DNA of 64,000 nt from an uncultured Paracoccaceae bacterium (GTDB lineage: Bacteria > Pseudomonadota > Alphaproteobacteria > Rhodobacterales > Rhodobacteraceae): positions 186,001 to 250,000 of the forward strand of contig CANMAI010000003.1 of assembly GCA_947495795.1 (NCBI GenBank), written 5' to 3'. The notes under the pieces are model-generated. The model searched no databases and was not told the origin of the DNA. It was given only the letters and a program-made list of their open reading frames with translations. Numbering within the stretch: the first letter of the stretch is position 1; every line of letters starts with the position of its first letter. Shown here piece after piece: positions 1 through 64,000 of this stretch. The translations under genes and the position numbers were made by a program.

Positions 1-192
1 AATTTGCGTTGACCGGTGAGGTCTCATCCGACAGTTTGTGTGGGCAGGCAGCGGCAGACACCACATATAGCGGTCGAGACGATATCTGCACAATCAGACA
101 CACATGCTTTTGCGGAGCTCCGCAGGGGCTGGGTGCAGGCAACGACCGGCACCTTACATGGCTATAACCCAAGACTATCTCAGGGGCAGAGA
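1..192. other. Upstream region of nrdJ
   Basis: No gene of its own is visible here. The nrdJ reading frame stays open back to base 16, but those 59 residues are low-complexity and do not resemble the start of class II reductases, so I read this as the nrdJ 5' region. I looked for a cobalamin riboswitch (the conserved B12-box and GCCACTG-type core) and for paired NrdR boxes and found neither in convincing form. Confidence 0.5.
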
Positions 193-3100
193 ATGAAGAT
201 CGACCGCAAATTCACCACGGAAAAGACCGGCGCATACGGTGGAATTTCCTTCCGCAAGACAGCATCCGAAATTCGCAATCCCGATGGGTCTATCGTGTTT
301 TCGCTAAAGGATATTGATGTGCCGGAGACATGGAGCCAAGTGGCTGCCGATGTTCTTGCACAGAAATATTTCCGCAAGGCGGGTGTGCCCGCAGCGTTGA
401 AGCCGGTGAAAGAGAAGGGCGTGCCTTCGTTCCTCTGGCGCTCTGTGCCCGATGAGGCGGCGCTGAAGAAACTGCCGGAAGATGAGCGGTTTGTGGGAGA
501 GAGCACGGCGACGCAGGTGTTTGACCGACTGGCGGGCGCATGGTGCTACTGGGGTTGGAAAGGAGGCTATTTCTCCTCTGAAGGCGACGCGCAGGCCTAT
601 TATGACGAGATGCGGTTCATGCTGGCCACGCAGATGGCGGCGCCCAACAGCCCGCAATGGTTCAACACCGGTCTGCATTGGGCCTACGGCATCGATGGGC
701 CGAGCCAGGGCCATTTCTATGTTGATTACAAGACCGAGAAGCTGACGAAGTCGACAAGTGCCTACGAGCACCCGCAACCACATGCCTGCTTCATTCAGAG
801 CGTATCGGACGATCTGGTGAATGACGGCGGCATCATGGATCTGTGGACGCGTGAGGCGCGGCTGTTCAAGTATGGTTCGGGCACGGGCACGAACTTCTCT
901 TCCCTGCGGGGGCTGAACGAGCCTTTGGGCGGCGGCGGCAAATCCTCTGGCCTGATGTCTTTCCTTAAAATAGGGGATCGGGCGGCCGGCGCTATCAAAT
1001 CAGGCGGCACAACCCGACGGGCGGCGAAGATGGTGATCTGCGATATGGATCACCCGGATATCGAGCAGTTCATCAACTGGAAGGTGGTTGAAGAGCAGAA
1101 GGTGGCGTCTCTTGTTGCGGGCTCCAAGGCGCATGAAGAGAAGCTGAACGGGATCTTTGAGGCGATCAAGACGTGGGACGGTGCGGAAGCGGATGCCTTC
1201 GACCCCAAACGGAATACGGGGCTGAAGGCTGCGATCCGAACGGCGAAAAAGGCCATGATCCCGGAAACTTACGTGAAGCGCATCCTGCAGTATGCGGAGC
1301 AGGGGTATAGCTCCATCGAGTTCCCGACATATGATACAGATTGGGATTCAGATGCGTATCTGACGGTTTCTGGCCAGAACTCCAACAATTCCGTGCGGGT
1401 GACGGATGCGTTTCTGCAGGCCGTGAAGGATGATGCGGATTGGGAGCTTGTACGGCGGACCGATGGCTCCGTGGCCAAGACGGTGAAGGCGCGTGATCTC
1501 TGGGATCAGGTGGGCCATGCGGCCTGGGCCTGTGCGGATCCGGGCATTCAGTATCACGACACAATCAATTCGTGGCACACCTGCCCGGAAGATGGTGCGA
1601 TCCGGGGCTCCAACCCATGTTCCGAGTACATGTTCCTTGATGATACAGCGTGTAACCTCGCCTCGATGAACCTGCTGACCTTCCTGAAGGACGGCAAATT
1701 CGATGCGGATGCCTATGTGCATGCCTCCCGTCTCTGGATGATCACGCTTGAGATTTCCGTGATGATGGCGCAGTTCCCGAGCCCGGCGATTGCCAAGCGC
1801 TCCTACAAGTTCCGCACCACGGGGCTGGGCTATGCCAATATTGGCGGCCTGCTGATGAACATGGGCTATGGCTACGACAGTGATGAAGGCCGGGCTTTGT
1901 GCGGGGCCTTGAGCGCGATCATGACGGGGGTTTGTTATGCAACTTCGGCCGAGATGGCCGAGGAACTGGGAGCCTTCCCGGGCTATGCGCCGAATGCCGA
2001 GCATATGCTGCGGGTTATGCGCAATCACCGGCGGGCGGCATACTCCGAAAGCAAGGGCTATGAGGGGCTGGCCGTGAACCCGGTGGCGCTGGATGCTGCG
2101 AACTGCCCGGACAAGAGCCTGATCGACCTTTCCCGTGCGGTGTGGGACGAGGCCTTAACGCTGGGTGAGGCGCATGGCTACCGGAACGCGCAGGCAACCG
2201 TGATTGCACCCACGGGCACAATCGGGCTGGTGATGGATTGCGATACCACCGGGATTGAGCCGGATTTCGCCTTGGTGAAATTCAAGAAACTGGCGGGGGG
2301 CGGCTACTTCAAGATCATCAATCAATCGGTGCCCGGCGCGCTTAAGAAGCTGGGCTATAGTACTGCGCAGATTGAAGAAATCGTCGCTTATGCCGTTGGC
2401 CACGGGACAATGGGCAATGCGCCTGATATCAACCCGACATCGCTGATCGGGCACGGCTTTGGGCCGGATGAGATTGCCAAGGTAGAGGCGGCACTGCCGA
2501 CGGCGTTCGACATTCGCTTTGTGTTCAATCAGTGGACACTGGGTGCTGAGTTCTGCTCCGATGTGCTGGGCATCCCTGCGGAGCGGCTGAATGATCCGGG
2601 TTTTGACCTGCTGCGGCATCTTGGATATTCCAAGGCGCAGATCGAGGCCGCGAACAACCATGTATGCGGGACCATGACTCTGGAAGGTGCGCCGCATCTG
2701 AAGGCCGAGCATTACAGTGTATTCGATTGTGCCAACCCATGTGGCAAGATCGGAGAGCGGTTCCTGAGCGTGGAGAGCCACATCCACATGATGGCGGCGG
2801 CGCAGAGCTTCATTTCTGGCGCCATTTCCAAGACGATCAACATGCCGAATGACGCGAGCATTGAGGACTGCAAGGAGGCTTACGAGCTTTCTTGGTCGCT
2901 CGGGGTGAAGGCCAATGCGCTTTACCGCGATGGCTCCAAGCTCTCGCAGCCGCTTTCTGCCGCGCTGATCGAGGATGAGGACGAGGACCTGGAAGAGACC
3001 TTGTTCGAAGCCCCGGCGGGTGAACGGGCGCAGATTCTGGCGGAGAAGATTATCGAGAAGGTGATCGTGAAGGAGGTCGCGCGCGGGCGGGCCAAGCTGC

Positions 3101-3837
3101 CGGAACGACGGAAGGGCTATACGCAGAAGGCGATTGTGGGGAATCACAAGGTGTATCTGCGGACGGGCGAATATGAGGATGGCCAGTTGGGCGAAATCTT
3201 CATCGACATGCACAAGGAAGGTGCAGCTTTCCGGGCGATGATGAACAATTTCGCCATCGCGGTGAGTGTGGGCCTGCAATACGGCGTGCCGCTGGAAGAA
3301 TTTGTGGAGGCGTTCACGTTCACGAGGTTTGAACCTGCGGGGATGGTGACGGGGAACGACTCGATCAAGAACGCGACCTCCATTCTGGATTACATCTTCC
3401 GGGAACTGGCGGTCAGCTATCTTGATCGCACGGATCTCGCTCATGTGAAGCCAGAGGGGCAGGGCTTTGACGAGATCGGGCGCGGCGAGGAAGAGGGTGT
3501 TTCCAACATCCGGCCCGTGGAGCCCGACATGCAGCAGGCGTCGATCGAGATGATCAAGCAGGTGAGCAGCACCGGCTATCTGAGAAAGCGCCTTCCGCAG
3601 GAACTTATGGTTCTGCAAGGTGGCGCCGCAACGGCCGCGCTGGAAACCGGGCTTGCGACGGAGGCGACAGTCTCCACCGTTGAAGTGATGACGGCCACGG
3701 TGCTCGACGAGCGTGCCAAGGCCAAAATGCAGGGCTACGAGGGCGATCCGTGTGGAGAATGCGGGAACTTCACTCTGGTTCGCAACGGGACCTGCATGAA
3801 GTGCAACACGTGTGGGGGAACGTCCGGATGTAGTTAA
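193..3837 (+). CDS. nrdJ: Vitamin B12-dependent (class II) ribonucleoside-diphosphate reductase
   Basis: Reduces ribonucleotides to deoxyribonucleotides with adenosylcobalamin as radical source, supplying DNA precursors independently of oxygen. The start at 193 gives 1214 residues, the usual size of the large proteobacterial NrdJ, and follows a GGGG-rich ribosome site; the upstream in-frame extension is non-homologous. Visible marks are the SNPCSEYMF substrate-site segment near residue 475, the PTGT motif, the NHVCGTM segment near residue 825, the [12 protein letters not shown] motif, a TSCPD domain at about residues 980-1080, and a C-terminal cysteine cluster (CGECGN ... CMKCNTCGG) in the last 30 residues that should re-reduce the active site. 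A monocistronic unit closed by a strong terminator. Identity is near certain. Confidence 0.97.
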
Positions 3838-3937
3838 AGAGATGCGCCGGGGCGGTTTGCCCCGCCCGGCGTTAAGCTTTCAGGCCGCAGGCAATAAACC
3901 GAGCGGTAAACTATAAGAGCCTGAAAATGCGAGACTT

Positions 3938-3966
3938 GGGGGATGGCGTGCCATCCCCCTTTTTTT
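3938..3966 (+). terminator. Rho-independent terminator of nrdJ
   Basis: A 9-bp perfect stem (GGGGGATGG / CCATCCCCC) with a 4-nt loop is followed at once by seven T. A second GC-rich hairpin without a T-run lies just upstream at 3846-3870. The T-run points to termination on the plus strand, after nrdJ and before the convergent chemotaxis receptor. Confidence 0.9.
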
Positions 3967-4023
3967 ACTGGGCAGTTCGTCGGTTGCGGGATCTGACAGC
4001 CCTGGTTCATCTCTTTGGCGTAC

Positions 4024-6735
4024 CTAGTTTTGCCCTGACGCGCGCCGCATCTCGGCCCCTTGGCCGGGCGCGGCTGTTGTGGTGAAACCGCCTATCATTG
4101 CCGTGAGGTTTGAAGCCGCCTTAAGCAGGTTGTTGGCCGAGGATGCACTCTGGTCCGCAAGTGCGGAGTTTTGCTGGGTCATGTCATCCAGATGCGCGAC
4201 GGAGCTGCTTATGTCCGATACGCCTGTCGCCTGCTCTTTCACGGCGTCCGAGATGTCGGCAATAGTCTCTGCGACAGACTGCACAGCACCCACGATATTC
4301 TCAAGGCTTTCGCCCGTTTTGTTGACCAGAGCCACTCCGGCAGAAACGTTTTCAGTACTCGCGGCGATCAGTTGTTTGATGTCGCTGGACGCTTCAGATG
4401 AGCGCTGTGCCAGAGTGCGAACCTCGGAGGCAACGACGGCGAAGCCCTTGCCGGCCTCGCCCGCGCGGGCAGCCTCCACGGCGGCATTCAGGGCCAGGAG
4501 GTTTGTCTGGAAGGCGATCCCTTCAATTACGCTGATGATATCGCTGATCTTTGTCGAGCTTTCTTCGATACGCGCCATTGCCGAGACGGTATCTGTTACG
4601 ACATCACCACCGGCCTTGGCGAGTTCGCTTGCCCGTGTGCTCAGGTCCGCGCCATTTTGCGCCTTCTGGGCGTTTTCGCGGATGCTTGCGGACATCTCTT
4701 CCATTGTCGCTGAGGTTTGTTCCAGAGTTGCAGCCTGAGATTCGGCGCGAGATGCGAGATCGCGGGATCCCTTTGCAATCGGATCTGCATCCGCGCGCAC
4801 CTCGCCTGCGGCACGCTCGACCTGCTGAATGGTTGTGCTGAGGCTGTTGACGCTAGAATTGAAACGGTCCGCCGCGCACTTGAAATCACCCTGAAAGCGA
4901 TTGCTGATCAGGCGGGTCAGATCTCCGTCTGCCAGTGCTGCAAGCGCTTCATCCAGTTCGGACATGAACCGGTTTACGGCTTCCATCAGCCCGTTCATGC
5001 CGGATGCTGCCATCGAGGTGAAGCCGAGATTGTCGATATATGTAACGCGCTTGTCGAACGCGCCCTTGTTGACGGCCTCGATAACGTCAATCAACTCGTT
5101 CTCCAGCGCACGCACGGATGTCACGTTGCTCATTTCGACGGCTGAACCGATCTGAGTCCCCTCTGTGTCGCGTATCGGGGAAAACTTGACCTCGACGACG
5201 ACGCCTTTGTAGCTGAGATCCAGCGCCTGATCACCCGTCACCTTGGTTTTCAGGCAAGTGCCGTCCGCCTCAAGTTCTTCAACCTTTTTGAGCAAAGGCA
5301 AAAAATTAAGGTCGGACACCGCCGAGCCGGACGCCTGACCGGTGTCCGAAGGTTTTGTGTAGTCCTTCAGGGTTGCGCCGACATCCTCCCACAGTTTGTC
5401 GAATGCAGGGTTTTGTGTGATGACATTCCCCGCACCATCGAGAACCACCATTGGCGTTTTGTTGCTTCGCACCGCTGCCGTGACGGCGAGCTGAACGCCC
5501 GCATTTTTCTGAAAAGTGCGCAGGGCCTGCGCCATCTGGCCAATCTCGTCCTCGCGTGTTTCGCCCGGTATATCTCCCTCGATTTTCCCATTGGCAATAC
5601 GGAGCATTGAATTGGCGAGTGCACTGATTGTTTTGGAAAGGCGTTGCGCGAGCAGGAACCCGATACTCGCGATCGCCAGCATGATTGAAAGCACCACAAT
5701 CAAAAGTGTATTTCTGAGATTGTCGAGGGGAGCAAGTGCGCTTGCAATTGGCCGCTCCGTGACGACAACCCACTGTTCGTCAAAGACATCTGCTCTCATG
5801 GCACTCAACAAAGTGGGGCCTCCAAGGATGCCTTCCTCCTCCAGCACCACGCTTTCTCCGCTGCTAAAAACGCCTTCCAGCCACGATGCATCCACGCGTT
5901 TTTGGAGGATATCATTGGTTTCCGTCTCCGCCAGATCGCTGCGCAAGAAGCCGTCTTGCCCGACGATATATGTTGTTACTTCCTCTTGGGAGGCTACGGC
6001 TGCGGCTACTTGATTTGATGGGATTTGCAAGGCTATGACACCCAGCTGTTCGCCTTGTTTTCCTGCTACAGGTGCAGCCACGAAGGCTGCCGGAGCGCCA
6101 TAGCTTGGAGCATAGGGTTCAAAGTCGACAAAGGCTTGATCCGTATCCAGTAAGGCCTCACGGAACACAACACCGAGCCCGGAATCCTTGTATGCGCCGG
6201 ATTGCAGGTTGGTTGCGTAATCCAGCTCCTTGAAGACAGAGTAGACGATATCTCCTGAGGGGGAGATCAGGAAAATATCATAGTAGCCGCGCAGCTCAAG
6301 AAGCGTGCGGAAATCCGGATGAAACCGCCCGTGCATCACGTTGTAGGGCGTTGTTTCTGGCGCAGCATCCAGAAGATGTTTGCTGCCGATTGGATTGGGG
6401 TTGCTATCGATGTAGTCGTTGCGCAGGCCATCCGGCGTTGTGGTATCCCAGGAATTGGAGAAAGCGCTCAGACTGTCCCGCACAAGATCGGAATGCATGA
6501 GAAAATCGAGATCCCCGCTGACGGATGTGACGTAAGTATCCAGCCCATGGTTTTGAGAGGCGGACACTACCTGAAGCTTGTTCTGAACATCCTGCCGGAC
6601 AATGCCCGAAGAAACTATATAGGCGCCGATTCCGGTAGCAACCGCCGCGACAACCGCAGACCCAAGATAGCCGGAGGCGATTTGAAACGATAGTGAGCGC
6701 GTGGACTGCGCCTTGCCAATAAGTTTTTTGATCAT
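4024..6735 (-). CDS. Methyl-accepting chemotaxis protein with large periplasmic sensor and PAS domain
   Basis: Transmembrane chemoreceptor that would control CheA kinase activity. In order: a short cytoplasmic tail, a membrane helix at about residues 18-45, a periplasmic cache-like sensor at about 46-335 (with the [16 protein letters not shown] strand pattern typical of double-cache folds), a second membrane helix at about 338-362, a HAMP domain, a PAS-like segment at about 410-540, a second HAMP-like helical region, and the signalling domain at about 640-860. The signalling tip carries the nearly invariant [20 protein letters not shown] motif. At 903 residues it is longer than standard receptors because of the PAS insert. 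No C-terminal CheR-tethering pentapeptide is visible. It stands alone, with no che genes nearby, so its ligand cannot be deduced. Confidence 0.93.
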
Positions 6736-7018
6736 GGGCGTGCTCTCTTTTAAGGCTCGCCGATTGAATTATCCGCCCTTATTCAACAGAAGGTTTAGCC
6801 GCCAAGCCGACAATCAAGTTTTGTGTATAAAGTTTGAGATGTTTTCGCCATCAAGAGTGCCGCTATTTACAGACTGCCAGGAGTATAACTGGACTAATGG
6901 CAATAAGCTCGATTTTGAGGATTAAGAGTTTATTACAAGTACAGAATTTTTGATTTATCACGCGGAGCAACGGCGACCGCGGTACTGTAGTGGGGGCGTT
7001 GATTTGCCCGTTTCAGGC
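6736..7018. other. Intergenic region between the chemoreceptor gene and the ilvN 3' end
   Basis: AT-rich stretch of about 280 bases holding the promoter side of the chemoreceptor gene (right of 6735) and the 3' end of ilvN. I see no convincing open frame, RNA gene or strong hairpin in it. Confidence 0.4.
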
Positions 7019-7579
7019 TCATGCGCCGCGCGCTATCGCAGCAACGCCGGTGCGGGCCACTTCTTCGAGGCCAAGAGGGACCATGAGGGTGACGAAAGCG
7101 TCAATCTTTTCTGGTGTGCCCGTGAGTTCGAAGACGAAGGATTCCAGTGTGCTGTCCACCACGCTCGCGCGGAAAACCTCGGAGGTGCGCATTGCCTCCA
7201 CCCGTTTCTCGCCCGTGCCGTTGACTTTGATGAGCGCAAGTTCACGCTCCACGGATTTGCCCTCGACAGTAAGATCGTGGACAGAATGCACGGGCACCAT
7301 GCGGCCGAGCTGCGCCTTTATCTGTTCGATCACTGCGGGTGTGCCTGTGGTAACGACCGTAATGCGCGAGCGGTGGCCGGTATGATCGATTTCGGCCACC
7401 GTGAGGCTATCGATATTGTAGCCTCGCCCGGAGAAAAGGCCGATGACGCGCGCAAGAACGCCCGCCTCGTTGTCGACGATGATGGCGAGTGTATGCGCCT
7501 CTATGATCTCGGCATTGGGATCGCGGAGATCATAGGCGGAATGGCTGGAGGTTCCGGATTTTATTTTAAGTGGTGACAT
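7019..7579 (-). CDS. ilvN: Acetolactate synthase small (regulatory) subunit
   Basis: Regulatory subunit of acetohydroxyacid synthase, the first common enzyme of valine, leucine and isoleucine synthesis; it stimulates the IlvB catalytic subunit and carries end-product inhibition. The 186-residue protein has an N-terminal ACT domain (residues about 27-100: HTLAIIVDNEAGVLARV, then GRGYNIDSLTV) and the C-terminal ALS_ss domain (about 105-180). A GGGGG ribosome site lies just upstream of the ATG. The gene is not directly coupled to ilvB: an opposite-strand gene and a sulfotransferase gene lie between them, so it needs its own promoter or long readthrough. Also called IlvH. Confidence 0.95.
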   Translation of the reverse strand: MSPLKIKSGTSSHSAYDLRDPNAEIIEAHTLAIIVDNEAGVLARVIGLFSGRGYNIDSLTVAEIDHTGHRSRITVVTTGTPAVIEQIKAQLGRMVPVHSVHDLTVEGKSVERELALIKVNGTGEKRVEAMRTSEVFRASVVDSTLESFVFELTGTPEKIDAFVTLMVPLGLEEVARTGVAAIARGA

Positions 7580-7685
7580 GTTTCCCCCGTAACGGATTGG
7601 AGCGGGCTTTTTGCTCTAGGTTGATGGATGTATGCCCGGTTTTTGCAGGCAGGGCGAGCGACTTTTGTATGGAGAGGTGTGTGAG

Positions 7686-8549
7686 ATGCAGCACGAAAGC
7701 ACGGCGCCAGTGGTTGCACGCTCGGCCATTTGGGACGGGCGCACGCCGCCAAAACCAGGCGCCGCACCGGATGCGCCTTGGCAGAAGCTTTGCCCGTATT
7801 GCGACGCGCCATTGAGCAAGACGGAGGTGTTTCGGCCTGGCCATTGCGCGGCGGCGGCTTGCGGGCACCGGCACATCCTTTTGCTCAACTATCTGGCGGA
7901 GGAGGGCCGGCGTGCCGCGTATCACGCGGATTGCGAGGCTGCTGAGCCGCGGCAAGCGGCACGCGCACTGGCGGTGAAGGAAGGGTGCGAGGCGGACGAT
8001 GTGGTTTCTGTGATCGTTCCCTATCAGAACACCGCTGTCGTGCCTTTGCCGGGGGAACGGCGGGATGCGTTTCTTGCGCATCTGGCTGAGGCTGTGGTGG
8101 AGGCCTTTGAGAAAGAGCCGGTGGTTGGGGCGGTGGAGGTGCCGCCCGAGGCTGCCGCCCCTCTTACAATCGCCGGGTGTTCGACGTGTCAGGGCTATTG
8201 CTGCAAGCAGGGTGCGGATCGGAATGCATTTCTGACGGCTGGTGAGTTGGTGGAGATCCGGGCCCGGCGGCCCGATATGGATGCTAAGGCTCTGATTGCC
8301 TTTTATGAGGCCGCATTGCCCGAGGCATCGGTGGAGGGCGCGTGCGTTTATCAAGGGCCGCTGGGATGCGTATTGAGCCGCGATGTTCGCTCTTCCGTAT
8401 GCAACACGTTCCATTGCCGGGAGTTGATCGAGGCGTTTGCGCGGGTTGGCGACATGCCGGGTGCGCCGGTGACTATACTGGCCCGCTCTGACGAGGGTGT
8501 TGAGGCCATTGGCGCTATGGGGGCGGACAAGGTGTGGCGCTTGATGTGA
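7686..8549 (+). CDS. Cysteine-rich protein with zinc-ribbon-like and YkgJ-like metal-binding modules
   Basis: Function unknown. About 287 residues from the ATG at 7686, which has a GGAGAGG ribosome site; an in-frame ATG at 7632 would add 18 residues. The N-terminal part has a CPYC ... C ... CGHRH pattern like a zinc ribbon. The C-terminal third has CSTCQGYCC followed by CVYQGPLGC and CNTFHC, which resembles the CxxCxxCC iron/zinc-chelating family (YkgJ, UPF0153). A middle segment (roughly residues 70-145) has no recognisable motif. The gene runs opposite to ilvN and to the sulfotransferase gene and sits between them. I infer metal binding only; no enzyme activity can be assigned. Confidence 0.72.
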   Translation: MQHESTAPVVARSAIWDGRTPPKPGAAPDAPWQKLCPYCDAPLSKTEVFRPGHCAAAACGHRHILLLNYLAEEGRRAAYHADCEAAEPRQAARALAVKEGCEADDVVSVIVPYQNTAVVPLPGERRDAFLAHLAEAVVEAFEKEPVVGAVEVPPEAAAPLTIAGCSTCQGYCCKQGADRNAFLTAGELVEIRARRPDMDAKALIAFYEAALPEASVEGACVYQGPLGCVLSRDVRSSVCNTFHCRELIEAFARVGDMPGAPVTILARSDEGVEAIGAMGADKVWRLM

Positions 8550-8557
8550 CATCTGTA

Positions 8558-8654
8558 GCGTTTCGCTTCGAACTTGAATCATCCAGCGCTGCCTGAAACA
8601 AAAGATTTCAACGCGTTAGGTGAGAAGTGATGTTTCAGATTAAAGGCGAAACGC
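8558..8654. repeat. Nested inverted repeat between convergent genes (dispersed element, copy 1)
   Basis: Outer arms GCGTTTCGC (8558-8566) and GCGAAACGC (8646-8654) pair perfectly; inner arms CTGAAACA (8593-8600) and TGTTTCAG (8631-8638) also pair. The element lies between two convergent stop codons. Its right end (GCGAAACGCATTAG) resembles the sequences bordering the stop codons at 25105 and 37182. It may act as a bidirectional terminator or be a mobile intergenic palindrome. Confidence 0.55.
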
Positions 8655-8655
8655 A

Positions 8656-9480
8656 TTAGTACTCCGCCCTTCCGGGCGCATTGAAATCCGTACAGGGCGG
8701 CAGGGGGAGGGAGATGTCGGGTTTGTTGAAGAGGATATCGTAGAAGGGTGCGAAGCGGGTGAGTATCGCTTTGCTTTCCGTCTCTGAAAGCTCCTGTTTG
8801 TGACGCGCAGGCGTGGCCTTGTTGCGCAGCGTCTTGTCGGCGCGCGCCACCTTGCGGGCAATGCGGCGCGGGTTTCCCTCCAGTCCGAGTTGGGTGAGGA
8901 TCTGGGCGGCGCCTTTCTCAGTATCGAAGGCGAAGTACTCGTATTGCAGGGGGCGAACACCCGGGAGCTGCAGCCACGCAGAGAGGCTGTCGAGCTGGTT
9001 GGCGATGCCGTTGCAGGCATCCTCCAGAGTGTGGATTTCGGAAAAGGCCGGGCGGCCCTTTGCTCGGGCTCTCTTGCCATGATCAATGAGGGAAAGAGCC
9101 ATATCGCGTGGGTCCCGGAAAATGGCGTGAGCCCGCGCCTCTCCTGCCTGAACCCAGCGCACCATTATATCTGAGGGACGGCCATGTGTTTTTATCACGA
9201 TCGGGTGGCGTTCTTCCTCCAGAGCCGTGCGGATGAGCGCAGCCTTTTCCGCATCCAACTGACCAAAGAAGTTGATGCGGCGCGGGCGTGTATCCGGAAA
9301 GGGGATGAGAGGCTGGTCAAAGCCAGCCTCCGTAAGGGCGACACGGGTCAACTCAAAGGCCAGTGTGGTGCCGCATTTTGTCATCCCATAGCTGAAAAAC
9401 GCAAATTTTTCAGTTTCTTCGGGGCCTTTTCTAGACCAGAACGGCACCGCCAACCTCAATGACATCCTTGGTGCTGGCAT
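8656..9480 (-). CDS. Sulfotransferase family protein
   Basis: Predicted to transfer sulfate from PAPS to an unknown acceptor. The 274-residue protein has the N-terminal PAPS phosphosulfate-binding loop ([17 protein letters not shown], near residues 28-44) and the 3'-phosphate site ([15 protein letters not shown], near residues 140-155), the two diagnostic motifs of the fold. The frame opens inside the 3' end of ilvB, an overlap of up to 50 bases. A GTG at about 9447, preceded by GAGG, is an alternative start and still keeps the PAPS loop. The overlap suggests co-transcription with ilvB. A biosynthetic link to branched-chain amino acids is not obvious. The substrate is unknown. Confidence 0.8.
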
Positions 9481-11185
9481 CGCCGAGCAGCATCTCGTTA
9501 TGTGCCTTTCCGGAAGGGATCATGGGGAAGCAGTTCTCGTGCTTTTCCACAACGCAATCGAAGATCACGGGGCCATCATAGGCGAGCATTTCCTTGATTG
9601 CCTCATCCAGATCCGCTGGATTATCGCAAATGATGCCCTTACAGCCGAACGCTTCGGCCAGCTTCACGAAATCAGGCAGGCTTTCGGACCAGCTGGAGGA
9701 GTAGCGTTCGCCGTGCAGAAGCTCCTGCCACTGGCGGACCATGCCGAGGCGCTCATTGTTGAGGATGAACTGTTTGACGGGCGCGTGGTACTGCATGGCG
9801 GTGCCCATCTCCTGCATGTTCATCAGCCAGGAAGCTTCTCCCGCGACGTTGATCACCAGCGCATCTGGATGCGCAATCTGCACGCCAACGGAAGCGGGCA
9901 GGCCGTAGCCCATGGTTCCGAGGCCGCCGGATGTCATCCATCGATTCGGATCCTCGAACCCCAGATATTGCGCGGCCCACATTTGGTGTTGGCCCACCTC
10001 GGTCGTGACATAGCGATCCATCCCCTTGGTGAGGGCTTCCAGACGCTCCAGTGCGTATTGCGGCTTGATCGTGCTTTCCGAGTTCTTGTAGTTGAGCGAT
10101 TTGATGCTCTTCCACTCTTCTATCTGTTTCCACCAGCGGGCAACGGCTTCCGAATTGGTGCGGGAACCGCGGGCCTTCCAGACCTCCAGCATCTGTTCCA
10201 GAACGCGGCCGACATCGCCGACGATGGGTACGTCCACATGGATATTCTTGTTGATCGAGGAAGGATCGATATCGATATGGACCTTGAAGCTTTCCGGGCT
10301 GAAGGCATCGGTACGACCGGTTATACGATCATCGAAACGGGCGCCGATGCAGAGCATGTAATCGCAGCCATGCATGGCCATATTGGCCTCATACGTACCG
10401 TGCATGCCGAGCATGCCCATCCAGTTATCGCCTGAAGCGGGGTAGCAGCCGAGGCCCATCAGGGTGGATGTGATGGGAAAGCCCGTGGCGGCAGTGAGTT
10501 CGCGCAGGGATTGGCTGGCTTTGGGGCCTGCATTGATCACGCCACCGCCGGAATAGAGGATCGGGCGTTCTGCGCGCTCCAGCCCCTCAACGGCCAGCGT
10601 GATGAGATCGATATCGCCCTCGGTTTGCGGGGCGTAGTGCTTGGTGCGCGACTGCGCGCGGGCCGTGTATTCGCCGCTTGCAAACTGAACATCCTTGGGG
10701 ATGTCCACCAACACTGGGCCAGGGCGACCATGCGTGGCGACATGGAAGGCCTGATGGATTGTTTCGCCCAGAATGTCCGTATCCTTCACCAGCCAGTTGT
10801 GCTTGGTGCAGGGGCGGGTGATGCCCACAGTGTCGGCCTCCTGAAAGGCATCATTGCCGATCATGAAGGTTGGCACCTGGCCGGTGAGAACGACGAGGGG
10901 GATGCTGTCCATCAGGGCGTCCGTCAGGCCCGTCACGGCGTTTGTAGCGCCCGGACCCGAGGTGACCAAAACAACACCGGGCTTCCCGGTGGAACGGGCA
11001 TAGCCTTCAGCGGCGTGAACAGCGCCTTGTTCGTGACGCACGAGGATGTGGCGGATATCGGATTGCTGGAAAATCTCGTCATAGATCGGTAGCACAGCGC
11101 CGCCGGGATAGCCGAAAATGACCTCCACGCCCTGATCCTTCAGAGCTTTAACGACAATCTGCGCACCGGTCATTTGAGCCGACAT
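9431..11185 (-). CDS. ilvB: Acetolactate synthase large (catalytic) subunit
   Basis: Thiamine-diphosphate enzyme condensing pyruvate with pyruvate or 2-oxobutyrate, the entry step to valine, leucine and isoleucine. The 584-residue protein starts at MSAQMTGAQ, chosen because GGAGAAG lies 4-6 bases upstream; an ATG at 11197 is the alternative. It shows [17 protein letters not shown], the catalytic glutamate in [15 protein letters not shown], and the C-terminal ThDP domain with ILNN. The ThDP/magnesium motif reads GEASW where most family members have GD-A/G-S. Transcription is probably controlled by the leader peptide and terminator at 11230-11330. The 3' end overlaps the sulfotransferase gene. 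Also called IlvI or IlvG in other genomes. Confidence 0.97.
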
Positions 11186-11229
11186 TTTCTTCTCCATCGC
11201 AAGCCTGCCGGGACCATCCCGATAGGCAT

Positions 11230-11252
11230 AAAAAAAGCCCCGTTGAGGGGCT
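11230..11252 (-). terminator. ilvB attenuator terminator
   Basis: On the minus strand the 6-bp stem AGCCCC / GGGGCT (11252-11247 with 11241-11236) closes a 5-nt loop and is followed by about seven U. It lies about 45 bases before the ilvB start and 27 bases after the leader-peptide stop, the position expected of a transcription attenuator. Just upstream, GCGCGAGC inside the leader frame (11301-11294) is exactly complementary to GCTCGCGC (11262-11255), a likely competing stem. Confidence 0.8.
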
Positions 11253-11279
11253 GTGCGCGAGCGGACCGATCTGGAAGGG

Positions 11280-11330
11280 TTACTTCCGCCGGGGCTCGCG
11301 CTTTCCAATAAGGACCACGTTCTGCTTCAT
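11280..11330 (-). CDS. ilvB leader peptide (16 residues, attenuation)
   Basis: A short frame encodes [16 protein letters not shown] and then TAA. The run Val-Val-Leu-Ile consists of the three end products of the ilvB pathway, as expected where ribosome stalling senses charged branched-chain tRNAs. It is followed by an alternative stem and a terminator ahead of ilvB. A promoter-like TTGACC (11366-11361) and TAAAAC (11343-11338), 17 bases apart, would place the transcript start only a base or two before the ATG, so the leader may be translated from a nearly leaderless transcript. No Shine-Dalgarno sequence is present. The arrangement is visible; the regulation is inferred by analogy with known ilv and trp attenuators. 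Confidence 0.78.
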
Positions 11331-11337
11331 ACTTTTT

Positions 11338-11366
11338 GTTTTATGTCGGGAGAATCGCGGGGTCAA
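11338..11366 (-). promoter_or_regulatory. Probable ilvB operon promoter
   Basis: TTGACC at 11366-11361 and TAAAAC at 11343-11338 are separated by 17 bases on the minus strand; CATAAA two bases earlier is a second reading of the -10. They precede the leader-peptide ATG at 11330 by only a few bases. Confidence 0.55.
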
Positions 11367-11443
11367 CAGTGGATTTTCAATTTTTCTGTCTTCAGCGGCG
11401 CATTTTTTGAATTTTTATTTCAAAATTTGATCTGTGAGCGTAA

Positions 11444-12058
11444 TTACTCACGCAAGACGCCATGTTCCAAAGCATATCGAGTGAGACCGGCTGTGGAAGA
11501 GATATCGAGCTTGCGCTTGATGTTCTTGCGGTGTGTTTCAACCGTCCGAACGGAGATATCGAGGCTGCGGGCAACCTCCTTGTTGCTTTTGCCGCTCGCA
11601 AGCTCCAGCAAAACGGTTTGTTCGCGGCTGGTCAGCGGCTCGCGGCCGGGTTCGGCTATCGTCTGCTCGGTGCCGTTGCACATGTACTTTTCGCCGGCAC
11701 TTACCTTTTCGATGGCGTCCACGATTTCCTCAGTTGGTACATCCTTCAAGAGGTAACCACTGGCCCCGTGGCGCAGCGCTGTGGAGATGTATTCGGGGCT
11801 GTCATGCATGGAAAGGATGAGGATACGCGCCTCCGGGTTGTGTTCGAGCATAATCTCGGTGGCGGCGAGACCGGAGAGAACGGGCATGTTGAGATCCATC
11901 AACACGATATCGGGGGCGTGGGCATCGAAGGCATCAAGGGCTTCCTGCCCGTTGGCGGCTGTGGCGACAACTTCGATGTGATCGTAGGTTTCGAGAAAAC
12001 CCTTGATGCCGTCCACAACAAGGGGGTGATCGTCGGCGAGGAGAACGCGGATACTCAT
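11444..12058 (-). CDS. LuxR/NarL-family response regulator
   Basis: DNA-binding response regulator of 204 residues. Receiver domain at about 1-120 with the acidic pair D9-D10, the phospho-acceptor D55 (in VLMDLNMPV) and the conserved lysine in GYLLKDV; LuxR-type helix-turn-helix at about 140-200 (LTSREQTVLLELASGKSNKEVA, then SVRTVETHRKNI). Its ATG overlaps the kinase stop by four bases, so the pair is translationally coupled. The pair faces away from the dctPQM TRAP operon, so this protein is the likely regulator of that transporter, probably in response to its substrate. That link is inference from position. Confidence 0.93.
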   Translation of the reverse strand: MSIRVLLADDHPLVVDGIKGFLETYDHIEVVATAANGQEALDAFDAHAPDIVLMDLNMPVLSGLAATEIMLEHNPEARILILSMHDSPEYISTALRHGASGYLLKDVPTEEIVDAIEKVSAGEKYMCNGTEQTIAEPGREPLTSREQTVLLELASGKSNKEVARSLDISVRTVETHRKNIKRKLDISSTAGLTRYALEHGVLRE

Positions 12059-13491
12059 GCGGATTTACGGCCTTCTGAACTGGGCTCCCCGGCTGGGAGC
12101 ATGTGTTTGAGGGGGAGCTTGGCTTCGACAAGTGTGCCCTTGGCGGAGGAAAGGAGGCGGATTGTGCCATCGAGATGTTCAACACGTTCGGCCATGTTGC
12201 GCAGGCCAAGGCCGGGGCTGACGGCGCGGTTGCTGTTCTTGAGGCCCACGCCGTTATCCTCGATGCGGAGGGTTGCCCCGCGTCGGTTGCCGAAGAGTCG
12301 CATCTTGACTTTGGAGGCTTCCGCGTGGCGTTCGATATTCGTGAGCGCCTCCTGCGCCACCCGGTAGAGAGCCGTTTTGGCGTCATCCGTAAGGCGGTTG
12401 CGGAAGACGACCGTTTCAAACTCCGTCTTGATGCCGGTGCGCTTGGAGAAATCTTCCACGAGAGACTTGAGGGCAGGGCCGAGGCCAAGATCATCCAGCA
12501 CGCCGGGGCGGAGATCGCGACTGATACGGCGGACTTCCTGAATTGCGACGTTGAGGCCCTCTGCGGATGTGGCGATGCCATCGGCGGCACCGGATTTTCC
12601 GGTTTTGAGGCGCCGGGCCGCAAGCTCCAGCGCATAGCGGACGCCGACGAGGATCTGACTGATGCCATCGTGCAATTCGCGGGCAACGCGGCCGCGCTCC
12701 TCCTCCTGTGTGTCAAAGATGCGCTGCGTCAGTTCCTTGAGCTTTGCATCCGCGAGGCGGCGTTCCCGCACATTTAACACGAGGCCCGAGGCGAAGACGA
12801 TCAAGAGGGCGGCCAGCGTAATGAGGATGATAAAGAGGAATGTGCGCTGGATGCGGGCTTCGGTACCTGCCCGCACGATAGCCACCTCTTCCAGCACATC
12901 GTCTATCCAGATACCGGTACCGAGCGCCCACCGCCAATCCTGAAAGCCGATGACATAGGAATACATCTGGCCGGTTTCGCCAGTAGAGGGCTGGGGCCAG
13001 GGGTAGCGGTGATAGCCGCCGCCGCCGCGGGCCTTGGCGATGAGCGTCTGGACAACCTTTTCTCCGTCGCGGTCCTCCGCGTCGAGCCAGTTCTTGCCAA
13101 TCAGATAAGTCTGCTTGGGGCTGACGATATTGGTGCCGCCGTATTCGTAAACAAAGAAGAAGCCGTCGTCGCCATAGGTCATAGCCGCAAGGATCTGGGC
13201 AACTTCTCGTTTGGCATCTTCATTATCTGGTGCAGCGTTGCCGTAGATATGGCCGATCGCCGTGCGTGCGAGGCTCATATAGTTCACGAGCTCCGCCTGC
13301 TTTGCTTCCAGCAGCCGCTCTTCCATGAACTGGATCTCACGATCCGAGAGGGCGCGTGCCTGATACATCACTACGGAAGCAATCGCGGCGGCCGCGAAAA
13401 CAAGGGGAAGTGTAGCCAGAAGAAATACCTTCTGCCCATAAGTCAGATGCAGCCACCTTGCAGGTGGTTTGGCTGTATTATTCGCTCCCAA
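12055..13491 (-). CDS. Cache-domain sensor histidine kinase (HisKA_3 type)
   Basis: Membrane sensor kinase of 478 residues, partner of the adjacent LuxR-type regulator. A membrane helix lies at about residues 20-43, then a periplasmic single-cache sensor at about 45-212 (AMTYGDDGFFFVYEYGG, GKNWLDAEDRDG, then GFQDWRWALGTGIW, typical of cache domains that bind small carboxylates), a second membrane helix at about 216-240, a HisKA_3 dimerisation segment with phospho-acceptor H274 in ARELHDGISQ, and an ATPase domain ending near residue 465 (DNGVG and GLGLRNMAERV motifs). The frame appears to use a TTG start with GGAGAG just upstream; the next ATG would remove the first membrane helix. Divergent from dctP. 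Confidence 0.9.
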   Translation of the reverse strand: MGANNTAKPPARWLHLTYGQKVFLLATLPLVFAAAAIASVVMYQARALSDREIQFMEERLLEAKQAELVNYMSLARTAIGHIYGNAAPDNEDAKREVAQILAAMTYGDDGFFFVYEYGGTNIVSPKQTYLIGKNWLDAEDRDGEKVVQTLIAKARGGGGYHRYPWPQPSTGETGQMYSYVIGFQDWRWALGTGIWIDDVLEEVAIVRAGTEARIQRTFLFIILITLAALLIVFASGLVLNVRERRLADAKLKELTQRIFDTQEEERGRVARELHDGISQILVGVRYALELAARRLKTGKSGAADGIATSAEGLNVAIQEVRRISRDLRPGVLDDLGLGPALKSLVEDFSKRTGIKTEFETVVFRNRLTDDAKTALYRVAQEALTNIERHAEASKVKMRLFGNRRGATLRIEDNGVGLKNSNRAVSPGLGLRNMAERVEHLDGTIRLLSSAKGTLVEAKLPLKHMLPAGEPSSEGRKSA

Positions 13492-13663
13492 AAGCTCTCC
13501 GGCGCTTCTTTTTTACGCATAGTGTCCGTATCGTCCGGAAAACGTCAATGCCCGGCGCATCTACGTATTGGTTGGTATTTAACCTTTGGGCAACTTCGCT
13601 TAGGGTCCGCTTCACTATCCATCAGCCCGGCAGAGGCTGGGCGAATTCAACTGGGAGATAAGA

Positions 13664-14740
13664 ATGGATCGTCGCTCATTTTTGAGAAATTCCGCGCTTG
13701 GGGGTGCCGCCGCAACGGGGCTGGCCGCACCGGCACTTGCGCAGGGCAATCGGACGCTCACGATGGTGACAACCTGGGGCCGGGGCCTTGCCGGTGTGCA
13801 CGACTCAGCGCAGCGCGTTGCGGACAGTATCACCACGATGTCCGGTGGCAGCCTTACGATTGACCTGAAAGCGGCCAACGAACTGGTTGGTGCGTTTGAA
13901 GTGTTCGATGCGGTTACATCCGGCCAGGCCGATATGTACCACGGTGCGGACTACTACTTCACCAACCAGCATCCGGCTTATGCGTTCTTCACCGCCATTC
14001 CGTTTGGCATGACGGCGCAGGAACTGATGAACTGGTACTATTTCGACGGTGGCATGGAAGCGCATGACGAACTGGGCCAGATCTTCGGCCTCAAGTCCTT
14101 CCTTGGCGGCAACACGGGCGCGCAGGCTGGTGGCTGGTTCCGCAAGGAAATCACTGGCCCCGAAGACTTCAACGGTCTCAAGTTCCGCATGCCGGGCCTT
14201 GGTGGCAAGGCGCTTGGCTATCTTGGTGCATCCGTACAGAACCTTCCGGGCTCTGAGGTGTATCAGGCGCTGGCATCCGGTGCGATTGACGGGACAGAGT
14301 GGATCGGACCCTGGGCGGATGAGAAGGCCGGGTTCCAGGAGATCACGAAGACCTACTACACCGCCGGTTTCCATGAGCCGGGCGCAGGCCTTTCCGTGGC
14401 AACCAACCGCGAAGTGTTCGAGAGCCTTTCGCCTGCGCACCAGAAGATCATCGAGATGGCCGCAATGGAAGCGCATCAGTGGAATCTTGCGCAGTTCCTC
14501 TCCAACAACGGTCAGGCCCTGCAGCGCTTGACGGCTGGTGGCGTGACGATCAAGGAATTCCCGGACAGCGTATGGGATGCTTTTGGTGACGCTTCGCAGA
14601 AGGTCTATGATGAGAACATGGGCGACGACATCTTCAAGAACACGTTTGAAAGCGTGCAGAAATCGATGAAGTCGTCTTCCGGCTGGCTGACACGTTCCGA
14701 AGGGGCGTATCGCTCCCAGCGGGACCGCGTTCTCGGCTAA
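13664..14740 (+). CDS. dctP: TRAP transporter solute-binding protein (DctP family, 2-oxo/hydroxy-acid type)
   Basis: Periplasmic receptor that binds the substrate and hands it to the DctQ-DctM permease. The 358-residue precursor starts with a twin-arginine signal (MDRRSFLRNSALGGAAATGL, cleavage near ALA-QG at 27), so it is probably exported folded. The body shows GWFRKEITGPEDFNGLKFRMPG, containing the arginine that salt-bridges the substrate carboxylate, and DGTEWIGPW, whose tryptophan region resembles the TakP group that binds 2-oxo acids; a lactate- or pyruvate-like substrate is the best guess. GGGAG precedes the ATG. First gene of the operon, divergent from the kinase, and followed by a stable hairpin that probably raises its level above that of the permeases. 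Confidence 0.93.
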   Translation: MDRRSFLRNSALGGAAATGLAAPALAQGNRTLTMVTTWGRGLAGVHDSAQRVADSITTMSGGSLTIDLKAANELVGAFEVFDAVTSGQADMYHGADYYFTNQHPAYAFFTAIPFGMTAQELMNWYYFDGGMEAHDELGQIFGLKSFLGGNTGAQAGGWFRKEITGPEDFNGLKFRMPGLGGKALGYLGASVQNLPGSEVYQALASGAIDGTEWIGPWADEKAGFQEITKTYYTAGFHEPGAGLSVATNREVFESLSPAHQKIIEMAAMEAHQWNLAQFLSNNGQALQRLTAGGVTIKEFPDSVWDAFGDASQKVYDENMGDDIFKNTFESVQKSMKSSSGWLTRSEGAYRSQRDRVLG

Positions 14741-14759
14741 ACAATTGATCTGAATACCT

Positions 14760-14784
14760 CCCCCGGCGCAAACAGCGCCGGGGG
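14760..14784 (+). promoter_or_regulatory. Intercistronic hairpin between dctP and dctQ
   Basis: A perfect 10-bp stem (CCCCCGGCGC / GCGCCGGGGG) with a 5-nt AAACA loop lies between the dctP stop and the dctQ ribosome site. No T-run follows, so it is more likely an mRNA-stabilising or partial-termination element giving more binding protein than permease than a full terminator. Confidence 0.6.
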
Positions 14785-14805
14785 ATTTACCTTGGGGAGG
14801 GTTAC

Positions 14806-15702
14806 ATGCTGGATGGATTGATCTGGTTGGTCACCAATATCGGCTTGGGATTTTATAACATATTCTGGGCGCTCACCAATCCTGCAGCATGGCTCGACTG
14901 GTCAGATAAGGCGGCAATCGGGCGGGTTATCTACTACGGCGGTTCGGTCGAATTCTTCTTTGCCATCTTCGATATCTTCCTTGTTCTCTTTCTTCTCGGC
15001 CTCTGGCGGCGGCAGATCCTTTGGGGCGTCGTACGCCTTTTCGAAGGGTTTGCGAATACGATTGGACGGTTCTTCGCCTGGGCGGCGCTGCTTATGGTGC
15101 TTCAGCAGATCATGATCGTGTTCTTGCAGCGCATTTTCCGGGTGTCCGAGATTTCGGTTGGCCCGTTTGGTGTGGATTTCACCAAGGATCTTTCCTGGTG
15201 GTCGGAAGAACTGAAGCTTTACAACGCGATGATCGTGGCACTTTGCTGCGCTTACACGATGGTGCAGGGCGGGCATGTGCGGGTCGATCTCTTCTACTCC
15301 GGTATGAAGCATGGCAGCCGCCGGGTGGTGGATATGCTCGGATCGCTTTTCTTCATGATGCCGACGATGGTGCTGATCTGGCTTTATGGTTGGTACTTCC
15401 TTTGGCGGCATCTGGTGACGCCGAAGATCAATGCCACGGAAGCCTTTGCGATGGTGGAGCGGAAATCCAAGATCCTGAAATGGAACGTGGAAACGACCGG
15501 TTTCTCGCCCAATGGTTTTGATGCCTATTTTCTCTTCAAGGTCCTTTTGGTGGCCTTTGCCGGCATGATGTTCATTCAGGCATGGGCCTTCTTCTTCCGC
15601 GCATATCTGGAGTGGCGCGAAGGCCCTGAGAGTGCAGACAAATATCTGGACAAGGACAGTCTGGAAGACGAGACGGCGGACCGCGTCGCAGAAATTCACT
15701 AG
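14806..15702 (+). CDS. dctQ: TRAP transporter small permease subunit (DctQ), extended form
   Basis: Membrane subunit that pairs with DctM in sodium-driven solute uptake. At 298 residues it is well above the usual 160-200. At least five hydrophobic segments are visible: about 1-25, 40-65, 85-110, 140-165 and 180-205, with another near 245-265. The DctQ signature region VALCCAYTMVQGGHVRVDLFYSG at about 143-168 is clear. The extra length is in the N-terminal hydrophobic part and in a loop around residues 205-245. GGGGAGGG precedes the ATG; the gap to dctM is 12 bases. Confidence 0.88.
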   Translation: MLDGLIWLVTNIGLGFYNIFWALTNPAAWLDWSDKAAIGRVIYYGGSVEFFFAIFDIFLVLFLLGLWRRQILWGVVRLFEGFANTIGRFFAWAALLMVLQQIMIVFLQRIFRVSEISVGPFGVDFTKDLSWWSEELKLYNAMIVALCCAYTMVQGGHVRVDLFYSGMKHGSRRVVDMLGSLFFMMPTMVLIWLYGWYFLWRHLVTPKINATEAFAMVERKSKILKWNVETTGFSPNGFDAYFLFKVLLVAFAGMMFIQAWAFFFRAYLEWREGPESADKYLDKDSLEDETADRVAEIH

Positions 15703-15714
15703 GGGGCAGGACTG

Positions 15715-18075
15715 ATGCTATTCGGACTGGACGGAATTGAGCTGAGCCTGATCATTGTGTTTGCCTGCCTTTTCGGTGGCATCATGTCGGGCTTTCCGGT
15801 GGCCTTCGCAATCGGTGGTGCGGCGGTGATTTCCTTCGGGATTATTGCAGCACTCGATACCGGCGGCATCCTCGTGAAGGAAGTGATTGATACTTCCGCG
15901 CGGCAATATCAGGCCTTGATTGCCGAAGGGGTGCGGCGCGATACGATCAGCCATTTCAAGTACCCCGAATTGCCAATGCTGACGCAGGAGCTTCTGACAG
16001 GTGGTTGGGAGCAGGCGCTCAATCGGAATTTATCTTTCATTGTCAACAGGATGAACGAGAAGGTTCTCGCGGGACAAAGCATCGAAACACTGCTTGCGGT
16101 GGCGATGTTCGTACTGATGGGTATCACATTGGAGCGTTCCAAGATTGCCAATGATTTGCTGACGACGATGGCGCGTGTCTTCGGGCCTTTGCCCGGTGGT
16201 CTGGCGGTTTCCATTGTGGTGGTGGGTGCGTTTCTTGCAGCCTCCACCGGGATTGTAGGAGCAACGGTCGTGACGATGGGGCTGCTGGCTCTGCCGACGA
16301 TGCTGCGCAACAACTATTCCCCGGAACTCGCGACGGGTGTGATCGCGGCTTCCGGCACGCTTGGGCAGATCATTCCGCCTTCCATCGTGATCATTTTGCT
16401 CGGTACACTTGCGGGTGATCTTTACTCCACTGCGCAGGAAGAACGGGCTTCGCTCGTTGGATGCTCGGATGCGCTGACGTATCTCGGGGAGCCTGCGGTG
16501 CTTTCCGTGGGCACGCTCTTTCAGGCAGCCGTATTGCCTGGAATTTTGCTGGCGGGGCTTTATGCGGCCTACGCTTTCGGGTTTGCCCTTGCGCGGCCAG
16601 ACAAGGCACCACCGATCCCGGCGCAGGAGGGGGCCAGTGAGGGCCACGGGGTGCGCAACGGGTTGATCTGGTATCTTGGTGTGCCTGTAGGGATCATTGC
16701 GGTGGCCTTCGTGATGGGGGCCGTAAACATTGCCGGTTCGCAATCCATCGCGGTGAACGCGATTGCCGATCTGGGCAAACAGGCGGAACTGCGCACCAAT
16801 GTTTCCGAGGAATGCCAGGCTTCCATGATCGAATTGCACGGTCAGGAGAAATGGGACCGCTCTGTTGTTATGCAGGAAGAGATCAACGCGGCTGGCGGGG
16901 CGCAGACACAGGAGGAGCGGACGCTGACGCCTGAGGCGCTGGTGGAGGCGCGTGCCAATGCGTTGGCGAATGTGGCGCCTATCAGCTCTGGTCTTTTGAC
17001 GATTGTTGTGATGCTGGGGCTGGTTCTGGCGCTGGCGCGCGGTGTTGCGCCCAATATGTCTGTGCAACCGCTGCTCATCGGGGCCGGAGCGCTGATTGCC
17101 GTCCTGCTTGTAGATGTGCTGTTCATCGGCCCGCAAACCTCGCCGGGGCTTCGGTTCCTGCTGCTGATCCCGCCCTTCATTGTGGCGCTGAGTGGAGTGC
17201 GGCTCGCAGCCAAGAGGCTTGGGCAGAACGAGCTTTTGCGCGTTGTCTTTCCGCCGCTGGTGCTGATCGTGGCGGTGCTCGGCTCCATCCTTGGCGGTAT
17301 CACCAACCCGACACCCGCTGCGGCCCTTGGTGCGGGCGGGGCGATCATGCTGGCGGCATACCGCAAGCTTCAGGAGGAGGGGAAATCGGGTCGTGGTATT
17401 CTGATGGCGACCTTTGCCATGGTTATCATGCTACTTCTTGGCGTGAACTTCGATCTGCGCGTGAATATCGAAGTGGTGAGCTTCGAGAACTGGGTGGCCT
17501 ATATCGTTGCGATGGGGTGTTACACCTTCGCAATGGCAGGGTTGCTTTGGGCCTGTTGGGTGCTTTTTGAGGGCCGCGTGTTGAGCCCTGTGGTGCGGGA
17601 AACGGCGAAAGTGACCTCCATGGTTTTCGCCATTCTGATCGGCAGCCAGATGCTGAACCTCGTTGTGATCTCCTTTGGCGGCGAGCATTACATTCAGGAA
17701 TTCCTGCGCTCGTTTGAGCGGGAATGGGTCGTCTTTCTGATTGTGATGGGTGTTCTCTTTGTATTGGGCTTCGTGCTTGATTTTCTGGAGATCATCTACA
17801 TCGTGATCCCGATCGTGGGCCCGGTGATTTATGGCGGTACGATGGATCCGAAGTGGGTGACGATCATGATCGCGGTGAACCTGCAGACAAGTTTCCTTAC
17901 CCCGCCCTTTGGCTTTGCGCTCTTCTATCTACGCGGTGTGGCACCTTCGAGCGTGACGACATGGCACATCTATCGTGGTGTCATCCCATTCGTGTTGATC
18001 CAGATGGCAGGATTGGGACTGTTGTGGCTGTTTCCCGGCGTCGTGACGATTGTACCCAATTTGTTGGGCCATTGA
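15715..18075 (+). CDS. dctM: TRAP transporter large permease subunit (DctM), nearly double normal length
   Basis: Main translocating subunit of the TRAP transporter. Typical DctM proteins have about 430 residues; this one has 786. The canonical start (GGIMSGFPVAFAIGG) is at about residues 20-40, followed by a soluble insert at about 50-120. The core resumes near 120 (GITLERSKIANDLL, FLAASTGIVGATVVTMGLLALP, GTLGQIIPPSIVIILLG). A large insert at about 225-500 carries extra membrane helices and a charged soluble stretch at about 345-420. The second half of the DctM fold then follows (GGITNPTPAAALGAGG near 530, DFLEIIYIVIPIVGP near 690, LTPPFGFALFYLRGVAP near 730). The frame is continuous, so this is a real expansion. 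Confidence 0.9.
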   Translation: MLFGLDGIELSLIIVFACLFGGIMSGFPVAFAIGGAAVISFGIIAALDTGGILVKEVIDTSARQYQALIAEGVRRDTISHFKYPELPMLTQELLTGGWEQALNRNLSFIVNRMNEKVLAGQSIETLLAVAMFVLMGITLERSKIANDLLTTMARVFGPLPGGLAVSIVVVGAFLAASTGIVGATVVTMGLLALPTMLRNNYSPELATGVIAASGTLGQIIPPSIVIILLGTLAGDLYSTAQEERASLVGCSDALTYLGEPAVLSVGTLFQAAVLPGILLAGLYAAYAFGFALARPDKAPPIPAQEGASEGHGVRNGLIWYLGVPVGIIAVAFVMGAVNIAGSQSIAVNAIADLGKQAELRTNVSEECQASMIELHGQEKWDRSVVMQEEINAAGGAQTQEERTLTPEALVEARANALANVAPISSGLLTIVVMLGLVLALARGVAPNMSVQPLLIGAGALIAVLLVDVLFIGPQTSPGLRFLLLIPPFIVALSGVRLAAKRLGQNELLRVVFPPLVLIVAVLGSILGGITNPTPAAALGAGGAIMLAAYRKLQEEGKSGRGILMATFAMVIMLLLGVNFDLRVNIEVVSFENWVAYIVAMGCYTFAMAGLLWACWVLFEGRVLSPVVRETAKVTSMVFAILIGSQMLNLVVISFGGEHYIQEFLRSFEREWVVFLIVMGVLFVLGFVLDFLEIIYIVIPIVGPVIYGGTMDPKWVTIMIAVNLQTSFLTPPFGFALFYLRGVAPSSVTTWHIYRGVIPFVLIQMAGLGLLWLFPGVVTIVPNLLGH

Positions 18076-18210
18076 TCCGCACTGGCAAACACGGTGGAAA
18101 AGTGTCTTGGCGCACATCGTCCGCCCGCGGCGCTTACTATTATAGTGTTTTAGGGTGAGGGGATTGCGCGATGCATGTGCAATGGCCCGCGTTGCCGGGG
18201 AGATTTCGGG

Positions 18211-18621
18211 ATGGGATATCGAGATGATTTTTACACTGCCGAAAACATAATCGGCTATACGGGAACAGTTCATGCTGATCCGACTGTCTATTTCTTTCGC
18301 GACCATGAATACGGGCACATAACCCAAAACCACGGAATAGCTCAGAATGTGGGGCGCGGGCCGGTGCGCCGCCATGAGGATTACCGCATCGACAATCGCG
18401 ATGTGAAGGGCGAGCAACGGTGCGTGGAATATGCGAATGGCAAGGTGTTTCACATCAGCAGAAATGTGTTTGTTGGGAAGGATGCCTTGAGCGATGAACA
18501 AATGGCAGTGCTGGCTCAGTCTGTCACAAATCACACGGAGCTCAAGAGATGGGCAACGATGACGCGGGGCGAGAAGGACGCTGCACTTGCCGCATACAAG
18601 GCAACGCTTACTGACGAATAG
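18211..18621 (+). CDS. Uncharacterised protein
   Basis: I do not recognise this 136-residue protein. The ATG at 18211 has GGGGAG eight bases upstream; an in-frame ATG at 18175 would add 12 residues. It has no signal peptide or membrane helix. A distinctive YTGTVHADPTVYFFRDHEYGHITQ segment at about 18-41 is followed by a basic, histidine-rich middle and a helical C-terminus (LSDEQMAVLAQSV, then MTRGEKDAALAAY). The HEYGH string looks like a zinc-protease motif at first sight, but the surrounding helix pattern does not fit well. It is convergent with bpt and 135 bases downstream of dctM, probably a separate transcript. Confidence 0.65.
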   Translation: MGYRDDFYTAENIIGYTGTVHADPTVYFFRDHEYGHITQNHGIAQNVGRGPVRRHEDYRIDNRDVKGEQRCVEYANGKVFHISRNVFVGKDALSDEQMAVLAQSVTNHTELKRWATMTRGEKDAALAAYKATLTDE

Positions 18622-18636
18622 CGGAGGTTACCGGTC

Positions 18637-19455
18637 TTAGACCGTTGCGTCTGGGAGGTAGATCGCGGCCACTTGTTCGGCGATCGGGTCATTGTCCAAC
18701 GGGTGCTGGCTGGCGAGTGGAGTTGCCTTGGTATCGAGCAATTGCCAACGGCCCTGCATGTAGACCTCAAGCGGCGAGAAGCGGGATTTATAGGCCATTT
18801 TGCGTGAACCCTGTACCCAATAACCAAGATAGACGTAGGAGAGGCCAGCTTCCTTTGCGATCCTGATATGATCGAGGATGATGTAGGTGCCAAGCGAATT
18901 GGACGCGAGATCAGGTTCATAGAATGAATAGACCATTGAGAGGCCGTCGCTCAGCACATCTGTGAGGCAGACGGCGGCAAGGCTGCGGCCCTCCGGCGTT
19001 TCTACGTAATACTCGACAAGGCGGCTGCGCACGGCCGTTTCTTCCACCATCGCCGCGTATTCATAAACATCCATATCCGCCATGCCGCCATCCGAGTGGC
19101 GGGAGGCGAGATAGCGCTGGAACAACTCATACTGCTCCTCACTGGCCCAGGGAGATGTGGCCTCGCGCTTGAGATACTCATTGCGCCTGATCACCCGCTT
19201 TTGCGAACGGCTGGGGTGAAAATCCTGCACGACAATCCGGGCTGAAAGGCAGGCCGAGCAATCGGCGCAGGACGGACGGTAGACCACATTCTGAGAGCGG
19301 CGAAACCCCTGATGGGAAAGTGCGTTGTTCAGCTTGTCGGCGCTTTGCGGATGGAGAGCCGTGAACAGCTTTCGCTCCACCCGGCCCTCAAGATAAGGGC
19401 AGGGCTGCGGCGCAGTTACATAGAACTGTGGCGTCTTTGGAAGGCTGTGATGCAT
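18637..19455 (-). CDS. bpt: Aspartate/glutamate leucyltransferase (bacterial aminoacyl-tRNA-protein transferase)
   Basis: Adds leucine (or a related amino acid) from aminoacyl-tRNA to proteins with N-terminal acidic residues, creating N-degrons for ClpS-ClpAP. The 272-residue protein has the N-terminal ATE domain with a cysteine cluster ([16 protein letters not shown], near residues 59-74) and the C-terminal GNAT-like domain ([22 protein letters not shown], near 165-190, then [17 protein letters not shown]). It is often annotated arginyltransferase Ate; the proteobacterial form is Bpt. Single gene, convergent with the upstream uncharacterised gene. Confidence 0.93.
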
Positions 19456-19518
19456 CAGATCGCTTGCGTTGCTTACTCTTGCTCAAAAGCTAGCAGTGCC
19501 ATTGATCCGGGGCAAATG

Positions 19519-19962
19519 CTAATCTGCAGGACGGTTTATGGCGGCTGATCCGAGGAAGAGATCCGGAAGGCTCTGGTGCCGTTCGCTGGCCATGATGGTG
19601 ATCACTGTTGCGATCCAGCCGATGACTGTAATTGTGAGAGCGATGAAGATTCCCGAATGGATCATGGCCTCTTGCGAAGTGAGGTGCAGACCATCGCGGC
19701 CCCGAAATTCGATACCCATGAAGAGCATGCCAAAAGTGGCTGAACGGGCTGCAATGGTGAGCCAGCGATAGGCAAAGCTTACGAGGAAGGTGATTGGCAT
19801 GAAGAGGGCAAAGCCAATGCCGAGTGTCAGCACACCAAAAACGGCCACTGTTAGTATGGATAGAATTGCGATGATCACGATGTCGATCAGGAAGGCAACG
19901 AGGCGCTTCAGCGGGACCGTTTCGTAGAATTGTGCATCAAAATCTGGATGTGGCAGAGCCAT
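19519..19962 (-). CDS. RDD family membrane protein
   Basis: Small inner-membrane protein of 147 residues with the RDD fold: the arginine-aspartate pattern at its start (PLKRLVAFLIDIVIIAIL, about 17-34), further hydrophobic helices at about 40-66 and 100-125, and the late acidic/charged segment (ERHQSLPDLFLGSAAI). Its role is unknown; some RDD proteins act in ion transport. AAAGG lies seven bases upstream of the ATG. It lies between bpt and the DUF2852 gene on the same strand with a gap of about 60 bases on the bpt side, so it may share a transcript. Confidence 0.85.
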   Translation of the reverse strand: MALPHPDFDAQFYETVPLKRLVAFLIDIVIIAILSILTVAVFGVLTLGIGFALFMPITFLVSFAYRWLTIAARSATFGMLFMGIEFRGRDGLHLTSQEAMIHSGIFIALTITVIGWIATVITIMASERHQSLPDLFLGSAAINRPAD

Positions 19963-20041
19963 GATGTGCCTTTAACCATTTGTGAGAAAAGTAGGGGGAA
20001 ATAGCCGGCCCCGCAAGGGAAGCGGAGCCGGGTGGCTTGGC

Positions 20042-20461
20042 TTAGGCAGGCACGGGGCCACCCAAATCGGGGCCAGCGTCGCTATCGGTGTCGCGGGGCG
20101 CATCGGCTTTACGGCGGCGATCATCCATGAATTGGTCGAACTCTGCCTTGTCTTTGGCCTGACGCAGCCGATCAAGGAAGCTGTGGAAGGCGCTCTGCTC
20201 ATCCTCAAGACGCTTGAGCGTCTCGTCCCGATATGTATCAAACGCCGTGTTGCCAGTGGATTTCATCATGCGAAAGGACGGGCGGTTGCGGCGAAAGGTT
20301 GAACAGGACATTCGATTGCTCCAGATCATGTAAAAGAGAAGGGCGAGGCCAATGGGCCAGATAAAGATGAAACCGAGGACCATGGCGGCGATCCAAGCAC
20401 CGCGGCCGCGGGCATCGAGCCAGGCTTCGGCATCGCGCAGCCAGCGGGAGAGAGTGTGCAT
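20042..20461 (-). CDS. DUF2852 domain-containing membrane protein
   Basis: Conserved alphaproteobacterial protein of unknown role, 139 residues. An amphipathic N-terminus is followed by a membrane helix at about 22-47 (GAWIAAMVLGFIFIWPIGLALLFYMIW), then the family-typical NTAFDTYRDETLKRLEDEQSAFHSFLDRLRQAKDKAEFDQFM coiled segment at about 71-112 and an acidic, proline-rich tail. A possible operator, the inverted repeat ATGTTA-N7-TAACAT, lies 23-41 bases upstream of the start. Confidence 0.88.
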   Translation of the reverse strand: MHTLSRWLRDAEAWLDARGRGAWIAAMVLGFIFIWPIGLALLFYMIWSNRMSCSTFRRNRPSFRMMKSTGNTAFDTYRDETLKRLEDEQSAFHSFLDRLRQAKDKAEFDQFMDDRRRKADAPRDTDSDAGPDLGGPVPA

Positions 20462-20483
20462 TTTGTGCTCCTTTCAAATGTAA

Positions 20484-20502
20484 ATGTTATTCACATTAAC
20501 AT
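20484..20502 (-). promoter_or_regulatory. Candidate operator upstream of the DUF2852 gene
   Basis: Perfect inverted repeat ATGTTA-TTCACAT-TAACAT, 6-bp arms with a 7-base spacer, in the AT-rich promoter region just before the gene. The symmetry suits a dimeric regulator; which one is unknown. Confidence 0.35.
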
Positions 20503-20580
20503 AATTGGGAGAGGCGAGGCGATCCTTCAAGGGGGGTAGATAACTTTTTTGAGATTATGCGGTTGGGCATGCAGTACGGG

Positions 20581-20615
20581 CGTTGGAATTCACCCTAAAG
20601 GAGCGAATTCCAACG
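20581..20615. repeat. 11-bp perfect inverted repeat downstream of the FAD oxidoreductase gene
   Basis: CGTTGGAATTC (20581-20591) and GAATTCCAACG (20605-20615) flank a 13-base loop. It sits 23 bases past the stop codon of the minus-strand oxidoreductase gene. No T-run follows on either strand, so it may be a rho-dependent or processing hairpin. Confidence 0.5.
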
Positions 20616-20637
20616 AAATTTCCATCAATCGGGCTGT

Positions 20638-22137
20638 TCAGGGGTGCGTGAGCACGCCGCAGCGGATGCCATATCTCTCAGCCACTGTGTCGAGCACATT
20701 GCGGCAATGAACGAGATATCTCTTCTTGTTCCACTTGATGTTGAGAAGGGCTGCGAGGCGCCGGGGCAGGGGGAACCACCTGTCGAGATCCAGCCCGCAT
20801 TTATCCATTACCTTGAAGGGCAGGGTATCGAGCAAAAGGATCGTGTTCATGAAGGACAGGGTCATGCCGGACATTTGCCAGACTTTCCGGCCTTTACCCA
20901 AAAGCGCCTCGAAATCCATTGCATAAAGCCGTGCATGAGGCAGGTGCCCGAGAAAGAACATATGCGTGAGAAAGTAGGCCGAAACACTGGAGAGGAAGTG
21001 GATGGCGGAGCGAGTTGAAATTGTGAGGATAGTACCGTGCTCGGAGATGTAGGGCTGATAGGGCTTTGGATCGCGCAGGATGTGGCCTGTGCAGTTCACA
21101 AAGGCGCTGCCGGACGCAACTGGCAGCCGCACGCCGCTTCGCAAGACCATTTCCGCCCCCTGATCTGTCTCCACGACGTCCTCCATATAGTCACTGACGA
21201 TGCCGCTCAGGCCTTCTGAGATTGTTTCATTCTCCTCCTCGGAGAGAAGCCCGAAAAAGAACTGCTCGCCCTCGGCATCGGGGCTGATCGTGAAGCGTTT
21301 GCGGAAGTAGGAGAAGACGCTGCTCTCGTTACTGCCGTCGAACCGCATTGCTATGTCGGCAAATGTCCTGATCGAAAGATGCCCGTGCCACCACCGCTTG
21401 ATGCCCTCTGGTGCGTAAAGATTCCGGTTGCCGAAAACGGTGCCTTTACCGTTGATCAGAATACATCTTACACCCGGCCTGTGCTGGAGGAGGGTTAGGA
21501 TCGTATCCATTCCGGTTTTGCCGCCTCCGACGATGTAGACGTCGCCTGATGCATCCTGGGCGATATCCTCCAGAAGGCGCTGGGGTGTTGTGGAGAGTGC
21601 GGTGCCGCTGCTGAAGGTAAGCGGTACGGGAACAGGTATATCGTAACCGATGGCGTTAATCATCCGGTGCGCTTCGATCGTGAGATGCGTGTGAGAGCCG
21701 TTGGTTTCCCAACACTGAATGCGGACCATCGGGGCATCTGCCCGGATGAACTCTTCACATCCCTCAAAACTGACGCCATAAAGTTCGATCAGCTCAACCT
21801 TCCCACGCAGCGTTTCAATGCAATGCTGAAAGTGGCCAAGGATTTCTGTGCGTGCGGCTAGGTAGCCTTTGGGTTTGTTCCAATCCCACGCGATGTTGCC
21901 TGCTGTGAACATGGGATGGGGTTGGTGAAGGCGCACATACTCGTAGGTTTCATTCCACATACCGCCGCATTTGAGGTTGCGATCAACCATGATGACGCGC
22001 GCGTTTGGGGGCAGGTATTCCGCTGCTGCGAAAAGGGCATTCAGCCCGGCAAGGCCTGCGCCAATGATGCAGAGATCGCACTCCTGGACGACCGCTGTGT
22101 CGGTGTTGGATGGTGTAGTGGAATTGTTACTGAGCAT
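20638..22137 (-). CDS. FAD/NAD(P)H-dependent oxidoreductase, flavin-monooxygenase-like
   Basis: Predicted flavoprotein monooxygenase or oxidoreductase, 499 residues. The N-terminal FAD site is clear (DLCIIGAGLAGLNALFAA, about 21-38, then VIMVDRNLKCGGMWNETYEYVRLHQPH, the GGxW region of class B monooxygenases). A second dinucleotide motif (VYIVGGGKTGMDTILTLL) near residue 200 should bind NAD(P)H. The C-terminal region includes VNCTGHIL, an ATG-like motif near 355. The full class B fingerprint FxGxxxHxxxW is not visible, so the substrate and even the monooxygenase activity are uncertain. Monocistronic, with a 14-bp palindrome 68 bases upstream of the start. Confidence 0.8.
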   Translation of the reverse strand: MLSNNSTTPSNTDTAVVQECDLCIIGAGLAGLNALFAAAEYLPPNARVIMVDRNLKCGGMWNETYEYVRLHQPHPMFTAGNIAWDWNKPKGYLAARTEILGHFQHCIETLRGKVELIELYGVSFEGCEEFIRADAPMVRIQCWETNGSHTHLTIEAHRMINAIGYDIPVPVPLTFSSGTALSTTPQRLLEDIAQDASGDVYIVGGGKTGMDTILTLLQHRPGVRCILINGKGTVFGNRNLYAPEGIKRWWHGHLSIRTFADIAMRFDGSNESSVFSYFRKRFTISPDAEGEQFFFGLLSEEENETISEGLSGIVSDYMEDVVETDQGAEMVLRSGVRLPVASGSAFVNCTGHILRDPKPYQPYISEHGTILTISTRSAIHFLSSVSAYFLTHMFFLGHLPHARLYAMDFEALLGKGRKVWQMSGMTLSFMNTILLLDTLPFKVMDKCGLDLDRWFPLPRRLAALLNIKWNKKRYLVHCRNVLDTVAERYGIRCGVLTHP

Positions 22138-22204
22138 AATCGCCTCGGTTACTCTGTTGGGGGTTGCCTCAGTTAGAAGCCGGTAGAGTTAACCGAATGA
22201 GATG

Positions 22205-22218
22205 GCACCGTACGGTGC
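22205..22218. promoter_or_regulatory. 14-bp perfect palindrome upstream of the FAD oxidoreductase gene
   Basis: GCACCGTACGGTGC is fully self-complementary and lies 68-81 bases before the oxidoreductase start codon, between it and the terminator of the upstream peptidase gene. Its position suits a repressor or activator site. Confidence 0.4.
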
Positions 22219-22230
22219 TCCCTCATACAA

Positions 22231-22256
22231 TGAAAAAGCACGCCAGAGAGGCGCGC
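22231..22256 (-). terminator. Rho-independent terminator of the M42 peptidase gene
   Basis: On the minus strand the 7-bp stem GCGCGCC / GGCGUGC (one G-U pair) encloses a TCTCT loop and is followed by five U. It lies about 30 bases beyond the peptidase stop. Confidence 0.75.
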
Positions 22257-22287
22257 CTTTGTGCGTTCACGAGAGTGCTGTCGACTG

Positions 22288-23328
22288 CTAGTGCGCAGCC
22301 AGATAGGCCGCCAGAATGTCCCGTGCGGCCTCAAGATCATTCCTGTCGATCATCTCCGTAACTGTGTGGATGTAGCGCGTTCCGACAACGATACCAACGG
22401 CCCGCGCACCGGCAGCAGCCTGCTGGGCAGCCGCACCATCCTGCCCGCCGGAGGCGAGCATTGTGCGCTGATAGGGAATGTTTTTCGTATCGGCGAGGGC
22501 GGCAAATTCTGCGACCAAGGCGCGATCTGCAATGAAGCTTGAATCCTTCACATGAAGGCCGAAGCCCTTGCCCTGAACAGTCGTGCTTTCCTGCTCTGGG
22601 ATGCCCGGCGTATCGCAGGCAAGCGTGGTATCCACGCCGATGCCAACATCGGGCTTCACTGCAAATGAGGCCGTACGGGCACCGCGAAGGCCAACCTCTT
22701 CCTGTACTGTGAATGCCACATGGATCTCGGCCTCATGCGCCGCGCCGCTGGCATCCAATGCGCGAATGGCCTCGATGCCCAGCCAGCAGGCCACGCGATT
22801 GTCGAGCGCCTTGGAGACGATCTTGTCTCCCATCTCGATCAGCGGCTCGTCCATCACCACGCTGTCACCGATGGCAATTTTATCTTTCGTTGTTTCGCCA
22901 AGGCCGAAATCGACGAAGAACTCGGAAAGCTCCGGCACCTTCTTGCGATCTTCGGGTTTGGAGATGTGTACGGGCCGCCCGCCGGGATTCATTACCCCCT
23001 TTAGGGGGCCTGATGCTGTAACGGCGAGAACCCGGCGAGAGAAGAGGTTGCGCGGGTCGAAACCGCCGACGGGCTGAAGGTAGACGAAGCCCTTCTCGGA
23101 GATGTGAGAAACGAGAAAGGCGATTTCGTCCATATGGCAGAGCAGCATGACTTTCTGCGGGTCGTTGCCCTTGCGTGCTTTGCGCTTGCAGAGAAGCGAG
23201 CCCATGGCATCGGTTTTGACCTCATCAAACAGGCCTTCGATCTCGGCTTCGATCAGGGTGCGTACGTCCTGCTCATGGCCGGGCGCGCCCGGGGTTTCGC
23301 AAAGGCGTTTGAGAAGGTCGATATTCAT
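22288..23328 (-). CDS. M42 family metallopeptidase (glutamyl aminopeptidase / endoglucanase M type)
   Basis: Dinuclear-metal aminopeptidase expected to act on short peptides in a large oligomer in the cytoplasm. The 346-residue length is typical. The five family ligands and the catalytic glutamate are all present: H65 with D67 (CHMDE), D176 (ALDNR), E210-E211 (QEEVGLRG), D233 (GVDTT) and H321 (YIHTVTEM). A PDZ-like insert spans about 75-165. The ATG has GGAG seven bases upstream. It closes with a clear terminator and is not obviously in an operon with the TetR gene 60 bases upstream, though readthrough is possible. Confidence 0.93.
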   Translation of the reverse strand: MNIDLLKRLCETPGAPGHEQDVRTLIEAEIEGLFDEVKTDAMGSLLCKRKARKGNDPQKVMLLCHMDEIAFLVSHISEKGFVYLQPVGGFDPRNLFSRRVLAVTASGPLKGVMNPGGRPVHISKPEDRKKVPELSEFFVDFGLGETTKDKIAIGDSVVMDEPLIEMGDKIVSKALDNRVACWLGIEAIRALDASGAAHEAEIHVAFTVQEEVGLRGARTASFAVKPDVGIGVDTTLACDTPGIPEQESTTVQGKGFGLHVKDSSFIADRALVAEFAALADTKNIPYQRTMLASGGQDGAAAQQAAAGARAVGIVVGTRYIHTVTEMIDRNDLEAARDILAAYLAAH

Positions 23329-23390
23329 AGGAGTACTCCGATTGCTCTCCTCTCAGGATAGGCAAGCCTGCGCCAGAGGTCGAGGCCTTC

Positions 23391-24029
23391 TCAGTCTGTG
23401 TCGGGCGGAATGAGACCGAGGCCCCGGAGGTAGATACCGGTGCCGGTTTCCAAGAGGTCCTCGGCCGAGTATGGGCTTTTGGTGCCGGGCTCTCCACGGG
23501 CGAAGAGTTCCACCACGCCGTGACTGAGTGCCCAGATATGATGGGAGACCATTGAAGGTGGCGGGCGCTTTTCGGGTGGCATATGGCGTGAAAGGCCCTC
23601 TGCCGCGTGAGTGAGAACGCCGAAGGCGCGGTCTGAGGCCGCTTTCAGCGTGGCATTGCCTGCGATTGAGACGCCGCTTTCAAACATCGTGATGTAGTGA
23701 CCAGGGTTTTTCCGCGCAAAAGCAAGATAGGCGCGGCCAGTGGCGCTGAAGGCGGACATTGCGGATGGCTGGCCCTTCTTGAAGGCGTGCTCCATCAGAT
23801 CGGCGAACATCTCGAAGCCCTGAAGGGCAGCTTCCTCGATCAGATCTTCGCGGCCCTTGAAATGGCGGTATGGGGCTGCAGCGCTGACGCCGGCACGGCG
23901 TGCCGCCTCGGCGAGCGTGAAGCCGAGGGGGCCTTTCTCCACCACCAGTTCCAGCGTCGCTTCCACGAGCGCCTGACGCAGATTGCCATGGTGATACCCT
24001 TTGCGGGGTGGTTCGTTCTTGTCGGCCAT
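23391..24029 (-). CDS. TetR family transcriptional regulator
   Basis: Repressor-type DNA-binding protein, 212 residues. The N-terminal helix-turn-helix at about 16-62 (HHGNLRQALVEATLELVVEKG, then LAEAARRAGVSAAAPYRHFKGREDLIEEA) is textbook TetR. The C-terminal ligand domain has the WALSHGVVELFARG pattern of the WHG/TetR_C_33 group. The nearest downstream target is the M42 peptidase gene on the same strand. The effector is unknown. Confidence 0.92.
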   Translation of the reverse strand: MADKNEPPRKGYHHGNLRQALVEATLELVVEKGPLGFTLAEAARRAGVSAAAPYRHFKGREDLIEEAALQGFEMFADLMEHAFKKGQPSAMSAFSATGRAYLAFARKNPGHYITMFESGVSIAGNATLKAASDRAFGVLTHAAEGLSRHMPPEKRPPPSMVSHHIWALSHGVVELFARGEPGTKSPYSAEDLLETGTGIYLRGLGLIPPDTD

Positions 24030-24069
24030 GGGGGGGATTAGCCGGAACGCGGGCTGCTACGCAAGTGGA

Positions 24070-24948
24070 TCACGTGAGGCCGATCTCTTTCGGTGTGCCA
24101 GTGATCTGCGCATCCGCCACATCAAGGTTGAAGCGCGGCACTTCGAGGCGAGCAATGATGGATTGGATGACAGCGATGCGGGCGCGGCGCTTATCGTCGG
24201 AGCGAATGGCGGTCCAGGGTGTGGCGTTGGTATGCGTCCGCTCCAATGTCTCGGTGATCGCTTCGGAATAGATATCCCATCTGGAGAGGCCCTTGACGTC
24301 GATGCTGGAAAGCTTCCAGTGTTTCAGCGGATCCTTTTCCCGATCAAGGAACCTGCGAAGCTGCTCGGCCCGGCCGACGGTGAGCCAGATTTTTATCAGG
24401 ATTATGCCCTCATTGACAAGCATCTGCTCAAACGGACCGACCTGCTGGAAAAAGGTTTCGCGTTCAGAATCGGTGCAGAAGCCGAAGACCTTTTCGACCA
24501 CGCCCCTGTTGTACCACGATCGGTCAAATACGGTGATCTGCCCGGCGGCAGGAAGATGGCTGATATAGCGCTGAAAATACCACTGGGTGTGCTCTATATC
24601 GGATGGTTTCGAGAGGGCCACAACCTTTGTGTTTCTGGGATTGAGGTTCTCCCGAAGGCGTTTGATAGCCCCCCCCTTGCCTGCGGCATCCCGGCCTTCA
24701 AAGACGATTGCCACCCGTTTGCCCGAAGCCTTCACATGGGATTGCATTGCGACGAGGGCAATCTGGAGCGCAGCAAGCGTGTCCTCATAGAGCTCCTTGT
24801 CCATTCGTTCATTATAGGGATAGTCGGGGTTTAGAATGTGGTCCTTCTTGCCGTGCTTGATGGCTTTACGCACATCCTTGGGGGCCTCTTCCTCGTAGTA
24901 ATGGCTGATTGCGCCATCGAAGGGCTTGGGAAATGTGAGCTTTGCCAT
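24070..24948 (-). CDS. ppk2: Polyphosphate kinase 2 (PPK2 family)
   Basis: Transfers phosphate between polyphosphate and nucleotides (GDP or ADP to the triphosphate in class I). The 292-residue single-domain protein shows the Walker A motif GRDAAGKGG (residues 85-93), the lid/basic segment near 100-120, and Walker [11 protein letters not shown] with D142. The further PPK2 blocks [15 protein letters not shown] and DPLKHWKLS are present. An ATG with AAGGAT upstream supports the start. Class I is suggested by length and single domain, but nucleotide preference cannot be read here. It is followed by the TetR gene 40 bases downstream. Confidence 0.94.
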
Positions 24949-25000
24949 AGGCTTATCCTTTTGGCCTGAAGGTGCTGTATCGGCCTTGCAAAAGCAAGGG

Positions 25001-25105
25001 CGCTAAGACGTTTCACAAAATACCTAAATCGCCAAAACCCTGCCTTGCCCTTGGCGCTCCCTGGCTCTTGGCAGCGTGGCGTCTCTGTTTGATTTAGAAG
25101 CGCTT
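25001..25105. repeat. Dispersed intergenic repeat element, copy 2
   Basis: The intergenic space after the hydrolase stop contains, on the minus strand, AGGGTTTTGGCGATTTAGG (about 25024-25042) followed by a segment ending GAAACGTCTTAGC. This aligns over about 40 bases with the element at 37144-37184 in the opposite orientation. A further motif, TTTAGAAGCGCTTTAGG, abuts the stop codon at 25105. Confidence 0.5.
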
Positions 25106-26043
25106 TAGGCCGCCGCTTCCAGACGTGCGAGCGCGGAGAGCATCTCTTTTTGAGCGACATGATGCGGCATATGACCGATCCCCTCCAACGGTGTGAAGCG
25201 CGCCTCAGGCAATTGCATGGAGAGCGGGATGGCGTGGATATCTATCGGCACCGTCTGATCCGCCGTGCCGTGCAGGATTTCTATTGGCATCTCAAGGCTC
25301 GGGTAGCGGGGAACCATATCGCGGATCTGCTCTTTCAGGGCGTTGAGATCTGCTGCGTTGTTCTGGATTGTAGCAGGGCGGAGGGAGAGGCCGGAGCCGA
25401 CGTTTTCAATATAGCCAGGCGGCGGGGGTTGTGGGGCAAAAATCCGGGCGACGGTGCTTTCAACGAGGCTGTCAGAGGCGAGTGCGGGCAAGACGCGTGA
25501 GACGACAGGGCCGATAACAGGTGCACCGGTAACGCTGTTGATCAACCCGAGGCCCCCTTCCCAGACTTGACTGGGAGCGGAGAGAAGCATGAGACCTTTC
25601 ACAGTGGAGGGCGCATCGAGCGCCCATGCCAGCGCGACAGATCCACCGTAGGAGTGGCCGATTAGTTGCGTACTCTCAAACCCCAGCCGCGCTGCTGCCT
25701 CCCGCATCAAAGCTGACTGGATTGACAGACTGGAACCGTTCTTCGGGGCGCGATCCGAGAAACCGAAACCCGGCCTGTCGAAGATGAGAACCTGATGTGT
25801 TTTCGCAAGTTGCTGGGCAGGCCCCAACGTCCAATCACGCAGATTGCCGGAAGCGCCGTGGACAGCGATTGCCTTTGGGCCTTGCGTGCCGATGATCTGG
25901 TAGTGCAGGCGGGTGGGGCCGATGGAGATGAATTCACCCGTAGGCTGGAGGCTGTCTCGGCCCATGATGATACTCCTTTGCGCACAGGCCCCCAAGCCGA
26001 GGAGGCCAGCACCGAGCAGGACATGGCGGCGGCTAACGGGCAT
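25105..26043 (-). CDS. Alpha/beta hydrolase, probable lipoprotein
   Basis: Serine hydrolase of unknown substrate, about 312 residues from the ATG at 26043; an ATG at 26064 would add seven residues and increase overlap with metA. The N-terminus ([17 protein letters not shown]) is a twin-arginine-like signal ending in a lipobox LGAC, so the protein is probably anchored to a membrane on the periplasmic side. The catalytic triad is visible: nucleophile serine in GHSYGG, aspartate in GTADQTVP, histidine in GIGHMPHH; the oxyanion motif is HGASGN. It starts inside the end of metA and is likely co-transcribed with it. Confidence 0.88.
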
Positions 26044-26959
26044 TTTTGCCAATGAGCGCTGCATCGAAGGGCGTTGTCTGGTAAATCTGGTTCAGCCAGT
26101 TGCCGTAGAGCAGATGCCCGTGGCTGCGCCAACGGTTCTCCGGCGGGCGGGCTGGGTCGTCTCCGGGATAGTAGTTTATCGGAACCACAATTTCCGCACC
26201 GGCAGCGACATCACGATCATATTCCCCCTTCAGCGTTTCACTATCGTATTCAAGGTGATTGAACATATAGAGAGTGCGATGCTTGGGATCCTCCACCAGG
26301 CAGGCACCGACATCATCGGAATGCATCAGCACCTTCAGATCCGGATTGTTGGAGATATCCGCTTCACGCATCTCTGTCCAACGGCTGACGGGCACTACGA
26401 AATCATCGGAGAAGCCGCGCAGGTACGGTGAGGCTGGTGCAAGATTGCGGTGACGGAAGCAGCCGAATGCCTTTGCGCTCAGGATATCCTTATGGACGCC
26501 GTGAAAATGGTTCATCATGGCCATGCCGCCCCAGCAGACAGCCATTGTGTGATGCACGTTTGTTTGCGTCCACTCGAAGATCTCGCGGAGCTCTTCGTAA
26601 TAGGTCACCTGATCAAATTCGAGATGTTCTATTGGGGCACCCGTTATGATCAGCCCGTCGAACTTGCGGGATTTGGCGTCCTGAAAGCGCTGATAGAAAG
26701 CCTCTAGATGATCAGTGGAGGTGTTGCGGCTCTCGTGCCCGGACATGCGAATGAGCGTGAGATCGATTTGGAGGGGAGTGGCGCCGATCACACGGGCAAA
26801 CTGCGTTTCGGTCTCCGCCTTCTTGGGCATAAGGTTGAGAAGCCCGATCTGGAGGGGCCGGATATCCTGCCGTGCCGCCGCTTCCTCTGCCATGACCATC
26901 ACGCCCTCGGAAAGGAGGACATCATGCGCGGGCAGGGTGGCTGGGATCTTGATGGGCAT
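26033..26959 (-). CDS. metA: Homoserine O-acetyltransferase, MetA type
   Basis: Activates homoserine for methionine synthesis. The 308-residue protein carries the catalytic cysteine C142 (AVCWGG), and the histidine and glutamate of FNHLEYD. Residue 111 is glutamate (GAPIEHLEF); in this family glutamate at 111 goes with acetyl-CoA use and glycine with succinyl-CoA, so the product is predicted to be O-acetylhomoserine although many databases would say succinyltransferase. The gene follows the P-loop ATPase gene after only 29 bases and overlaps the hydrolase gene. No SAM-II riboswitch, common before alphaproteobacterial metA, fits in the gap. Confidence 0.95.
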
Positions 26960-26988
26960 TGTGAACTTCCGGTTGACGAACCTGCTAT

Positions 26989-27849
26989 CTAGCGGCTGGC
27001 AAGGCGCTCCGCCACCAGTTCCACAAAATCGTGAGCGGTTCGGACGGCCGCCATCTCATCGGCCTGTACGGTTATGCCCCAGTTTTCTGCCATTTTTGCG
27101 TAGATTGGCAAACGATGCTCCAATAGGCGGCGGAACCCCCAGCGGATAAATACATCGGGATCAACAGTTTCCGCATTCTGCTTGGTTTCCTCAAGATACT
27201 CTGCCCAGATCTTGGTGAGGAAGGCCGGGCTGTAGTACATTGGTTTGGGTTCGGCATCGAAGCGGGCCGAAAGCTGCGAGACATGCGCATCCGTTCCTTC
27301 GATCCAGATTGGCAGCGTTGTCGCCGCGAGCGTGCTCATGACGGGATCTTTCAGATCCTGCGGATTGATGACCTCGCAGAGTGAGCCTGAACAATCTGCG
27401 ACAAAATGTGAATAGCCGTAGATCTCCTGTGCCTTGGCAGCAAAGACGGCTGTATCTTCGGTTGCTGCAATCTCTGCTGAGCGGTGCTGATCCTGTCGCT
27501 GGCAATATGCGTCGAACGGAATGCCGCCTTTTGCCGGGTCGCCCGGTTTGCCGAGATAGGTTGAGAGGGGCGAGAGATTCTCGAAGGTGATGTTGGAGGC
27601 GATATAGATGCTGTCCGACATCAGCAATTCGCGCAAAAACGGGTTCAGCATTGCCTCCCGCTTGAAGTTATCGACGATGTGTTCGCCCATGTAGCGGGTG
27701 CCGATACGAAAATCGACCGAGTAGTGGAACCAGCCGCCAGTATCACGCAGCAGGTTGGAAACGAAGGTTTTGCCAAGGCCTGACATGCCAAAAAGGGCGA
27801 CACGCTTGTTCGGCGCATTTCGCCAAGCTTCCGAAGACGCATAGAGCAT
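26989..27849 (-). CDS. P-loop ATPase of unknown role
   Basis: About 286 residues from the ATG at 27849 (an upstream ATG at 27864 adds five). A Walker A motif lies near the start ([22 protein letters not shown]). Further on come [20 protein letters not shown] and, after a middle segment with [29 protein letters not shown]. Only the nucleotide site is recognisable; there is no second domain, signal or membrane helix. I recall similar stand-alone ATPases being conserved in the Rhodobacterales next to metA, but cannot verify this here. Probably co-transcribed with metA. Its biochemical role is unknown; a nucleotide- or sugar-kinase-like fold is possible. Confidence 0.75.
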
Positions 27850-27946
27850 CGGGCAATACCTCACAAATTAGCCCGTTTGCGATAACGGCATGCGCGCATT
27901 ACGTCCAGCGGCTTGGCGTAGTTTTGGCAGTGCAGGAGGATTGCGC

Positions 27947-27976
27947 AACAAAAAGGCCCCGCAAAAAGCGAGGCCT
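27947..27976 (-). terminator. Rho-independent terminator of the FadL-like porin gene
   Basis: On the minus strand AGGCCUCGC / GCGGGGCCU (one G-U pair) closes a UUUUU loop and is followed by UUUUGUUG. It begins about 20 bases after the porin stop. Confidence 0.85.
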
Positions 27977-27996
27977 GATGTAACAGAGATAGCGTT

Positions 27997-29097
27997 TCAG
28001 AAGCGGAAGGCGACTTTCAGGCCTGCTGCAATTGCCGAGTTGTCGGAGAAATCGCCAGTGATGCCACCGCCGCCTGGTGTGATTGCGTCGCCGAGGACAA
28101 CGTACCGAACGCCGCCCGAAAGTTCGGCACGCTCGCTCAGCTTGTAGGTTGCTCCGACGCCGACGCTCAAGTTGCCGTCTGTCGGGCCGAGATTTGGCGC
28201 GTTCCCGTCACCTGCAGGCTCGTAGCTCGCCTGAATTGCACCCGACCATTTCTCGTTAAACCGTCGGCCAAGACCAAGGCTGTAGGTGAATGTGTTCTCG
28301 TCATATTCAACAAGGCTGCCGCCCGTAATTGTAGCGTAGTTGGCCGGTGAGATGTTGATACCGTCCCAGTTCACCCAACGCACCGAGCCGAAGAGCAATG
28401 TGTCGGCGGCGATACCTGTTTGAAATTCCAGGTTCACAGATTGCGGCGTCGTGATGTCAGTGGTTGAGCTTGTTGTACCCAGCGCCGTTGAATTCTCAGT
28501 CGTGTCAACATCGTGGTTGACCTCGGAATTATACGTCAACGCAACCCGGAGAGCGATATCCTTGCGCTGATAGGCAGCACCAACGCTGTACCCCAAAGCA
28601 AAGCTGGTATCGCCTTCAGCGGTGTAACCCGCGGCCGGTGGTACGGCTACTTCCGTTGTTGTGACAGCCTGCAGCCGCGGGCCACCATAAACGCTGATAT
28701 TCGGAGTAATATCGTATTTCAGGATGCCCGTCAGTGCGTAGGTCTCCAGCGTGGCCTCCGTGCCGGGAATGATCCCTGCACCAGTCGGGTAGGAGATGTC
28801 AGCCCCGAAAGGTTGATCGAGGATCAAAGCGTATGAAAGGCTTTCTGTGATATCGGCCTTGTAGGCCGCGCCAATCTGGAGGTAATCAACACCTGTATTG
28901 CCGGAAGAGATACCACCGGCACCTGCGTATGTGCCGGTGATATCCGGCGAAACAAATCCGAGAGAAAACTCGATATATCGGCCTTCCTCAAAGATCACCG
29001 AAAGAGACTGGCCTGAGCGATCATATCCTCCTGCGAAGCCGACTGAGGTGGAGGCTGCCAGTAGTGCTGCAACAGCAGCGGTCGTTTTGATTGTCAT
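27997..29097 (-). CDS. OmpP1/FadL/TodX-type outer membrane protein
   Basis: Predicted outer-membrane beta-barrel for hydrophobic compounds such as fatty acids. The start at 29097 is preceded by GGGAGGGC and gives 366 residues with a signal peptide (MTIKTTAAVAALLAASTSVGFAGG, cleavage near 22-23). The mature part is a string of amphipathic strands (for example TFTYSLGLGRRFNEKWSGAIQASYEP, ELSGGVRYVVLG) and ends in a phenylalanine, VAFRF, the C-terminal signature recognised by the barrel-assembly machinery. It lacks an obvious hatch sequence NPA, and is shorter than E. coli FadL (about 420 mature residues), so the substrate is uncertain. Confidence 0.85.
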   Translation of the reverse strand: MTIKTTAAVAALLAASTSVGFAGGYDRSGQSLSVIFEEGRYIEFSLGFVSPDITGTYAGAGGISSGNTGVDYLQIGAAYKADITESLSYALILDQPFGADISYPTGAGIIPGTEATLETYALTGILKYDITPNISVYGGPRLQAVTTTEVAVPPAAGYTAEGDTSFALGYSVGAAYQRKDIALRVALTYNSEVNHDVDTTENSTALGTTSSTTDITTPQSVNLEFQTGIAADTLLFGSVRWVNWDGINISPANYATITGGSLVEYDENTFTYSLGLGRRFNEKWSGAIQASYEPAGDGNAPNLGPTDGNLSVGVGATYKLSERAELSGGVRYVVLGDAITPGGGGITGDFSDNSAIAAGLKVAFRF

Positions 29098-29258
29098 GGT
29101 GCCCTCCCGAGACACAAAATTTTTGTTCTATTTGCGACATTGTTACGCATCCGGAGGGCGATCGGTCAATAAATTACGCCGCGTCACTTTTCTTGCGGCG
29201 CGGCGCTGTTCGTCTTTTTTACAACAGGTTTTCGTAAGCGGTGCTTACTATTTGCCGG

Positions 29259-29795
29259 TTACTTCTTCATTGCGTCCAGAGATGTCTGAAGGATTTCCTT
29301 GGCCTCTGCCTTGTCGCCCCAGCCAATCACTTTCACCCATTTGCCGTCTTCGAGATCCTTGTAATGTTCGAAGAAGTGTTTGATCCGGTCGCGCGTTTTC
29401 TGCGGCACGTCATTCAGATCCTGGATGCCTGCCTGAAAAGGATCCACTTTCTCGACCGGTACGGCGATCAGCTTGTCGTCCATCCCGCCATCGTCTTCCA
29501 TCTTCAGCACACCCACGGGGCGGCAGCGGATAACGGAGCCGGGCATCAGGTTGAAATCGTTCAGCACAAGGACATCGGTAGGATCGCCATCCGCATGCAA
29601 GGTGTTGGGAACAAAGCCATAATTGCAAGGATAAAACATCGGTGTGTTGACAACGCGATCCACGAATACGGCACCGCTTTCCTTATCGATTTCGTACTTC
29701 ACCGGCGCACCACCGCCCGCGCCGCCGGGGATCTCGATCACCACGTTGATATCTTCGGGTGGGTTCTTGCCGGCGGGGATCTTGTCGATGTCCAT
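29259..29795 (-). CDS. ppa: Inorganic pyrophosphatase (class A)
   Basis: Cytoplasmic magnesium-dependent enzyme splitting pyrophosphate to phosphate. The start at 29795 follows AAGGAG and gives 178 residues, the usual family size; the open frame runs further upstream but is non-homologous. Diagnostic motifs are VKYEIDKESGAVFVDRV, YPCNYGFVPNT and the metal-binding signature DGDPTDVLVL (D66, D68 and D71 region). The C-terminal KVIGWGDKAEAKEIL is typical. Single gene downstream of the DMT transporter gene on the same strand. Confidence 0.97.
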   Translation of the reverse strand: MDIDKIPAGKNPPEDINVVIEIPGGAGGGAPVKYEIDKESGAVFVDRVVNTPMFYPCNYGFVPNTLHADGDPTDVLVLNDFNLMPGSVIRCRPVGVLKMEDDGGMDDKLIAVPVEKVDPFQAGIQDLNDVPQKTRDRIKHFFEHYKDLEDGKWVKVIGWGDKAEAKEILQTSLDAMKK

Positions 29796-29866
29796 CTTGC
29801 TACTCCTTGAATGCGAACGGATCTCGCCGCGCGGGTAGCATGAATGCCGCGGTTGCGAAAGGCCCC

Positions 29867-30748
29867 TCAGGCGGGGGCCGTTTGCCGCCGCTGTTCGGCG
29901 AGGATGTTCATCAGGTTTGCAGCGAAGACCAGTGCTGCGCCGATGAACACCGTAGCAAGTAAAGGTTCGTTGTAGAGAAACAGGCCGACAACAGCCACGA
30001 GGGGAAGCCGAAGAAATTCCAGCGGACTCACAACCGTTGCGGGAGCGATTGAAAGGGCGTTTGTGATGCAGAAGTGACTGAAAAGGCCGCAAACGCCTAT
30101 GATGGCGATAAAGGGCAGGGTTGCTGATGTGGGAATTTTGATGGCTCCATCATAGCCCGCCGTTATGAGGCCGAAAGCCGCTTGCATGACTGTGAGCCAG
30201 AAGAGAATGGAGATAACGCCTTCATGCCGGGCGAGGAGTTTTGTGGCCATCACTGCCCCCGCAAAACCGAGCGCGCAACTTGCACCCGCGATAACGCCTG
30301 CATTGATCTCCATGGTTCCGGGACGTGCGACGATGAGGATACCGACAAAACCAAGGGCTGCCGCCGCAAGCCGGATGCCCGTCATCCGCTCGCCCAGAAA
30401 GAGAGGGGAGAGGAGGGCGACCCAAAGAGGTGTAGTAAATTCCAGTGCAAAAAGCTGAGAGAGCGGGACAATGGTGACGGCGTAGAACCAGAGATTTTGG
30501 CCCGCGAAATGGAACACATTGCGCGTGAAATGCAGCTTGAGGCGGCTTGTCTTGATCTGGCCAAGCCGCCCGGTGAGCGCCCCGATCCCTACGACTATGG
30601 CGATGCCAAGAAGCGAGCGGAAGAACATGATCTCGAACGTGTCATGCGCCCCGCCCAGCTCACGCCCGGCCACTGCCATCAGGGTGAAGGACAGCATCGC
30701 ACCCATCATCCAAAGTGCTGCGAGGAGAGGGCGGGATTGGGGTTCCAT
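29867..30748 (-). CDS. EamA/DMT family transporter
   Basis: Inner-membrane exporter of the drug/metabolite superfamily. The start at 30748 (MEPQSRPLLAAL) gives 293 residues. Two EamA repeats of five helices each are visible, the first at about 10-140 and the second at about 145-285; typical strings are FTTPLWVALLSPLFLGERMT and ATVVSPLEFLRLPLVAVVGLFLYNEPL. Substrates of such proteins range from amino acids to S-adenosylmethionine; none can be assigned. It precedes ppa on the same strand by about 70 bases. Confidence 0.9.
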   Translation of the reverse strand: MEPQSRPLLAALWMMGAMLSFTLMAVAGRELGGAHDTFEIMFFRSLLGIAIVVGIGALTGRLGQIKTSRLKLHFTRNVFHFAGQNLWFYAVTIVPLSQLFALEFTTPLWVALLSPLFLGERMTGIRLAAAALGFVGILIVARPGTMEINAGVIAGASCALGFAGAVMATKLLARHEGVISILFWLTVMQAAFGLITAGYDGAIKIPTSATLPFIAIIGVCGLFSHFCITNALSIAPATVVSPLEFLRLPLVAVVGLFLYNEPLLATVFIGAALVFAANLMNILAEQRRQTAPA

Positions 30749-30846
30749 GGCGCTGAGCCTGCACTGGGCCAACGGAAAGTTGCAAGCGGGAAAGCAGGGT
30801 TCAAGAAAACTGGTGTCGCCCTACCTGATGGATTACGTTCCACACC

Positions 30847-31524
30847 ATGAAACATACTCTCGCGATACTCCTTTCGATAGCTCTTTACGGCCCAACGTCA
30901 GCGCAAGACATTGCGATGAGTGCACTTTCTTCAGAAACCGCGCGGCATCTTTCGCCGGTAGCTACTGTGGCGGAGGCAACCTTCCCAAGAATGCCGGGCG
31001 TCTCATTGACGTCTGCCCTGCGTGATGTTTGCGGCGGTGATGAAGGGAGTGATCCCTATGTGATCTACTGCACCAGCCTCAACAAGATTTATGTCGATGC
31101 GAAGCTGAGCGAAAAGAAGATGAGCGATGCAGAGATGGGCTATCGCCTAGCGCACGCTTACGGTCACGCGGTGCAGGTGCGCCACGGTATAGCCGACATC
31201 GCTTTGGCGACGATCCGCGCCAATCGCGCAGAGGAAACGGCGCTGCGCGGCATGGTGACACGACAGGTTGAGTGTATTGCTGGTGTCCTGATGCGCCGGG
31301 CTTACGGCAAAGGTGTTGCGGGACCTGCGGCCTGGGCCGGGGCGGAGCCTTTTACAGGCAGCCATTGGGGGGCCAGCCCCGTTGCACGTGGGCCAAAAGT
31401 TGCGATTGGTCTGGCCGAGCGGAATGCGTGGTTTGAAAAGGGGCGGGACAGTGATGATTTTGCCAGTTGCGCTGTAGGCGTGTTCTCTGCTGATCTGATT
31501 TTGAGGGCGGAGAACCAGCGTTAA
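30847..31524 (+). CDS. Secreted degenerate YpfJ-type zinc metallopeptidase homologue
   Basis: A 225-residue protein with a signal peptide (cleavage near TSA-QD at 19-20). It resembles the neutral zinc metallopeptidase (YpfJ) family: PYVIYCTSLNKIYVDAKL matches the family's FYC...IYLD region, LAHAYGHAVQVRHG sits where LAHEYGHHVQ is expected, and TRQVECIAGVLM corresponds to ELQADCxAGVW. The catalytic glutamate of HEXXH is replaced by alanine (H103-A104-Y105-G106-H107), while both histidines remain, so it is probably not a protease but might still bind metal. Paired with the next secreted gene 16 bases downstream; joint function unknown. Divergent from the DMT transporter gene. Confidence 0.75.
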   Translation: MKHTLAILLSIALYGPTSAQDIAMSALSSETARHLSPVATVAEATFPRMPGVSLTSALRDVCGGDEGSDPYVIYCTSLNKIYVDAKLSEKKMSDAEMGYRLAHAYGHAVQVRHGIADIALATIRANRAEETALRGMVTRQVECIAGVLMRRAYGKGVAGPAAWAGAEPFTGSHWGASPVARGPKVAIGLAERNAWFEKGRDSDDFASCAVGVFSADLILRAENQR

Positions 31525-31540
31525 CCGACTCTTTAACTCC

Positions 31541-31996
31541 TTGATACACTTTAGGTGGATGTGGTTCGCCCTCATTCTGATTCTCACACTTGCCGAGCCT
31601 GCAAGGGCCGCAGAAGTTGGGCGTGGATTGCCGGATTTGTCAGTCGATGCGCTTGCTTCCTGCCTGTTGAGAGCGGATGCAATGGATGAGATTGATGCGA
31701 AGGTTGACACGGCCTCGGATCGTCTGGTCGCCATTCGGGGTGTGATTGAGGAACTAAGGCTTGGGATGGCAACGCTTCGCGATACTGCGCGTATTGACGA
31801 GCGTATCGCCGTTCAGTGGATGGCGATGGACGTGGAATATCAGGCCGCCCGCACTGCCTTACGCGGTCTACGGAAAGACATGAGGACGGCCCTAGAAGAG
31901 CGGCAGGTGCTCGCTTCCGGCTACAATACGCTGTGTGTTGGGCGCACATACCGTGAGGAGGATTTGCAGGCGGCAGAAGAGAGTATGCAGAACTGA
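31541..31996 (+). CDS. Secreted coiled-coil protein of unknown function
   Basis: Not recognised. 151 residues with a clear signal peptide (MWFALILILTLAEPARA, cleavage near residue 23) and a mature part dominated by helices, including an alanine/leucine/arginine-rich segment at about 45-125 with coiled-coil heptads. It has two cysteines, one in ASCLLRAD and one in NTLCVGR, which could form a disulfide in the periplasm. The gene follows the degenerate metallopeptidase gene after 16 bases and may belong with it. The alternative ATG at 31559 (residue 7) is also possible. Confidence 0.65.
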   Translation: MIHFRWMWFALILILTLAEPARAAEVGRGLPDLSVDALASCLLRADAMDEIDAKVDTASDRLVAIRGVIEELRLGMATLRDTARIDERIAVQWMAMDVEYQAARTALRGLRKDMRTALEERQVLASGYNTLCVGRTYREEDLQAAEESMQN

Positions 31997-32102
31997 GAGC
32001 GCTTTCCGCTAAATTTGAGACTGGCCGTATCGCAGTTTATGGCCTTCCTTAAAGGTCGAACGCAAACTTCCAATCGTGTAAAACCGGAAATGCCACAGGC
32101 AC

Positions 32103-33668
32103 TCACTCCCACTCAATTGTGCCTGGGGGTTTGGAGGTAATGTCGTAGGTTACCCGATTGATCCCGTTCACCTCATTGATGATCCGAGTGGCCGTTTCGC
32201 CAAGGAAATCGTGGGTGAAAGGATAATAGTCCGCCGTCATACCATCAACAGAGGTGACGGCGCGGAGCGCGCAAGCAAAGTCATAGGTCCGCCCGTCACC
32301 CATCACACCCACGGTGCGCACGGGTAGAATTGCGACGAAAGCCTGCCAGATCTCATCATAGAGGCCGTGCTTGCGGATCTGATCGAGATAGACGGCATCG
32401 GCCTTGCGCAATATCTCCAGCTTCTCCCGCGTGATCTCTCCGGGGCAGCGAATGGCGAGGCCCGGGCCCGGGAAGGGATGGCGCCCGACAAAACTCTCCG
32501 GCAGGCCAAGCTCTTGGCCGAGCGCACGCACCTCGTCCTTGAAAAGCTCGCGGAGAGGTTCGACGAGTTGCATATCCATCCGCTCGGGCAAACCGCCTAC
32601 ATTATGGTGGCTCTTGATGGTAACCGAGGGCCCGCCGGAAAAAGAGACGCTCTCAATCACATCCGGGTAGAGCGTGCCTTGCGCAAGGAATTTTGCGCCG
32701 CCCGCAGATTTTGCATGTTTCTCAAACACATCTATGAACAGCTTGCCAATGGTCTTGCGCTTCACCTCCGGATCAGAAACGCCTTCAAGCGCTCGGAGAA
32801 AGAGTTCCGTCTCATCGGCGTGGATTAGAGGAATATTGTAGGTGTCGCGGAACATGCCGACGACCTCTTCCGCTTCACCCATCCGCATAAGGCCGGTATC
32901 CACAAACACACAAGTGAGTTGATCGCCGATTGCTTCATGGATCAGCACGGCTGCAACGGAACTATCGACCCCGCCCGAGAGGCCGCAGATCACGTTGCCA
33001 TCGCCCACCTGTTCGCGGATGAGGCGGATCGCCTCTTCCTTGTAGGCCCCCATTGTCCAATCGCCGATAAAGCCTGCAAGATCGGTGAAGTTTTTCAGCA
33101 GCCGCGCGCCGTTTGGTGTGTGATGCACTTCGGGGTGGAACATGGCGCCATAAAAATGGCGGGTCGTATCTCCGATCAGCGCGCAGGGCGCATTCGGCGA
33201 GGTGCCAATCACCTCGAAGCCCGGAGCAACTTCTGTGATCCGGTCGCCGTGGCTCATCCATACCTCTTCATTACCAGTGACAAAGAGGCCGCTGAAAAGA
33301 GGATCATTGTCGCCTGCGCCCGTTTTTTCCACGAAGGCGCGGCCGAACTCGCGGTGATGCCCGCTTTCAACCATTCCGCCAAGCTGCATGTTCAGAAGCA
33401 TCTGGCCGTAACAGATACCCATAACCGGAACACCGAGTGTAAAAACGGTGTCTGGTGCGCGCGGCGAACCCTTCTCCGTCGGGCTCGCGGGGCCGCCGGA
33501 CAGGATCACTGCCTTCGGCGCAAACTCCTCCAGAAAGGCGTCATCCACCTTATTGTAGGGATGGATTTCGCAGTAGATGTTCGCCTCGCGCAGGCGGCGG
33601 GCGATCAGTTGTGTAACCTGGCTGCCGAAATCGATGATGAGAAGTCGGTCATGGGATGTCTCTGTCAT
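32103..33668 (-). CDS. guaA: GMP synthase (glutamine-hydrolysing)
   Basis: Makes GMP from XMP, ATP and glutamine. From the ATG at 33668 the protein is 521 residues. The N-terminal class I glutamine amidotransferase domain shows ILSGGPASP and the nucleophile in GICYGQ (near residue 85), then MFHPEVHHT with the catalytic histidine and glutamate. The ATP pyrophosphatase domain has the PP-loop [14 protein letters not shown] near 235, and the C-terminal dimerisation domain ends KPPGTIEWE, as in nearly all GuaA proteins. Single gene on the minus strand, convergent with the small secreted protein gene and divergent from the mttB-like gene. Confidence 0.98.
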
Positions 33669-33812
33669 GCGCGTTGCTTTAGGCAACGCGGTTCCAAAGC
33701 GCAAGAGACGTGGGCGGGCGTGTCGCTTGCCGCCTGCAAAACTGCGGTTTCAGCCCATGGTTTGCACTGGTGCTTTGTATAAGCTTGGTCAACGGTTTTC
33801 AGGGAGATGGCG

Positions 33813-35357
33813 ATGACGGAGGCAGCGGCAGGACGGCGTGGGCGCAGCGGTGGTGGAGCGGCGCGCCGGGCGGAACGGACAACGCCCAAGCTGGAGACCG
33901 CACGGTTCATTGAGCGCAATATCCCGAATTTCGAGATCCTGAACGACGAGGCGATCGAAATCATCGAGCGCAATGCCGAAACTGTTCTGGAAGAGACGGG
34001 CGTCGCGTTTGTGGACAATCCAGCGGCACTTGAGCGCTGGCGCGAGGCTGGTGCGGATGTAAAGGGAGAGCGCGTTCATATCCCGCGCGGTCTCGCCCGC
34101 AGGCTTTGTGCGACAGCCCCCAACAGGTTTACTCAGCATGCCCGCAATCCGGAGCGGAACGTGGAGATCGGCGGCAAATCTCTCGTCCTTGCGCCAGTTT
34201 ACGGCCCGCCCTTTGTGCGGGATCTGGAAGGCGGCCGACGCTATGCGACCATCGAGGATTTCCGCAATTTCGTACGTCTTGGCTATATGTCCAAATGGCT
34301 GCATCATTCCGGCGGAACTGTGTGTGAGCCCACCGATATTGCAGTGAACAAGCGCCATCTGGATATGCTTGAGGCGCATATGACATTGAGTGACAAGCCC
34401 TTCATGGGTTCTGTCACCGATCCTGTGCGGGCGGAAGACAGCGTGGCGATGAGTAAGATCCTGTTTGGCGCGGATTTCGTGGATCAGAATACGGTGATGA
34501 CCTCGCTGATCAACATCAACTCGCCGCTTACGTTCGATTCGGTGATGATGGGCGCGTTGGAGGTTTATGCTGCCGCAAATCAGGCGTGCATCATCTCGCC
34601 GTTCATTGTTGGCGGGGCTATGGCGCCCGTTTCGGTGGCGGGTACGCTAACGCAGGTGTTGGCAGAGGCGCTGGCAGGTATCGCCTATTCGCAGCTTGTG
34701 CGAACCGGTGCGCCCGTGATCATGGGCGCGTTCGTGACCTCCATAGACATGAATTCAGGTGCGCCTACGTTCGGTACGCCTGAGGCCTCCAAAATACTCT
34801 ATGGGGCAGGGCAGTTAGCCCGCCGATTGAATCTCCCCTTCCGCTCCGGTGGCGCGCTCTGCGGTTCCAAACTTTCCGATGCGCAGAGTGCTTATGAAAC
34901 GGCGAATACACTGAACGCAGCCCTACTTGGGGGCGTGAACTTCATGCTCCATTCCGCAGGGTGGCTCGAAGGTGGGCTGGTCTCTTCGTTCGAGAAATTC
35001 GTTCTCGATGTGGATCAGCTCGGGGTCCTGCATTCCATCGCCGCAGGCATTGATATGTCGGAAAATGCTCAGGCCATGGATGCAATCCGCGAAGTTGGCC
35101 CAGGCGGCCACTATCTCGGCTGCGCGCATACACAGGCCAATTTCAAGGATGCATTCTGGCGGTCGAATGTTCTGGACTACAAACCCTTCGAGACATGGGC
35201 CGACGATGGCGGGCTCGATAGCTCTCAATTGGCCAACATCCGTTACCGCAAAATGCTCTCTGAGTATCAGGCGCCACATCTTGATGCTGGCATTGCCGAA
35301 GGGCTTTCGGACTTCATCGCAGCCGCAAAGGCGCGGGAACCCGATGCCTTTGGCTGA
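33813..35357 (+). CDS. MttB family trimethylamine methyltransferase homologue without pyrrolysine
   Basis: Corrinoid-dependent methyltransferase family member, 514 residues. The start at 33813 has GGGAG six bases upstream, which is why I prefer it to 33807. Motifs typical of the family are NFEILNDEAIEIIERNAETVLEETGV near the N-terminus, MGSVTDPVRAEDSVAM, GGAMAPVSVAGTLTQ near 265-280 and AGWLEGGLVSSFEKFVLDVDQLG near 385-405. The frame is uninterrupted, with no amber codon, so this is the non-pyrrolysine type; characterised relatives demethylate glycine betaine, proline betaine or carnitine. No corrinoid protein or activase gene is adjacent. The substrate is unresolved, with quaternary amines likely for a marine bacterium. 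Confidence 0.9.
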   Translation: MTEAAAGRRGRSGGGAARRAERTTPKLETARFIERNIPNFEILNDEAIEIIERNAETVLEETGVAFVDNPAALERWREAGADVKGERVHIPRGLARRLCATAPNRFTQHARNPERNVEIGGKSLVLAPVYGPPFVRDLEGGRRYATIEDFRNFVRLGYMSKWLHHSGGTVCEPTDIAVNKRHLDMLEAHMTLSDKPFMGSVTDPVRAEDSVAMSKILFGADFVDQNTVMTSLININSPLTFDSVMMGALEVYAAANQACIISPFIVGGAMAPVSVAGTLTQVLAEALAGIAYSQLVRTGAPVIMGAFVTSIDMNSGAPTFGTPEASKILYGAGQLARRLNLPFRSGGALCGSKLSDAQSAYETANTLNAALLGGVNFMLHSAGWLEGGLVSSFEKFVLDVDQLGVLHSIAAGIDMSENAQAMDAIREVGPGGHYLGCAHTQANFKDAFWRSNVLDYKPFETWADDGGLDSSQLANIRYRKMLSEYQAPHLDAGIAEGLSDFIAAAKAREPDAFG

Positions 35358-35376
35358 GGCAGTATAGCCCGCGCAT

Positions 35377-35661
35377 TCAGGCAGGCCTCAAGCGCGAAAA
35401 AATCCGAGCCTCCGCGATCAGGGCCGTGAGAACGCGGATGTGCTTTTCGGCGGAATATGTGCCATTGCCCAGGAGACGCACTGCCTCCATATCACCTTCT
35501 GCGGAGAGCAGGGCGCCCAGCGTCTGGCGGCGCGAGGGTTCCTTTCCGAGCGCAGGCCGGAGATCGCGATCCCGCTTGTAGAGATCCGCTCCCAGCCGGG
35601 CGGCCCTTACCAAAAGCTTTGGGCGGCGAAGATCTTTAATGGTTCTTTGAATATCAAGCAT
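35377..35661 (-). CDS. DUF6477 family protein
   Basis: Small cytoplasmic protein of 94 residues in a family found mainly in Rhodobacterales, function unknown. The LRRPKLLVRAARLGADLYKRDRDL segment at about residues 11-34 is its hallmark, followed by a helical arginine/alanine-rich remainder. AGAGG precedes the ATG by eight bases. It is divergent from the DUF6456 regulator gene and convergent with the mttB homologue; the shared upstream region suggests it may be under control of the DUF6456 protein. Confidence 0.8.
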   Translation of the reverse strand: MLDIQRTIKDLRRPKLLVRAARLGADLYKRDRDLRPALGKEPSRRQTLGALLSAEGDMEAVRLLGNGTYSAEKHIRVLTALIAEARIFSRLRPA

Positions 35662-35857
35662 GTCGGTTGCCTCTGGTTGATAACTGATCCTCCGACTATG
35701 GGGCTTTGTTCAGGCTGTTGCGCCTTGAAGCGTAGCAGCGTTCGGTGAGTGCAAGTCGCCAGTTCAGACCCCCCAGAAACTGCGAGTGTTAACATCTCTT
35801 TTACACTTCAACTTTAGGTAGAGTTTCATCAAATTGTAACTAAAAGGCGATCCGGTG

Positions 35858-37030
35858 ATGTCTGCGACCCACCAATTAGATCGCGAGATGGTAACAAGTA
35901 TGTCCCCCCACATGCCTTTGCTTGACATGAGGGTTCCAGACACTGTGCTTACCTATCTGGCGCATATCATGGGCAAGTTGCCCATACGCGTATTGGCACG
36001 GGCTCAGGGATGCCATGCCTCTACGCTTTTACGTCAGATCAGGCGAACTGAAACAAGGCGCGACGATCCGTTGTTCGATGAAGCGCTTGAGGCCGCAGGC
36101 TCATCCCTGATTTTCCCCCACCCCCAAACCGTAACCTCGAAGGAGATTTCGGAAATGATTGCCAATGCTGCGCGTTGCGTTGAAGAAGAAACCACTGATT
36201 TTGTGTCCAAGGAGGCCCGCCGAATTTTGCGGCGGTTGTGTGAAAAGAACGCTTTTATGGCGGTTGCTCCTGAAATGGAGAAAGCTGTGATCCTGAGAGA
36301 AACGGTGCCTGGCCGTCACACAAGGATCGCTGTGCTGGAGCGCGATGTAGCGCACCAGTTTGCCCTGCGTGACTGGGTTGAATGCCAAACAAAGGGCAAA
36401 GTGATGCGTTACACCATCACGCAGGCCGGGAGAGCCAGTCTGAAGCGCCTGTTGGAGGAAGATCGCGCTCTGCGGGCCGAACCTTCGGGCATGGCCGAGG
36501 CGCAAAACCCGTTTCGGGCGCAGCATCAAGAATTTGGAGAGCGTCATGTGGCCGCAAGCCACGGAAGCGAAGCCAAGGTCGTGCGATTCAATTTGGCCGA
36601 AAGCCCGCTGCTGGTACTCGGCCGCAAGAAAGACAGGCAGGGCGCTCCCTATCTCACCTCCGATCTGATCGAGGCAGGAGAGCGATTTCGCGAGGAATTT
36701 GAGCTTGCTCAGATGGGTCCCCGGGTTGCGCAGAACTGGGAGCGGTTTCTGACAGCTGATACGCGCCCGCAGGGGGGAGCACCCTCTGGACCTGCGGATG
36801 GGCCGACTGCCGCCCGTGATAAAATGGGTGCCGCGATGAAAGCTCTCGGCCCCGGCCTTTCCGATGTGGCGCTTCGGGTGTGTTGCTTTCTTGAAGGGCT
36901 TGAGGCCGCGGAAAAGCGGCTTGGCTGGTCCGCGCGTTCGGGCAAAGTGGTGCTGAAGATCGCCCTGCAACGCCTTGCGCAGCACTACAGTATCAAACCG
37001 AAAGTTTATCACTCTCAAGAGCTTGGTTGA
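35858..37030 (+). CDS. DUF6456 domain-containing helix-turn-helix regulator
   Basis: Predicted DNA-binding protein of 390 residues (an adjacent GTG at 35855 is an alternative start). An N-terminal HTH-like stretch (KLPIRVLARAQGCHASTLLRQIRR, about 40-63) is followed by a winged-helix-like region around 155-205 (AVLERDVAHQFALRDWVECQ, then YTITQAGRASLKRLL) and the C-terminal DUF6456 domain at about 255-385 (APYLTSDLIEAGERFREEFELAQMG, then LERRLGW-like AAEKRLGWSARSGKVVLKIALQRLAQHY). Conserved in Rhodobacterales; no target is established to my knowledge. A 13-bp perfect hairpin follows the stop. Confidence 0.8.
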   Translation: MSATHQLDREMVTSMSPHMPLLDMRVPDTVLTYLAHIMGKLPIRVLARAQGCHASTLLRQIRRTETRRDDPLFDEALEAAGSSLIFPHPQTVTSKEISEMIANAARCVEEETTDFVSKEARRILRRLCEKNAFMAVAPEMEKAVILRETVPGRHTRIAVLERDVAHQFALRDWVECQTKGKVMRYTITQAGRASLKRLLEEDRALRAEPSGMAEAQNPFRAQHQEFGERHVAASHGSEAKVVRFNLAESPLLVLGRKKDRQGAPYLTSDLIEAGERFREEFELAQMGPRVAQNWERFLTADTRPQGGAPSGPADGPTAARDKMGAAMKALGPGLSDVALRVCCFLEGLEAAEKRLGWSARSGKVVLKIALQRLAQHYSIKPKVYHSQELG

Positions 37031-37042
37031 TGAATTTGGCTT

Positions 37043-37073
37043 GTTTCCAAGCGCCTTTGCGGCGCTTGGAAAC
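37043..37073 (+). terminator. Hairpin terminator-like structure after the DUF6456 gene
   Basis: GTTTCCAAGCGCC and GGCGCTTGGAAAC form a perfect 13-bp stem around a TTTGC loop, starting 12 bases past the stop. There is no T-run, so termination may be imperfect or rho-assisted. Confidence 0.55.
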
Positions 37074-37143
37074 ACTCTCATTAATGCACTTTCAAATTAG
37101 CTTGAGATACCATATCGGCGAAAGCCAGAGGGCGCCGAGAGCG

Positions 37144-37184
37144 CGTTAGGATTTTGGCGATTTGGGTCTTTTAGAAACGCTTTA
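37144..37184. repeat. Dispersed intergenic repeat element, copy 3
   Basis: Plus-strand AGGATTTTGGCGATTTGGG followed by TCTTTTAGAAACGCTTTAGG, ending at the tpiA stop codon. It aligns along about 40 bases with the minus strand of copy 2 at 25001-25042, and its last 17 bases differ by one base from TTTAGAAGCGCTTTAGG at 25087-25103. Confidence 0.55.
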
Positions 37185-37919
37185 GGTGCTTGCTGCAGCA
37201 ACAATAGGCCCGAAGTCTTCGGCCTTGAGAGAGGCACCGCCGACAAGACCGCCGTCCACATTGGGCACGGCAAAAATCTCTTCCACATTAGAAGGTTTCA
37301 CAGACCCTCCGTACAGGATGCGGATTTCGGCACCTGCATCACCAAACCGTGCGATCAATGTCTCGCGGATAAAATCGTGAACTTCTGCGATTTGCTCAAT
37401 CGTAGGTGTGCGCCCGGTGCCGATAGCCCAAACCGGCTCGTAGGCAATGACCAGATTCTGTGCCTCAGCATCTTCCGGGACTGATCCTGCAATTTGCCCT
37501 CCGACAACCTTCAGTGTGCGTCCACCATCGCGCTCGGCCTCCGTTTCTCCGACACAGATAATGGCCAGAAGCCCGGCCGACATGGCGGCATTCGCCTTGG
37601 CCGCAACCGTGGCTGATGTCTCCCCATGGTCAGTGCGGCGTTCCGAATGGCCGACGATGGCGGCAGAAGCCCCGATTTCCTTTAGAAGTTTGGCGGACGT
37701 ATCTCCGGTATGCGCCCCGCTTTCAGCACTGTGGCAATCCTGAGCGCCGATCTGAAAGGGAGTGCCGAGAGAAACAAGTGTGGTGATCAATGGGGCAGGC
37801 GGGCAGATGAGAACGTCGCAATCGGGTGCAGGATGAGCCTCCGCAAGTGCATTCAGCATTGCAGCGGAACCTGGCCCGCCGTTCATTTTCCAGTTTCCGG
37901 CTGCAAGTTTACGCGGCAT
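37182..37919 (-). CDS. tpiA: Triosephosphate isomerase
   Basis: Interconverts dihydroxyacetone phosphate and glyceraldehyde 3-phosphate in glycolysis and gluconeogenesis. From the ATG at 37919 (GGGGAG six bases upstream; a second ATG six bases earlier abuts the ribosome site and is less likely) it has 245 residues. The catalytic set is complete: K11 in NWKMNG, H91 in GHSERR, E161 in YEPVWAIGTG, and the phosphate loops ILYGGSVKPSN and GGLVGGASL. Single gene; its stop codon is bordered by the dispersed repeat. Confidence 0.97.
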   Translation of the reverse strand: MPRKLAAGNWKMNGGPGSAAMLNALAEAHPAPDCDVLICPPAPLITTLVSLGTPFQIGAQDCHSAESGAHTGDTSAKLLKEIGASAAIVGHSERRTDHGETSATVAAKANAAMSAGLLAIICVGETEAERDGGRTLKVVGGQIAGSVPEDAEAQNLVIAYEPVWAIGTGRTPTIEQIAEVHDFIRETLIARFGDAGAEIRILYGGSVKPSNVEEIFAVPNVDGGLVGGASLKAEDFGPIVAAAST

Positions 37920-37981
37920 CGCCATCTCCCCAAATCTGTTCTTTCAGGAGGTAGCAGAGCGGAGCCATGCGGCCAAGCTGT

Positions 37982-38332
37982 TTACATGCCTTCGAACTTG
38001 ATCGACTCTCCGCAACCGCATGCTTCGGAAACATTGGGATTGTTGAACTTGAAGCCCGCTTCCAGAAGCGAAACTTCGTAGTCGATCTCTGTTCCAAACA
38101 GAAACATCTGCGCCATTGGTGCAATCAGCACCCTTGCACCGTTCTGCTCCACCACCTCATCATGTGGATCGGCTTCGGCCACATAATCCATGGTGTATTC
38201 CATACCTGCGCAACCACCCTTCTTCACACCAATGCGCAGGCCTTCAGTGCCGCCTTCACCCATAAGCCGGGCGATCTGGCGGGCTGCAGCATCTGTCATC
38301 GTAACAGGTGGTTTGCCGGGAATTGCGAACAT
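37982..38332 (-). CDS. A-type iron-sulfur carrier (ErpA/SufA-like)
   Basis: Carries iron-sulfur clusters to target apoproteins. The 116-residue protein has the three conserved cysteines of the HesB/IscA/SufA family: C41 (VKKGGCAGMEY), and C105 and C107 (EACGCGES). A short N-terminal extension precedes the domain. Which of the ErpA, IscA or SufA roles it plays cannot be read from sequence alone. It stands alone between tpiA and the acetyltransferase gene; another Fe-S assembly gene, sufT-like, is at 41484. Confidence 0.93.
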   Translation of the reverse strand: MFAIPGKPPVTMTDAAARQIARLMGEGGTEGLRIGVKKGGCAGMEYTMDYVAEADPHDEVVEQNGARVLIAPMAQMFLFGTEIDYEVSLLEAGFKFNNPNVSEACGCGESIKFEGM

Positions 38333-38385
38333 TGGCGTTCTCCGTGAGTACCTGAGCTAAAAGATAAGGTACGAAGGCGGCGGCA

Positions 38386-38925
38386 TCAACCCCGCGCGGG
38401 GTTGCCTTTTACCGTCTCGCCCGGAGCGACATCGCGCGTTACGACCGATCCCGCTCCGATGATCGCGCCATCCCCGATGGTGATGCCCGGCAGAATCACC
38501 GCAGCACCCCCGATCCAGACATGCGCTCCGATGCGCACAGGTTTGCCAAGTTCCAGTCCTTTGGCCCGCATGGCTGCATCGCGTGGGTGATCTGCTGCGT
38601 ATATCTGGACGGCAGGGCCGATCTCAGTACCGTTGCCAATACAGATCGGGGCGACATCCAGCAGAACGCACCCATAGTTCATGAAAACATCGTCGCCGAG
38701 GAAGATGTTCGTGCCATAATCAACCGAAAATGGCGTGCGAATGGCGCCTCGAATGCCATGCGCACCTAGAAGATCGCTTAGGATCTCCCGCCGAAGACTC
38801 ACATCTTCAAGGGTTGTGGCGTTGTAGCGCTGCATCAGAAGCTGCGCTCGCTTGCGGGCGTCCACAAGCTCCGCATCGCCTGCCCGATAAGGCATGCCGG
38901 AGACCATCTTGTTCCACTCCGTCAT
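38386..38925 (-). CDS. Sugar O-acetyltransferase (maltose acetyltransferase / NodL-like)
   Basis: Left-handed beta-helix acetyltransferase, 179 residues, using acetyl-CoA to modify a sugar. The N-terminal Mac domain is clear (MVSGMPYRAGDAELVDARKRAQLLMQRYN, about 7-35), followed by the hexapeptide repeats (for example CIGNGTEIGPAVQIYAADHPRDA with the catalytic histidine, VRIGAHVWIGGAAVILPGITIGDGAIIGAGSVVTRDV). It ends GNPARG, a few residues shorter than most. The ATG overlaps the LysR stop by four bases, so the two are coupled and the regulator may control the enzyme. The acceptor is unknown. Confidence 0.92.
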   Translation of the reverse strand: MTEWNKMVSGMPYRAGDAELVDARKRAQLLMQRYNATTLEDVSLRREILSDLLGAHGIRGAIRTPFSVDYGTNIFLGDDVFMNYGCVLLDVAPICIGNGTEIGPAVQIYAADHPRDAAMRAKGLELGKPVRIGAHVWIGGAAVILPGITIGDGAIIGAGSVVTRDVAPGETVKGNPARG

Positions 38926-39779
38926 ATTGAGGCCTCCAAACTCAGTGCACGCTGTGGCGCCTCTGCCAGAAAGCGCCGTAGTTTGCGGATTGCATGGCGC
39001 ACGGGCGGCTCATATCGGCCTTCGTGGTGGGTGACCAGCCACTCTTCGGTCGAGAGTTCGGGGATGGGGGCGGATAAACGCTCCAGCCCGCTCGAATCAC
39101 CTACGAATGTTGGTAGCACCACCCTACCCATGCCGCTTTCAGCCAAGCTGAGGATCAGGCGCGGATCGTTTGCGGTTGTAACAATCGCATCGGCATGATG
39201 CGCCTGAACCCATCTTGCAGAGGGCACCGAAGCAGCCGCGCCTCCCGCCCCGATCCACCCTGTAATGTCCGCAGCCTTCGCATAAATGGCATACAGAACA
39301 TCATTTGTTTTCTGCCCGGCAAGCCACGGCTGTTCCGGCCTGCGATTGCGGATGCCCACGTCAATTTCACGCCGCGCTATATCCATCTGAAGATCACTAT
39401 GCACAAATTCTGGCACCCACGGCTCTCCGGGAGCCCAGTAGGTGCCGACGTTTCGGACAAGATAGAGCGATGTCCAACTGCCCGCGGATATTCGCACACG
39501 CGGCGGCCCGGATTGTGCTGAACGCCATTCTGCAATTTCGGCGGCGACGGCCTCCATCGCCTGCGCCTTTTCCAGAAGTGCGCGGCCATCGGAAGTAAGT
39601 ACATAGCCTTGCTTTCCGTGCAAAAAGAGCCTGCGGGCGAGCTGCGTCTCCAATGCTTTCATCCGGCGGCTGAGCGTGGCGGCACTTGCTCCAGTGGCAT
39701 CCACCGCGCCGGAAAGCCCGCCCGCACGGGCCACAACGGCGAAAAGCGAGAGATCGCTCCAGGGAAGGTTGTTTTTCAT
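38922..39779 (-). CDS. LysR family transcriptional regulator
   Basis: Transcriptional regulator of about 285 residues from the ATG at 39779. The N-terminal winged helix (WSDLSLFAVVARAGGLSGAVDATGASAATLSRRMKALETQLARRLF, about 6-52) is the LysR pattern; the effector domain follows. It is coupled to the acetyltransferase gene by a four-base overlap. A 12-bp perfect palindrome, CTCGATATCGAG, lies 16-27 bases upstream of the start and could be an autoregulatory site; the start has no strong ribosome-binding sequence. It is divergent from a short possible gene at 39870. Confidence 0.9.
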   Translation of the reverse strand: MKNNLPWSDLSLFAVVARAGGLSGAVDATGASAATLSRRMKALETQLARRLFLHGKQGYVLTSDGRALLEKAQAMEAVAAEIAEWRSAQSGPPRVRISAGSWTSLYLVRNVGTYWAPGEPWVPEFVHSDLQMDIARREIDVGIRNRRPEQPWLAGQKTNDVLYAIYAKAADITGWIGAGGAAASVPSARWVQAHHADAIVTTANDPRLILSLAESGMGRVVLPTFVGDSSGLERLSAPIPELSTEEWLVTHHEGRYEPPVRHAIRKLRRFLAEAPQRALSLEASI

Positions 39780-39794
39780 TTTTGAAAGTATACT

Positions 39795-39806
39795 CTCGAT
39801 ATCGAG
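39795..39806. promoter_or_regulatory. Palindrome before the LysR-family gene
   Basis: CTCGATATCGAG, perfectly self-complementary, extended outward as ACTCTCGATATCGAGTGT with partial symmetry. It lies between the LysR start and a divergent short frame, a common place for a LysR operator. Confidence 0.4.
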
Positions 39807-39869
39807 TGTGGGCAAATATCCATCGGAAATGTTCAAAAGAGGCGTGAAAATTGATGAAAGGATCAAAAA

Positions 39870-40028
39870 ATGCGCTTCATCGTTTGGGATAGGCCGGTTT
39901 CCACCGATCTGACGGAGTTTGAGAAAGAGCAGGCTGTCTTTGCGAAAATGAAAGATGATCTGCGCAGAACGCGCAAGCCATCGTTCTTACGTTCGGCTTT
40001 GCAGCGGGTCGTTGCACTCGTTCTTTAA
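39870..40028 (+). CDS. Possible small protein (52 residues)
   Basis: An ATG with AAAGGAT six to seven bases upstream opens a 52-residue frame ending in TAA at 40028. The predicted protein is amphipathic and basic at its C-terminus (LRRTRKPSFLRSALQRVVALVL). I cannot link it to a family. In favour: the good ribosome site, divergence from the LysR gene with a palindrome between, and a hairpin directly after the stop. Against: no homology evidence and short length. Confidence 0.45.
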   Translation: MRFIVWDRPVSTDLTEFEKEQAVFAKMKDDLRRTRKPSFLRSALQRVVALVL

Positions 40029-40032
40029 TTAG

Positions 40033-40060
40033 GGGCCGCGCAGTTGAGGCGCGGCCCTTT
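40033..40060. terminator. Hairpin between the small gene and the GDPD gene
   Basis: GGGCCGCGC (40033-40041) and GCGCGGCCC (40049-40057) form a perfect 9-bp stem with a 7-base loop; TTTAA follows on the plus strand and a weak AT stretch on the minus strand. It can serve the minus-strand phosphodiesterase gene, the plus-strand short frame, or both. Confidence 0.65.
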
Positions 40061-40071
40061 AACTGCGGTGC

Positions 40072-41280
40072 TCAGAGCCCCATGCAGTTGGCGTAATAGG
40101 TTACCGTTGCGGGCCAATCGGAAAAGATACCTGCAATCTTCACATCCTGAGCCAGCACATCGAGCAGCTGATACATCGCAGCGTCGCTCGTTGTGGCATC
40201 GGTGACTGATTGGTAGTACCAGCCGCCGCCGGAGGCCAACGGGCCGGAACGCTCCAGAGTCCATGTGATAATATTCAGGCCGGCAGCACTCGCTTCGTTG
40301 GCATAGAGCGATGGCACCATCTTACCATCTTCTAGAGTTACCAAAACCCACATCGGCGGCGCGATATAGTTCACGCCCATGCCCTTTAGGTCGCTCATCG
40401 AATGCGTCCATGTGCTCGCATCCATCGGGCTCCAGCCTTCGATATCGTAGCTGTCATCAAGGTAGACAGCCTGCGCTCCAAACTCCGGCTCGTTCTCTAT
40501 CCAGTAGAGTACATCATCCAGATTGAAGCTCTGCGCCCAGACATCAGACGCCGGAATACCGGCCGCTTTATACTCATCGATCAGTTTCTGGGCATAGTCT
40601 TCTTGGCTGAAGCCATCGAACGGCATCTCTACCGATGGCGATTTCAGCTCGGGCGTGAACTTGCCGCCAAAGGATTTGATCAACTCAATACTCTCGGCAT
40701 GCGTCATCAGCGTGCCCTTGGTGGAGTAGAGATCCGTGCGCCAACCTGCCGTTCCATCCAGATACTCAGCAACGGTCGTGGCCGCGCCGTTTGCCGCGTC
40801 CATCTTGCCGTTCAGTGTCCGAAACTCGGCAAGCGAGATATCGGATGTCCGGCATTCCGCGCTCGCGTTCGTATCGCCGGAAGCTGGCGTGAAGCCTGCA
40901 GTGCATTTGCCGGCCAGATCAGAGGCGAGGATATTTGTCGTGGTGTGCAGATCGTTTTGCGCGTGGCGGCATACAAGCTCCTTATCGGCCGTAAACGTAA
41001 CATCGCACTCAAAGATGCCGGCACCCATCCTGGCGGCAGCACGGTTTGATTCTACGGTATGTTCGGGGAACTGCATCGGAGCGCCGCGGTGTGCGATTGA
41101 GAAATCTGATTTGGCGAAGGACATGTCGGCGCAGGATGCCAGTTTCGATTTCAGCTCGCCATCGGGCATCACATCGATCAGGTAATAGGGGCGCGGGCCA
41201 AGCTGCACGGGATCCGCCACCACGGCGGGGGCGATAGCAAGAGCAGCGATCGCCAGGGTCAATCGGGAAACATATATCAT
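40072..41280 (-). CDS. Secreted glycerophosphodiester phosphodiesterase (GlpQ-like)
   Basis: Periplasmic enzyme hydrolysing glycerophosphodiesters to glycerol 3-phosphate and an alcohol. From the ATG at 41280 (GGAG seven bases upstream) it has 402 residues, with a signal peptide ([17 protein letters not shown], cleavage near VVA-DP at 22-23). The GDPD core shows [18 protein letters not shown] with the catalytic histidine, [21 protein letters not shown], and the late FSDWPATV. Extra cysteines suggest disulfides. A Pho-box-like sequence lies 59-76 bases upstream of the start, consistent with phosphate starvation control. Confidence 0.92.
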
Positions 41281-41334
41281 AGAAGGCTCCGTTAAGTCGT
41301 TAAGATGCCTCGGCCTCTCAGTATTCATTAACAT

Positions 41335-41356
41335 GCTCATGACAGTTTCATGAGCT
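41335..41356 (-). promoter_or_regulatory. Candidate Pho box before the GDPD gene
   Basis: On the minus strand AGCTCAT-GAAA-CTGTCAT: the second half matches the Pho half-site CTGTCAT exactly and the first shares TCAT, with 11-base spacing between half-sites. The same bases also form an inverted repeat GCTCATGA-N5-TCATGAGC, so binding by another dimer is possible. Confidence 0.45.
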
Positions 41357-41483
41357 TTCTTTAACCAGCTACGCCCAGTGAGGAGAGTGCCAGAAAAAGT
41401 TAACACAGTTTGCGTGAGTGGTATATGCCGCTCGAAGTTGGTCAGGCGGCGGATGCCGGATTCAAGTTCAGAAGCCGGGAAGG

Positions 41484-41855
41484 TTACATGAACCCAAGTT
41501 CCAAGCGCGCCTCATCAGACATCATGTCCATACCCCATTGCGGCTCCCAAACCAGTTGTACATTTACCGCTTGAACGCCGGGCAGGGGTTCTACTGCTTC
41601 AGCCACCCAGCCGGGCATCTCGCCTGCCACAGGGCAGCCCGGTGCCGTAAGGGACATCAGAATGTCTACATTGCCGTTTTCCAGAACTTCGATTGTGTAG
41701 ATCAGTCCGAGATCAAAAATGTTCACCGGAATTTCGGGGTCATGCACGGTGCGGCAGGCTTCCACGATACTATCGTAAAGCGGATGATCTGTTGTGGATG
41801 GCTTTATCAAGGGTGTGCCTTCCATCGGCCCATCGGGGTTCGCGTTCATGATCAT
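41484..41855 (-). CDS. sufT: SufT-like Fe-S assembly protein (MIP18/DUF59 family)
   Basis: Accessory factor for iron-sulfur cluster maturation, related to PaaD and eukaryotic CIA2/MIP18. 123 residues, with [19 protein letters not shown] and the conserved cysteine of [13 protein letters not shown] near residues 69-82, and the late [20 protein letters not shown], the C-terminal signature of the SUF-associated group. No other suf gene is adjacent, so the usual suf operon lies elsewhere. Symbol by family resemblance. Confidence 0.85.
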
Positions 41856-42010
41856 CCTCGCACATGCAATTCCTGACTAAACATATAGGGTTTGGCTCTC
41901 GATAGGTCCAGCCTCACCTGATCGCGTTGAAATACCCGCGCGGTGATGCTGCATCCTGCATGGAAATCTCCGGAGTGTTCTGGCATGGAGCGGGAACGAA
42001 GGAGAGACCC

Positions 42011-43144
42011 GTGACAGATCAGAAGTTCGACTTTCGAATTGATGCCACAGAGGGAAAGGCGCGTACGGGCGCTGTGATCACGCCTAGAGGCGAGATTCGA
42101 ACGCCTGCCTTCATGCCTGTGGGAACTGCGGCCACCGTGAAGGCCATGATGCCGGAAAGCGTTCGTGCAACAGGCGCCGATATTCTGCTCGGCAATACCT
42201 ACCATCTGATGCTGCGACCGGGGGCAGAGCGGATTGCACGGCTCGGCGGGCTTCACAAATTCATGAACTGGAACCGACCCATCCTCACCGATTCCGGTGG
42301 CTTTCAGGTGATGAGCCTTGCTGGGATGCGCAAACTTACCGAGGAAGGGGTGAAGTTCAAAAGTCACATCGATGGCGCAGAGTTCAACCTGACGCCCGAA
42401 CGCTCGATGGAAATCCAGCAACTTCTCGGCTCGGATATTGTGATGTGCTTCGACGAATGCCCGGCCCTGCCTGCAGACCGTGCGCGGATAGAGGAAAGCA
42501 TGCGCCTTTCAATCCGTTGGGCGAAACGTTCGCGCGAAGCTTTCGGAGATCGGCCGGGCCACGCTCTTTTCGGTATTCAGCAAGGCGGGCTGGAGAGTGA
42601 CTTGCGTGCAGAAAGCGCTGCAGCACTGCAGGAGATTGGCTTCGACGGCTATGCCATTGGTGGCCTCGCAGTAGGGGAGGGGCAGGAGGCCATGTTCGGT
42701 GTTCTCGATTATGCGCCGGATCAGTTGCCAACGCAGAAACCGCGATACCTAATGGGGGTGGGCAAACCCGATGATATCGTGGGTGCTGTTCTGCGGGGTG
42801 TGGATATGTTCGATTGCGTTCTGCCCTCACGTTCTGGCCGCACGGGCCAGGCGCTCACGCGTATGGGCGCGGTCAACATCAAGAACGCACGCCACGCGGA
42901 TGATCCGCGCCCGTTGGACGCGGATTGCACTTGCCCGGCCTGCACCAACTATTCCCGCGCTTATCTGCATCACGTGTTCCGGGCTAAGGAAATCATAAGC
43001 TCCATGCTGCTTACATGGCACAATCTTCACTACTATCAGGAACTTATGGCCGGGTTGCGTTCAGCAATTGCCGCAGGCAATCTGCACGATTTTTGTACAG
43101 AATTTCAGGCACAACGAAGTATCGGCGATATCCCTCCTCTTTGA
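42011..43144 (+). CDS. tgt: Queuine (preQ1) tRNA-ribosyltransferase
   Basis: Exchanges guanine for preQ1 at the wobble position of tRNAs with GUN anticodons, including the tRNA-Asp encoded at 49799 and 49921. I use the GTG at 42011 because GGAG lies seven bases upstream and the protein then has 377 residues, the family norm; upstream in-frame starts give non-homologous extensions. Visible are the nucleophile/proton aspartates ([10 protein letters not shown] and [14 protein letters not shown], near residues 93 and 269), the GGLAVGEGQ loop, and the zinc site [16 protein letters not shown] near 310-325. Confidence 0.97.
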
Positions 43145-43417
43145 AGCGCAAACAAACAGGATCGTACTCAAATTTGATTCACAAATTACAATGCAAGTTA
43201 CCAAACAGTTTTTGAACGTTCTGCTTACGATCAGTATCCAGTCCGACTTTCCCTGACATTCCTGAACCCTGAGATCGGCTTTCACAGTCTGGTCACTTTT
43301 GTGAAATGCATATTCTGCGGTTGAGCTGGCCGGATAAAAAAATCTTGGCGACGCGACGGATATTCTGTCACGCTTCGTATTAGTGAAGCACAAGTCTTTT
43401 CCACAGGGGGTAGTACA
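43145..43417. other. Intergenic region between tgt and the dienelactone hydrolase gene
   Basis: About 270 AT-richer bases with no credible open frame or RNA. It contains GCTTC-N8-GAAGC near 43374-43391 just before the hydrolase, possibly a regulatory site, but nothing else stands out. Confidence 0.35.
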
Positions 43418-44308
43418 ATGACTGAGCGCAAGAAAGCGTCCGATTTTCATCCACGCCTGCTTGAACTTTACGATGGCTATGTTCACGGAAAGCTGACCAA
43501 GCGGGATTTTCTAGCCAATGCGGGCAAGTATGCAGCCGCAGGTGTAACGGCAGCGGCTGTGTTGGAGAGCCTGCAGCCCAACTATGCTTTGGCCCAGCAG
43601 GTTGCACCGGATGATCCGGCAATCGAGACAATGGAAGCAAGCTACGAGAGCCCGGAAGGGCACGGCACGATAAAGGGGCTTATGGCCAAGCCTGCCGGTG
43701 CAACCGGCAAACTGCCCGCCGTCCTCGTCATTCACGAAAATCGGGGCCTCAACCCCTATATCGAAGACGTGGTGCGCCGCACGGCCAAGGCCGGATATCT
43801 CGCCTTCGGGCCAGACGGTCTTACACCGCTTGGCGGCTACCCTGGTAACGATGATGATGGCCGGACGATGCAACGCGAACTGGATCGCACCAAGCTGATG
43901 CAGGATTTTTTTGCGGCCTTTGAATTCTTGGTAAGCCATGAAGGGTCCACCGGCAATGTGGGCGCTGTCGGCTTCTGCTACGGTGGCGGCGTATGCAACG
44001 CTCTGGCCGTCGCCTATCCTGAAATGGCGGCTTCCGTCCCGTTCTACGGTCGTCAGCCGGAGGCGGCCGATGTGCCTGCAATTCAAGCCCCATTGCTCAT
44101 TCACTACGGAGAACTTGACGAGCGGATAAATGCGGGCTGGCCAGCGTACGAGGAGGCCCTAAAGGCGAACGGGAAAACCTATGAGGCGCATATCTACACC
44201 GGCGCGAACCATGGCTTTCACAATGATACGACGCCCCGCTACGATGAGGCGGCGGCCACTCTCGCTTGGGAGCGTACATTGGCCCATTTTGCGGCCAATC
44301 TAAGCTGA
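43418..44308 (+). CDS. Dienelactone hydrolase family protein, probably exported
   Basis: Alpha/beta hydrolase of 296 residues with a cysteine nucleophile. The triad C187 (GFCYGGG), D234 (GELDERI) and H265 (ANHGFHND) is complete, as in dienelactone hydrolases. Unlike cytoplasmic DLH (about 235 residues) it has an N-terminal extension with a twin-arginine-like pattern (LTKRDFLANAGKYAAAGVTAAAVL, with KR in place of RR), so export is likely though not certain. GGGGG precedes the ATG. The substrate is unknown; such proteins rarely act on chlorinated dienelactone itself. Confidence 0.88.
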   Translation: MTERKKASDFHPRLLELYDGYVHGKLTKRDFLANAGKYAAAGVTAAAVLESLQPNYALAQQVAPDDPAIETMEASYESPEGHGTIKGLMAKPAGATGKLPAVLVIHENRGLNPYIEDVVRRTAKAGYLAFGPDGLTPLGGYPGNDDDGRTMQRELDRTKLMQDFFAAFEFLVSHEGSTGNVGAVGFCYGGGVCNALAVAYPEMAASVPFYGRQPEAADVPAIQAPLLIHYGELDERINAGWPAYEEALKANGKTYEAHIYTGANHGFHNDTTPRYDEAAATLAWERTLAHFAANLS

Positions 44309-44433
44309 AACGGTCGGAATGCGCAGCTTGTGCGCATTCCCTTAATCCTTTTCACTTTCAGCGGCGCACACTCAAACGCAGCTTGCCCGCCCCATCTTCG
44401 ATTGCGTAGTGTGGCGAAAGAACAAGGCGTATG

Positions 44434-44460
44434 CTTGAAACCTCAGGCAGAACCCCACAT
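44434..44460 (+). promoter_or_regulatory. Heat-shock (RpoH-type) promoter of lon
   Basis: CTTGAAA (44434-44440) and CCCCACAT (44453-44460) are 12 bases apart and closely match the sigma-32 consensus CTTGAAA-N(11-16)-CCCCATnT. The site is about 80 bases upstream of the lon start codon. Confidence 0.65.
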
Positions 44461-44538
44461 CTAGGGCATTCAAGCTTTGGAGATCCGCATTGTCGCTGGC
44501 AAAGCCGGGACCGCGGGTCTTGCAGAAAAGGAAGAGTT

Positions 44539-46947
44539 ATGACTGAGCAGAGCCAAATCACCCATCCTGTCCTGCCTCTCAGGGATATCGTGGTGTTCCC
44601 GCACATGATTGTGCCTCTCTTTGTGGGCCGCGATAAGTCTGTTCGCGCTCTTGAAGAGGTGATGCGCGATGACAAGCAGATCCTTCTTTCAAGCCAGAAG
44701 GATGCAAGCGAGGAAGAGCCGACTTCGGGCAGCATCTTTGAAGTTGGCGTGCTTGCCAATGTGCTGCAGTTGCTCAAACTGCCCGATGGAACGGTAAAAG
44801 TGCTGGTGGAGGGCCGTCAGCGTGTTCGCATCACCGAATTTCTGGAAAATGATCTGTATTTTGAGGCAAAGGCCGAACTGATTGAGGAGACACCGGGCGA
44901 GGCCGAGACTGTTGAGGCGCTGACGCGTTCCATCGGCGATGAGTTCGAGCGCTATGCCAAACTCAATAAAAACGTTCCGGAAGAGGCGATTGCCGCCGTT
45001 TCTGAAACTGAAGGCGCTGCAAAACTTGCCGATACCGTTGCAGGTCATCTCGGTGTGCGGTTGGAGGAGAAACAAACTCTGCTCGAAACCTTCGACGTGG
45101 GTGATCGCCTTGAGAAAATTTATGGCTTGATGCAGGGCGAGATGTCTGTGCTGAAGGTGGAGAAAAAGATCAAATCCCGCGTTAAAACCCAAATGGAGCG
45201 GACGCAGCGCGAATACTACCTTAACGAACAGATGAAGGCCATTCAGCGCGAGTTGGGCGATGGCGAAGGCGGCACGGATGATGCCACAGAATATGAAGAG
45301 AAAATCGCGGCAACCAAACTTTCCAAGGAAGCGCATGAAAAGGCTGAGGCAGAGCTGAAAAAGCTCCGCAACATGAGCCCGATGTCAGCGGAAGCCACGG
45401 TTGTGCGCAACTATCTCGATTGGATGCTTTCCATCCCGTGGGGCAAGCGCTCCCGCGTTAAGAAAGACCTCAACCACGCCCAAAATATCCTCGACAATGA
45501 TCATTTCGGGCTGGAGAAGGTCAAGGAGCGGATCGTAGAGTATCTTGCCGTCCAGCAGCGCTCCTCCAAACTGCGCGGGCCAATTCTTTGCCTCGTCGGT
45601 CCTCCGGGTGTTGGTAAAACCAGCCTTGGAAAATCCGTTGCAAGGGCCACCAATCGCGAGTTCATCCGTATCTCGCTCGGCGGTGTACGCGACGAGTCCG
45701 AGATCCGTGGGCACCGTCGCACCTATATCGGCTCCATGCCTGGCAAGATCATTCAATCAATGAAAAAGGCCAAGACGATCAACCCGCTGATCCTCCTGGA
45801 TGAAATTGACAAGATGGGCCAGGATTTCCGGGGTGATCCGGCGTCTGCGATGCTGGAGGTTCTCGATCCCGAGCAGAACAGCACCTTCGCTGATCACTAC
45901 CTTGAGGTGGAATACGACCTTTCCAACGTCATGTTCCTGACAACGGCTAACAGCTACAATATGCCAAGGCCGCTGTTGGATCGGATGGAGATCATCAGCC
46001 TATCGGGTTACACAGAGGACGAAAAGGCTGAGATTGCCAAACAACATCTACTCGCCAAACAGCTCAAGGGTCACGGTCTGAAAGAGGGTGAGTTCGAACT
46101 GGAAGATGGGGCTCTCACCGATATCATTCGCTATTACACACGCGAGGCAGGTGTTAGAAACCTTGAGCGCGAACTCGCCAAACTCGCCCGAAAGGCCGTT
46201 ACGCAGATTGTGAAGGGCGATGCCGAGAAAGTGGTCGTGACATCCGAGAACCTCGAAGAGTTTCTCGGCGTGAAACGCTTCAAATACGGGCTTGCGGAAG
46301 AGGAAGATGTGGTTGGCGTAACCACTGGTCTTGCCTGGACGGAAGTCGGCGGTGATCTTCTCTCTATCGAAGCACTGAAGTTGCCGGGCAAGGGTCGGAT
46401 GAAAACGACCGGTAAGTTGGGCGATGTGATGAAGGAATCCATCGAAGCGGCTTCTTCCTATGTTCGTTCCATCTCTCCCGATGTCGGCTTGAAGCCGCCA
46501 ATGTTCGAGACAGTGGATATCCATGTCCATGTGCCGGAAGGGGCAACACCCAAGGATGGCCCTTCGGCCGGCATCGCGATGGTAACAAGCATCGTTTCGG
46601 TTCTCACCGGCATCCCTGTGAAGCGCGATGTGGCGATGACGGGCGAGGTGACGCTACGCGGCAACGTTTTGCCGATCGGAGGATTGAAGGAAAAGCTGCT
46701 CGCAGCGCTGCGAGGCGGCATTACCACGGTGCTGATCCCGAAAGACAATGTGAAGGATCTTCGGGATATCCCTGACAATGTGAAAGATGGTTTGAAGCTA
46801 ATCCCTGTCAGTGAAGCCAGAGAGGTTCTGGAACTTGCACTGACACGGAAACCTGAGGGTATCGAATGGGATGAAGCTGCTGAAGCAGCCGCCGCAGCCG
46901 CTGCAAAAGCCGCTTCCGGTGGGGCAGGAGTGCAAGCCGCACACTGA
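44539..46947 (+). CDS. lon: ATP-dependent Lon protease
   Basis: Hexameric AAA+ serine protease removing misfolded and regulatory proteins. The start at 44539 follows AAGGAAG and gives 802 residues, the LonA norm. In order: the N-terminal substrate-binding domain at about 1-200 (starting HPVLPLRDIVVFPHMIVPLF), a coiled linker, the AAA+ module with Walker A GPPGVGKTSLGKS near 354, Walker B PLILLDEIDKMG, and the C-terminal protease domain with the catalytic serine in PKDGPSAGIAM near 675 and lysine in GGLKEKLLAALRGG near 717. Preceded by a heat-shock-like promoter and followed by a strong terminator. Confidence 0.98.
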   Translation: MTEQSQITHPVLPLRDIVVFPHMIVPLFVGRDKSVRALEEVMRDDKQILLSSQKDASEEEPTSGSIFEVGVLANVLQLLKLPDGTVKVLVEGRQRVRITEFLENDLYFEAKAELIEETPGEAETVEALTRSIGDEFERYAKLNKNVPEEAIAAVSETEGAAKLADTVAGHLGVRLEEKQTLLETFDVGDRLEKIYGLMQGEMSVLKVEKKIKSRVKTQMERTQREYYLNEQMKAIQRELGDGEGGTDDATEYEEKIAATKLSKEAHEKAEAELKKLRNMSPMSAEATVVRNYLDWMLSIPWGKRSRVKKDLNHAQNILDNDHFGLEKVKERIVEYLAVQQRSSKLRGPILCLVGPPGVGKTSLGKSVARATNREFIRISLGGVRDESEIRGHRRTYIGSMPGKIIQSMKKAKTINPLILLDEIDKMGQDFRGDPASAMLEVLDPEQNSTFADHYLEVEYDLSNVMFLTTANSYNMPRPLLDRMEIISLSGYTEDEKAEIAKQHLLAKQLKGHGLKEGEFELEDGALTDIIRYYTREAGVRNLERELAKLARKAVTQIVKGDAEKVVVTSENLEEFLGVKRFKYGLAEEEDVVGVTTGLAWTEVGGDLLSIEALKLPGKGRMKTTGKLGDVMKESIEAASSYVRSISPDVGLKPPMFETVDIHVHVPEGATPKDGPSAGIAMVTSIVSVLTGIPVKRDVAMTGEVTLRGNVLPIGGLKEKLLAALRGGITTVLIPKDNVKDLRDIPDNVKDGLKLIPVSEAREVLELALTRKPEGIEWDEAAEAAAAAAAKAASGGAGVQAAH

Positions 46948-46981
46948 GCTGATCTGATCGAACCAATTTCAACTGAAAAAG

Positions 46982-47011
46982 ACGCCCGCTTCGAGCCGAA
47001 GCGGGCGTTTC
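46982..47011. terminator. Bidirectional terminator of lon
   Basis: ACGCCCGCTTCG and CGAAGCGGGCGT make a perfect 12-bp stem with a 3-base loop. TTTCT follows on the plus strand (lon), and five U follow on the minus strand (the small membrane protein gene). Confidence 0.85.
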
Positions 47012-47031
47012 TAATTGTTAGGTGGGTCAGG

Positions 47032-47217
47032 TCAGATGCGGGCGGTACCACCTTTGGGACCGGCTATGAACCAAGCGATAAGCCCGATTACCGGCAACAG
47101 CAGAATAATTAGCGTCCAGACCAACTTAGCGGCTGTAGAGGCGCCACTCGTCAAAACCTTGTAGATTGCGTAGATGTCCGCGATCAGGATCACGAGACCG
47201 ACAATACCATATTCCAT
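47032..47217 (-). CDS. PLDc_N (phospholipase D nuclease N-terminal) small membrane protein
   Basis: A 61-residue protein with two membrane helices (about 4-22 and 32-53), the second ending WFIAGPKGGTARI, the exact pattern of the small PLDc_N family (PF13396) that resembles the N-terminus of cardiolipin synthases. It is a membrane peptide of unknown role. It is convergent with lon and shares its bidirectional terminator. Confidence 0.82.
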   Translation of the reverse strand: MEYGIVGLVILIADIYAIYKVLTSGASTAAKLVWTLIILLLPVIGLIAWFIAGPKGGTARI

Positions 47218-47341
47218 AGCTCACTCCTTGTTGGCGTTCATAGCCAAGCAACTGTTCTTCGGAAAAAAGGTTCCAAGATTTTTTTGAAACTTTCAGAGCA
47301 TGGAGTGCGTTAGCCAGCCACAACTAACGAGGAGATGAAAA

Positions 47342-47590
47342 ATGCGTGCTGGAATTATTGCTGGAATCGCGGCGGTGGTGGCACTTGGTGCCTTCGGATT
47401 TTACATGATCGATGTTGAGCAGACGCAAGAGGCCCGGATGCCTGACGTAGATATCAGTGTTGAAAGCGGTCAACTGCCGGAGTTTGACACCGAAGTCGGT
47501 GATATCGATGTCGGAACTGAAGAGATTACCATAACGGTACCAACAATCGATGTTGAAAGCCCGGAAGAAGAGCGCGCCGAGAGCAATTGA
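47342..47590 (+). CDS. Small membrane-anchored acidic protein
   Basis: 82 residues: one N-terminal membrane helix (AGIIAGIAAVVALGAFGFYMI, about 3-23) and then an acidic domain with repeated short strand patterns (DVDISVESGQ, VGDIDVGTEEITITVPTIDVES). GGAG lies seven bases upstream of the ATG. I do not recognise a family. It is followed by a clear terminator, which supports expression as its own transcript; divergent from the PLDc_N peptide gene. Confidence 0.78.
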   Translation: MRAGIIAGIAAVVALGAFGFYMIDVEQTQEARMPDVDISVESGQLPEFDTEVGDIDVGTEEITITVPTIDVESPEEERAESN

Positions 47591-47642
47591 CCTTTCGCGG
47601 CTTAGAAACTTTAGGCAGCTGAGATGCCTATAATTTGACAGG

Positions 47643-47680
47643 AAAGAAGGCCACCCCGTATCGGAGGTGGCCTTCTTTGT
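47643..47680 (+). terminator. Rho-independent terminator after the small acidic protein gene
   Basis: A perfect 13-bp stem (AAAGAAGGCCACC / GGTGGCCTTCTTT) with a 10-base loop, ending in TTTGTT. It begins about 50 bases after the stop codon. Confidence 0.85.
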
Positions 47681-47879
47681 TACGCAAAGGCCGACCAGTT
47701 GGAGATCTTGTTAATAAACACTGGCCCAAGCTAGACCACTGGGTCGCAGCTTAAAGCGTTAGCGTGCGGCGGCCGCCCTGCAGACGAAAGGGTAAGGCGC
47801 GACCCTGCTTAAAAAAATCAGGATCGCTCGATTATGCCTCTTGAAGCTCAGGGTCGACCGGAGATATACAACGCTTCAC

Positions 47880-47955
<76 letters not shown>

Positions 47956-47978
47956 TATTTTCTTTGAATACTGATTGG

Positions 47979-49493
47979 TCAGGATGCGGGCAAATCCTGA
48001 AACACGAAGTCAGTGTCTCCTCGCAGTAATCCGAGAATGGCTTCAGCACAGTGGCTAGCGTTCTCTTCTGGATCGAAATCGGGTACGATTTTCGCATAGT
48101 TCTTTTCCACCACGCCTTTGTGCATGGAAGAAACGAGATAGCCTAGTGCTGTTTTCAACTGATCGCGTGAGAAGGATGTGCTCATCACGTCTTTGTAGCT
48201 CAATCCATTGCGGTAGGACACGACGCCGGGAAGAGAACTGTACCAGGGTTTGCCGAATGCGAGCACAGTCTTGTCGGAACTGATTGCCTCCCAGCCGACT
48301 GTCCCGGTGACAGTTGCCACAAATTCCGAGGCTTCCAGAAGAGCATGGGTGTTCGCATAAGAGGGAAGGAAAACAACTTTTGAAATGCGCCGCAGACGAT
48401 GGAAGAAAAGCGGCCCGCGCATATAGCCTCCCTGTTTCGGATTCTCTTTGACATATATCTTCACATCGCTTGGCAGCATTGCAGCGAGTGCCTCAACGGC
48501 GAGAGCCTGATCGCGGAAAACGCCGCCGAGGCTGGCCGTTGTCATTTCCGGCTGCAATTGTAGGGGGAAGTAGACAAAGCGCTGGCTCAGGTCGATTTCC
48601 GTTTCCTCGAAGCCAGTCAAACTTTCAAAATAGGCCAACTCATCTTCATGGAAAAAGCGTGCAAACGGATCTCGCCATTTCGGCAGCTTACGATAGATTT
48701 TTTGCATTCTGTGAAGTATGCGTAAAACGTAAACAAGATTGAGCGCGCGTAAAGGGCGTTTTGTTGCAAGAAAGAGAATGAAATTCAGGACAGCCTTCGC
48801 AGAAAGTCTTCCCGGCTCGCCTCGTTCCTGACCAATCCCATGCATGTAAAACAGGCTGGGCTGCAGTTCTTCGCTGAATTTATCAGAAGATGCATCTTTT
48901 CTCCTCTCCGCAAGGCTTCCGCTGGCCGAAGGCGTGGGCATGGACATGAAGCGATTTGGAAAGAGAGCTTGCGTGACAATCACCGTTCGCAGGCCAAGTA
49001 ACACCGCCACATCGTGCACCACGGTGTCATAGCCAAGATGCGGAATATCAAAAAACAGCACATGAGTGATGCCCTCCGCCTTCATGCGATCTGCAAGCGC
49101 ATCGGCTAGGATGTTGTAATAATGCGCGTAATCATGCGGTGAAGAAATGGCATGTGACTTATAGGCATACGGTTCCGAACGCCGGATGAGATGCTCTGAG
49201 AAACGATCCAAGCGTTCGTGATATCCTGGCGCAAGGGAAACAACCATGTTTTCTGCCCGGAAAGCGTCGGCGTCCATCAGGTGGCCGGAGCGTCCTCGTC
49301 GGGCACTCATCGTGCTGAGCGAGGTGGCCTTAAGATCGCCGCTGTCATTGCCTATGTGAAGGCGCACGTCGACGTCTCCGTCGGCGAGCGTGACGAGGCG
49401 CTCGATAATGCTGTTCCGCAGATCACCAGCGGCAATGCAAAGAAGCCTAATTGTCACGCGCTGATCACCATCGGTTGGGAGAGTTTTGGGCAC
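47979..49493 (-). CDS. Capsule-type polysaccharide biosynthesis protein (KpsC/KpsS-like)
   Basis: About 504 residues from a GTG at 49493; no ATG fits before the homologous region and a weak ribosome site leaves the start open. The C-terminal half resembles the Capsule_synth family, in which a Kdo-transferase fold acts in capsule lipid-linker synthesis: FVYFPLQLQPE near 310, KIYVKENPKQ near 347, and FVATVTGTVGWEAISSDKTVLAFGKPWYSSLPGV near 390-420. The N-terminal half is unassigned. It is an orphan, with no other capsule genes around, lying between a tRNA-Val and two tRNA-Asp genes; acquisition by transfer at a tRNA locus is possible but no att repeat is visible. Confidence 0.75.
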   Translation of the reverse strand: MPKTLPTDGDQRVTIRLLCIAAGDLRNSIIERLVTLADGDVDVRLHIGNDSGDLKATSLSTMSARRGRSGHLMDADAFRAENMVVSLAPGYHERLDRFSEHLIRRSEPYAYKSHAISSPHDYAHYYNILADALADRMKAEGITHVLFFDIPHLGYDTVVHDVAVLLGLRTVIVTQALFPNRFMSMPTPSASGSLAERRKDASSDKFSEELQPSLFYMHGIGQERGEPGRLSAKAVLNFILFLATKRPLRALNLVYVLRILHRMQKIYRKLPKWRDPFARFFHEDELAYFESLTGFEETEIDLSQRFVYFPLQLQPEMTTASLGGVFRDQALAVEALAAMLPSDVKIYVKENPKQGGYMRGPLFFHRLRRISKVVFLPSYANTHALLEASEFVATVTGTVGWEAISSDKTVLAFGKPWYSSLPGVVSYRNGLSYKDVMSTSFSRDQLKTALGYLVSSMHKGVVEKNYAKIVPDFDPEENASHCAEAILGLLRGDTDFVFQDLPAS

Positions 49494-49798
49494 AAAGAGA
49501 AGGCCATCCTTGCCGAACTACAGTCAAGAATAGTCTTTCGCACTTGTTTTCATGTGCATCAAGGCAAATGGCAAACTGTTGATGAGGGTCTGCATGGCCT
49601 CCTGATATTTGGGCTGCCTCGTAAGCGATCGTCCGATAAGCCACGCCGGCGCACTGTTTCGCCTGCTGTGAAGACGGTCGGAAAGGCAAATTGAAGATGC
49701 GGGCGGTATGGGCGCTTTTTGCTTCGCTCCAGGCCGAATCCCGCTTGACGCCCATCCGCACCGTCCCTAGAAACGGTCCACGCGAAAGCGCAGCAGCT
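49494..49798. other. Gap between the capsule-type gene and the tRNA-Asp genes
   Basis: About 300 bases containing the promoter side of the capsule-type gene (minus strand) and of the tRNA-Asp transcript (plus strand). Open frames here look like shadows, and I see no strong hairpin, repeat or second tRNA. Confidence 0.4.
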
Positions 49799-49875
49799 GC
49801 GGTTGTAGCTCAGTTGGTTAGAGTGCCGGCCTGTCACGCCGGAGGTCGCGGGTTCGAGCCCCGTCAACCGCGCCA
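49799..49875 (+). tRNA. tRNA-Asp (anticodon GUC), copy 1
   Basis: Cloverleaf with acceptor GCGGTTG / CAACCGC, anticodon stem CCGGC/GCCGG around loop CTGTCAC (anticodon GTC at 49833-49835), T arm GGTTCGAGCC, discriminator G and encoded CCA. GUC anticodons are substrates of the tgt product encoded at 42011. Confidence 0.97.
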
Positions 49876-49920
49876 CTGCTGCTGGGCCCCTCGGGCCGTA
49901 AGGCGCTTGCCGTGATCTCC

Positions 49921-49997
49921 GCGGTTGTAGCTCAGTTGGTTAGAGTGCCGGCCTGTCACGCCGGAGGTCGCGGGTTCGAGCCCCGTCAACCGCGCCA
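49921..49997 (+). tRNA. tRNA-Asp (anticodon GUC), copy 2
   Basis: Identical over its 77 bases to copy 1, 45 bases after it, with anticodon GTC at 49955-49957 and encoded CCA. The pair is a recent or homogenised tandem duplication and is likely co-transcribed. Confidence 0.97.
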
Positions 49998-50147
49998 TTT
50001 TCAGTGGATAAACTCCCCTTCAAGTGGTGCCGTGCTTGCGGGTATTGAGCCCGCTGCGCACGGCTTCAACGCTTCCCATCTCAGTTACTTTTTTCGGCGG
50101 TGGGTTTTGGCAGCGCTGGCCTGTATAGAGGCTGCGAGAGAGAACGA

Positions 50148-50567
50148 ATGGATAGCATTATGAATGACGATGAATTGCAGATTGCGGATCTGACCGCCGA
50201 TTTCAGTGACGTTGCTTCGACCTTTGGAGACAGGATTGCGGTGGCGCGGGATTCCATTGGTATGACTCAACAACAATTGGCTCGCAGGCTCGGGATTAAA
50301 CTCCAGACTCTTCGCAACTGGGAGGAGGATCGTTCCGAGCCGCGCGCCAATAAGCTGCAGATGCTTGCAGGAATGCTGAACGTTTCCATCATCTGGCTGA
50401 TGAGCGGGGCTGGTGAGGGGCCCGCTACGGGTTTGGCAGAAGACGTGGATGGAGAAAGCGATCTTGATGTTCTTCTGGCAGAAATGCGCGAAATTCGTTT
50501 GGCGCAAACGACGCTGAGTGCCCGCTTCGGCAAGCTTGAAAAACGTATGCGGGCGCTCCGGCAATGA
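50148..50567 (+). CDS. XRE-family helix-turn-helix regulator
   Basis: 139 residues from the ATG at 50148. The HTH_3 domain occupies about residues 28-85 (RIAVARDSIGMTQQQLARRLGIKLQTLRNWEEDRSEP), followed by a C-terminal coiled-coil-like helix rich in leucine and arginine (about 105-139). The stop overlaps the sdhE start by four bases, so translation is probably coupled. Its target is unknown; co-expression with the succinate-dehydrogenase flavinylation factor suggests a metabolic role, though the coupling may simply be operon economy. Confidence 0.88.
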   Translation: MDSIMNDDELQIADLTADFSDVASTFGDRIAVARDSIGMTQQQLARRLGIKLQTLRNWEEDRSEPRANKLQMLAGMLNVSIIWLMSGAGEGPATGLAEDVDGESDLDVLLAEMREIRLAQTTLSARFGKLEKRMRALRQ

Positions 50568-50836
50568 GTGGCCTTGCTGAGGAAACACGTGAACATCGAC
50601 TGAAGCGGCTGCGCTTGCGTAGCTGGCGGAGAGGTATCAAGGAAATGGATCTGATCCTCGGGCGCTTTGCCGACGCGGAACTTGAGGGCCTTTCTGCAGA
50701 CGATTTGGATAGATATGAGGCTTTAATCGCTGAGGATGATCAGACACTTTACACATGGGTCAGTCTGCGGGCAGAAGCGCCTTCCACTCACGATCGCGCC
50801 CTCACCTTCATTCGGGAATTCCATAATTTGCGATGA
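50564..50836 (+). CDS. sdhE: FAD assembly factor SdhE
   Basis: A 90-residue protein needed for covalent attachment of FAD to the SdhA subunit of succinate dehydrogenase. The RGxxE motif (RRGIKEMDLILGRFAD, near residues 22-37) is the family signature, and the LSADDLDRYEALIAEDDQTLYTW segment is characteristic. Coupled to the XRE gene by a four-base overlap. Confidence 0.94.
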   Translation: MSGLAEETREHRLKRLRLRSWRRGIKEMDLILGRFADAELEGLSADDLDRYEALIAEDDQTLYTWVSLRAEAPSTHDRALTFIREFHNLR

Positions 50837-50918
50837 AACTGGAATAATTTTGCGATTTTAACGTCTTGTTTCTATTTCAGCGGCAGAACTCTCTCAAATT
50901 GTTACGCGGAGAGACAAC

Positions 50919-51428
50919 ATGAACAGGCCAATTGAGCACGCTGAGATGCTTGGATCCGGTGATGCGCGCGATTTTTTGGGCGGGTATCTTGAAACCCTTG
51001 CGATGGTGGAGCGGCTGCACCGCTTGTTGCTGGACGTAATCAAGGATGAGTTCGAGCGGCTGGGAATGCTGGATATCAATGCGGTGCAGGCGCTCCTGCT
51101 CTTCAATGTGAGTGATAATGAAGTGACTGCAGGAGAGCTTAAATCTCGCGGTTACTATCAGGGCTCAAACGTTTCCTACAATCTCAAGAAACTGGTTGAG
51201 GCGGGCTATATGCATCACCAGAAGTGCAACATCGATCGCCGCGCAGTGCGTGTTCGCCTTACCGAAAAGGGCCGGGAGGTCTGCAGGATCGTCTCCGAGC
51301 TTTTTGCTCGCCATGCCACGGGAATAGATGAGCGAAATGTTCTTGGCGAGACCAAGCTTCCGATGATCAACGATGCTCTGCGACGCCTGGAGCGGTATTG
51401 GACAGATCAGATCCGCTACATCTACTGA
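50919..51428 (+). CDS. ldtR: LdtR-like MarR family transcriptional regulator
   Basis: 169 residues. MarR winged helix at about 55-130 (LDINAVQALLLFNVSDNEVTAGELKSRGYYQGSNVSYNLKKLVEAGYMHHQKCNIDRRAVRV), of the LdtR group described in Liberibacter and other alphaproteobacteria, where it regulates an L,D-transpeptidase gene. No such gene is adjacent here. The ATG follows GGAGAGAC. Symbol by family resemblance. Confidence 0.87.
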   Translation: MNRPIEHAEMLGSGDARDFLGGYLETLAMVERLHRLLLDVIKDEFERLGMLDINAVQALLLFNVSDNEVTAGELKSRGYYQGSNVSYNLKKLVEAGYMHHQKCNIDRRAVRVRLTEKGREVCRIVSELFARHATGIDERNVLGETKLPMINDALRRLERYWTDQIRYIY

Positions 51429-51457
51429 AGCGTTCCGATATCAACCCGAGATTATCT

Positions 51458-51488
51458 ATCGCCAAAAGCGCATGAGCACTTTGGCGAT
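51458..51488. repeat. Inverted repeat after the ldtR-like gene (related to dispersed element)
   Basis: ATCGCCAAA (51458-51466) and TTTGGCGAT (51480-51488) form a 9-bp perfect stem, 30 bases beyond the stop. The TTTGGCGATT core is shared with the repeats at 25024 and 37153; beyond the core the resemblance fades. Confidence 0.45.
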
Positions 51489-51616
51489 TGAAATTCACGG
51501 CGAACCGCTATGAGCTACGTGGCAACTGAGATGAAGAGGTGCTCTCCTCATAACACTTTGTAGTGTGGAACCAATGATTTCAGGGCTGCGGAGGGTACAG
51601 GAAATCAATCGATTTC

Positions 51617-52438
51617 TCAAACATCGTTACCGCTCTGAAGTCCTCTCTTGAAGAGATGCTGCAGGGTTGACATGCGCGGAATTAACGCTGGAACCATATC
51701 TCTGTAATCTGGATAGACCGAAGGCCGTGTGCGTTGCATGCGTTCATCTATGATGGTCACGCCGGAGACATAGCGAAGCAATCCTGTGACAAGGACCAGC
51801 GAAAGCGGAGCCCAGAGCACCCCGAGCTGTACTGCTAGCGCACTCAATCCGCCCCATACAAAGATTTCACCGAGATAGTTCGGATGACGTACATACGCTC
51901 TCAGGCCACTTGTAAGCAAAGTGCCATGCCCGTTCTCGGCCCTGTGCCGGTCCAGCTCAAGATCCGCGCGCGTTTGCAGTGCGATACCCGCCAATACAAA
52001 GAGAGAGGCAACTGCAGAAAACGCTGTCATGGCCACAGGATCATCTTTCATTACAGCTACAAGCAACGGCAAGGCTATAAGCCCCTGCAAGACAGATTGC
52101 AGGATGAAGACGATGAACAGGCTCTTCCACGGCCAACCGGGTGACCAGGCCTCCCTCATTTCTGCGTAGCGCGCGTCTTCCTCGCCCTCAATGATCCGGC
52201 GGAAGCCGAGATGGAGGCCAAGTCGAAGAGCCCATATTACCGTGAGAGACATCAGCAAGACGGCTACCCCGGTAAAGGGAACATCGTGGCGCAAACCCGC
52301 CACCAGCACCATCGCGCCTACACCAGGACCCCACCAGAAATCCACCACACTCGCGTCGCGGCGAAGAAGCGACACGGGCCAGAGAATGAGAAACCCCAGA
52401 AGGCTTATCAGCCAGATTGAGAAGATATCGATAGCCAT
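51617..52438 (-). CDS. DUF1295 (steroid 5-alpha-reductase-like) integral membrane protein
   Basis: About 273 residues from the ATG at 52438; the open frame extends 32 residues further upstream without homology. Seven or so membrane helices are visible, and the C-terminal region shows the DUF1295 signature: GLRAYVRHPNYLGEIFVWGGLSAL, then DERMQRTRPSVYPDYRDMVPALIPR, the nucleotide/catalytic part of the NnrU/steroid-reductase superfamily. Substrate unknown. Convergent with the ldtR-like gene. Confidence 0.86.
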   Translation of the reverse strand: MAIDIFSIWLISLLGFLILWPVSLLRRDASVVDFWWGPGVGAMVLVAGLRHDVPFTGVAVLLMSLTVIWALRLGLHLGFRRIIEGEEDARYAEMREAWSPGWPWKSLFIVFILQSVLQGLIALPLLVAVMKDDPVAMTAFSAVASLFVLAGIALQTRADLELDRHRAENGHGTLLTSGLRAYVRHPNYLGEIFVWGGLSALAVQLGVLWAPLSLVLVTGLLRYVSGVTIIDERMQRTRPSVYPDYRDMVPALIPRMSTLQHLFKRGLQSGNDV

Positions 52439-52695
52439 GTAATCGTCCTGCTCTTTCCCTCTTCTACGCAGGTCGGCCTGTTCTGGATTGGCTGATGGCT
52501 TTAAAAACCGCCATATTCTCGCCATGCCATTCATTATGCTAATTATATCGCATCAGTGTGTGCTCTACAGATGCAGGATTTCATGTTAGCTTTTTTAAAA
52601 CTAATAATGCTGTAGCGTCTGCGATTCGTAGACGTTGTGGCAGAGGAAGCGCGGTAAGCCGGGCAAAGCGAGCAGAAAGGATCTCTATCAGATCC

Positions 52696-53877
52696 ATGGG
52701 CAACCAATCGTCCATATCCGAGATCAGAGGTTTTGACTCCTTTGAACTCAAACTCGGTGACGAGTTGCGCGGCGAACGTGCGACGCTCGGCAAATCTCTT
52801 CTCGATGTGCAGCGCGATTTGCGGATCAAAGCCGCCTATATCGCAGCGATTGAAAACTGCGATCCCGAGGTTTTCCCGAACAAGGGGTTCATCGCGGGAT
52901 ATGTGCGATCTTACGCGCGCTACCTCAATCTCGATCCGGAAGAAGTATTCAGCCGGTTCACGGCGGAGAGCGGATTTGATGGCGTGAACGCGGGCCTTTC
53001 TCCGCGCAAAAAGCCGAGCGGGCAAATCGCGTTCAGTGGTCCGGTACGTGTCGACAGGCAGGATCCGCTGTTCAGCCCCGTTATGTCCAGCGCTGCACAA
53101 GGGAACAGCTTTTTCAACGATCTTTCACTCTCCGCTCTTGGTTCTCTCGCTGTGCTGATTGCTTTGATCGGTGGCCTGATTTACGGCGGTATCGCCGTCC
53201 TGAATGATATCCAACGCGTCGATATCGAACCTGTGGCTCAGCGCCCTGAAACGCTTGCAGACGTTACTGAGATAGTCGCGCCGGGCTATGGAACAGAGGA
53301 AATTTTGGCTGCTTCAGCAGCGCCTGCTGCCTCTAGAGACACCGATCTCACGCGGCTCTATGAACCCCGCGAACTCGATATCCCGGTTCTGGAGCCCCGC
53401 GACGGGCCGATTGTGGAAATCAATCCAGATCAGGCACAACCAGCCGTTGCCCGCGGGCGCCCGCTCGATGGTCTTGCCGCAGGCGCGGAGCTGCTGCGCA
53501 CAGCGAGTGCAACCACTTCCGAGACACCGCAGGTGCGTGCCGAGCCCGTGGCTCCGGTTATTACGGTGATAGCTCAACGCCCTGCTTGGGTGCGTGTATC
53601 GCAGGCGGACGGCACCGTGCTTCTGGAGAAAATCCTCGATACCGGAGAGATCTACACCCTGCCATCGGATGCCATTGGCCCATTGCTTCGCGCGGGCAAT
53701 GCGGGCTCTGTCTATGTGGCAATCAATCAGAACCTCTTTGGCCCAGTCGGCAACAGCACGAGTGTCGCAAAGAACGTCTCTCTTGTTCCTGATGATGTTA
53801 CCACAGCGTTTGCGGAAATCACCGAAATACCGGAGGTGATGCAGGCCAGTCTGGAGGCCGCTGCGAAGTCGGAATAA
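52696..53877 (+). CDS. RodZ-like helix-turn-helix membrane protein (DUF4115)
   Basis: Bitopic protein of about 393 residues linking a cytoplasmic HTH to the periplasm; relatives set cell shape with MreB. The start at 52696 is chosen over an upstream start because homology begins here. An HTH_25 domain at about 20-85 (LGDELRGERATLGKSLLDVQRDLRIKAAYIAAIE, NKGFIAGYVRSYARYLNLDPEEV) is followed by a linker, one membrane helix at about 145-170 (LSALGSLAVLIALIGGLIYGGIAVL), and a periplasmic part with a DUF4115 domain at about 280-355 (AQRPAWVRVSQADGTVLLEKILDTGEIYTLP). ispG follows 108 bases on. Confidence 0.9.
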   Translation: MGNQSSISEIRGFDSFELKLGDELRGERATLGKSLLDVQRDLRIKAAYIAAIENCDPEVFPNKGFIAGYVRSYARYLNLDPEEVFSRFTAESGFDGVNAGLSPRKKPSGQIAFSGPVRVDRQDPLFSPVMSSAAQGNSFFNDLSLSALGSLAVLIALIGGLIYGGIAVLNDIQRVDIEPVAQRPETLADVTEIVAPGYGTEEILAASAAPAASRDTDLTRLYEPRELDIPVLEPRDGPIVEINPDQAQPAVARGRPLDGLAAGAELLRTASATTSETPQVRAEPVAPVITVIAQRPAWVRVSQADGTVLLEKILDTGEIYTLPSDAIGPLLRAGNAGSVYVAINQNLFGPVGNSTSVAKNVSLVPDDVTTAFAEITEIPEVMQASLEAAAKSE

Positions 53878-53985
53878 TCTGCGCCTCTATCTCGAGATGG
53901 CGGAGCGTCACGTGGTGACAAGCCCTCGGCGGGGCGGTATCAAAGTGCCAACGCTGCGCATCATTAAATCCTGAAGAGGTCGGCA

Positions 53986-55119
53986 ATGTCGCTGAATTCG
54001 ATCCGTCCATGGCGCAATATTTATCGCCGAAAGAGCCGCCAGATCCATGTCGGATCGGTGCCGGTCGGCGGAGATGCGCCGATTTCCGTACAAACGATGA
54101 CGAACACACTCACCCATGATGTGAAGGCAACGCTCGCCCAGATCAACGAGGCTGCCGAGGCGGGTGCGGACATCGTTCGCGTGTCTTGCCCGGATGAGGC
54201 CTCGACCACTGCAATGAAAAAGATTTGCCGCGAAAGCCCCGTGCCGATCGTGGCTGACATCCATTTTCACTACAAACGCGGCATCGAGGCGGCCGAGGCG
54301 GGTGCTGCTTGTCTGCGGATCAATCCCGGCAATATCGGCTCGGAGGAGCGCGTGCGGGAAGTGATCAAGGCCGCGAAGGATAACAACTGCTCCATGCGTA
54401 TCGGCGTGAATGCCGGCAGCCTGGAAAAGCACCTTTTGGATAAATATGCAGAGCCGTGCCCGGATGCGATGATCGAAAGCGGGCTCGATCACATCAAAAT
54501 CCTTGAAGATAACGACTTCCACGAGTTCAAGATTTCCTGCAAGGCATCCGATGTTTTTATGGCAGTGGCCGCTTATCAGGGGCTTGCCGATGCAACCGAC
54601 AAGCCGATTCATCTCGGCATCACAGAGGCGGGTGGCCTGAAGTCAGGCACCGTCAAATCGGCGATAGGTCTCGGCAATCTTCTCTGGATGGGCATCGGTG
54701 ATACGCTGCGTGTCTCTCTCTCCGCAGATCCGGTGGAAGAGGTAAAGGCAGGTTTTGAGATCCTCAAATCCCTTGGCCTCCGACATCGCGGCGTGAACAT
54801 CATCTCATGCCCATCCTGTGCAAGGCAGGGCTTCGATGTTATCAAGACAGTCGAGATCCTTGAAGAACGGCTGGAGCACATCAAAACGCCCATGTCGCTT
54901 TCCATCATCGGATGCGTCGTGAATGGGCCCGGAGAGGCGCTGATGACGGATGTTGGCTTCACCGGAGGAGGGGCTGGCTCGGGCATGGTGTATCTCGCAG
55001 GACAACAAGATCATAAACTAGACAACAACAAACTGGTGGATCACATCGTTGAACTGGTAGAGGAAAGAGCAGCCTCGCTGGAAGCAGCGAGCACCAAAAC
55101 ACCAGAGGCCGCTGAATAG
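53986..55119 (+). CDS. ispG: (E)-4-hydroxy-3-methylbut-2-enyl-diphosphate synthase (GcpE)
   Basis: Penultimate enzyme of the MEP isoprenoid pathway. 377 residues. Motifs: [19 protein letters not shown] near the start, [17 protein letters not shown] near 91-107, the LRINPGNIG segment, and the 4Fe-4S ligands in [11 protein letters not shown] (near 272-280) and [10 protein letters not shown] (near 310). AGAGG precedes the ATG. The next gene starts one base past its stop, so they share a transcript. Confidence 0.97.
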
Positions 55120-55120
55120 A

Positions 55121-55612
55121 ATGCGCATTATGCTAGTCGTCATCCTCGTGGGCATCCTGGCCATCCTCGGCTTTGGGGTCTACTCGATAAGAACCTCCAC
55201 ACATGATCCAGAAGTCTGGCACGTCGATCCCCGCGCCGTCGCCCCATCCGCCACGCCCAATTCGTTCCGCGCAGCACCTCAGGCCATAACGGAACAGCCG
55301 GTAGATATGGAGGCGCCAACATTTGAGGTGAATGCTGCTCAGCTGGCGATTGCCTTTGATACCTTCGTTATGGAGCAGCCTCGCGTGGAACGTGTTGCCG
55401 GCACTCTGGAAAGCGGATGGGTGACGTATGTGCAGCGCTCGGAAACGCTGGCTTTCCCGGATTATATTACGGTTCAGTTCTTCGATCTGGGCGATACCAA
55501 CACCAGCACGCTCGCACTCTATTCGAGATCTCGCTACGGGCATTCGGATATGGGGGTAAACGAAGCGCGGGCGCGAGCTTGGCTAACCTCGATCGAGAGT
55601 TTTGTTCAATGA
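55121..55612 (+). CDS. DUF1499 domain-containing protein
   Basis: 163 residues with an N-terminal membrane anchor (about 2-22: RIMLVVILVGILAILGFGVYSI). The remainder matches the DUF1499 pattern, including VERVAGTLESGWVTYVQRSETLAFPDYITVQFFD and STLALYSRSRYGHSDMGVNEARARAWL. Its function is unknown. It starts one base after the ispG stop and its 3' end overlaps the convergent small secreted protein gene by 30 bases. Confidence 0.82.
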   Translation: MRIMLVVILVGILAILGFGVYSIRTSTHDPEVWHVDPRAVAPSATPNSFRAAPQAITEQPVDMEAPTFEVNAAQLAIAFDTFVMEQPRVERVAGTLESGWVTYVQRSETLAFPDYITVQFFDLGDTNTSTLALYSRSRYGHSDMGVNEARARAWLTSIESFVQ

Positions 55613-55885
55613 AGCGCTGACGCAGCCGTCAGATACTTCGCGCCACATCGGATTGTTCAGAGACATCTCACATCGGGCCGTAAAGAGCCGCCCGCCAACA
55701 TCAAGGCAAACAAGTTCCCCCATCTCCCGCCGGTCGCCCGTGCGATCCGTGCAGAAGCAATCAGTCTTTCGCGGCGTCGTGGTTTCCGTTACCTCTCGGG
55801 GGCTTTCGCCCACCTCCGCAACGTTAAAAATCTGCTGAGGGGCCGCAAATGCGAGTGTTGACGCTGTGAGCACTACCAAGACCAT
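55583..55885 (-). CDS. Small secreted cysteine-containing protein
   Basis: 100 residues with a probable signal peptide (VLVVLTASTLAFA, cleavage near residue 14). The mature part has four cysteines in CFC, LVC and ARC arrangement plus one near the end (DGC), suggesting disulfides or metal binding: TDCFCTDRTGDRREMGELVC, then LFTARCEMSLNNPMWREVSDGC. Not recognised beyond that. The 3' end overlaps the convergent DUF1499 gene by 30 bases. It may be a regulator of redox or copper stress, but that is a guess. Confidence 0.6.
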   Translation of the reverse strand: MVLVVLTASTLAFAAPQQIFNVAEVGESPREVTETTTPRKTDCFCTDRTGDRREMGELVCLDVGGRLFTARCEMSLNNPMWREVSDGCVSASLNKTLDRG

Positions 55886-55966
55886 ACTGAAATCATACCA
55901 AATAAATAATCATCTGGGTAGAGTTTCGGTTGACCATGCCTCTTCGGCACGCCATCCCTCTCTGCC

Positions 55967-57022
55967 ATGATCCCAGCAGAGAAACTCGCCCAGATCCAAG
56001 ACAGGTTCGCTTTTATTGAAGCGCAGCTATCCACACAGCTTGATGCTGCAGATCTGGCCACGCTATCCCGCGAATACGCCGAATTGCGCCCTGTTGTGGC
56101 GGAAATCCGCGCATATCAAGCCCTTCTGCAAGAAATCGAAGAAGCGGAAGCCTTACTGGAAGAGCCGGACATGAAGGCTCTTGCAGAAGAGGAGCTGCCG
56201 GGCCTTCAGGCGGATCTTCCGCTGAAGGAAAAAGCGCTTCAGGTTGCTTTGCTGCCAAAAGATGCAGCCGATGCCCGCCCCGCGATCATCGAAATTCGTG
56301 CGGGAACAGGTGGAGATGAAGCAGCCCTTTTTGCCAGCGATCTCAGCAGGATGTACCACAAACTTAGTGAAGCCCGCGGCTGGCGGTTCGAGGTCCTCTC
56401 CGAAACGCTGACAGAGCTTGGAGGCACACGTGAGCTTGTGGCCGTGATCCGGGGAGAAGGTGTCTTCGCTCAACTCAAGTTCGAGTCCGGCGTCCACCGG
56501 GTACAACGTGTGCCGACAACCGAGTCTGGAGGCCGTATCCACACCTCTGCCGCGACGGTGGCGGTGCTGCCAGAGGCGGAGGACGTGGATATCGACGTTC
56601 CGGCTACGGATATCCGCATCGATACGATGCGCGCCTCGGGGGCAGGGGGGCAGCATGTGAACACAACCGATTCTGCCGTGCGCATCACCCACATCCCCAC
56701 AGGGATCGTTGTCACCAGTTCGGAAAAATCGCAGCACCAAAATCGCGCTCAGGCTATGCAGGTGTTACGGACACGGCTCTTTGATCTGGAACGACAAAAG
56801 CAGAATGAAGCGCGTGCAGCAGATCGAAAGGGGCAGGTGGGATCCGGCGATAGGTCGGAGCGGATCCGCACCTATAACTTTCCGCAAGGTCGCGTCACCG
56901 ACCATCGTATAAATCTCACGCTCTATCGGCTGGATCAGGTAATGGAGGGCGATCTTGATGAGCTGATCGATGCCCTGATGTCGGCCGATCAGGCGGACAA
57001 GTTGGCAGAGCTCGCCCTATGA
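55967..57022 (+). CDS. prfA: Peptide chain release factor 1
   Basis: Recognises UAA and UAG stop codons and releases the peptide on the ribosome. 351 residues. The GGQ catalytic motif is at residues 227-229 ([15 protein letters not shown]); the PAT-like anticodon region precedes it ([23 protein letters not shown]). Overlaps prmC by four bases, whose product methylates the GGQ glutamine. Confidence 0.98.
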
Positions 57023-57846
57023 TCCTCCAAGCCTTGCTTGCACAGGGCATCGCTAGGCTCAAATCCGCCGAAGTACCGGATCCGGCGGGTGATGCCCGTC
57101 ATCTTCTCGCAGCTGCCATTCCCTGCACAAAAGACAGGCTGTCGCTTTACCTCCCGAACACAGTCACGGATGGCCAGATCGCCTGCTTTCAAGGCTTTCT
57201 GACAGCGCGTGAAAGGCGCCAGCCCGTCGCGCAAATCCTCGGCCATCGGCTGTTTTGGGGGCGCGCGTTCAAGGTAACATCTGACGTGCTTGATCCACGC
57301 CCGGAAACAGAAACGCTCATTGCTGCAGCGTTGGAAAAACCGGGCCGTCGAATCCTCGACCTCGGTTCAGGAACGGGCTGTATCGCATTGACTTTGCTTG
57401 CAGAATGGCCAGATGCCAGCTCTATTCTTACAGATATCAGCCCTAAGGCGCTGGCTATCGCCAGAGAGAATGCCATGGCGCTCGGCGTTGCATCTCGTGC
57501 GCAATTCGTTCTCTCAAACTGGTGGAAAGATGTTTCAGGGCATTACGATCTGGTTGTCTCCAATCCACCCTACATTACAGAGACAGAGATGGCCAAACTT
57601 GCACCTGACGTGCGCGATTGGGAACCCCACCTGGCTCTCACACCTGGAGGTGATGGCCTCGATGCCTACAGGCGAATTGCAGCGGGCCTTCGCACACATA
57701 TGGAGGAGGGAGGCAGGGCGCTTCTTGAGATCGGACACACCCAAGGTGCGGATGTCCTGGAGATTATGAAAGACGCTGGCCCGAGCGCGTTTTCCTGCCT
57801 GAAAGACATGAACGGCCACGACCGAATAGTCAGCGTGACTTTCTGA
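57019..57846 (+). CDS. prmC: Peptide chain release factor N5-glutamine methyltransferase
   Basis: Methylates the glutamine of the release-factor GGQ motif. 275 residues: an N-terminal helical domain (about 1-85), then the Rossmann fold with SAM motif [16 protein letters not shown] at about 112-127 and the catalytic NPPY at 182-185. The prfA stop overlaps its start, a common and functionally logical coupling. Confidence 0.97.
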
Positions 57847-58058
57847 GGTTCGAGGTTCGCCAATTTCCAACCAATTTTCACTTTCCTGTTGTTTTTCCGG
57901 GTATGGTGGCTATAGCTAAAGAGGTCGGTTTTGGACACGCTCTTCCAGACTGGCAATGCCTTAACCCAAATTCAGGCAATTTGTCGCCTCAATGGGCCAG
58001 TAGAGCACTATGACCATCCTTCGGGGATGGCGCTCCAGAAAAAAGAAATCAAATCAAC

Positions 58059-58676
58059 ATGAGATCTTCGAACAAGTCGCGTTCCCGCAACAAGAACAAC
58101 AATCGCAACCGGAGTGTTGGGAATGTTGTGAACCGCGTTTTTGACAGCGCCGGTCCGGAAGGCAAGGTGCGTGGAACACCGCAACAGATTATCGAGAAAT
58201 ACCAGATGCTTGCGCGAGATGCGCAGCTGTCAAATGATCGTGTAGCAGCGGAAAACTTCCTTCAGCACTCAGAGCACTATACACGGCTGTTGAGCGAAGC
58301 GATGCGCGAGCAGGCCGAGCGGCAACAGGAGCAGGCGGATCGTCAGGCCGCCGAAGCTCAGAACAGAAGCAACAACCAGAACCAGCAGAGCAACAAGAAC
58401 CAGCAGCCGCAACAGGATCAGCCAAGAAGCGAGCCGCAGCCGGATTTTGGAAGTAGCGCTCAGCCCGAGTCGATGATGCCGCAAATGCCAACGGAGGAAG
58501 CGACTTCGGCAGATCCGGGCCTTGTGGAAACACCCGAGGATGCAAAAACGGCGGCTCCAGCGCCCAAAAAACCACGCACGCGCACGCGTCGCCCTGCAAA
58601 ACCTGCAGCAGATGCTGGAAGTGCCGAGCAGGCAAAACCTGAAACGCCGGTTCAGGAAACTCCAGCGGCTGAATAA
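58059..58676 (+). CDS. DUF4167 domain-containing protein
   Basis: 205 residues in a family confined to alphaproteobacteria. The basic N-terminus (about 1-25, rich in S, R, N, K) is followed by the DUF4167 core (RVFDSAGPEGKVRGTPQQIIEKYQMLARDAQLSNDRVAAENFLQHSEHYTRLL, about 27-82), a glutamine/asparagine-rich disordered middle (about 90-140) and a proline/alanine/lysine-rich tail. No function is known; the disorder and basic start are compatible with RNA binding. The start lacks a strong ribosome site. Confidence 0.88.
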   Translation: MRSSNKSRSRNKNNNRNRSVGNVVNRVFDSAGPEGKVRGTPQQIIEKYQMLARDAQLSNDRVAAENFLQHSEHYTRLLSEAMREQAERQQEQADRQAAEAQNRSNNQNQQSNKNQQPQQDQPRSEPQPDFGSSAQPESMMPQMPTEEATSADPGLVETPEDAKTAAPAPKKPRTRTRRPAKPAADAGSAEQAKPETPVQETPAAE

Positions 58677-58679
58677 ACC

Positions 58680-59507
58680 CTATAGCTGACGGCTGAGACG
58701 GCAGAACGCCTCCAGCCCAATCTCCTCAGCTCGGGCGGTGGGTGGTATATCTGCCGCTTCCAAGGCCCCCACGGTGTCTTTGAACACACCTTTCAAAGCG
58801 GCCCGTAGCATTTTCCTGCGCTGGCCAAATGCCGCTGCAACAACGCGTTCCAACTTCTTGCGTTCCGCCGGAAAACGTGGCTCCTGCAGCGGCTCAAAAT
58901 GAACCACGGCAGATGTTACCTTTGGCGGCGGTGTAAAGGTCTGTGGGGGAAGCTCAAACGCCAGCTTTGGTGTTGTGCGCCACTGTGCCAGAAGGGCAAG
59001 CCGCCCGTAAGCCTTGCTGCCGGGCTCCGCAACGATCCGTTCTGCCACTTCCTTCTGAAACATCAGCGTGAGCGAGCTCCAGAACGGTGGCCATATATCG
59101 GGCGTCAACCAACGGATCAGAAGTTCTGTGCCCACATTATAGGGCAGATTGGCGGCTATCCGAACGGGCGCTGAAAGGTGGGGCAATGGATCAGTCGCCA
59201 GCGCGTCCCCTTCCAATACCTGCAACCGGCCCGGATAAGCCTCCGCAATCTCCGCCAGTGCGGGCAGGAAACGCGGGTCGCGTTCAATCGCCAGAACCTT
59301 GCGCGCGCCTTCCATCAGAAGCGCTCGTGTCAACCCACCGGGGCCCGGGCCGATCTCCAGAACATCACATTCGGAAAGCTCTCCCGCACGTCGCGCGATT
59401 TTCTGTGTGAGGTTCAGATCCAGCAAGAAATTCTGCCCTAGCGATTTGCGGGCCGAGAGATCATGAGTAGCAATCACGTCTCGCAGCGGTGGCAACCCGT
59501 CATTCAT
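58680..59507 (-). CDS. rsmA: 16S rRNA (adenine1518-N6/adenine1519-N6)-dimethyltransferase
   Basis: Dimethylates the two adenines near the 3' end of 16S rRNA, a late step in 30S assembly. 275 residues, with the SAM motif [16 protein letters not shown] (residues about 49-64), the substrate-binding N120-LPY123 motif (ANLPYNVG), and the C-terminal rRNA-binding part. Its ATG overlaps the pdxA stop by four bases. Last gene of the minus-strand lptG-lptD-surA-pdxA-rsmA cluster. Also known as KsgA. Confidence 0.97.
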
Positions 59508-60484
59508 GATGCAAGAGCGCGCTGCCCGGCCATATCGCGCGCCATTCTCAGGGCTGCAATCAGGCTGGCAGGGGAAGCAATGCCTTTCCCAGCAATGTCG
59601 AATGCAGTGCCATGGTCCGGTGATGTGCGGATGAATGGCAGCCCGAGGGTTGCGTTCACACCATGCTCGAAATCAAGCGTTTTGATGGGGATCAGCGCTT
59701 GGTCATGGTACATGCACACGGCCACATCATAGCTCGCCCGCGCCGCCGGGTGAAACATCGTGTCTGCCGAAAGAGGCCCCTTCAAATCCAACCCCTCGCG
59801 CCGAAGCTCCTCAAGAACCGGTGTGATAAGCTCAATATCCTCGCGGCCCATAGACCCCCCTTCGCCCGCATGTGGGTTCAATCCGGCAACACAGATACGC
59901 GGGTTAGGGATACCAAGATCACTGATCATGCTCGCATGTGTAATCCGCAGTGTTTCCCGCAACAGTTCCGTCGTCAAAGCAGCAGGCACATCTGAAAGCG
60001 GTATATGGATTGTTACGGGCACCACGCGCAAAGCAGGTGCTGCAAGCATCATGACGGAACGCTCAGCGCCCCCAAGATGCGCAAGAAACTCCGTGTGGCC
60101 CGGAAATGCAAAGCTCGCGCCGTCCTTCAGAACTTTCTTGGCAATCGGATTGGTCACCAGCGCACTGGCTTCCCCGTGCATCACAAGTTCTACAGCGCGC
60201 TCTATGCTCTCGATCACTACCCTGGCGTTGGCGGTATTTGCGTGGCCAGAGACAGGCGCTTGCAATAGTGGCAAATTCAAAACGGGAAGGCCGCGCAAAA
60301 ACGCGACCTTGGCTTCAGCGGCCGACCCGATTTCAACGCAGGATGCACCTAGGCTCTCCATAAACCTGACATCACCAATCAGAAAGAAAGGTGCTTCTTC
60401 CCGCAATTCCTGCCAAGCGCGAATGCTGAGTTCCGGCCCGATACCTGCCGGATCGCCCATCGTCAGCGCAATCGGCGCTGTCAT
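59504..60484 (-). CDS. pdxA: 4-hydroxythreonine-4-phosphate dehydrogenase
   Basis: NAD-dependent enzyme of pyridoxal 5'-phosphate synthesis. 326 residues, with [13 protein letters not shown], the zinc site in [11 protein letters not shown] and the late [30 protein letters not shown]. The start overlaps the surA stop by four bases and its own stop overlaps rsmA, so the block is translationally coupled. Confidence 0.96.
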
Positions 60485-61722
60485 CGGCGCTCAATCACCG
60501 CATCCCCGCGCAGATCCTGCAGATAGCCCTGGCCGAGCGTGTTCATACGCTGGTTAAAGAGGCGGCGGCGTAACGCCTCCCGCTCTTCTGGCGATGTTTC
60601 ATCGGATCTGGCGCAGAGCATGAGGAGTACCACACCGCGCGCATCGTTCTGTATCTCGATGTCACCGGGATCCATCTGAGCCAGCAAGAGGCTGATATCC
60701 GAGGACACTGCACTAACAGGTGTCGGTTCACTCCGCCCGCTTCCCACGCCAAACTCATCGGCACGACGATCCAGATCGGAGCAGAGACTTGTCTCTGAGC
60801 GAATCTTTTCCGCCTGCACTTGCGCTGCGTTCACCGCCCCATCGCCAGCGGATTGAGAAAGTGGGATGATCAGTTGGCTGTAGGTCACGGTCAGTGTTCC
60901 GTCACCTGTATCCTGTCGCGGCTCCTCACGTATATCCAGAAGCTTCAGCATGGAGACGCCGCGGGTAATCGGGATGGGTGCGGTCACTTCGCCCTTTTGC
61001 AGGGCAAGCACCTGCGCTGCCACCTGTGGTGGCAGGGAGGCAGCAGGCAACCAGTCGAGCCGCCCGCCACGCGCAGAGGAGGGCGTGCGGGAGTACCGGC
61101 GAACGGCCGCATTGAAATTGCCTCCACGATTCAACTCCCGCGACAGGCGGCGCGCAAGCTCCAGCGTCGCTTCCTCGCCCCGTTCCGAAAACGGCATCCC
61201 AAGTTCCTGCAAAAGCACGCTTTCCTGGATGCCGCGACTGGCCAGATCAAGCGCCGCATCGAGATCGTTCTCGGTTGGTGTCGCAATCCGGCGGAACCGC
61301 GTTTGCACAACACTTCGCCATGTAATTCCGGCCTCGATAAAATCGTTGAATGTCTCGGGCGCTATCCCACGGGCGGAAAGGGCCTGGCGCACTGTATCAG
61401 CCGTTAGCTCGCGGCGCGCTGCAAACTCTGTAGCGCCACCTTCAATCGCTTCCTCGGTGATCTCCAGCCCAAGTTCTTTACCAGCCTGCAATTGCAGCCG
61501 TTCGTTGATCAACTGGTCTTCAGCCAGCGCCAGAAGATCGCCACCGGCACCAAAAGCTTCAAGCAAACGGGCGCGTTGCTCCAGTTCGTAGCCGGAAACC
61601 ACTCCTTCGTTCACGACAATCGTTGGCGCAAACGGCGTGGTGTCGGCAGATTGTGCCTGTGCGCTGCCCGAGATCAGGGCGATGGCAAAGGCAGTGAAGG
61701 CAGGGCGCAGAAAATAGATCAT
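60481..61722 (-). CDS. surA: Periplasmic chaperone / peptidyl-prolyl isomerase SurA
   Basis: Escorts outer-membrane proteins such as LptD across the periplasm. From the ATG at 61722 it has 413 residues with a signal peptide (MIYFLRPAFTAFAIALISGSAQAQ, cleavage near 24). A SurA N-domain (APTIVVNEGVVSGYELEQRARLLEAFG) is followed by one parvulin-like domain (RTPSSARGGRLDWLPAASLPPQVAAQVLALQKGEVTAPI, near 220-260) and a helical C-terminus; only one parvulin repeat is clear, against two in E. coli. Coupled to pdxA downstream and directly follows lptD. Confidence 0.92.
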   Translation of the reverse strand: MIYFLRPAFTAFAIALISGSAQAQSADTTPFAPTIVVNEGVVSGYELEQRARLLEAFGAGGDLLALAEDQLINERLQLQAGKELGLEITEEAIEGGATEFAARRELTADTVRQALSARGIAPETFNDFIEAGITWRSVVQTRFRRIATPTENDLDAALDLASRGIQESVLLQELGMPFSERGEEATLELARRLSRELNRGGNFNAAVRRYSRTPSSARGGRLDWLPAASLPPQVAAQVLALQKGEVTAPIPITRGVSMLKLLDIREEPRQDTGDGTLTVTYSQLIIPLSQSAGDGAVNAAQVQAEKIRSETSLCSDLDRRADEFGVGSGRSEPTPVSAVSSDISLLLAQMDPGDIEIQNDARGVVLLMLCARSDETSPEEREALRRRLFNQRMNTLGQGYLQDLRGDAVIERR

Positions 61723-61742
61723 TTGGCAGCTTTTACTCGGCT

Positions 61743-63869
61743 CTATCCGCCCGCGCAACGGCGCGCAGGCCATTTCGGGTTCGCGGTGCTTCCCAAACCT
61801 GTCAGGTTCACACTCAACCCGATATTGGTTGATGTCGGCACGTTATTCGATGTGGCCAGCCGACGCGAGAGGGAAAGCGCGAGTTCCACACACTCGTTGC
61901 CATAAGCAAGTCCCGCCTCGCGGAGGGTTGTGCGGGTTTCAGCAAAATCATAGCGCCAGCCTGCCGTAAGCTCCCAATTGGGTGCGAACCGGTAGCGCGT
62001 GGCGATGGTGTATTCCTGCCGCTCTGGCAGCAGGTTGAGCGATTGATCCTGCGGATCGGACGCAAGAAATACATATCCCGTTTCCAAGTCCAAACGCTCA
62101 CTCTTATACACCAGATCAAACGCCCCGCTCCGGAAAGTCAGATCATCAGGCGCGAAAAGCAGACTGGCATTCACCTCAAGCGATGGAGGTAGATCAAAGG
62201 AGATCGCCGTAACGAAATCTGATGTCTGCCCCGTCAGTCCGGATCCAACCGAGAAGCTGTCTCCCGCTTCCTGACGGAAAACCTGCCCCGCTGTCAGCGT
62301 CATCTCCCAGCCGTTCGGGTCGTAACGCGTGTAGTTCACCCCGATATTGGCGCGTGCGCCTGTCTCTTGCGCGTCTTTACCTGGAAAGCGGTTCAGCGAG
62401 AAGAGGGATGTTTCATCCAGTTCCGGTAGAAGACTGTCCTCATTCGGGATCGGGCCGGATTGCCGATTGTCGGAATAAACAACCTGCGCAATGGGCTCGA
62501 TTACATGCGTGGCAGAACCGGTATCGAGCGCAAAGGGCCAGCGCAAGGTAGCCCCCACCGTAGGCACGGCACGCGTTACAAGGTCCTCAGTGAAACTAGC
62601 ATCATCACTGACATGATAGGCATCAAGCCGCAGATCTCCTACGCCCTCAAGCTGTATGCCGCTGCCAAAAGTATGGCTGCCTCGCCAATCCGCACCGCCG
62701 CCAATGCGCAGCACATCACGCCCATCGGTGCGCACCAGATTAAGCACATCACCCGTTACACCGAGCCTCCCGCCAAGAGGCCCGGCATCCCAAGCCTTGC
62801 GATAGCCGATATTGGGAAGCACCAAAGGGATCTCACCAGCCGTCTCATCATCTCTCAGGGATTGGTATCCGGCGATCCTGAGATCCAGATAATCGCGCTC
62901 CCGAAAACGATTGACCTCTAGAAAACTGACGAGTCTGTCTTCGTCGGAATAGTTGAACTCCTGAAGGAAAGCATCATCGGTCACAAGGTTCAGCTCGAAG
63001 TCCGTCTGAAAGCCGTAGGGCAGATCAAACTGCCCGCTATTGGCCACGAAGCCACGAAAATCGTCCGATGCAAGACCGTCATTCAACGCAAATGCGCCGG
63101 ATAGGTTCACACTGCCAGAGCGAAAATTCTGGCGGTATTCTGCCTCCAGCAAAATGGAGCCTTCCGTGGTCACAAACGGGGTGAGGGTTATGTCCGCATG
63201 GTCGCCGATAACAATGTAGTAAGGGGCTTTCACCCCGTACCCGTAGATATCGGAGCTTGAAAAAACGGGGAGCAATGCGCCGGTTGCACGCTCGACACCC
63301 GGTGCCGGAATACTGAGGCTGGGTAAATAGGCAATCGGATAACCCGCCACATCAAACCATGCCTTTCGAAAGTAGATCCGCTCGGCTACCTCATCATGCA
63401 CCACGCGGGTTGCCCGGATCCGCCAGAGAGGTGTGGGCCGCTCAGCGCACACAAGGCAGCTGCTGGCGACCACACGGTCCAGCCCATTGTAGCGTCCGTC
63501 GATCCGCTGGCCGCCTTCTGCGGCAATCTGCAACTGCTCGTTCAGGATAAGCCGTGCGCCAGTTATCAGCCCGTTGCGCAAATCGGCTGAAATTTCTGCC
63601 AGATCCGCCAGCAGAAGCACATCTTCCGCAGTAGAGAGGCGAATGGGCCCCTCCGCGCGGATCCGATCGTTTCGTCTGTCATACGTGATGGAGGAGGCTT
63701 CCAGAACCTGCCCCTGATAGCGCACAGTCACCGTTCCCGACGCGGTGATCACGTCGCCATTGTCGGTGATATTTAGCGTATCCGCCAGCAGCGTCACTTC
63801 CTCGCTTTGCGCCCAAAGGGGTGTGGCGAGCAGGCAGCTCATCAGGCATGCCAGAACCGCAAACCTCAT
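61743..63869 (-). CDS. lptD: LPS-assembly protein LptD
   Basis: Outer-membrane beta-barrel that inserts lipopolysaccharide together with LptE. 708 residues from the ATG at 63869; signal peptide near 1-20 (MRFAVLACLMSCLLATPLWA). The N-terminal OstA/LptA-like domain is at about 25-120 (LLADTLNITDNGDVITASGTVTVRYQG), then the diagnostic CLVCAERPTPLWRIRATRVVHDE, and a long series of barrel strands. Its start overlaps the lptG stop by one base, and surA follows immediately, an arrangement conserved in many proteobacteria. Confidence 0.96.
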   Translation of the reverse strand: MRFAVLACLMSCLLATPLWAQSEEVTLLADTLNITDNGDVITASGTVTVRYQGQVLEASSITYDRRNDRIRAEGPIRLSTAEDVLLLADLAEISADLRNGLITGARLILNEQLQIAAEGGQRIDGRYNGLDRVVASSCLVCAERPTPLWRIRATRVVHDEVAERIYFRKAWFDVAGYPIAYLPSLSIPAPGVERATGALLPVFSSSDIYGYGVKAPYYIVIGDHADITLTPFVTTEGSILLEAEYRQNFRSGSVNLSGAFALNDGLASDDFRGFVANSGQFDLPYGFQTDFELNLVTDDAFLQEFNYSDEDRLVSFLEVNRFRERDYLDLRIAGYQSLRDDETAGEIPLVLPNIGYRKAWDAGPLGGRLGVTGDVLNLVRTDGRDVLRIGGGADWRGSHTFGSGIQLEGVGDLRLDAYHVSDDASFTEDLVTRAVPTVGATLRWPFALDTGSATHVIEPIAQVVYSDNRQSGPIPNEDSLLPELDETSLFSLNRFPGKDAQETGARANIGVNYTRYDPNGWEMTLTAGQVFRQEAGDSFSVGSGLTGQTSDFVTAISFDLPPSLEVNASLLFAPDDLTFRSGAFDLVYKSERLDLETGYVFLASDPQDQSLNLLPERQEYTIATRYRFAPNWELTAGWRYDFAETRTTLREAGLAYGNECVELALSLSRRLATSNNVPTSTNIGLSVNLTGLGSTANPKWPARRCAGG

Positions 63870-64000
63870 CAGCCGTCTTCCAGATGCAGCAAAAGGCCAA
63901 GCGCCAGAAATATGGCCACCATAGGTGGCGCCCATGCGGCCAGATGGATCGGAATGTCTCCACTGTTGCCAAGCGATTCAGAGAGATCCTTAAAGAAGTA
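63869..64000 (-). CDS. lptG: LPS export permease LptG, C-terminal end (cut by the window edge)
   Basis: Only the last 43 codons lie in the window: ...YFFKDLSESLGNSGDIPIHLAAWAPP, a last membrane helix, then stop TGA, which overlaps the lptD ATG by one base (TGATG). The FF...SLGxxGxIPxxLAAWAPP pattern is the end of YjgP/YjgQ permeases that extract lipopolysaccharide from the inner membrane with LptB and LptF. Confidence 0.9.
   Translation of the reverse strand, partial: YFFKDLSESLGNSGDIPIHLAAWAPPMVAIFLALGLLLHLEDG

Follow-up and report, generated by a model that had tools for sequence, protein, structure and literature searches.

The ilvB gene of the window (the whole stretch of 64,000 nt that was analysed) is preceded on the minus strand by a leader that we read, with a probability of about 0.75, as an attenuator with a leaderless branched-chain peptide. 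All of the elements that the initial annotation had listed between positions 11230 and 11366 are present in their places (Table 1), and comparison with relatives identifies the leader, in our reading of the alignments, as its lineage's form of an attenuator conserved in the host family. The comparison describes one orthologous switch at 189 ilvB loci, in which the sensing codons, the helix and the terminator are kept and in which ribosome loading and the register between helix and terminator change between genera. In folding predictions the window leader has a z-score of -3.31, with none of 200 shuffles equally stable, and the score of the helix formed by strands 1 and 2 (the 1:2 helix) was equalled in 5 of 300 dinucleotide shuffles of the leader. 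At Rfam gathering scores the whole window yields three tRNAs only, and the leader is unmatched.

Table 1. Elements of the ilvB leader and the genes that follow it in the window.
Feature	Position	Strand	Basis or remark
-35 element TTGACC	11361..11366	-	sequence; TTGAC in 189/189 parsed host-family leaders
-10-like element TAAAAC	11338..11343	-	17 nt after -35, 7 nt before leader ATG
Leader peptide frame, 16 codons + stop	11280..11330	-	ATG 11330; stop 11282-11280
Putative regulatory codons GTG GTC CTT ATT, leader codons 5-8 (VVLI)	within 11280..11330	-	
Strand 1 (GCGCGAGC)	11294..11301	-	in second half of peptide frame; partner of strand 2
Strand 2 (GCTCGCGC)	11255..11262	-	ends 2 nt before terminator stem
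Intrinsic terminator AGCCCC-TCAAC-GGGGCT	11236..11252	-	terminator scan
U-tract, seven T	11230..11236	-	first T can also pair in stem
ilvB, acetolactate synthase large subunit, 584 aa	9431..11185	-	ATG 11185; NF006581 and Pfam
Sulfotransferase gene	8656..9480	-	overlaps ilvB end by 50 nt; Pfam PF00685
ilvN, acetolactate synthase small subunit	7019..7579	-	Pfam ALS_ss_C

An ilvB ortholog was found in 158 of the 159 host-family genomes surveyed. We compared 210 ilvB loci, made up of 30 loci from one set of genomes, 80 from named contigs (both among the matches listed) and 100 from genomes of the family. Removal of four exact duplicates left 206, six of them from other families, where no leader was parsed (0/6). 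The GC hairpin with seven U that had been pointed out in the window is an intrinsic terminator, and a terminator was parsed at 193 of the 206 loci. Left out were the 13 loci without a parsed terminator (the six from other families are among them, and L074, L028 and L146 show a leader by eye) and a further four without a parsed leader (L075, L104, L201 and L207). A promoter, a V/L/I-rich peptide and a terminator, in that order, are thus found at 189 of 206 ilvB loci, and a helix was parsed in all 189. The promoters have TTGAC in every one of these leaders, a 17-nt spacer in 173 and a -10 element that opens with TA in 184.

The commonest leader peptide, found at 139 loci, has 15 residues: a methionine and two variable positions, then mostly five V/L/I codons, and usually an RMGR end. 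Codons 4 to 8 specify V, L or I in 131, 136, 131, 126 and 126 of these peptides, respectively, and when typical rows are aligned, the second position of each of these codons, a T, is among the near-invariant columns. Judging by these columns and counts, the V/L/I codons as such are under selection in the family leaders, which bears out the earlier proposal of a branched-chain (VVLI) leader peptide before ilvB. The shortest leader, that of L010 (genome G003), has eight codons (MRHNVVLI) and stops directly after the sensing codons; a further ATG comes immediately after its stop (TGAATG).

In its typical form the leader has a Shine-Dalgarno sequence, a peptide that ends in RMGR, and a 1:2 helix (GGCGCAUGGG/CCCAUGCGCC) that overlaps the base of the terminator. 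Overlap into the terminator stem amounts to 2-5 nt in 169 of the 189 family leaders and to 1 nt in two, and there is none in 18. We folded the leaders with the ribosome stalled or at the stop codon, its edges being set by an assumed footprint. In nascent RNA of the 169 typical loci, before the 3' arm of the terminator is made, the first three bases of the 5' arm were taken by upstream pairing with a mean probability of 0.87 in the stalled state and of 0.15 with the ribosome at the stop codon; in equilibrium folding the basal pairs of the terminator likewise differed between the two states (0.71 versus 0.99). According to these models, the typical form is an ordinary two-state attenuator. The typical leaders are strongly conserved in sequence between strand 1 and the stop codon (GGCGCATGGGCCGGTAACGG; columns 27-47 and 64-73 of alignment A4), possibly in connection with a second function of the RMGR peptide end or of the leader RNA.

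On a tree of IlvB (202 residues), the window falls within a clade of 13 loci with a support of 86, inside which the branching is unsupported (an inner node has a support of 0); 12 of the 13 leaders were parsed. The helix stops 0-4 nt short of the terminator in all 12, with a gap of 2 nt in the window. The 8-base stem noted in the initial annotation is present, and in this clade the seven outer pairs of the helix are intact in 84 of 84 cells, a count that is inflated because the helices were found by searching for complementarity. Both-sided changes occur in four of the pairs. When strand 2 was swapped among species, at most 81 cells were paired in 10,000 trials, and when it was slid by 1-3 nt, at most 52. 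Taken singly, the clade helices were equalled by 0 to 43 of 300 shuffled leaders, those of L011 (43/300), L118 (20/300) and L052 (19/300) not being striking alone. When the search was widened to 45 nt, the best helix still ended no more than 4 nt from the terminator base in 10 of the 12 clade leaders; in the leaders outside the clade the distance was at most 5 nt in 176 of 177. In L011 and L156 the widened search prefers an inner helix. Because the seven outer pairs are kept with both-sided changes, the clade's non-overlapping helix does not look like the product of decay. The expectation of compensatory change fails in the 30 typical rows, where there is none: the sequence of the stem hardly varies among them, and only 15 of the 30 form the outermost pair, so that these rows say little for the structure.

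The earlier suggestion that this stem competes with the terminator by pairing found no support in the comparison. Helix and terminator share no bases in the window, nor do they in any other leader parsed in the clade (12 of 12), for which reason the 8-bp stem is not by itself a competing structure. In equilibrium folding, the basal pairs of the terminator are predicted at 0.95 in both ribosome states for the clade and at 0.96 in both for the window. Strand 1 corresponds to leader nucleotides 30-37, and on the assumed footprint a ribosome at the stop codon would cover 75% of it (nearly all of it in typical loci), while a ribosome that waits at codons 5-6 would leave it largely free. With the terminator predicted at 0.96 in both states and strand 1 covered to 75%, the models therefore give no classical mutual exclusion of helix and terminator in the window. 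The window does have a frame rich in cognate codons upstream of the gene, an intrinsic terminator between frame and gene, and an alternative helix that would become available when the ribosome stalls and be masked when it reaches the stop codon (again on the assumed footprint); exclusion of helix and terminator by shared bases is what it lacks. For this last reason we do not count the leader as a standard member; we regard it as a variant whose action is probably that of the family attenuator. It was not matched at E <= 1 by R2, a covariance model of the typical leaders, and has thus diverged far. R2 was built from the 30 typical rows in place of R1, a model from mixed rows that contained no base pairs, probably because the two registers misalign.

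The window and most of its clade also differ from the typical form in how the peptide begins. A near-leaderless start without a Shine-Dalgarno sequence, as had been proposed for the window, was found at 11 of 190 scored loci, including those of the two nearest genera (G003 and G092). Eight of these lie in the window's clade, where 8 of the 12 parsed leaders start the peptide 6-7 nt after the -10 hexamer; L113 and L121 lie elsewhere, and L074 was added by eye for the tree. L104 may be leaderless too and was left out of the count. In the 10 parsed leaderless loci, the distance from hexamer to start is 6-7 nt, compared with at least 20 nt in 177 of the 179 others. A Shine-Dalgarno sequence of at least four bases occurs in none of the 10 (the window among them) and in 166 of the 179 others, whose start codons were chosen to favour one. 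At loci such as L018, L101 and L178, starts 9-15 nt after the hexamer were chosen at first and then rejected, the likelier start being a second in-frame ATG after a Shine-Dalgarno-like stretch. The leaderless state is clustered on the IlvB tree, where 5 changes account for it; none of 500 shuffles needed fewer than 9. The -35 and -10 pair of the initial annotation is present in the window as TTGACC-17-TAAAAC, and TTGACC is exact in 9 of the 10 leaderless loci; the -10 element lacks the usual final T, as it does in 8 of the 10 (window included) and in 20 of the 179 others. The promoters of leaderless loci may for this reason be misread by a base or more. From the promoter spacing, the lack of a Shine-Dalgarno sequence and conservation, we infer that the transcript of the window starts at the ATG, and we consider leaderless initiation likely in the window and its clade.

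The attenuator probably operates as follows. Transcription would start at or within about two bases of the peptide ATG, and a ribosome would load directly on the 5' end and sense the charged tRNAs for Val, Leu and Ile. When these amino acids are sufficient, the ribosome would reach the stop codon and cover most of strand 1; strand 2 would stay unpaired, the terminator would form and transcription would stop before ilvB. When one of them is short, the ribosome would wait at codons 5-8, and strand 1, left free, could pair with strand 2 ahead of terminator synthesis. The 1:2 helix of typical members would then take away the lowest 2-3 pairs of the terminator. In the window's clade, a helix flush at the terminator base might instead block closure of the hairpin in the RNA exit channel, with read-through into ilvB and the sulfotransferase gene. 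We favour this steric hindrance because the clade helix is kept at the terminator base, and we hold it tentatively, as a possibility with the odds somewhat against it. If it is true, antitermination would need position only and not base competition, and would be coupled to leaderless translation of the sensing peptide.

Other explanations have to be weighed against these steps. Strand 1 could antiterminate in another way in the window and its nearest relatives, with GAGCCCCG imitating the 5' arm of the terminator and pairing with the 3' arm CGGGGCUU. This duplex is predicted at -14.4 kcal/mol, compared with -11.2 for the terminator in the window, and pairing of this type is equalled in only 1, 3 and 7% of shuffled leaders in L001, L009 and L118. 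Those are the only clade members in which leader segments complementary to the 3' arm stand out; in the other nine of the 12 they are equalled by at least 14% of shuffles. (Segments complementary to the 5' arm are at shuffle level in all 12.) Moreover, GAGCCCCG lies partly within strand 1, whose pairing with strand 2 precedes synthesis of the 3' arm, and the window terminator remains at 0.96 in full folding. We think such a route quite improbable. A role of the clade's 1:2 helix as a pause or processing hairpin, and not as an antiterminator, is a somewhat better candidate, although an unlikely one. The terminator would then act in both states, and regulation would be weak or would come about through the closeness of ribosome and polymerase. 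That helix and terminator share no base in the 12 parsed clade members, and that the terminator is predicted in both ribosome states, fits such a hairpin; the helix is nevertheless kept by covariation with the V/L/I codons still upstream, and its position at the terminator base in 10 of 12 members in the wide search would be needless if it stood free.

Leaderless initiation itself has a rival, in which the 5' end of the transcript lies upstream or downstream of the proposed site and the ATG belongs to a leader of some length that lacks a Shine-Dalgarno sequence. The poor -10 hexamer speaks for it, as does a rule-based scan of the window leader, which requires the final T of the -10 element and found no promoter. 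We still doubt it, given that eight clade leaders and L113 have the first base of TTGACC 35-36 nt ahead of the ATG, and that leaders with a Shine-Dalgarno sequence start typically some 20 nt further down than the leaderless ones. It is also conceivable that the terminated leader RNA or its peptide acts in trans as well, as rnTrpL and peTrpL do in Sinorhizobium. The peptide peTrpL is a precedent in the account given in PMC7298713, and in the typical leaders the sequence of strands 1 and 2 is frozen, the 30 rows showing not one compensatory change. Since the window's clade has lost both the frozen sequence and the RMGR ending while the parts of the attenuator stay, there is little likelihood of this. 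With one orthologous switch whose ribosome loading and helix register change between genera, two questions become open to comparative tests: how ribosome and RNA polymerase can stay in step along some 100 nt of a leaderless message, and whether antitermination requires bases shared between antiterminator and terminator.

The product of the downstream gene, ilvB, scores 1113 bits against the NCBIfam equivalog NF006581 (cut-off 974) and has three TPP-enzyme Pfam domains. The neighbouring gene, which the initial annotation had rightly placed next to ilvB, encodes a product that matches the sulfotransferase family PF00685 at E 3e-5 (23.9 bits, cut-off 22); no NCBIfam match was found for it. A sulfotransferase gene lies directly 3' of ilvB in 9 of the 11 clade members examined, the window included (the contigs of the other two end too early and were left out). 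Among the clade genomes it is present in G002, G003, G092 and G111 and not in G006 or G148. In the 67 named loci of at least 8 kb it directly follows ilvB in four, all of them in the window's clade; outside the clade, G017 has a similar gene further downstream. This pattern of adjacency makes the gene mostly a trait of the clade, and it probably belongs to the regulated transcript. The gene ilvN lies downstream of ilvB on the same strand in all 67 of these loci. It is separated from the sulfotransferase gene by about 1 kb in the window and in G002, and because this stretch in the window is occupied by an ORF on the opposite strand, membership of ilvN in the same transcript is uncertain and it may need another promoter. 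The ORF (7632-8549, plus strand) encodes many Cys residues and has no Pfam match. Directly upstream of the leader, positions 11444-13491 encode a LuxR-type response regulator and a Cache-domain histidine kinase.

Attenuation of ilvB in alphaproteobacteria and leaderless ilvB leader peptides in actinobacteria are already known, and the lineage seems to have rebuilt two parts of a known type of switch. Attenuation of Caulobacter crescentus ilvBN is mentioned in PMC4117421, which cites Tarleton et al. 1994, and PMC1273637 names Vitreschak et al. 2004 as the source for an ilvB leader peptide in alphaproteobacteria. As these two sources describe it, the alphaproteobacterial attenuator resembles that of the window in having a leader with Ile/Val codons before ilvB(N) and a rho-independent terminator. 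The window differs in its helix without terminator overlap and in a peptide that probably starts at or near the 5' end, the Caulobacter leader being compared by description only. Leaderless ilvB leader peptides are named for Corynebacterium glutamicum ilvBNC, C. diphtheriae ilvB and Streptomyces lividans ilvL (PMC11857589, PMC5784534, PMC8079986); they share with the window a branched-chain peptide before ilvB, and in the statements made there its start codon coincides with the transcript start or is one base away, or the peptide is termed leaderless, as we propose for the window. These belong to another phylum. In the host family, loci in the leaderless state have relatives around them in which the orthologous leader carries a Shine-Dalgarno sequence.

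The rhizobial trpL (rnTrpL) of Sinorhizobium is presented in PMC7298713 and PMC10117765 as an attenuator RNA that starts at the ATG of the leader peptide, as we propose for the window, but according to the same accounts it has Trp codons and precedes trpE(G), and so differs in gene and sequence. Within Rhodobacterales, uORFC-8-2 is put forward in PMC8632094 as a ribosome-mediated attenuator like that of the window, with tandem Cys codons before cysS in place of branched-chain codons before ilvB. Titles and abstract openings among the matches listed, which mostly lie outside the subscription journals, name no leaderless or non-overlapping ilvB attenuator in alphaproteobacteria.

The comparison also suggests an identity for an Rfam family catalogued as an sRNA gene, RF02502 (Atu_C8, 'Rhizobiales sRNA'). 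This model aligns the window leader end to end, from the peptide start to the U-tract, at 21.3 bits and E 0.035, a score that does not reach its gathering cut-off of 50 bits. With E up to 5, it aligns 11 of 18 other family leaders searched, the best being L128 (36.1 bits, E 4e-4); only L128 and L123 have E < 0.1, and all fall under the cut-off. A V/L/I peptide (MIILVVGPRMGRAV) with GCGCAUGGGC/CCCAUGCGC is a possible reading of its consensus. RF02502 matches 2 of 142 genomes of the host class. In the family to which the better of these two belongs, it matches 7 of 36 genomes, exceeding the cut-off in six of those seven with 70.7-98.8 bits. At these six strong loci (L218 and L221-L225, all of one other family) the terminator is followed by an MFS gene and not by ilvB, the absence of ilvB having been checked by search in L218. 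The idea that Atu_C8 is the rhizobial ilvB leader was rejected, as the strong matches precede an MFS gene. Given the V/L/I-readable consensus and the MFS gene after the terminator, Atu_C8 is probably not an sRNA gene standing on its own; it looks like the V/L/I attenuator leader that precedes an MFS gene. By eye, the ATG lies 7-8 nt after a -10-like hexamer in L218, L224 and L225.

A leader of this kind is present in the window's own genome. There the model of typical leaders, R2, finds a single place at E <= 1, which is not the ilvB leader (G000:C5:180162-180257, minus strand; L227). L227 is a second V-rich leader (MYVVVVPPNRRRGR) with a terminator, before a Bcr/CflA-type MFS gene whose product scores 192.9 bits against TIGR00710, just under the cut-off of 200.9. 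R2 matches 7 of 190 genomes of the host class, namely the window's own, two members of the family, in which the match lies at ilvB, and four genomes from other families, in which an MFS gene follows every match. An MFS leader in every family member was considered and rejected: it was seen at 3 of the 30 MFS loci examined, which were those listed out of 74 matching genomes, and 7 of these loci were unscored because the start motif was not found. L227 has by eye a Shine-Dalgarno-like GGGAGAG, and an in-frame upstream ATG is also present. Elsewhere in the window, two tRNA genes with equal scores lie 48 nt apart on the plus strand (49799-49994).
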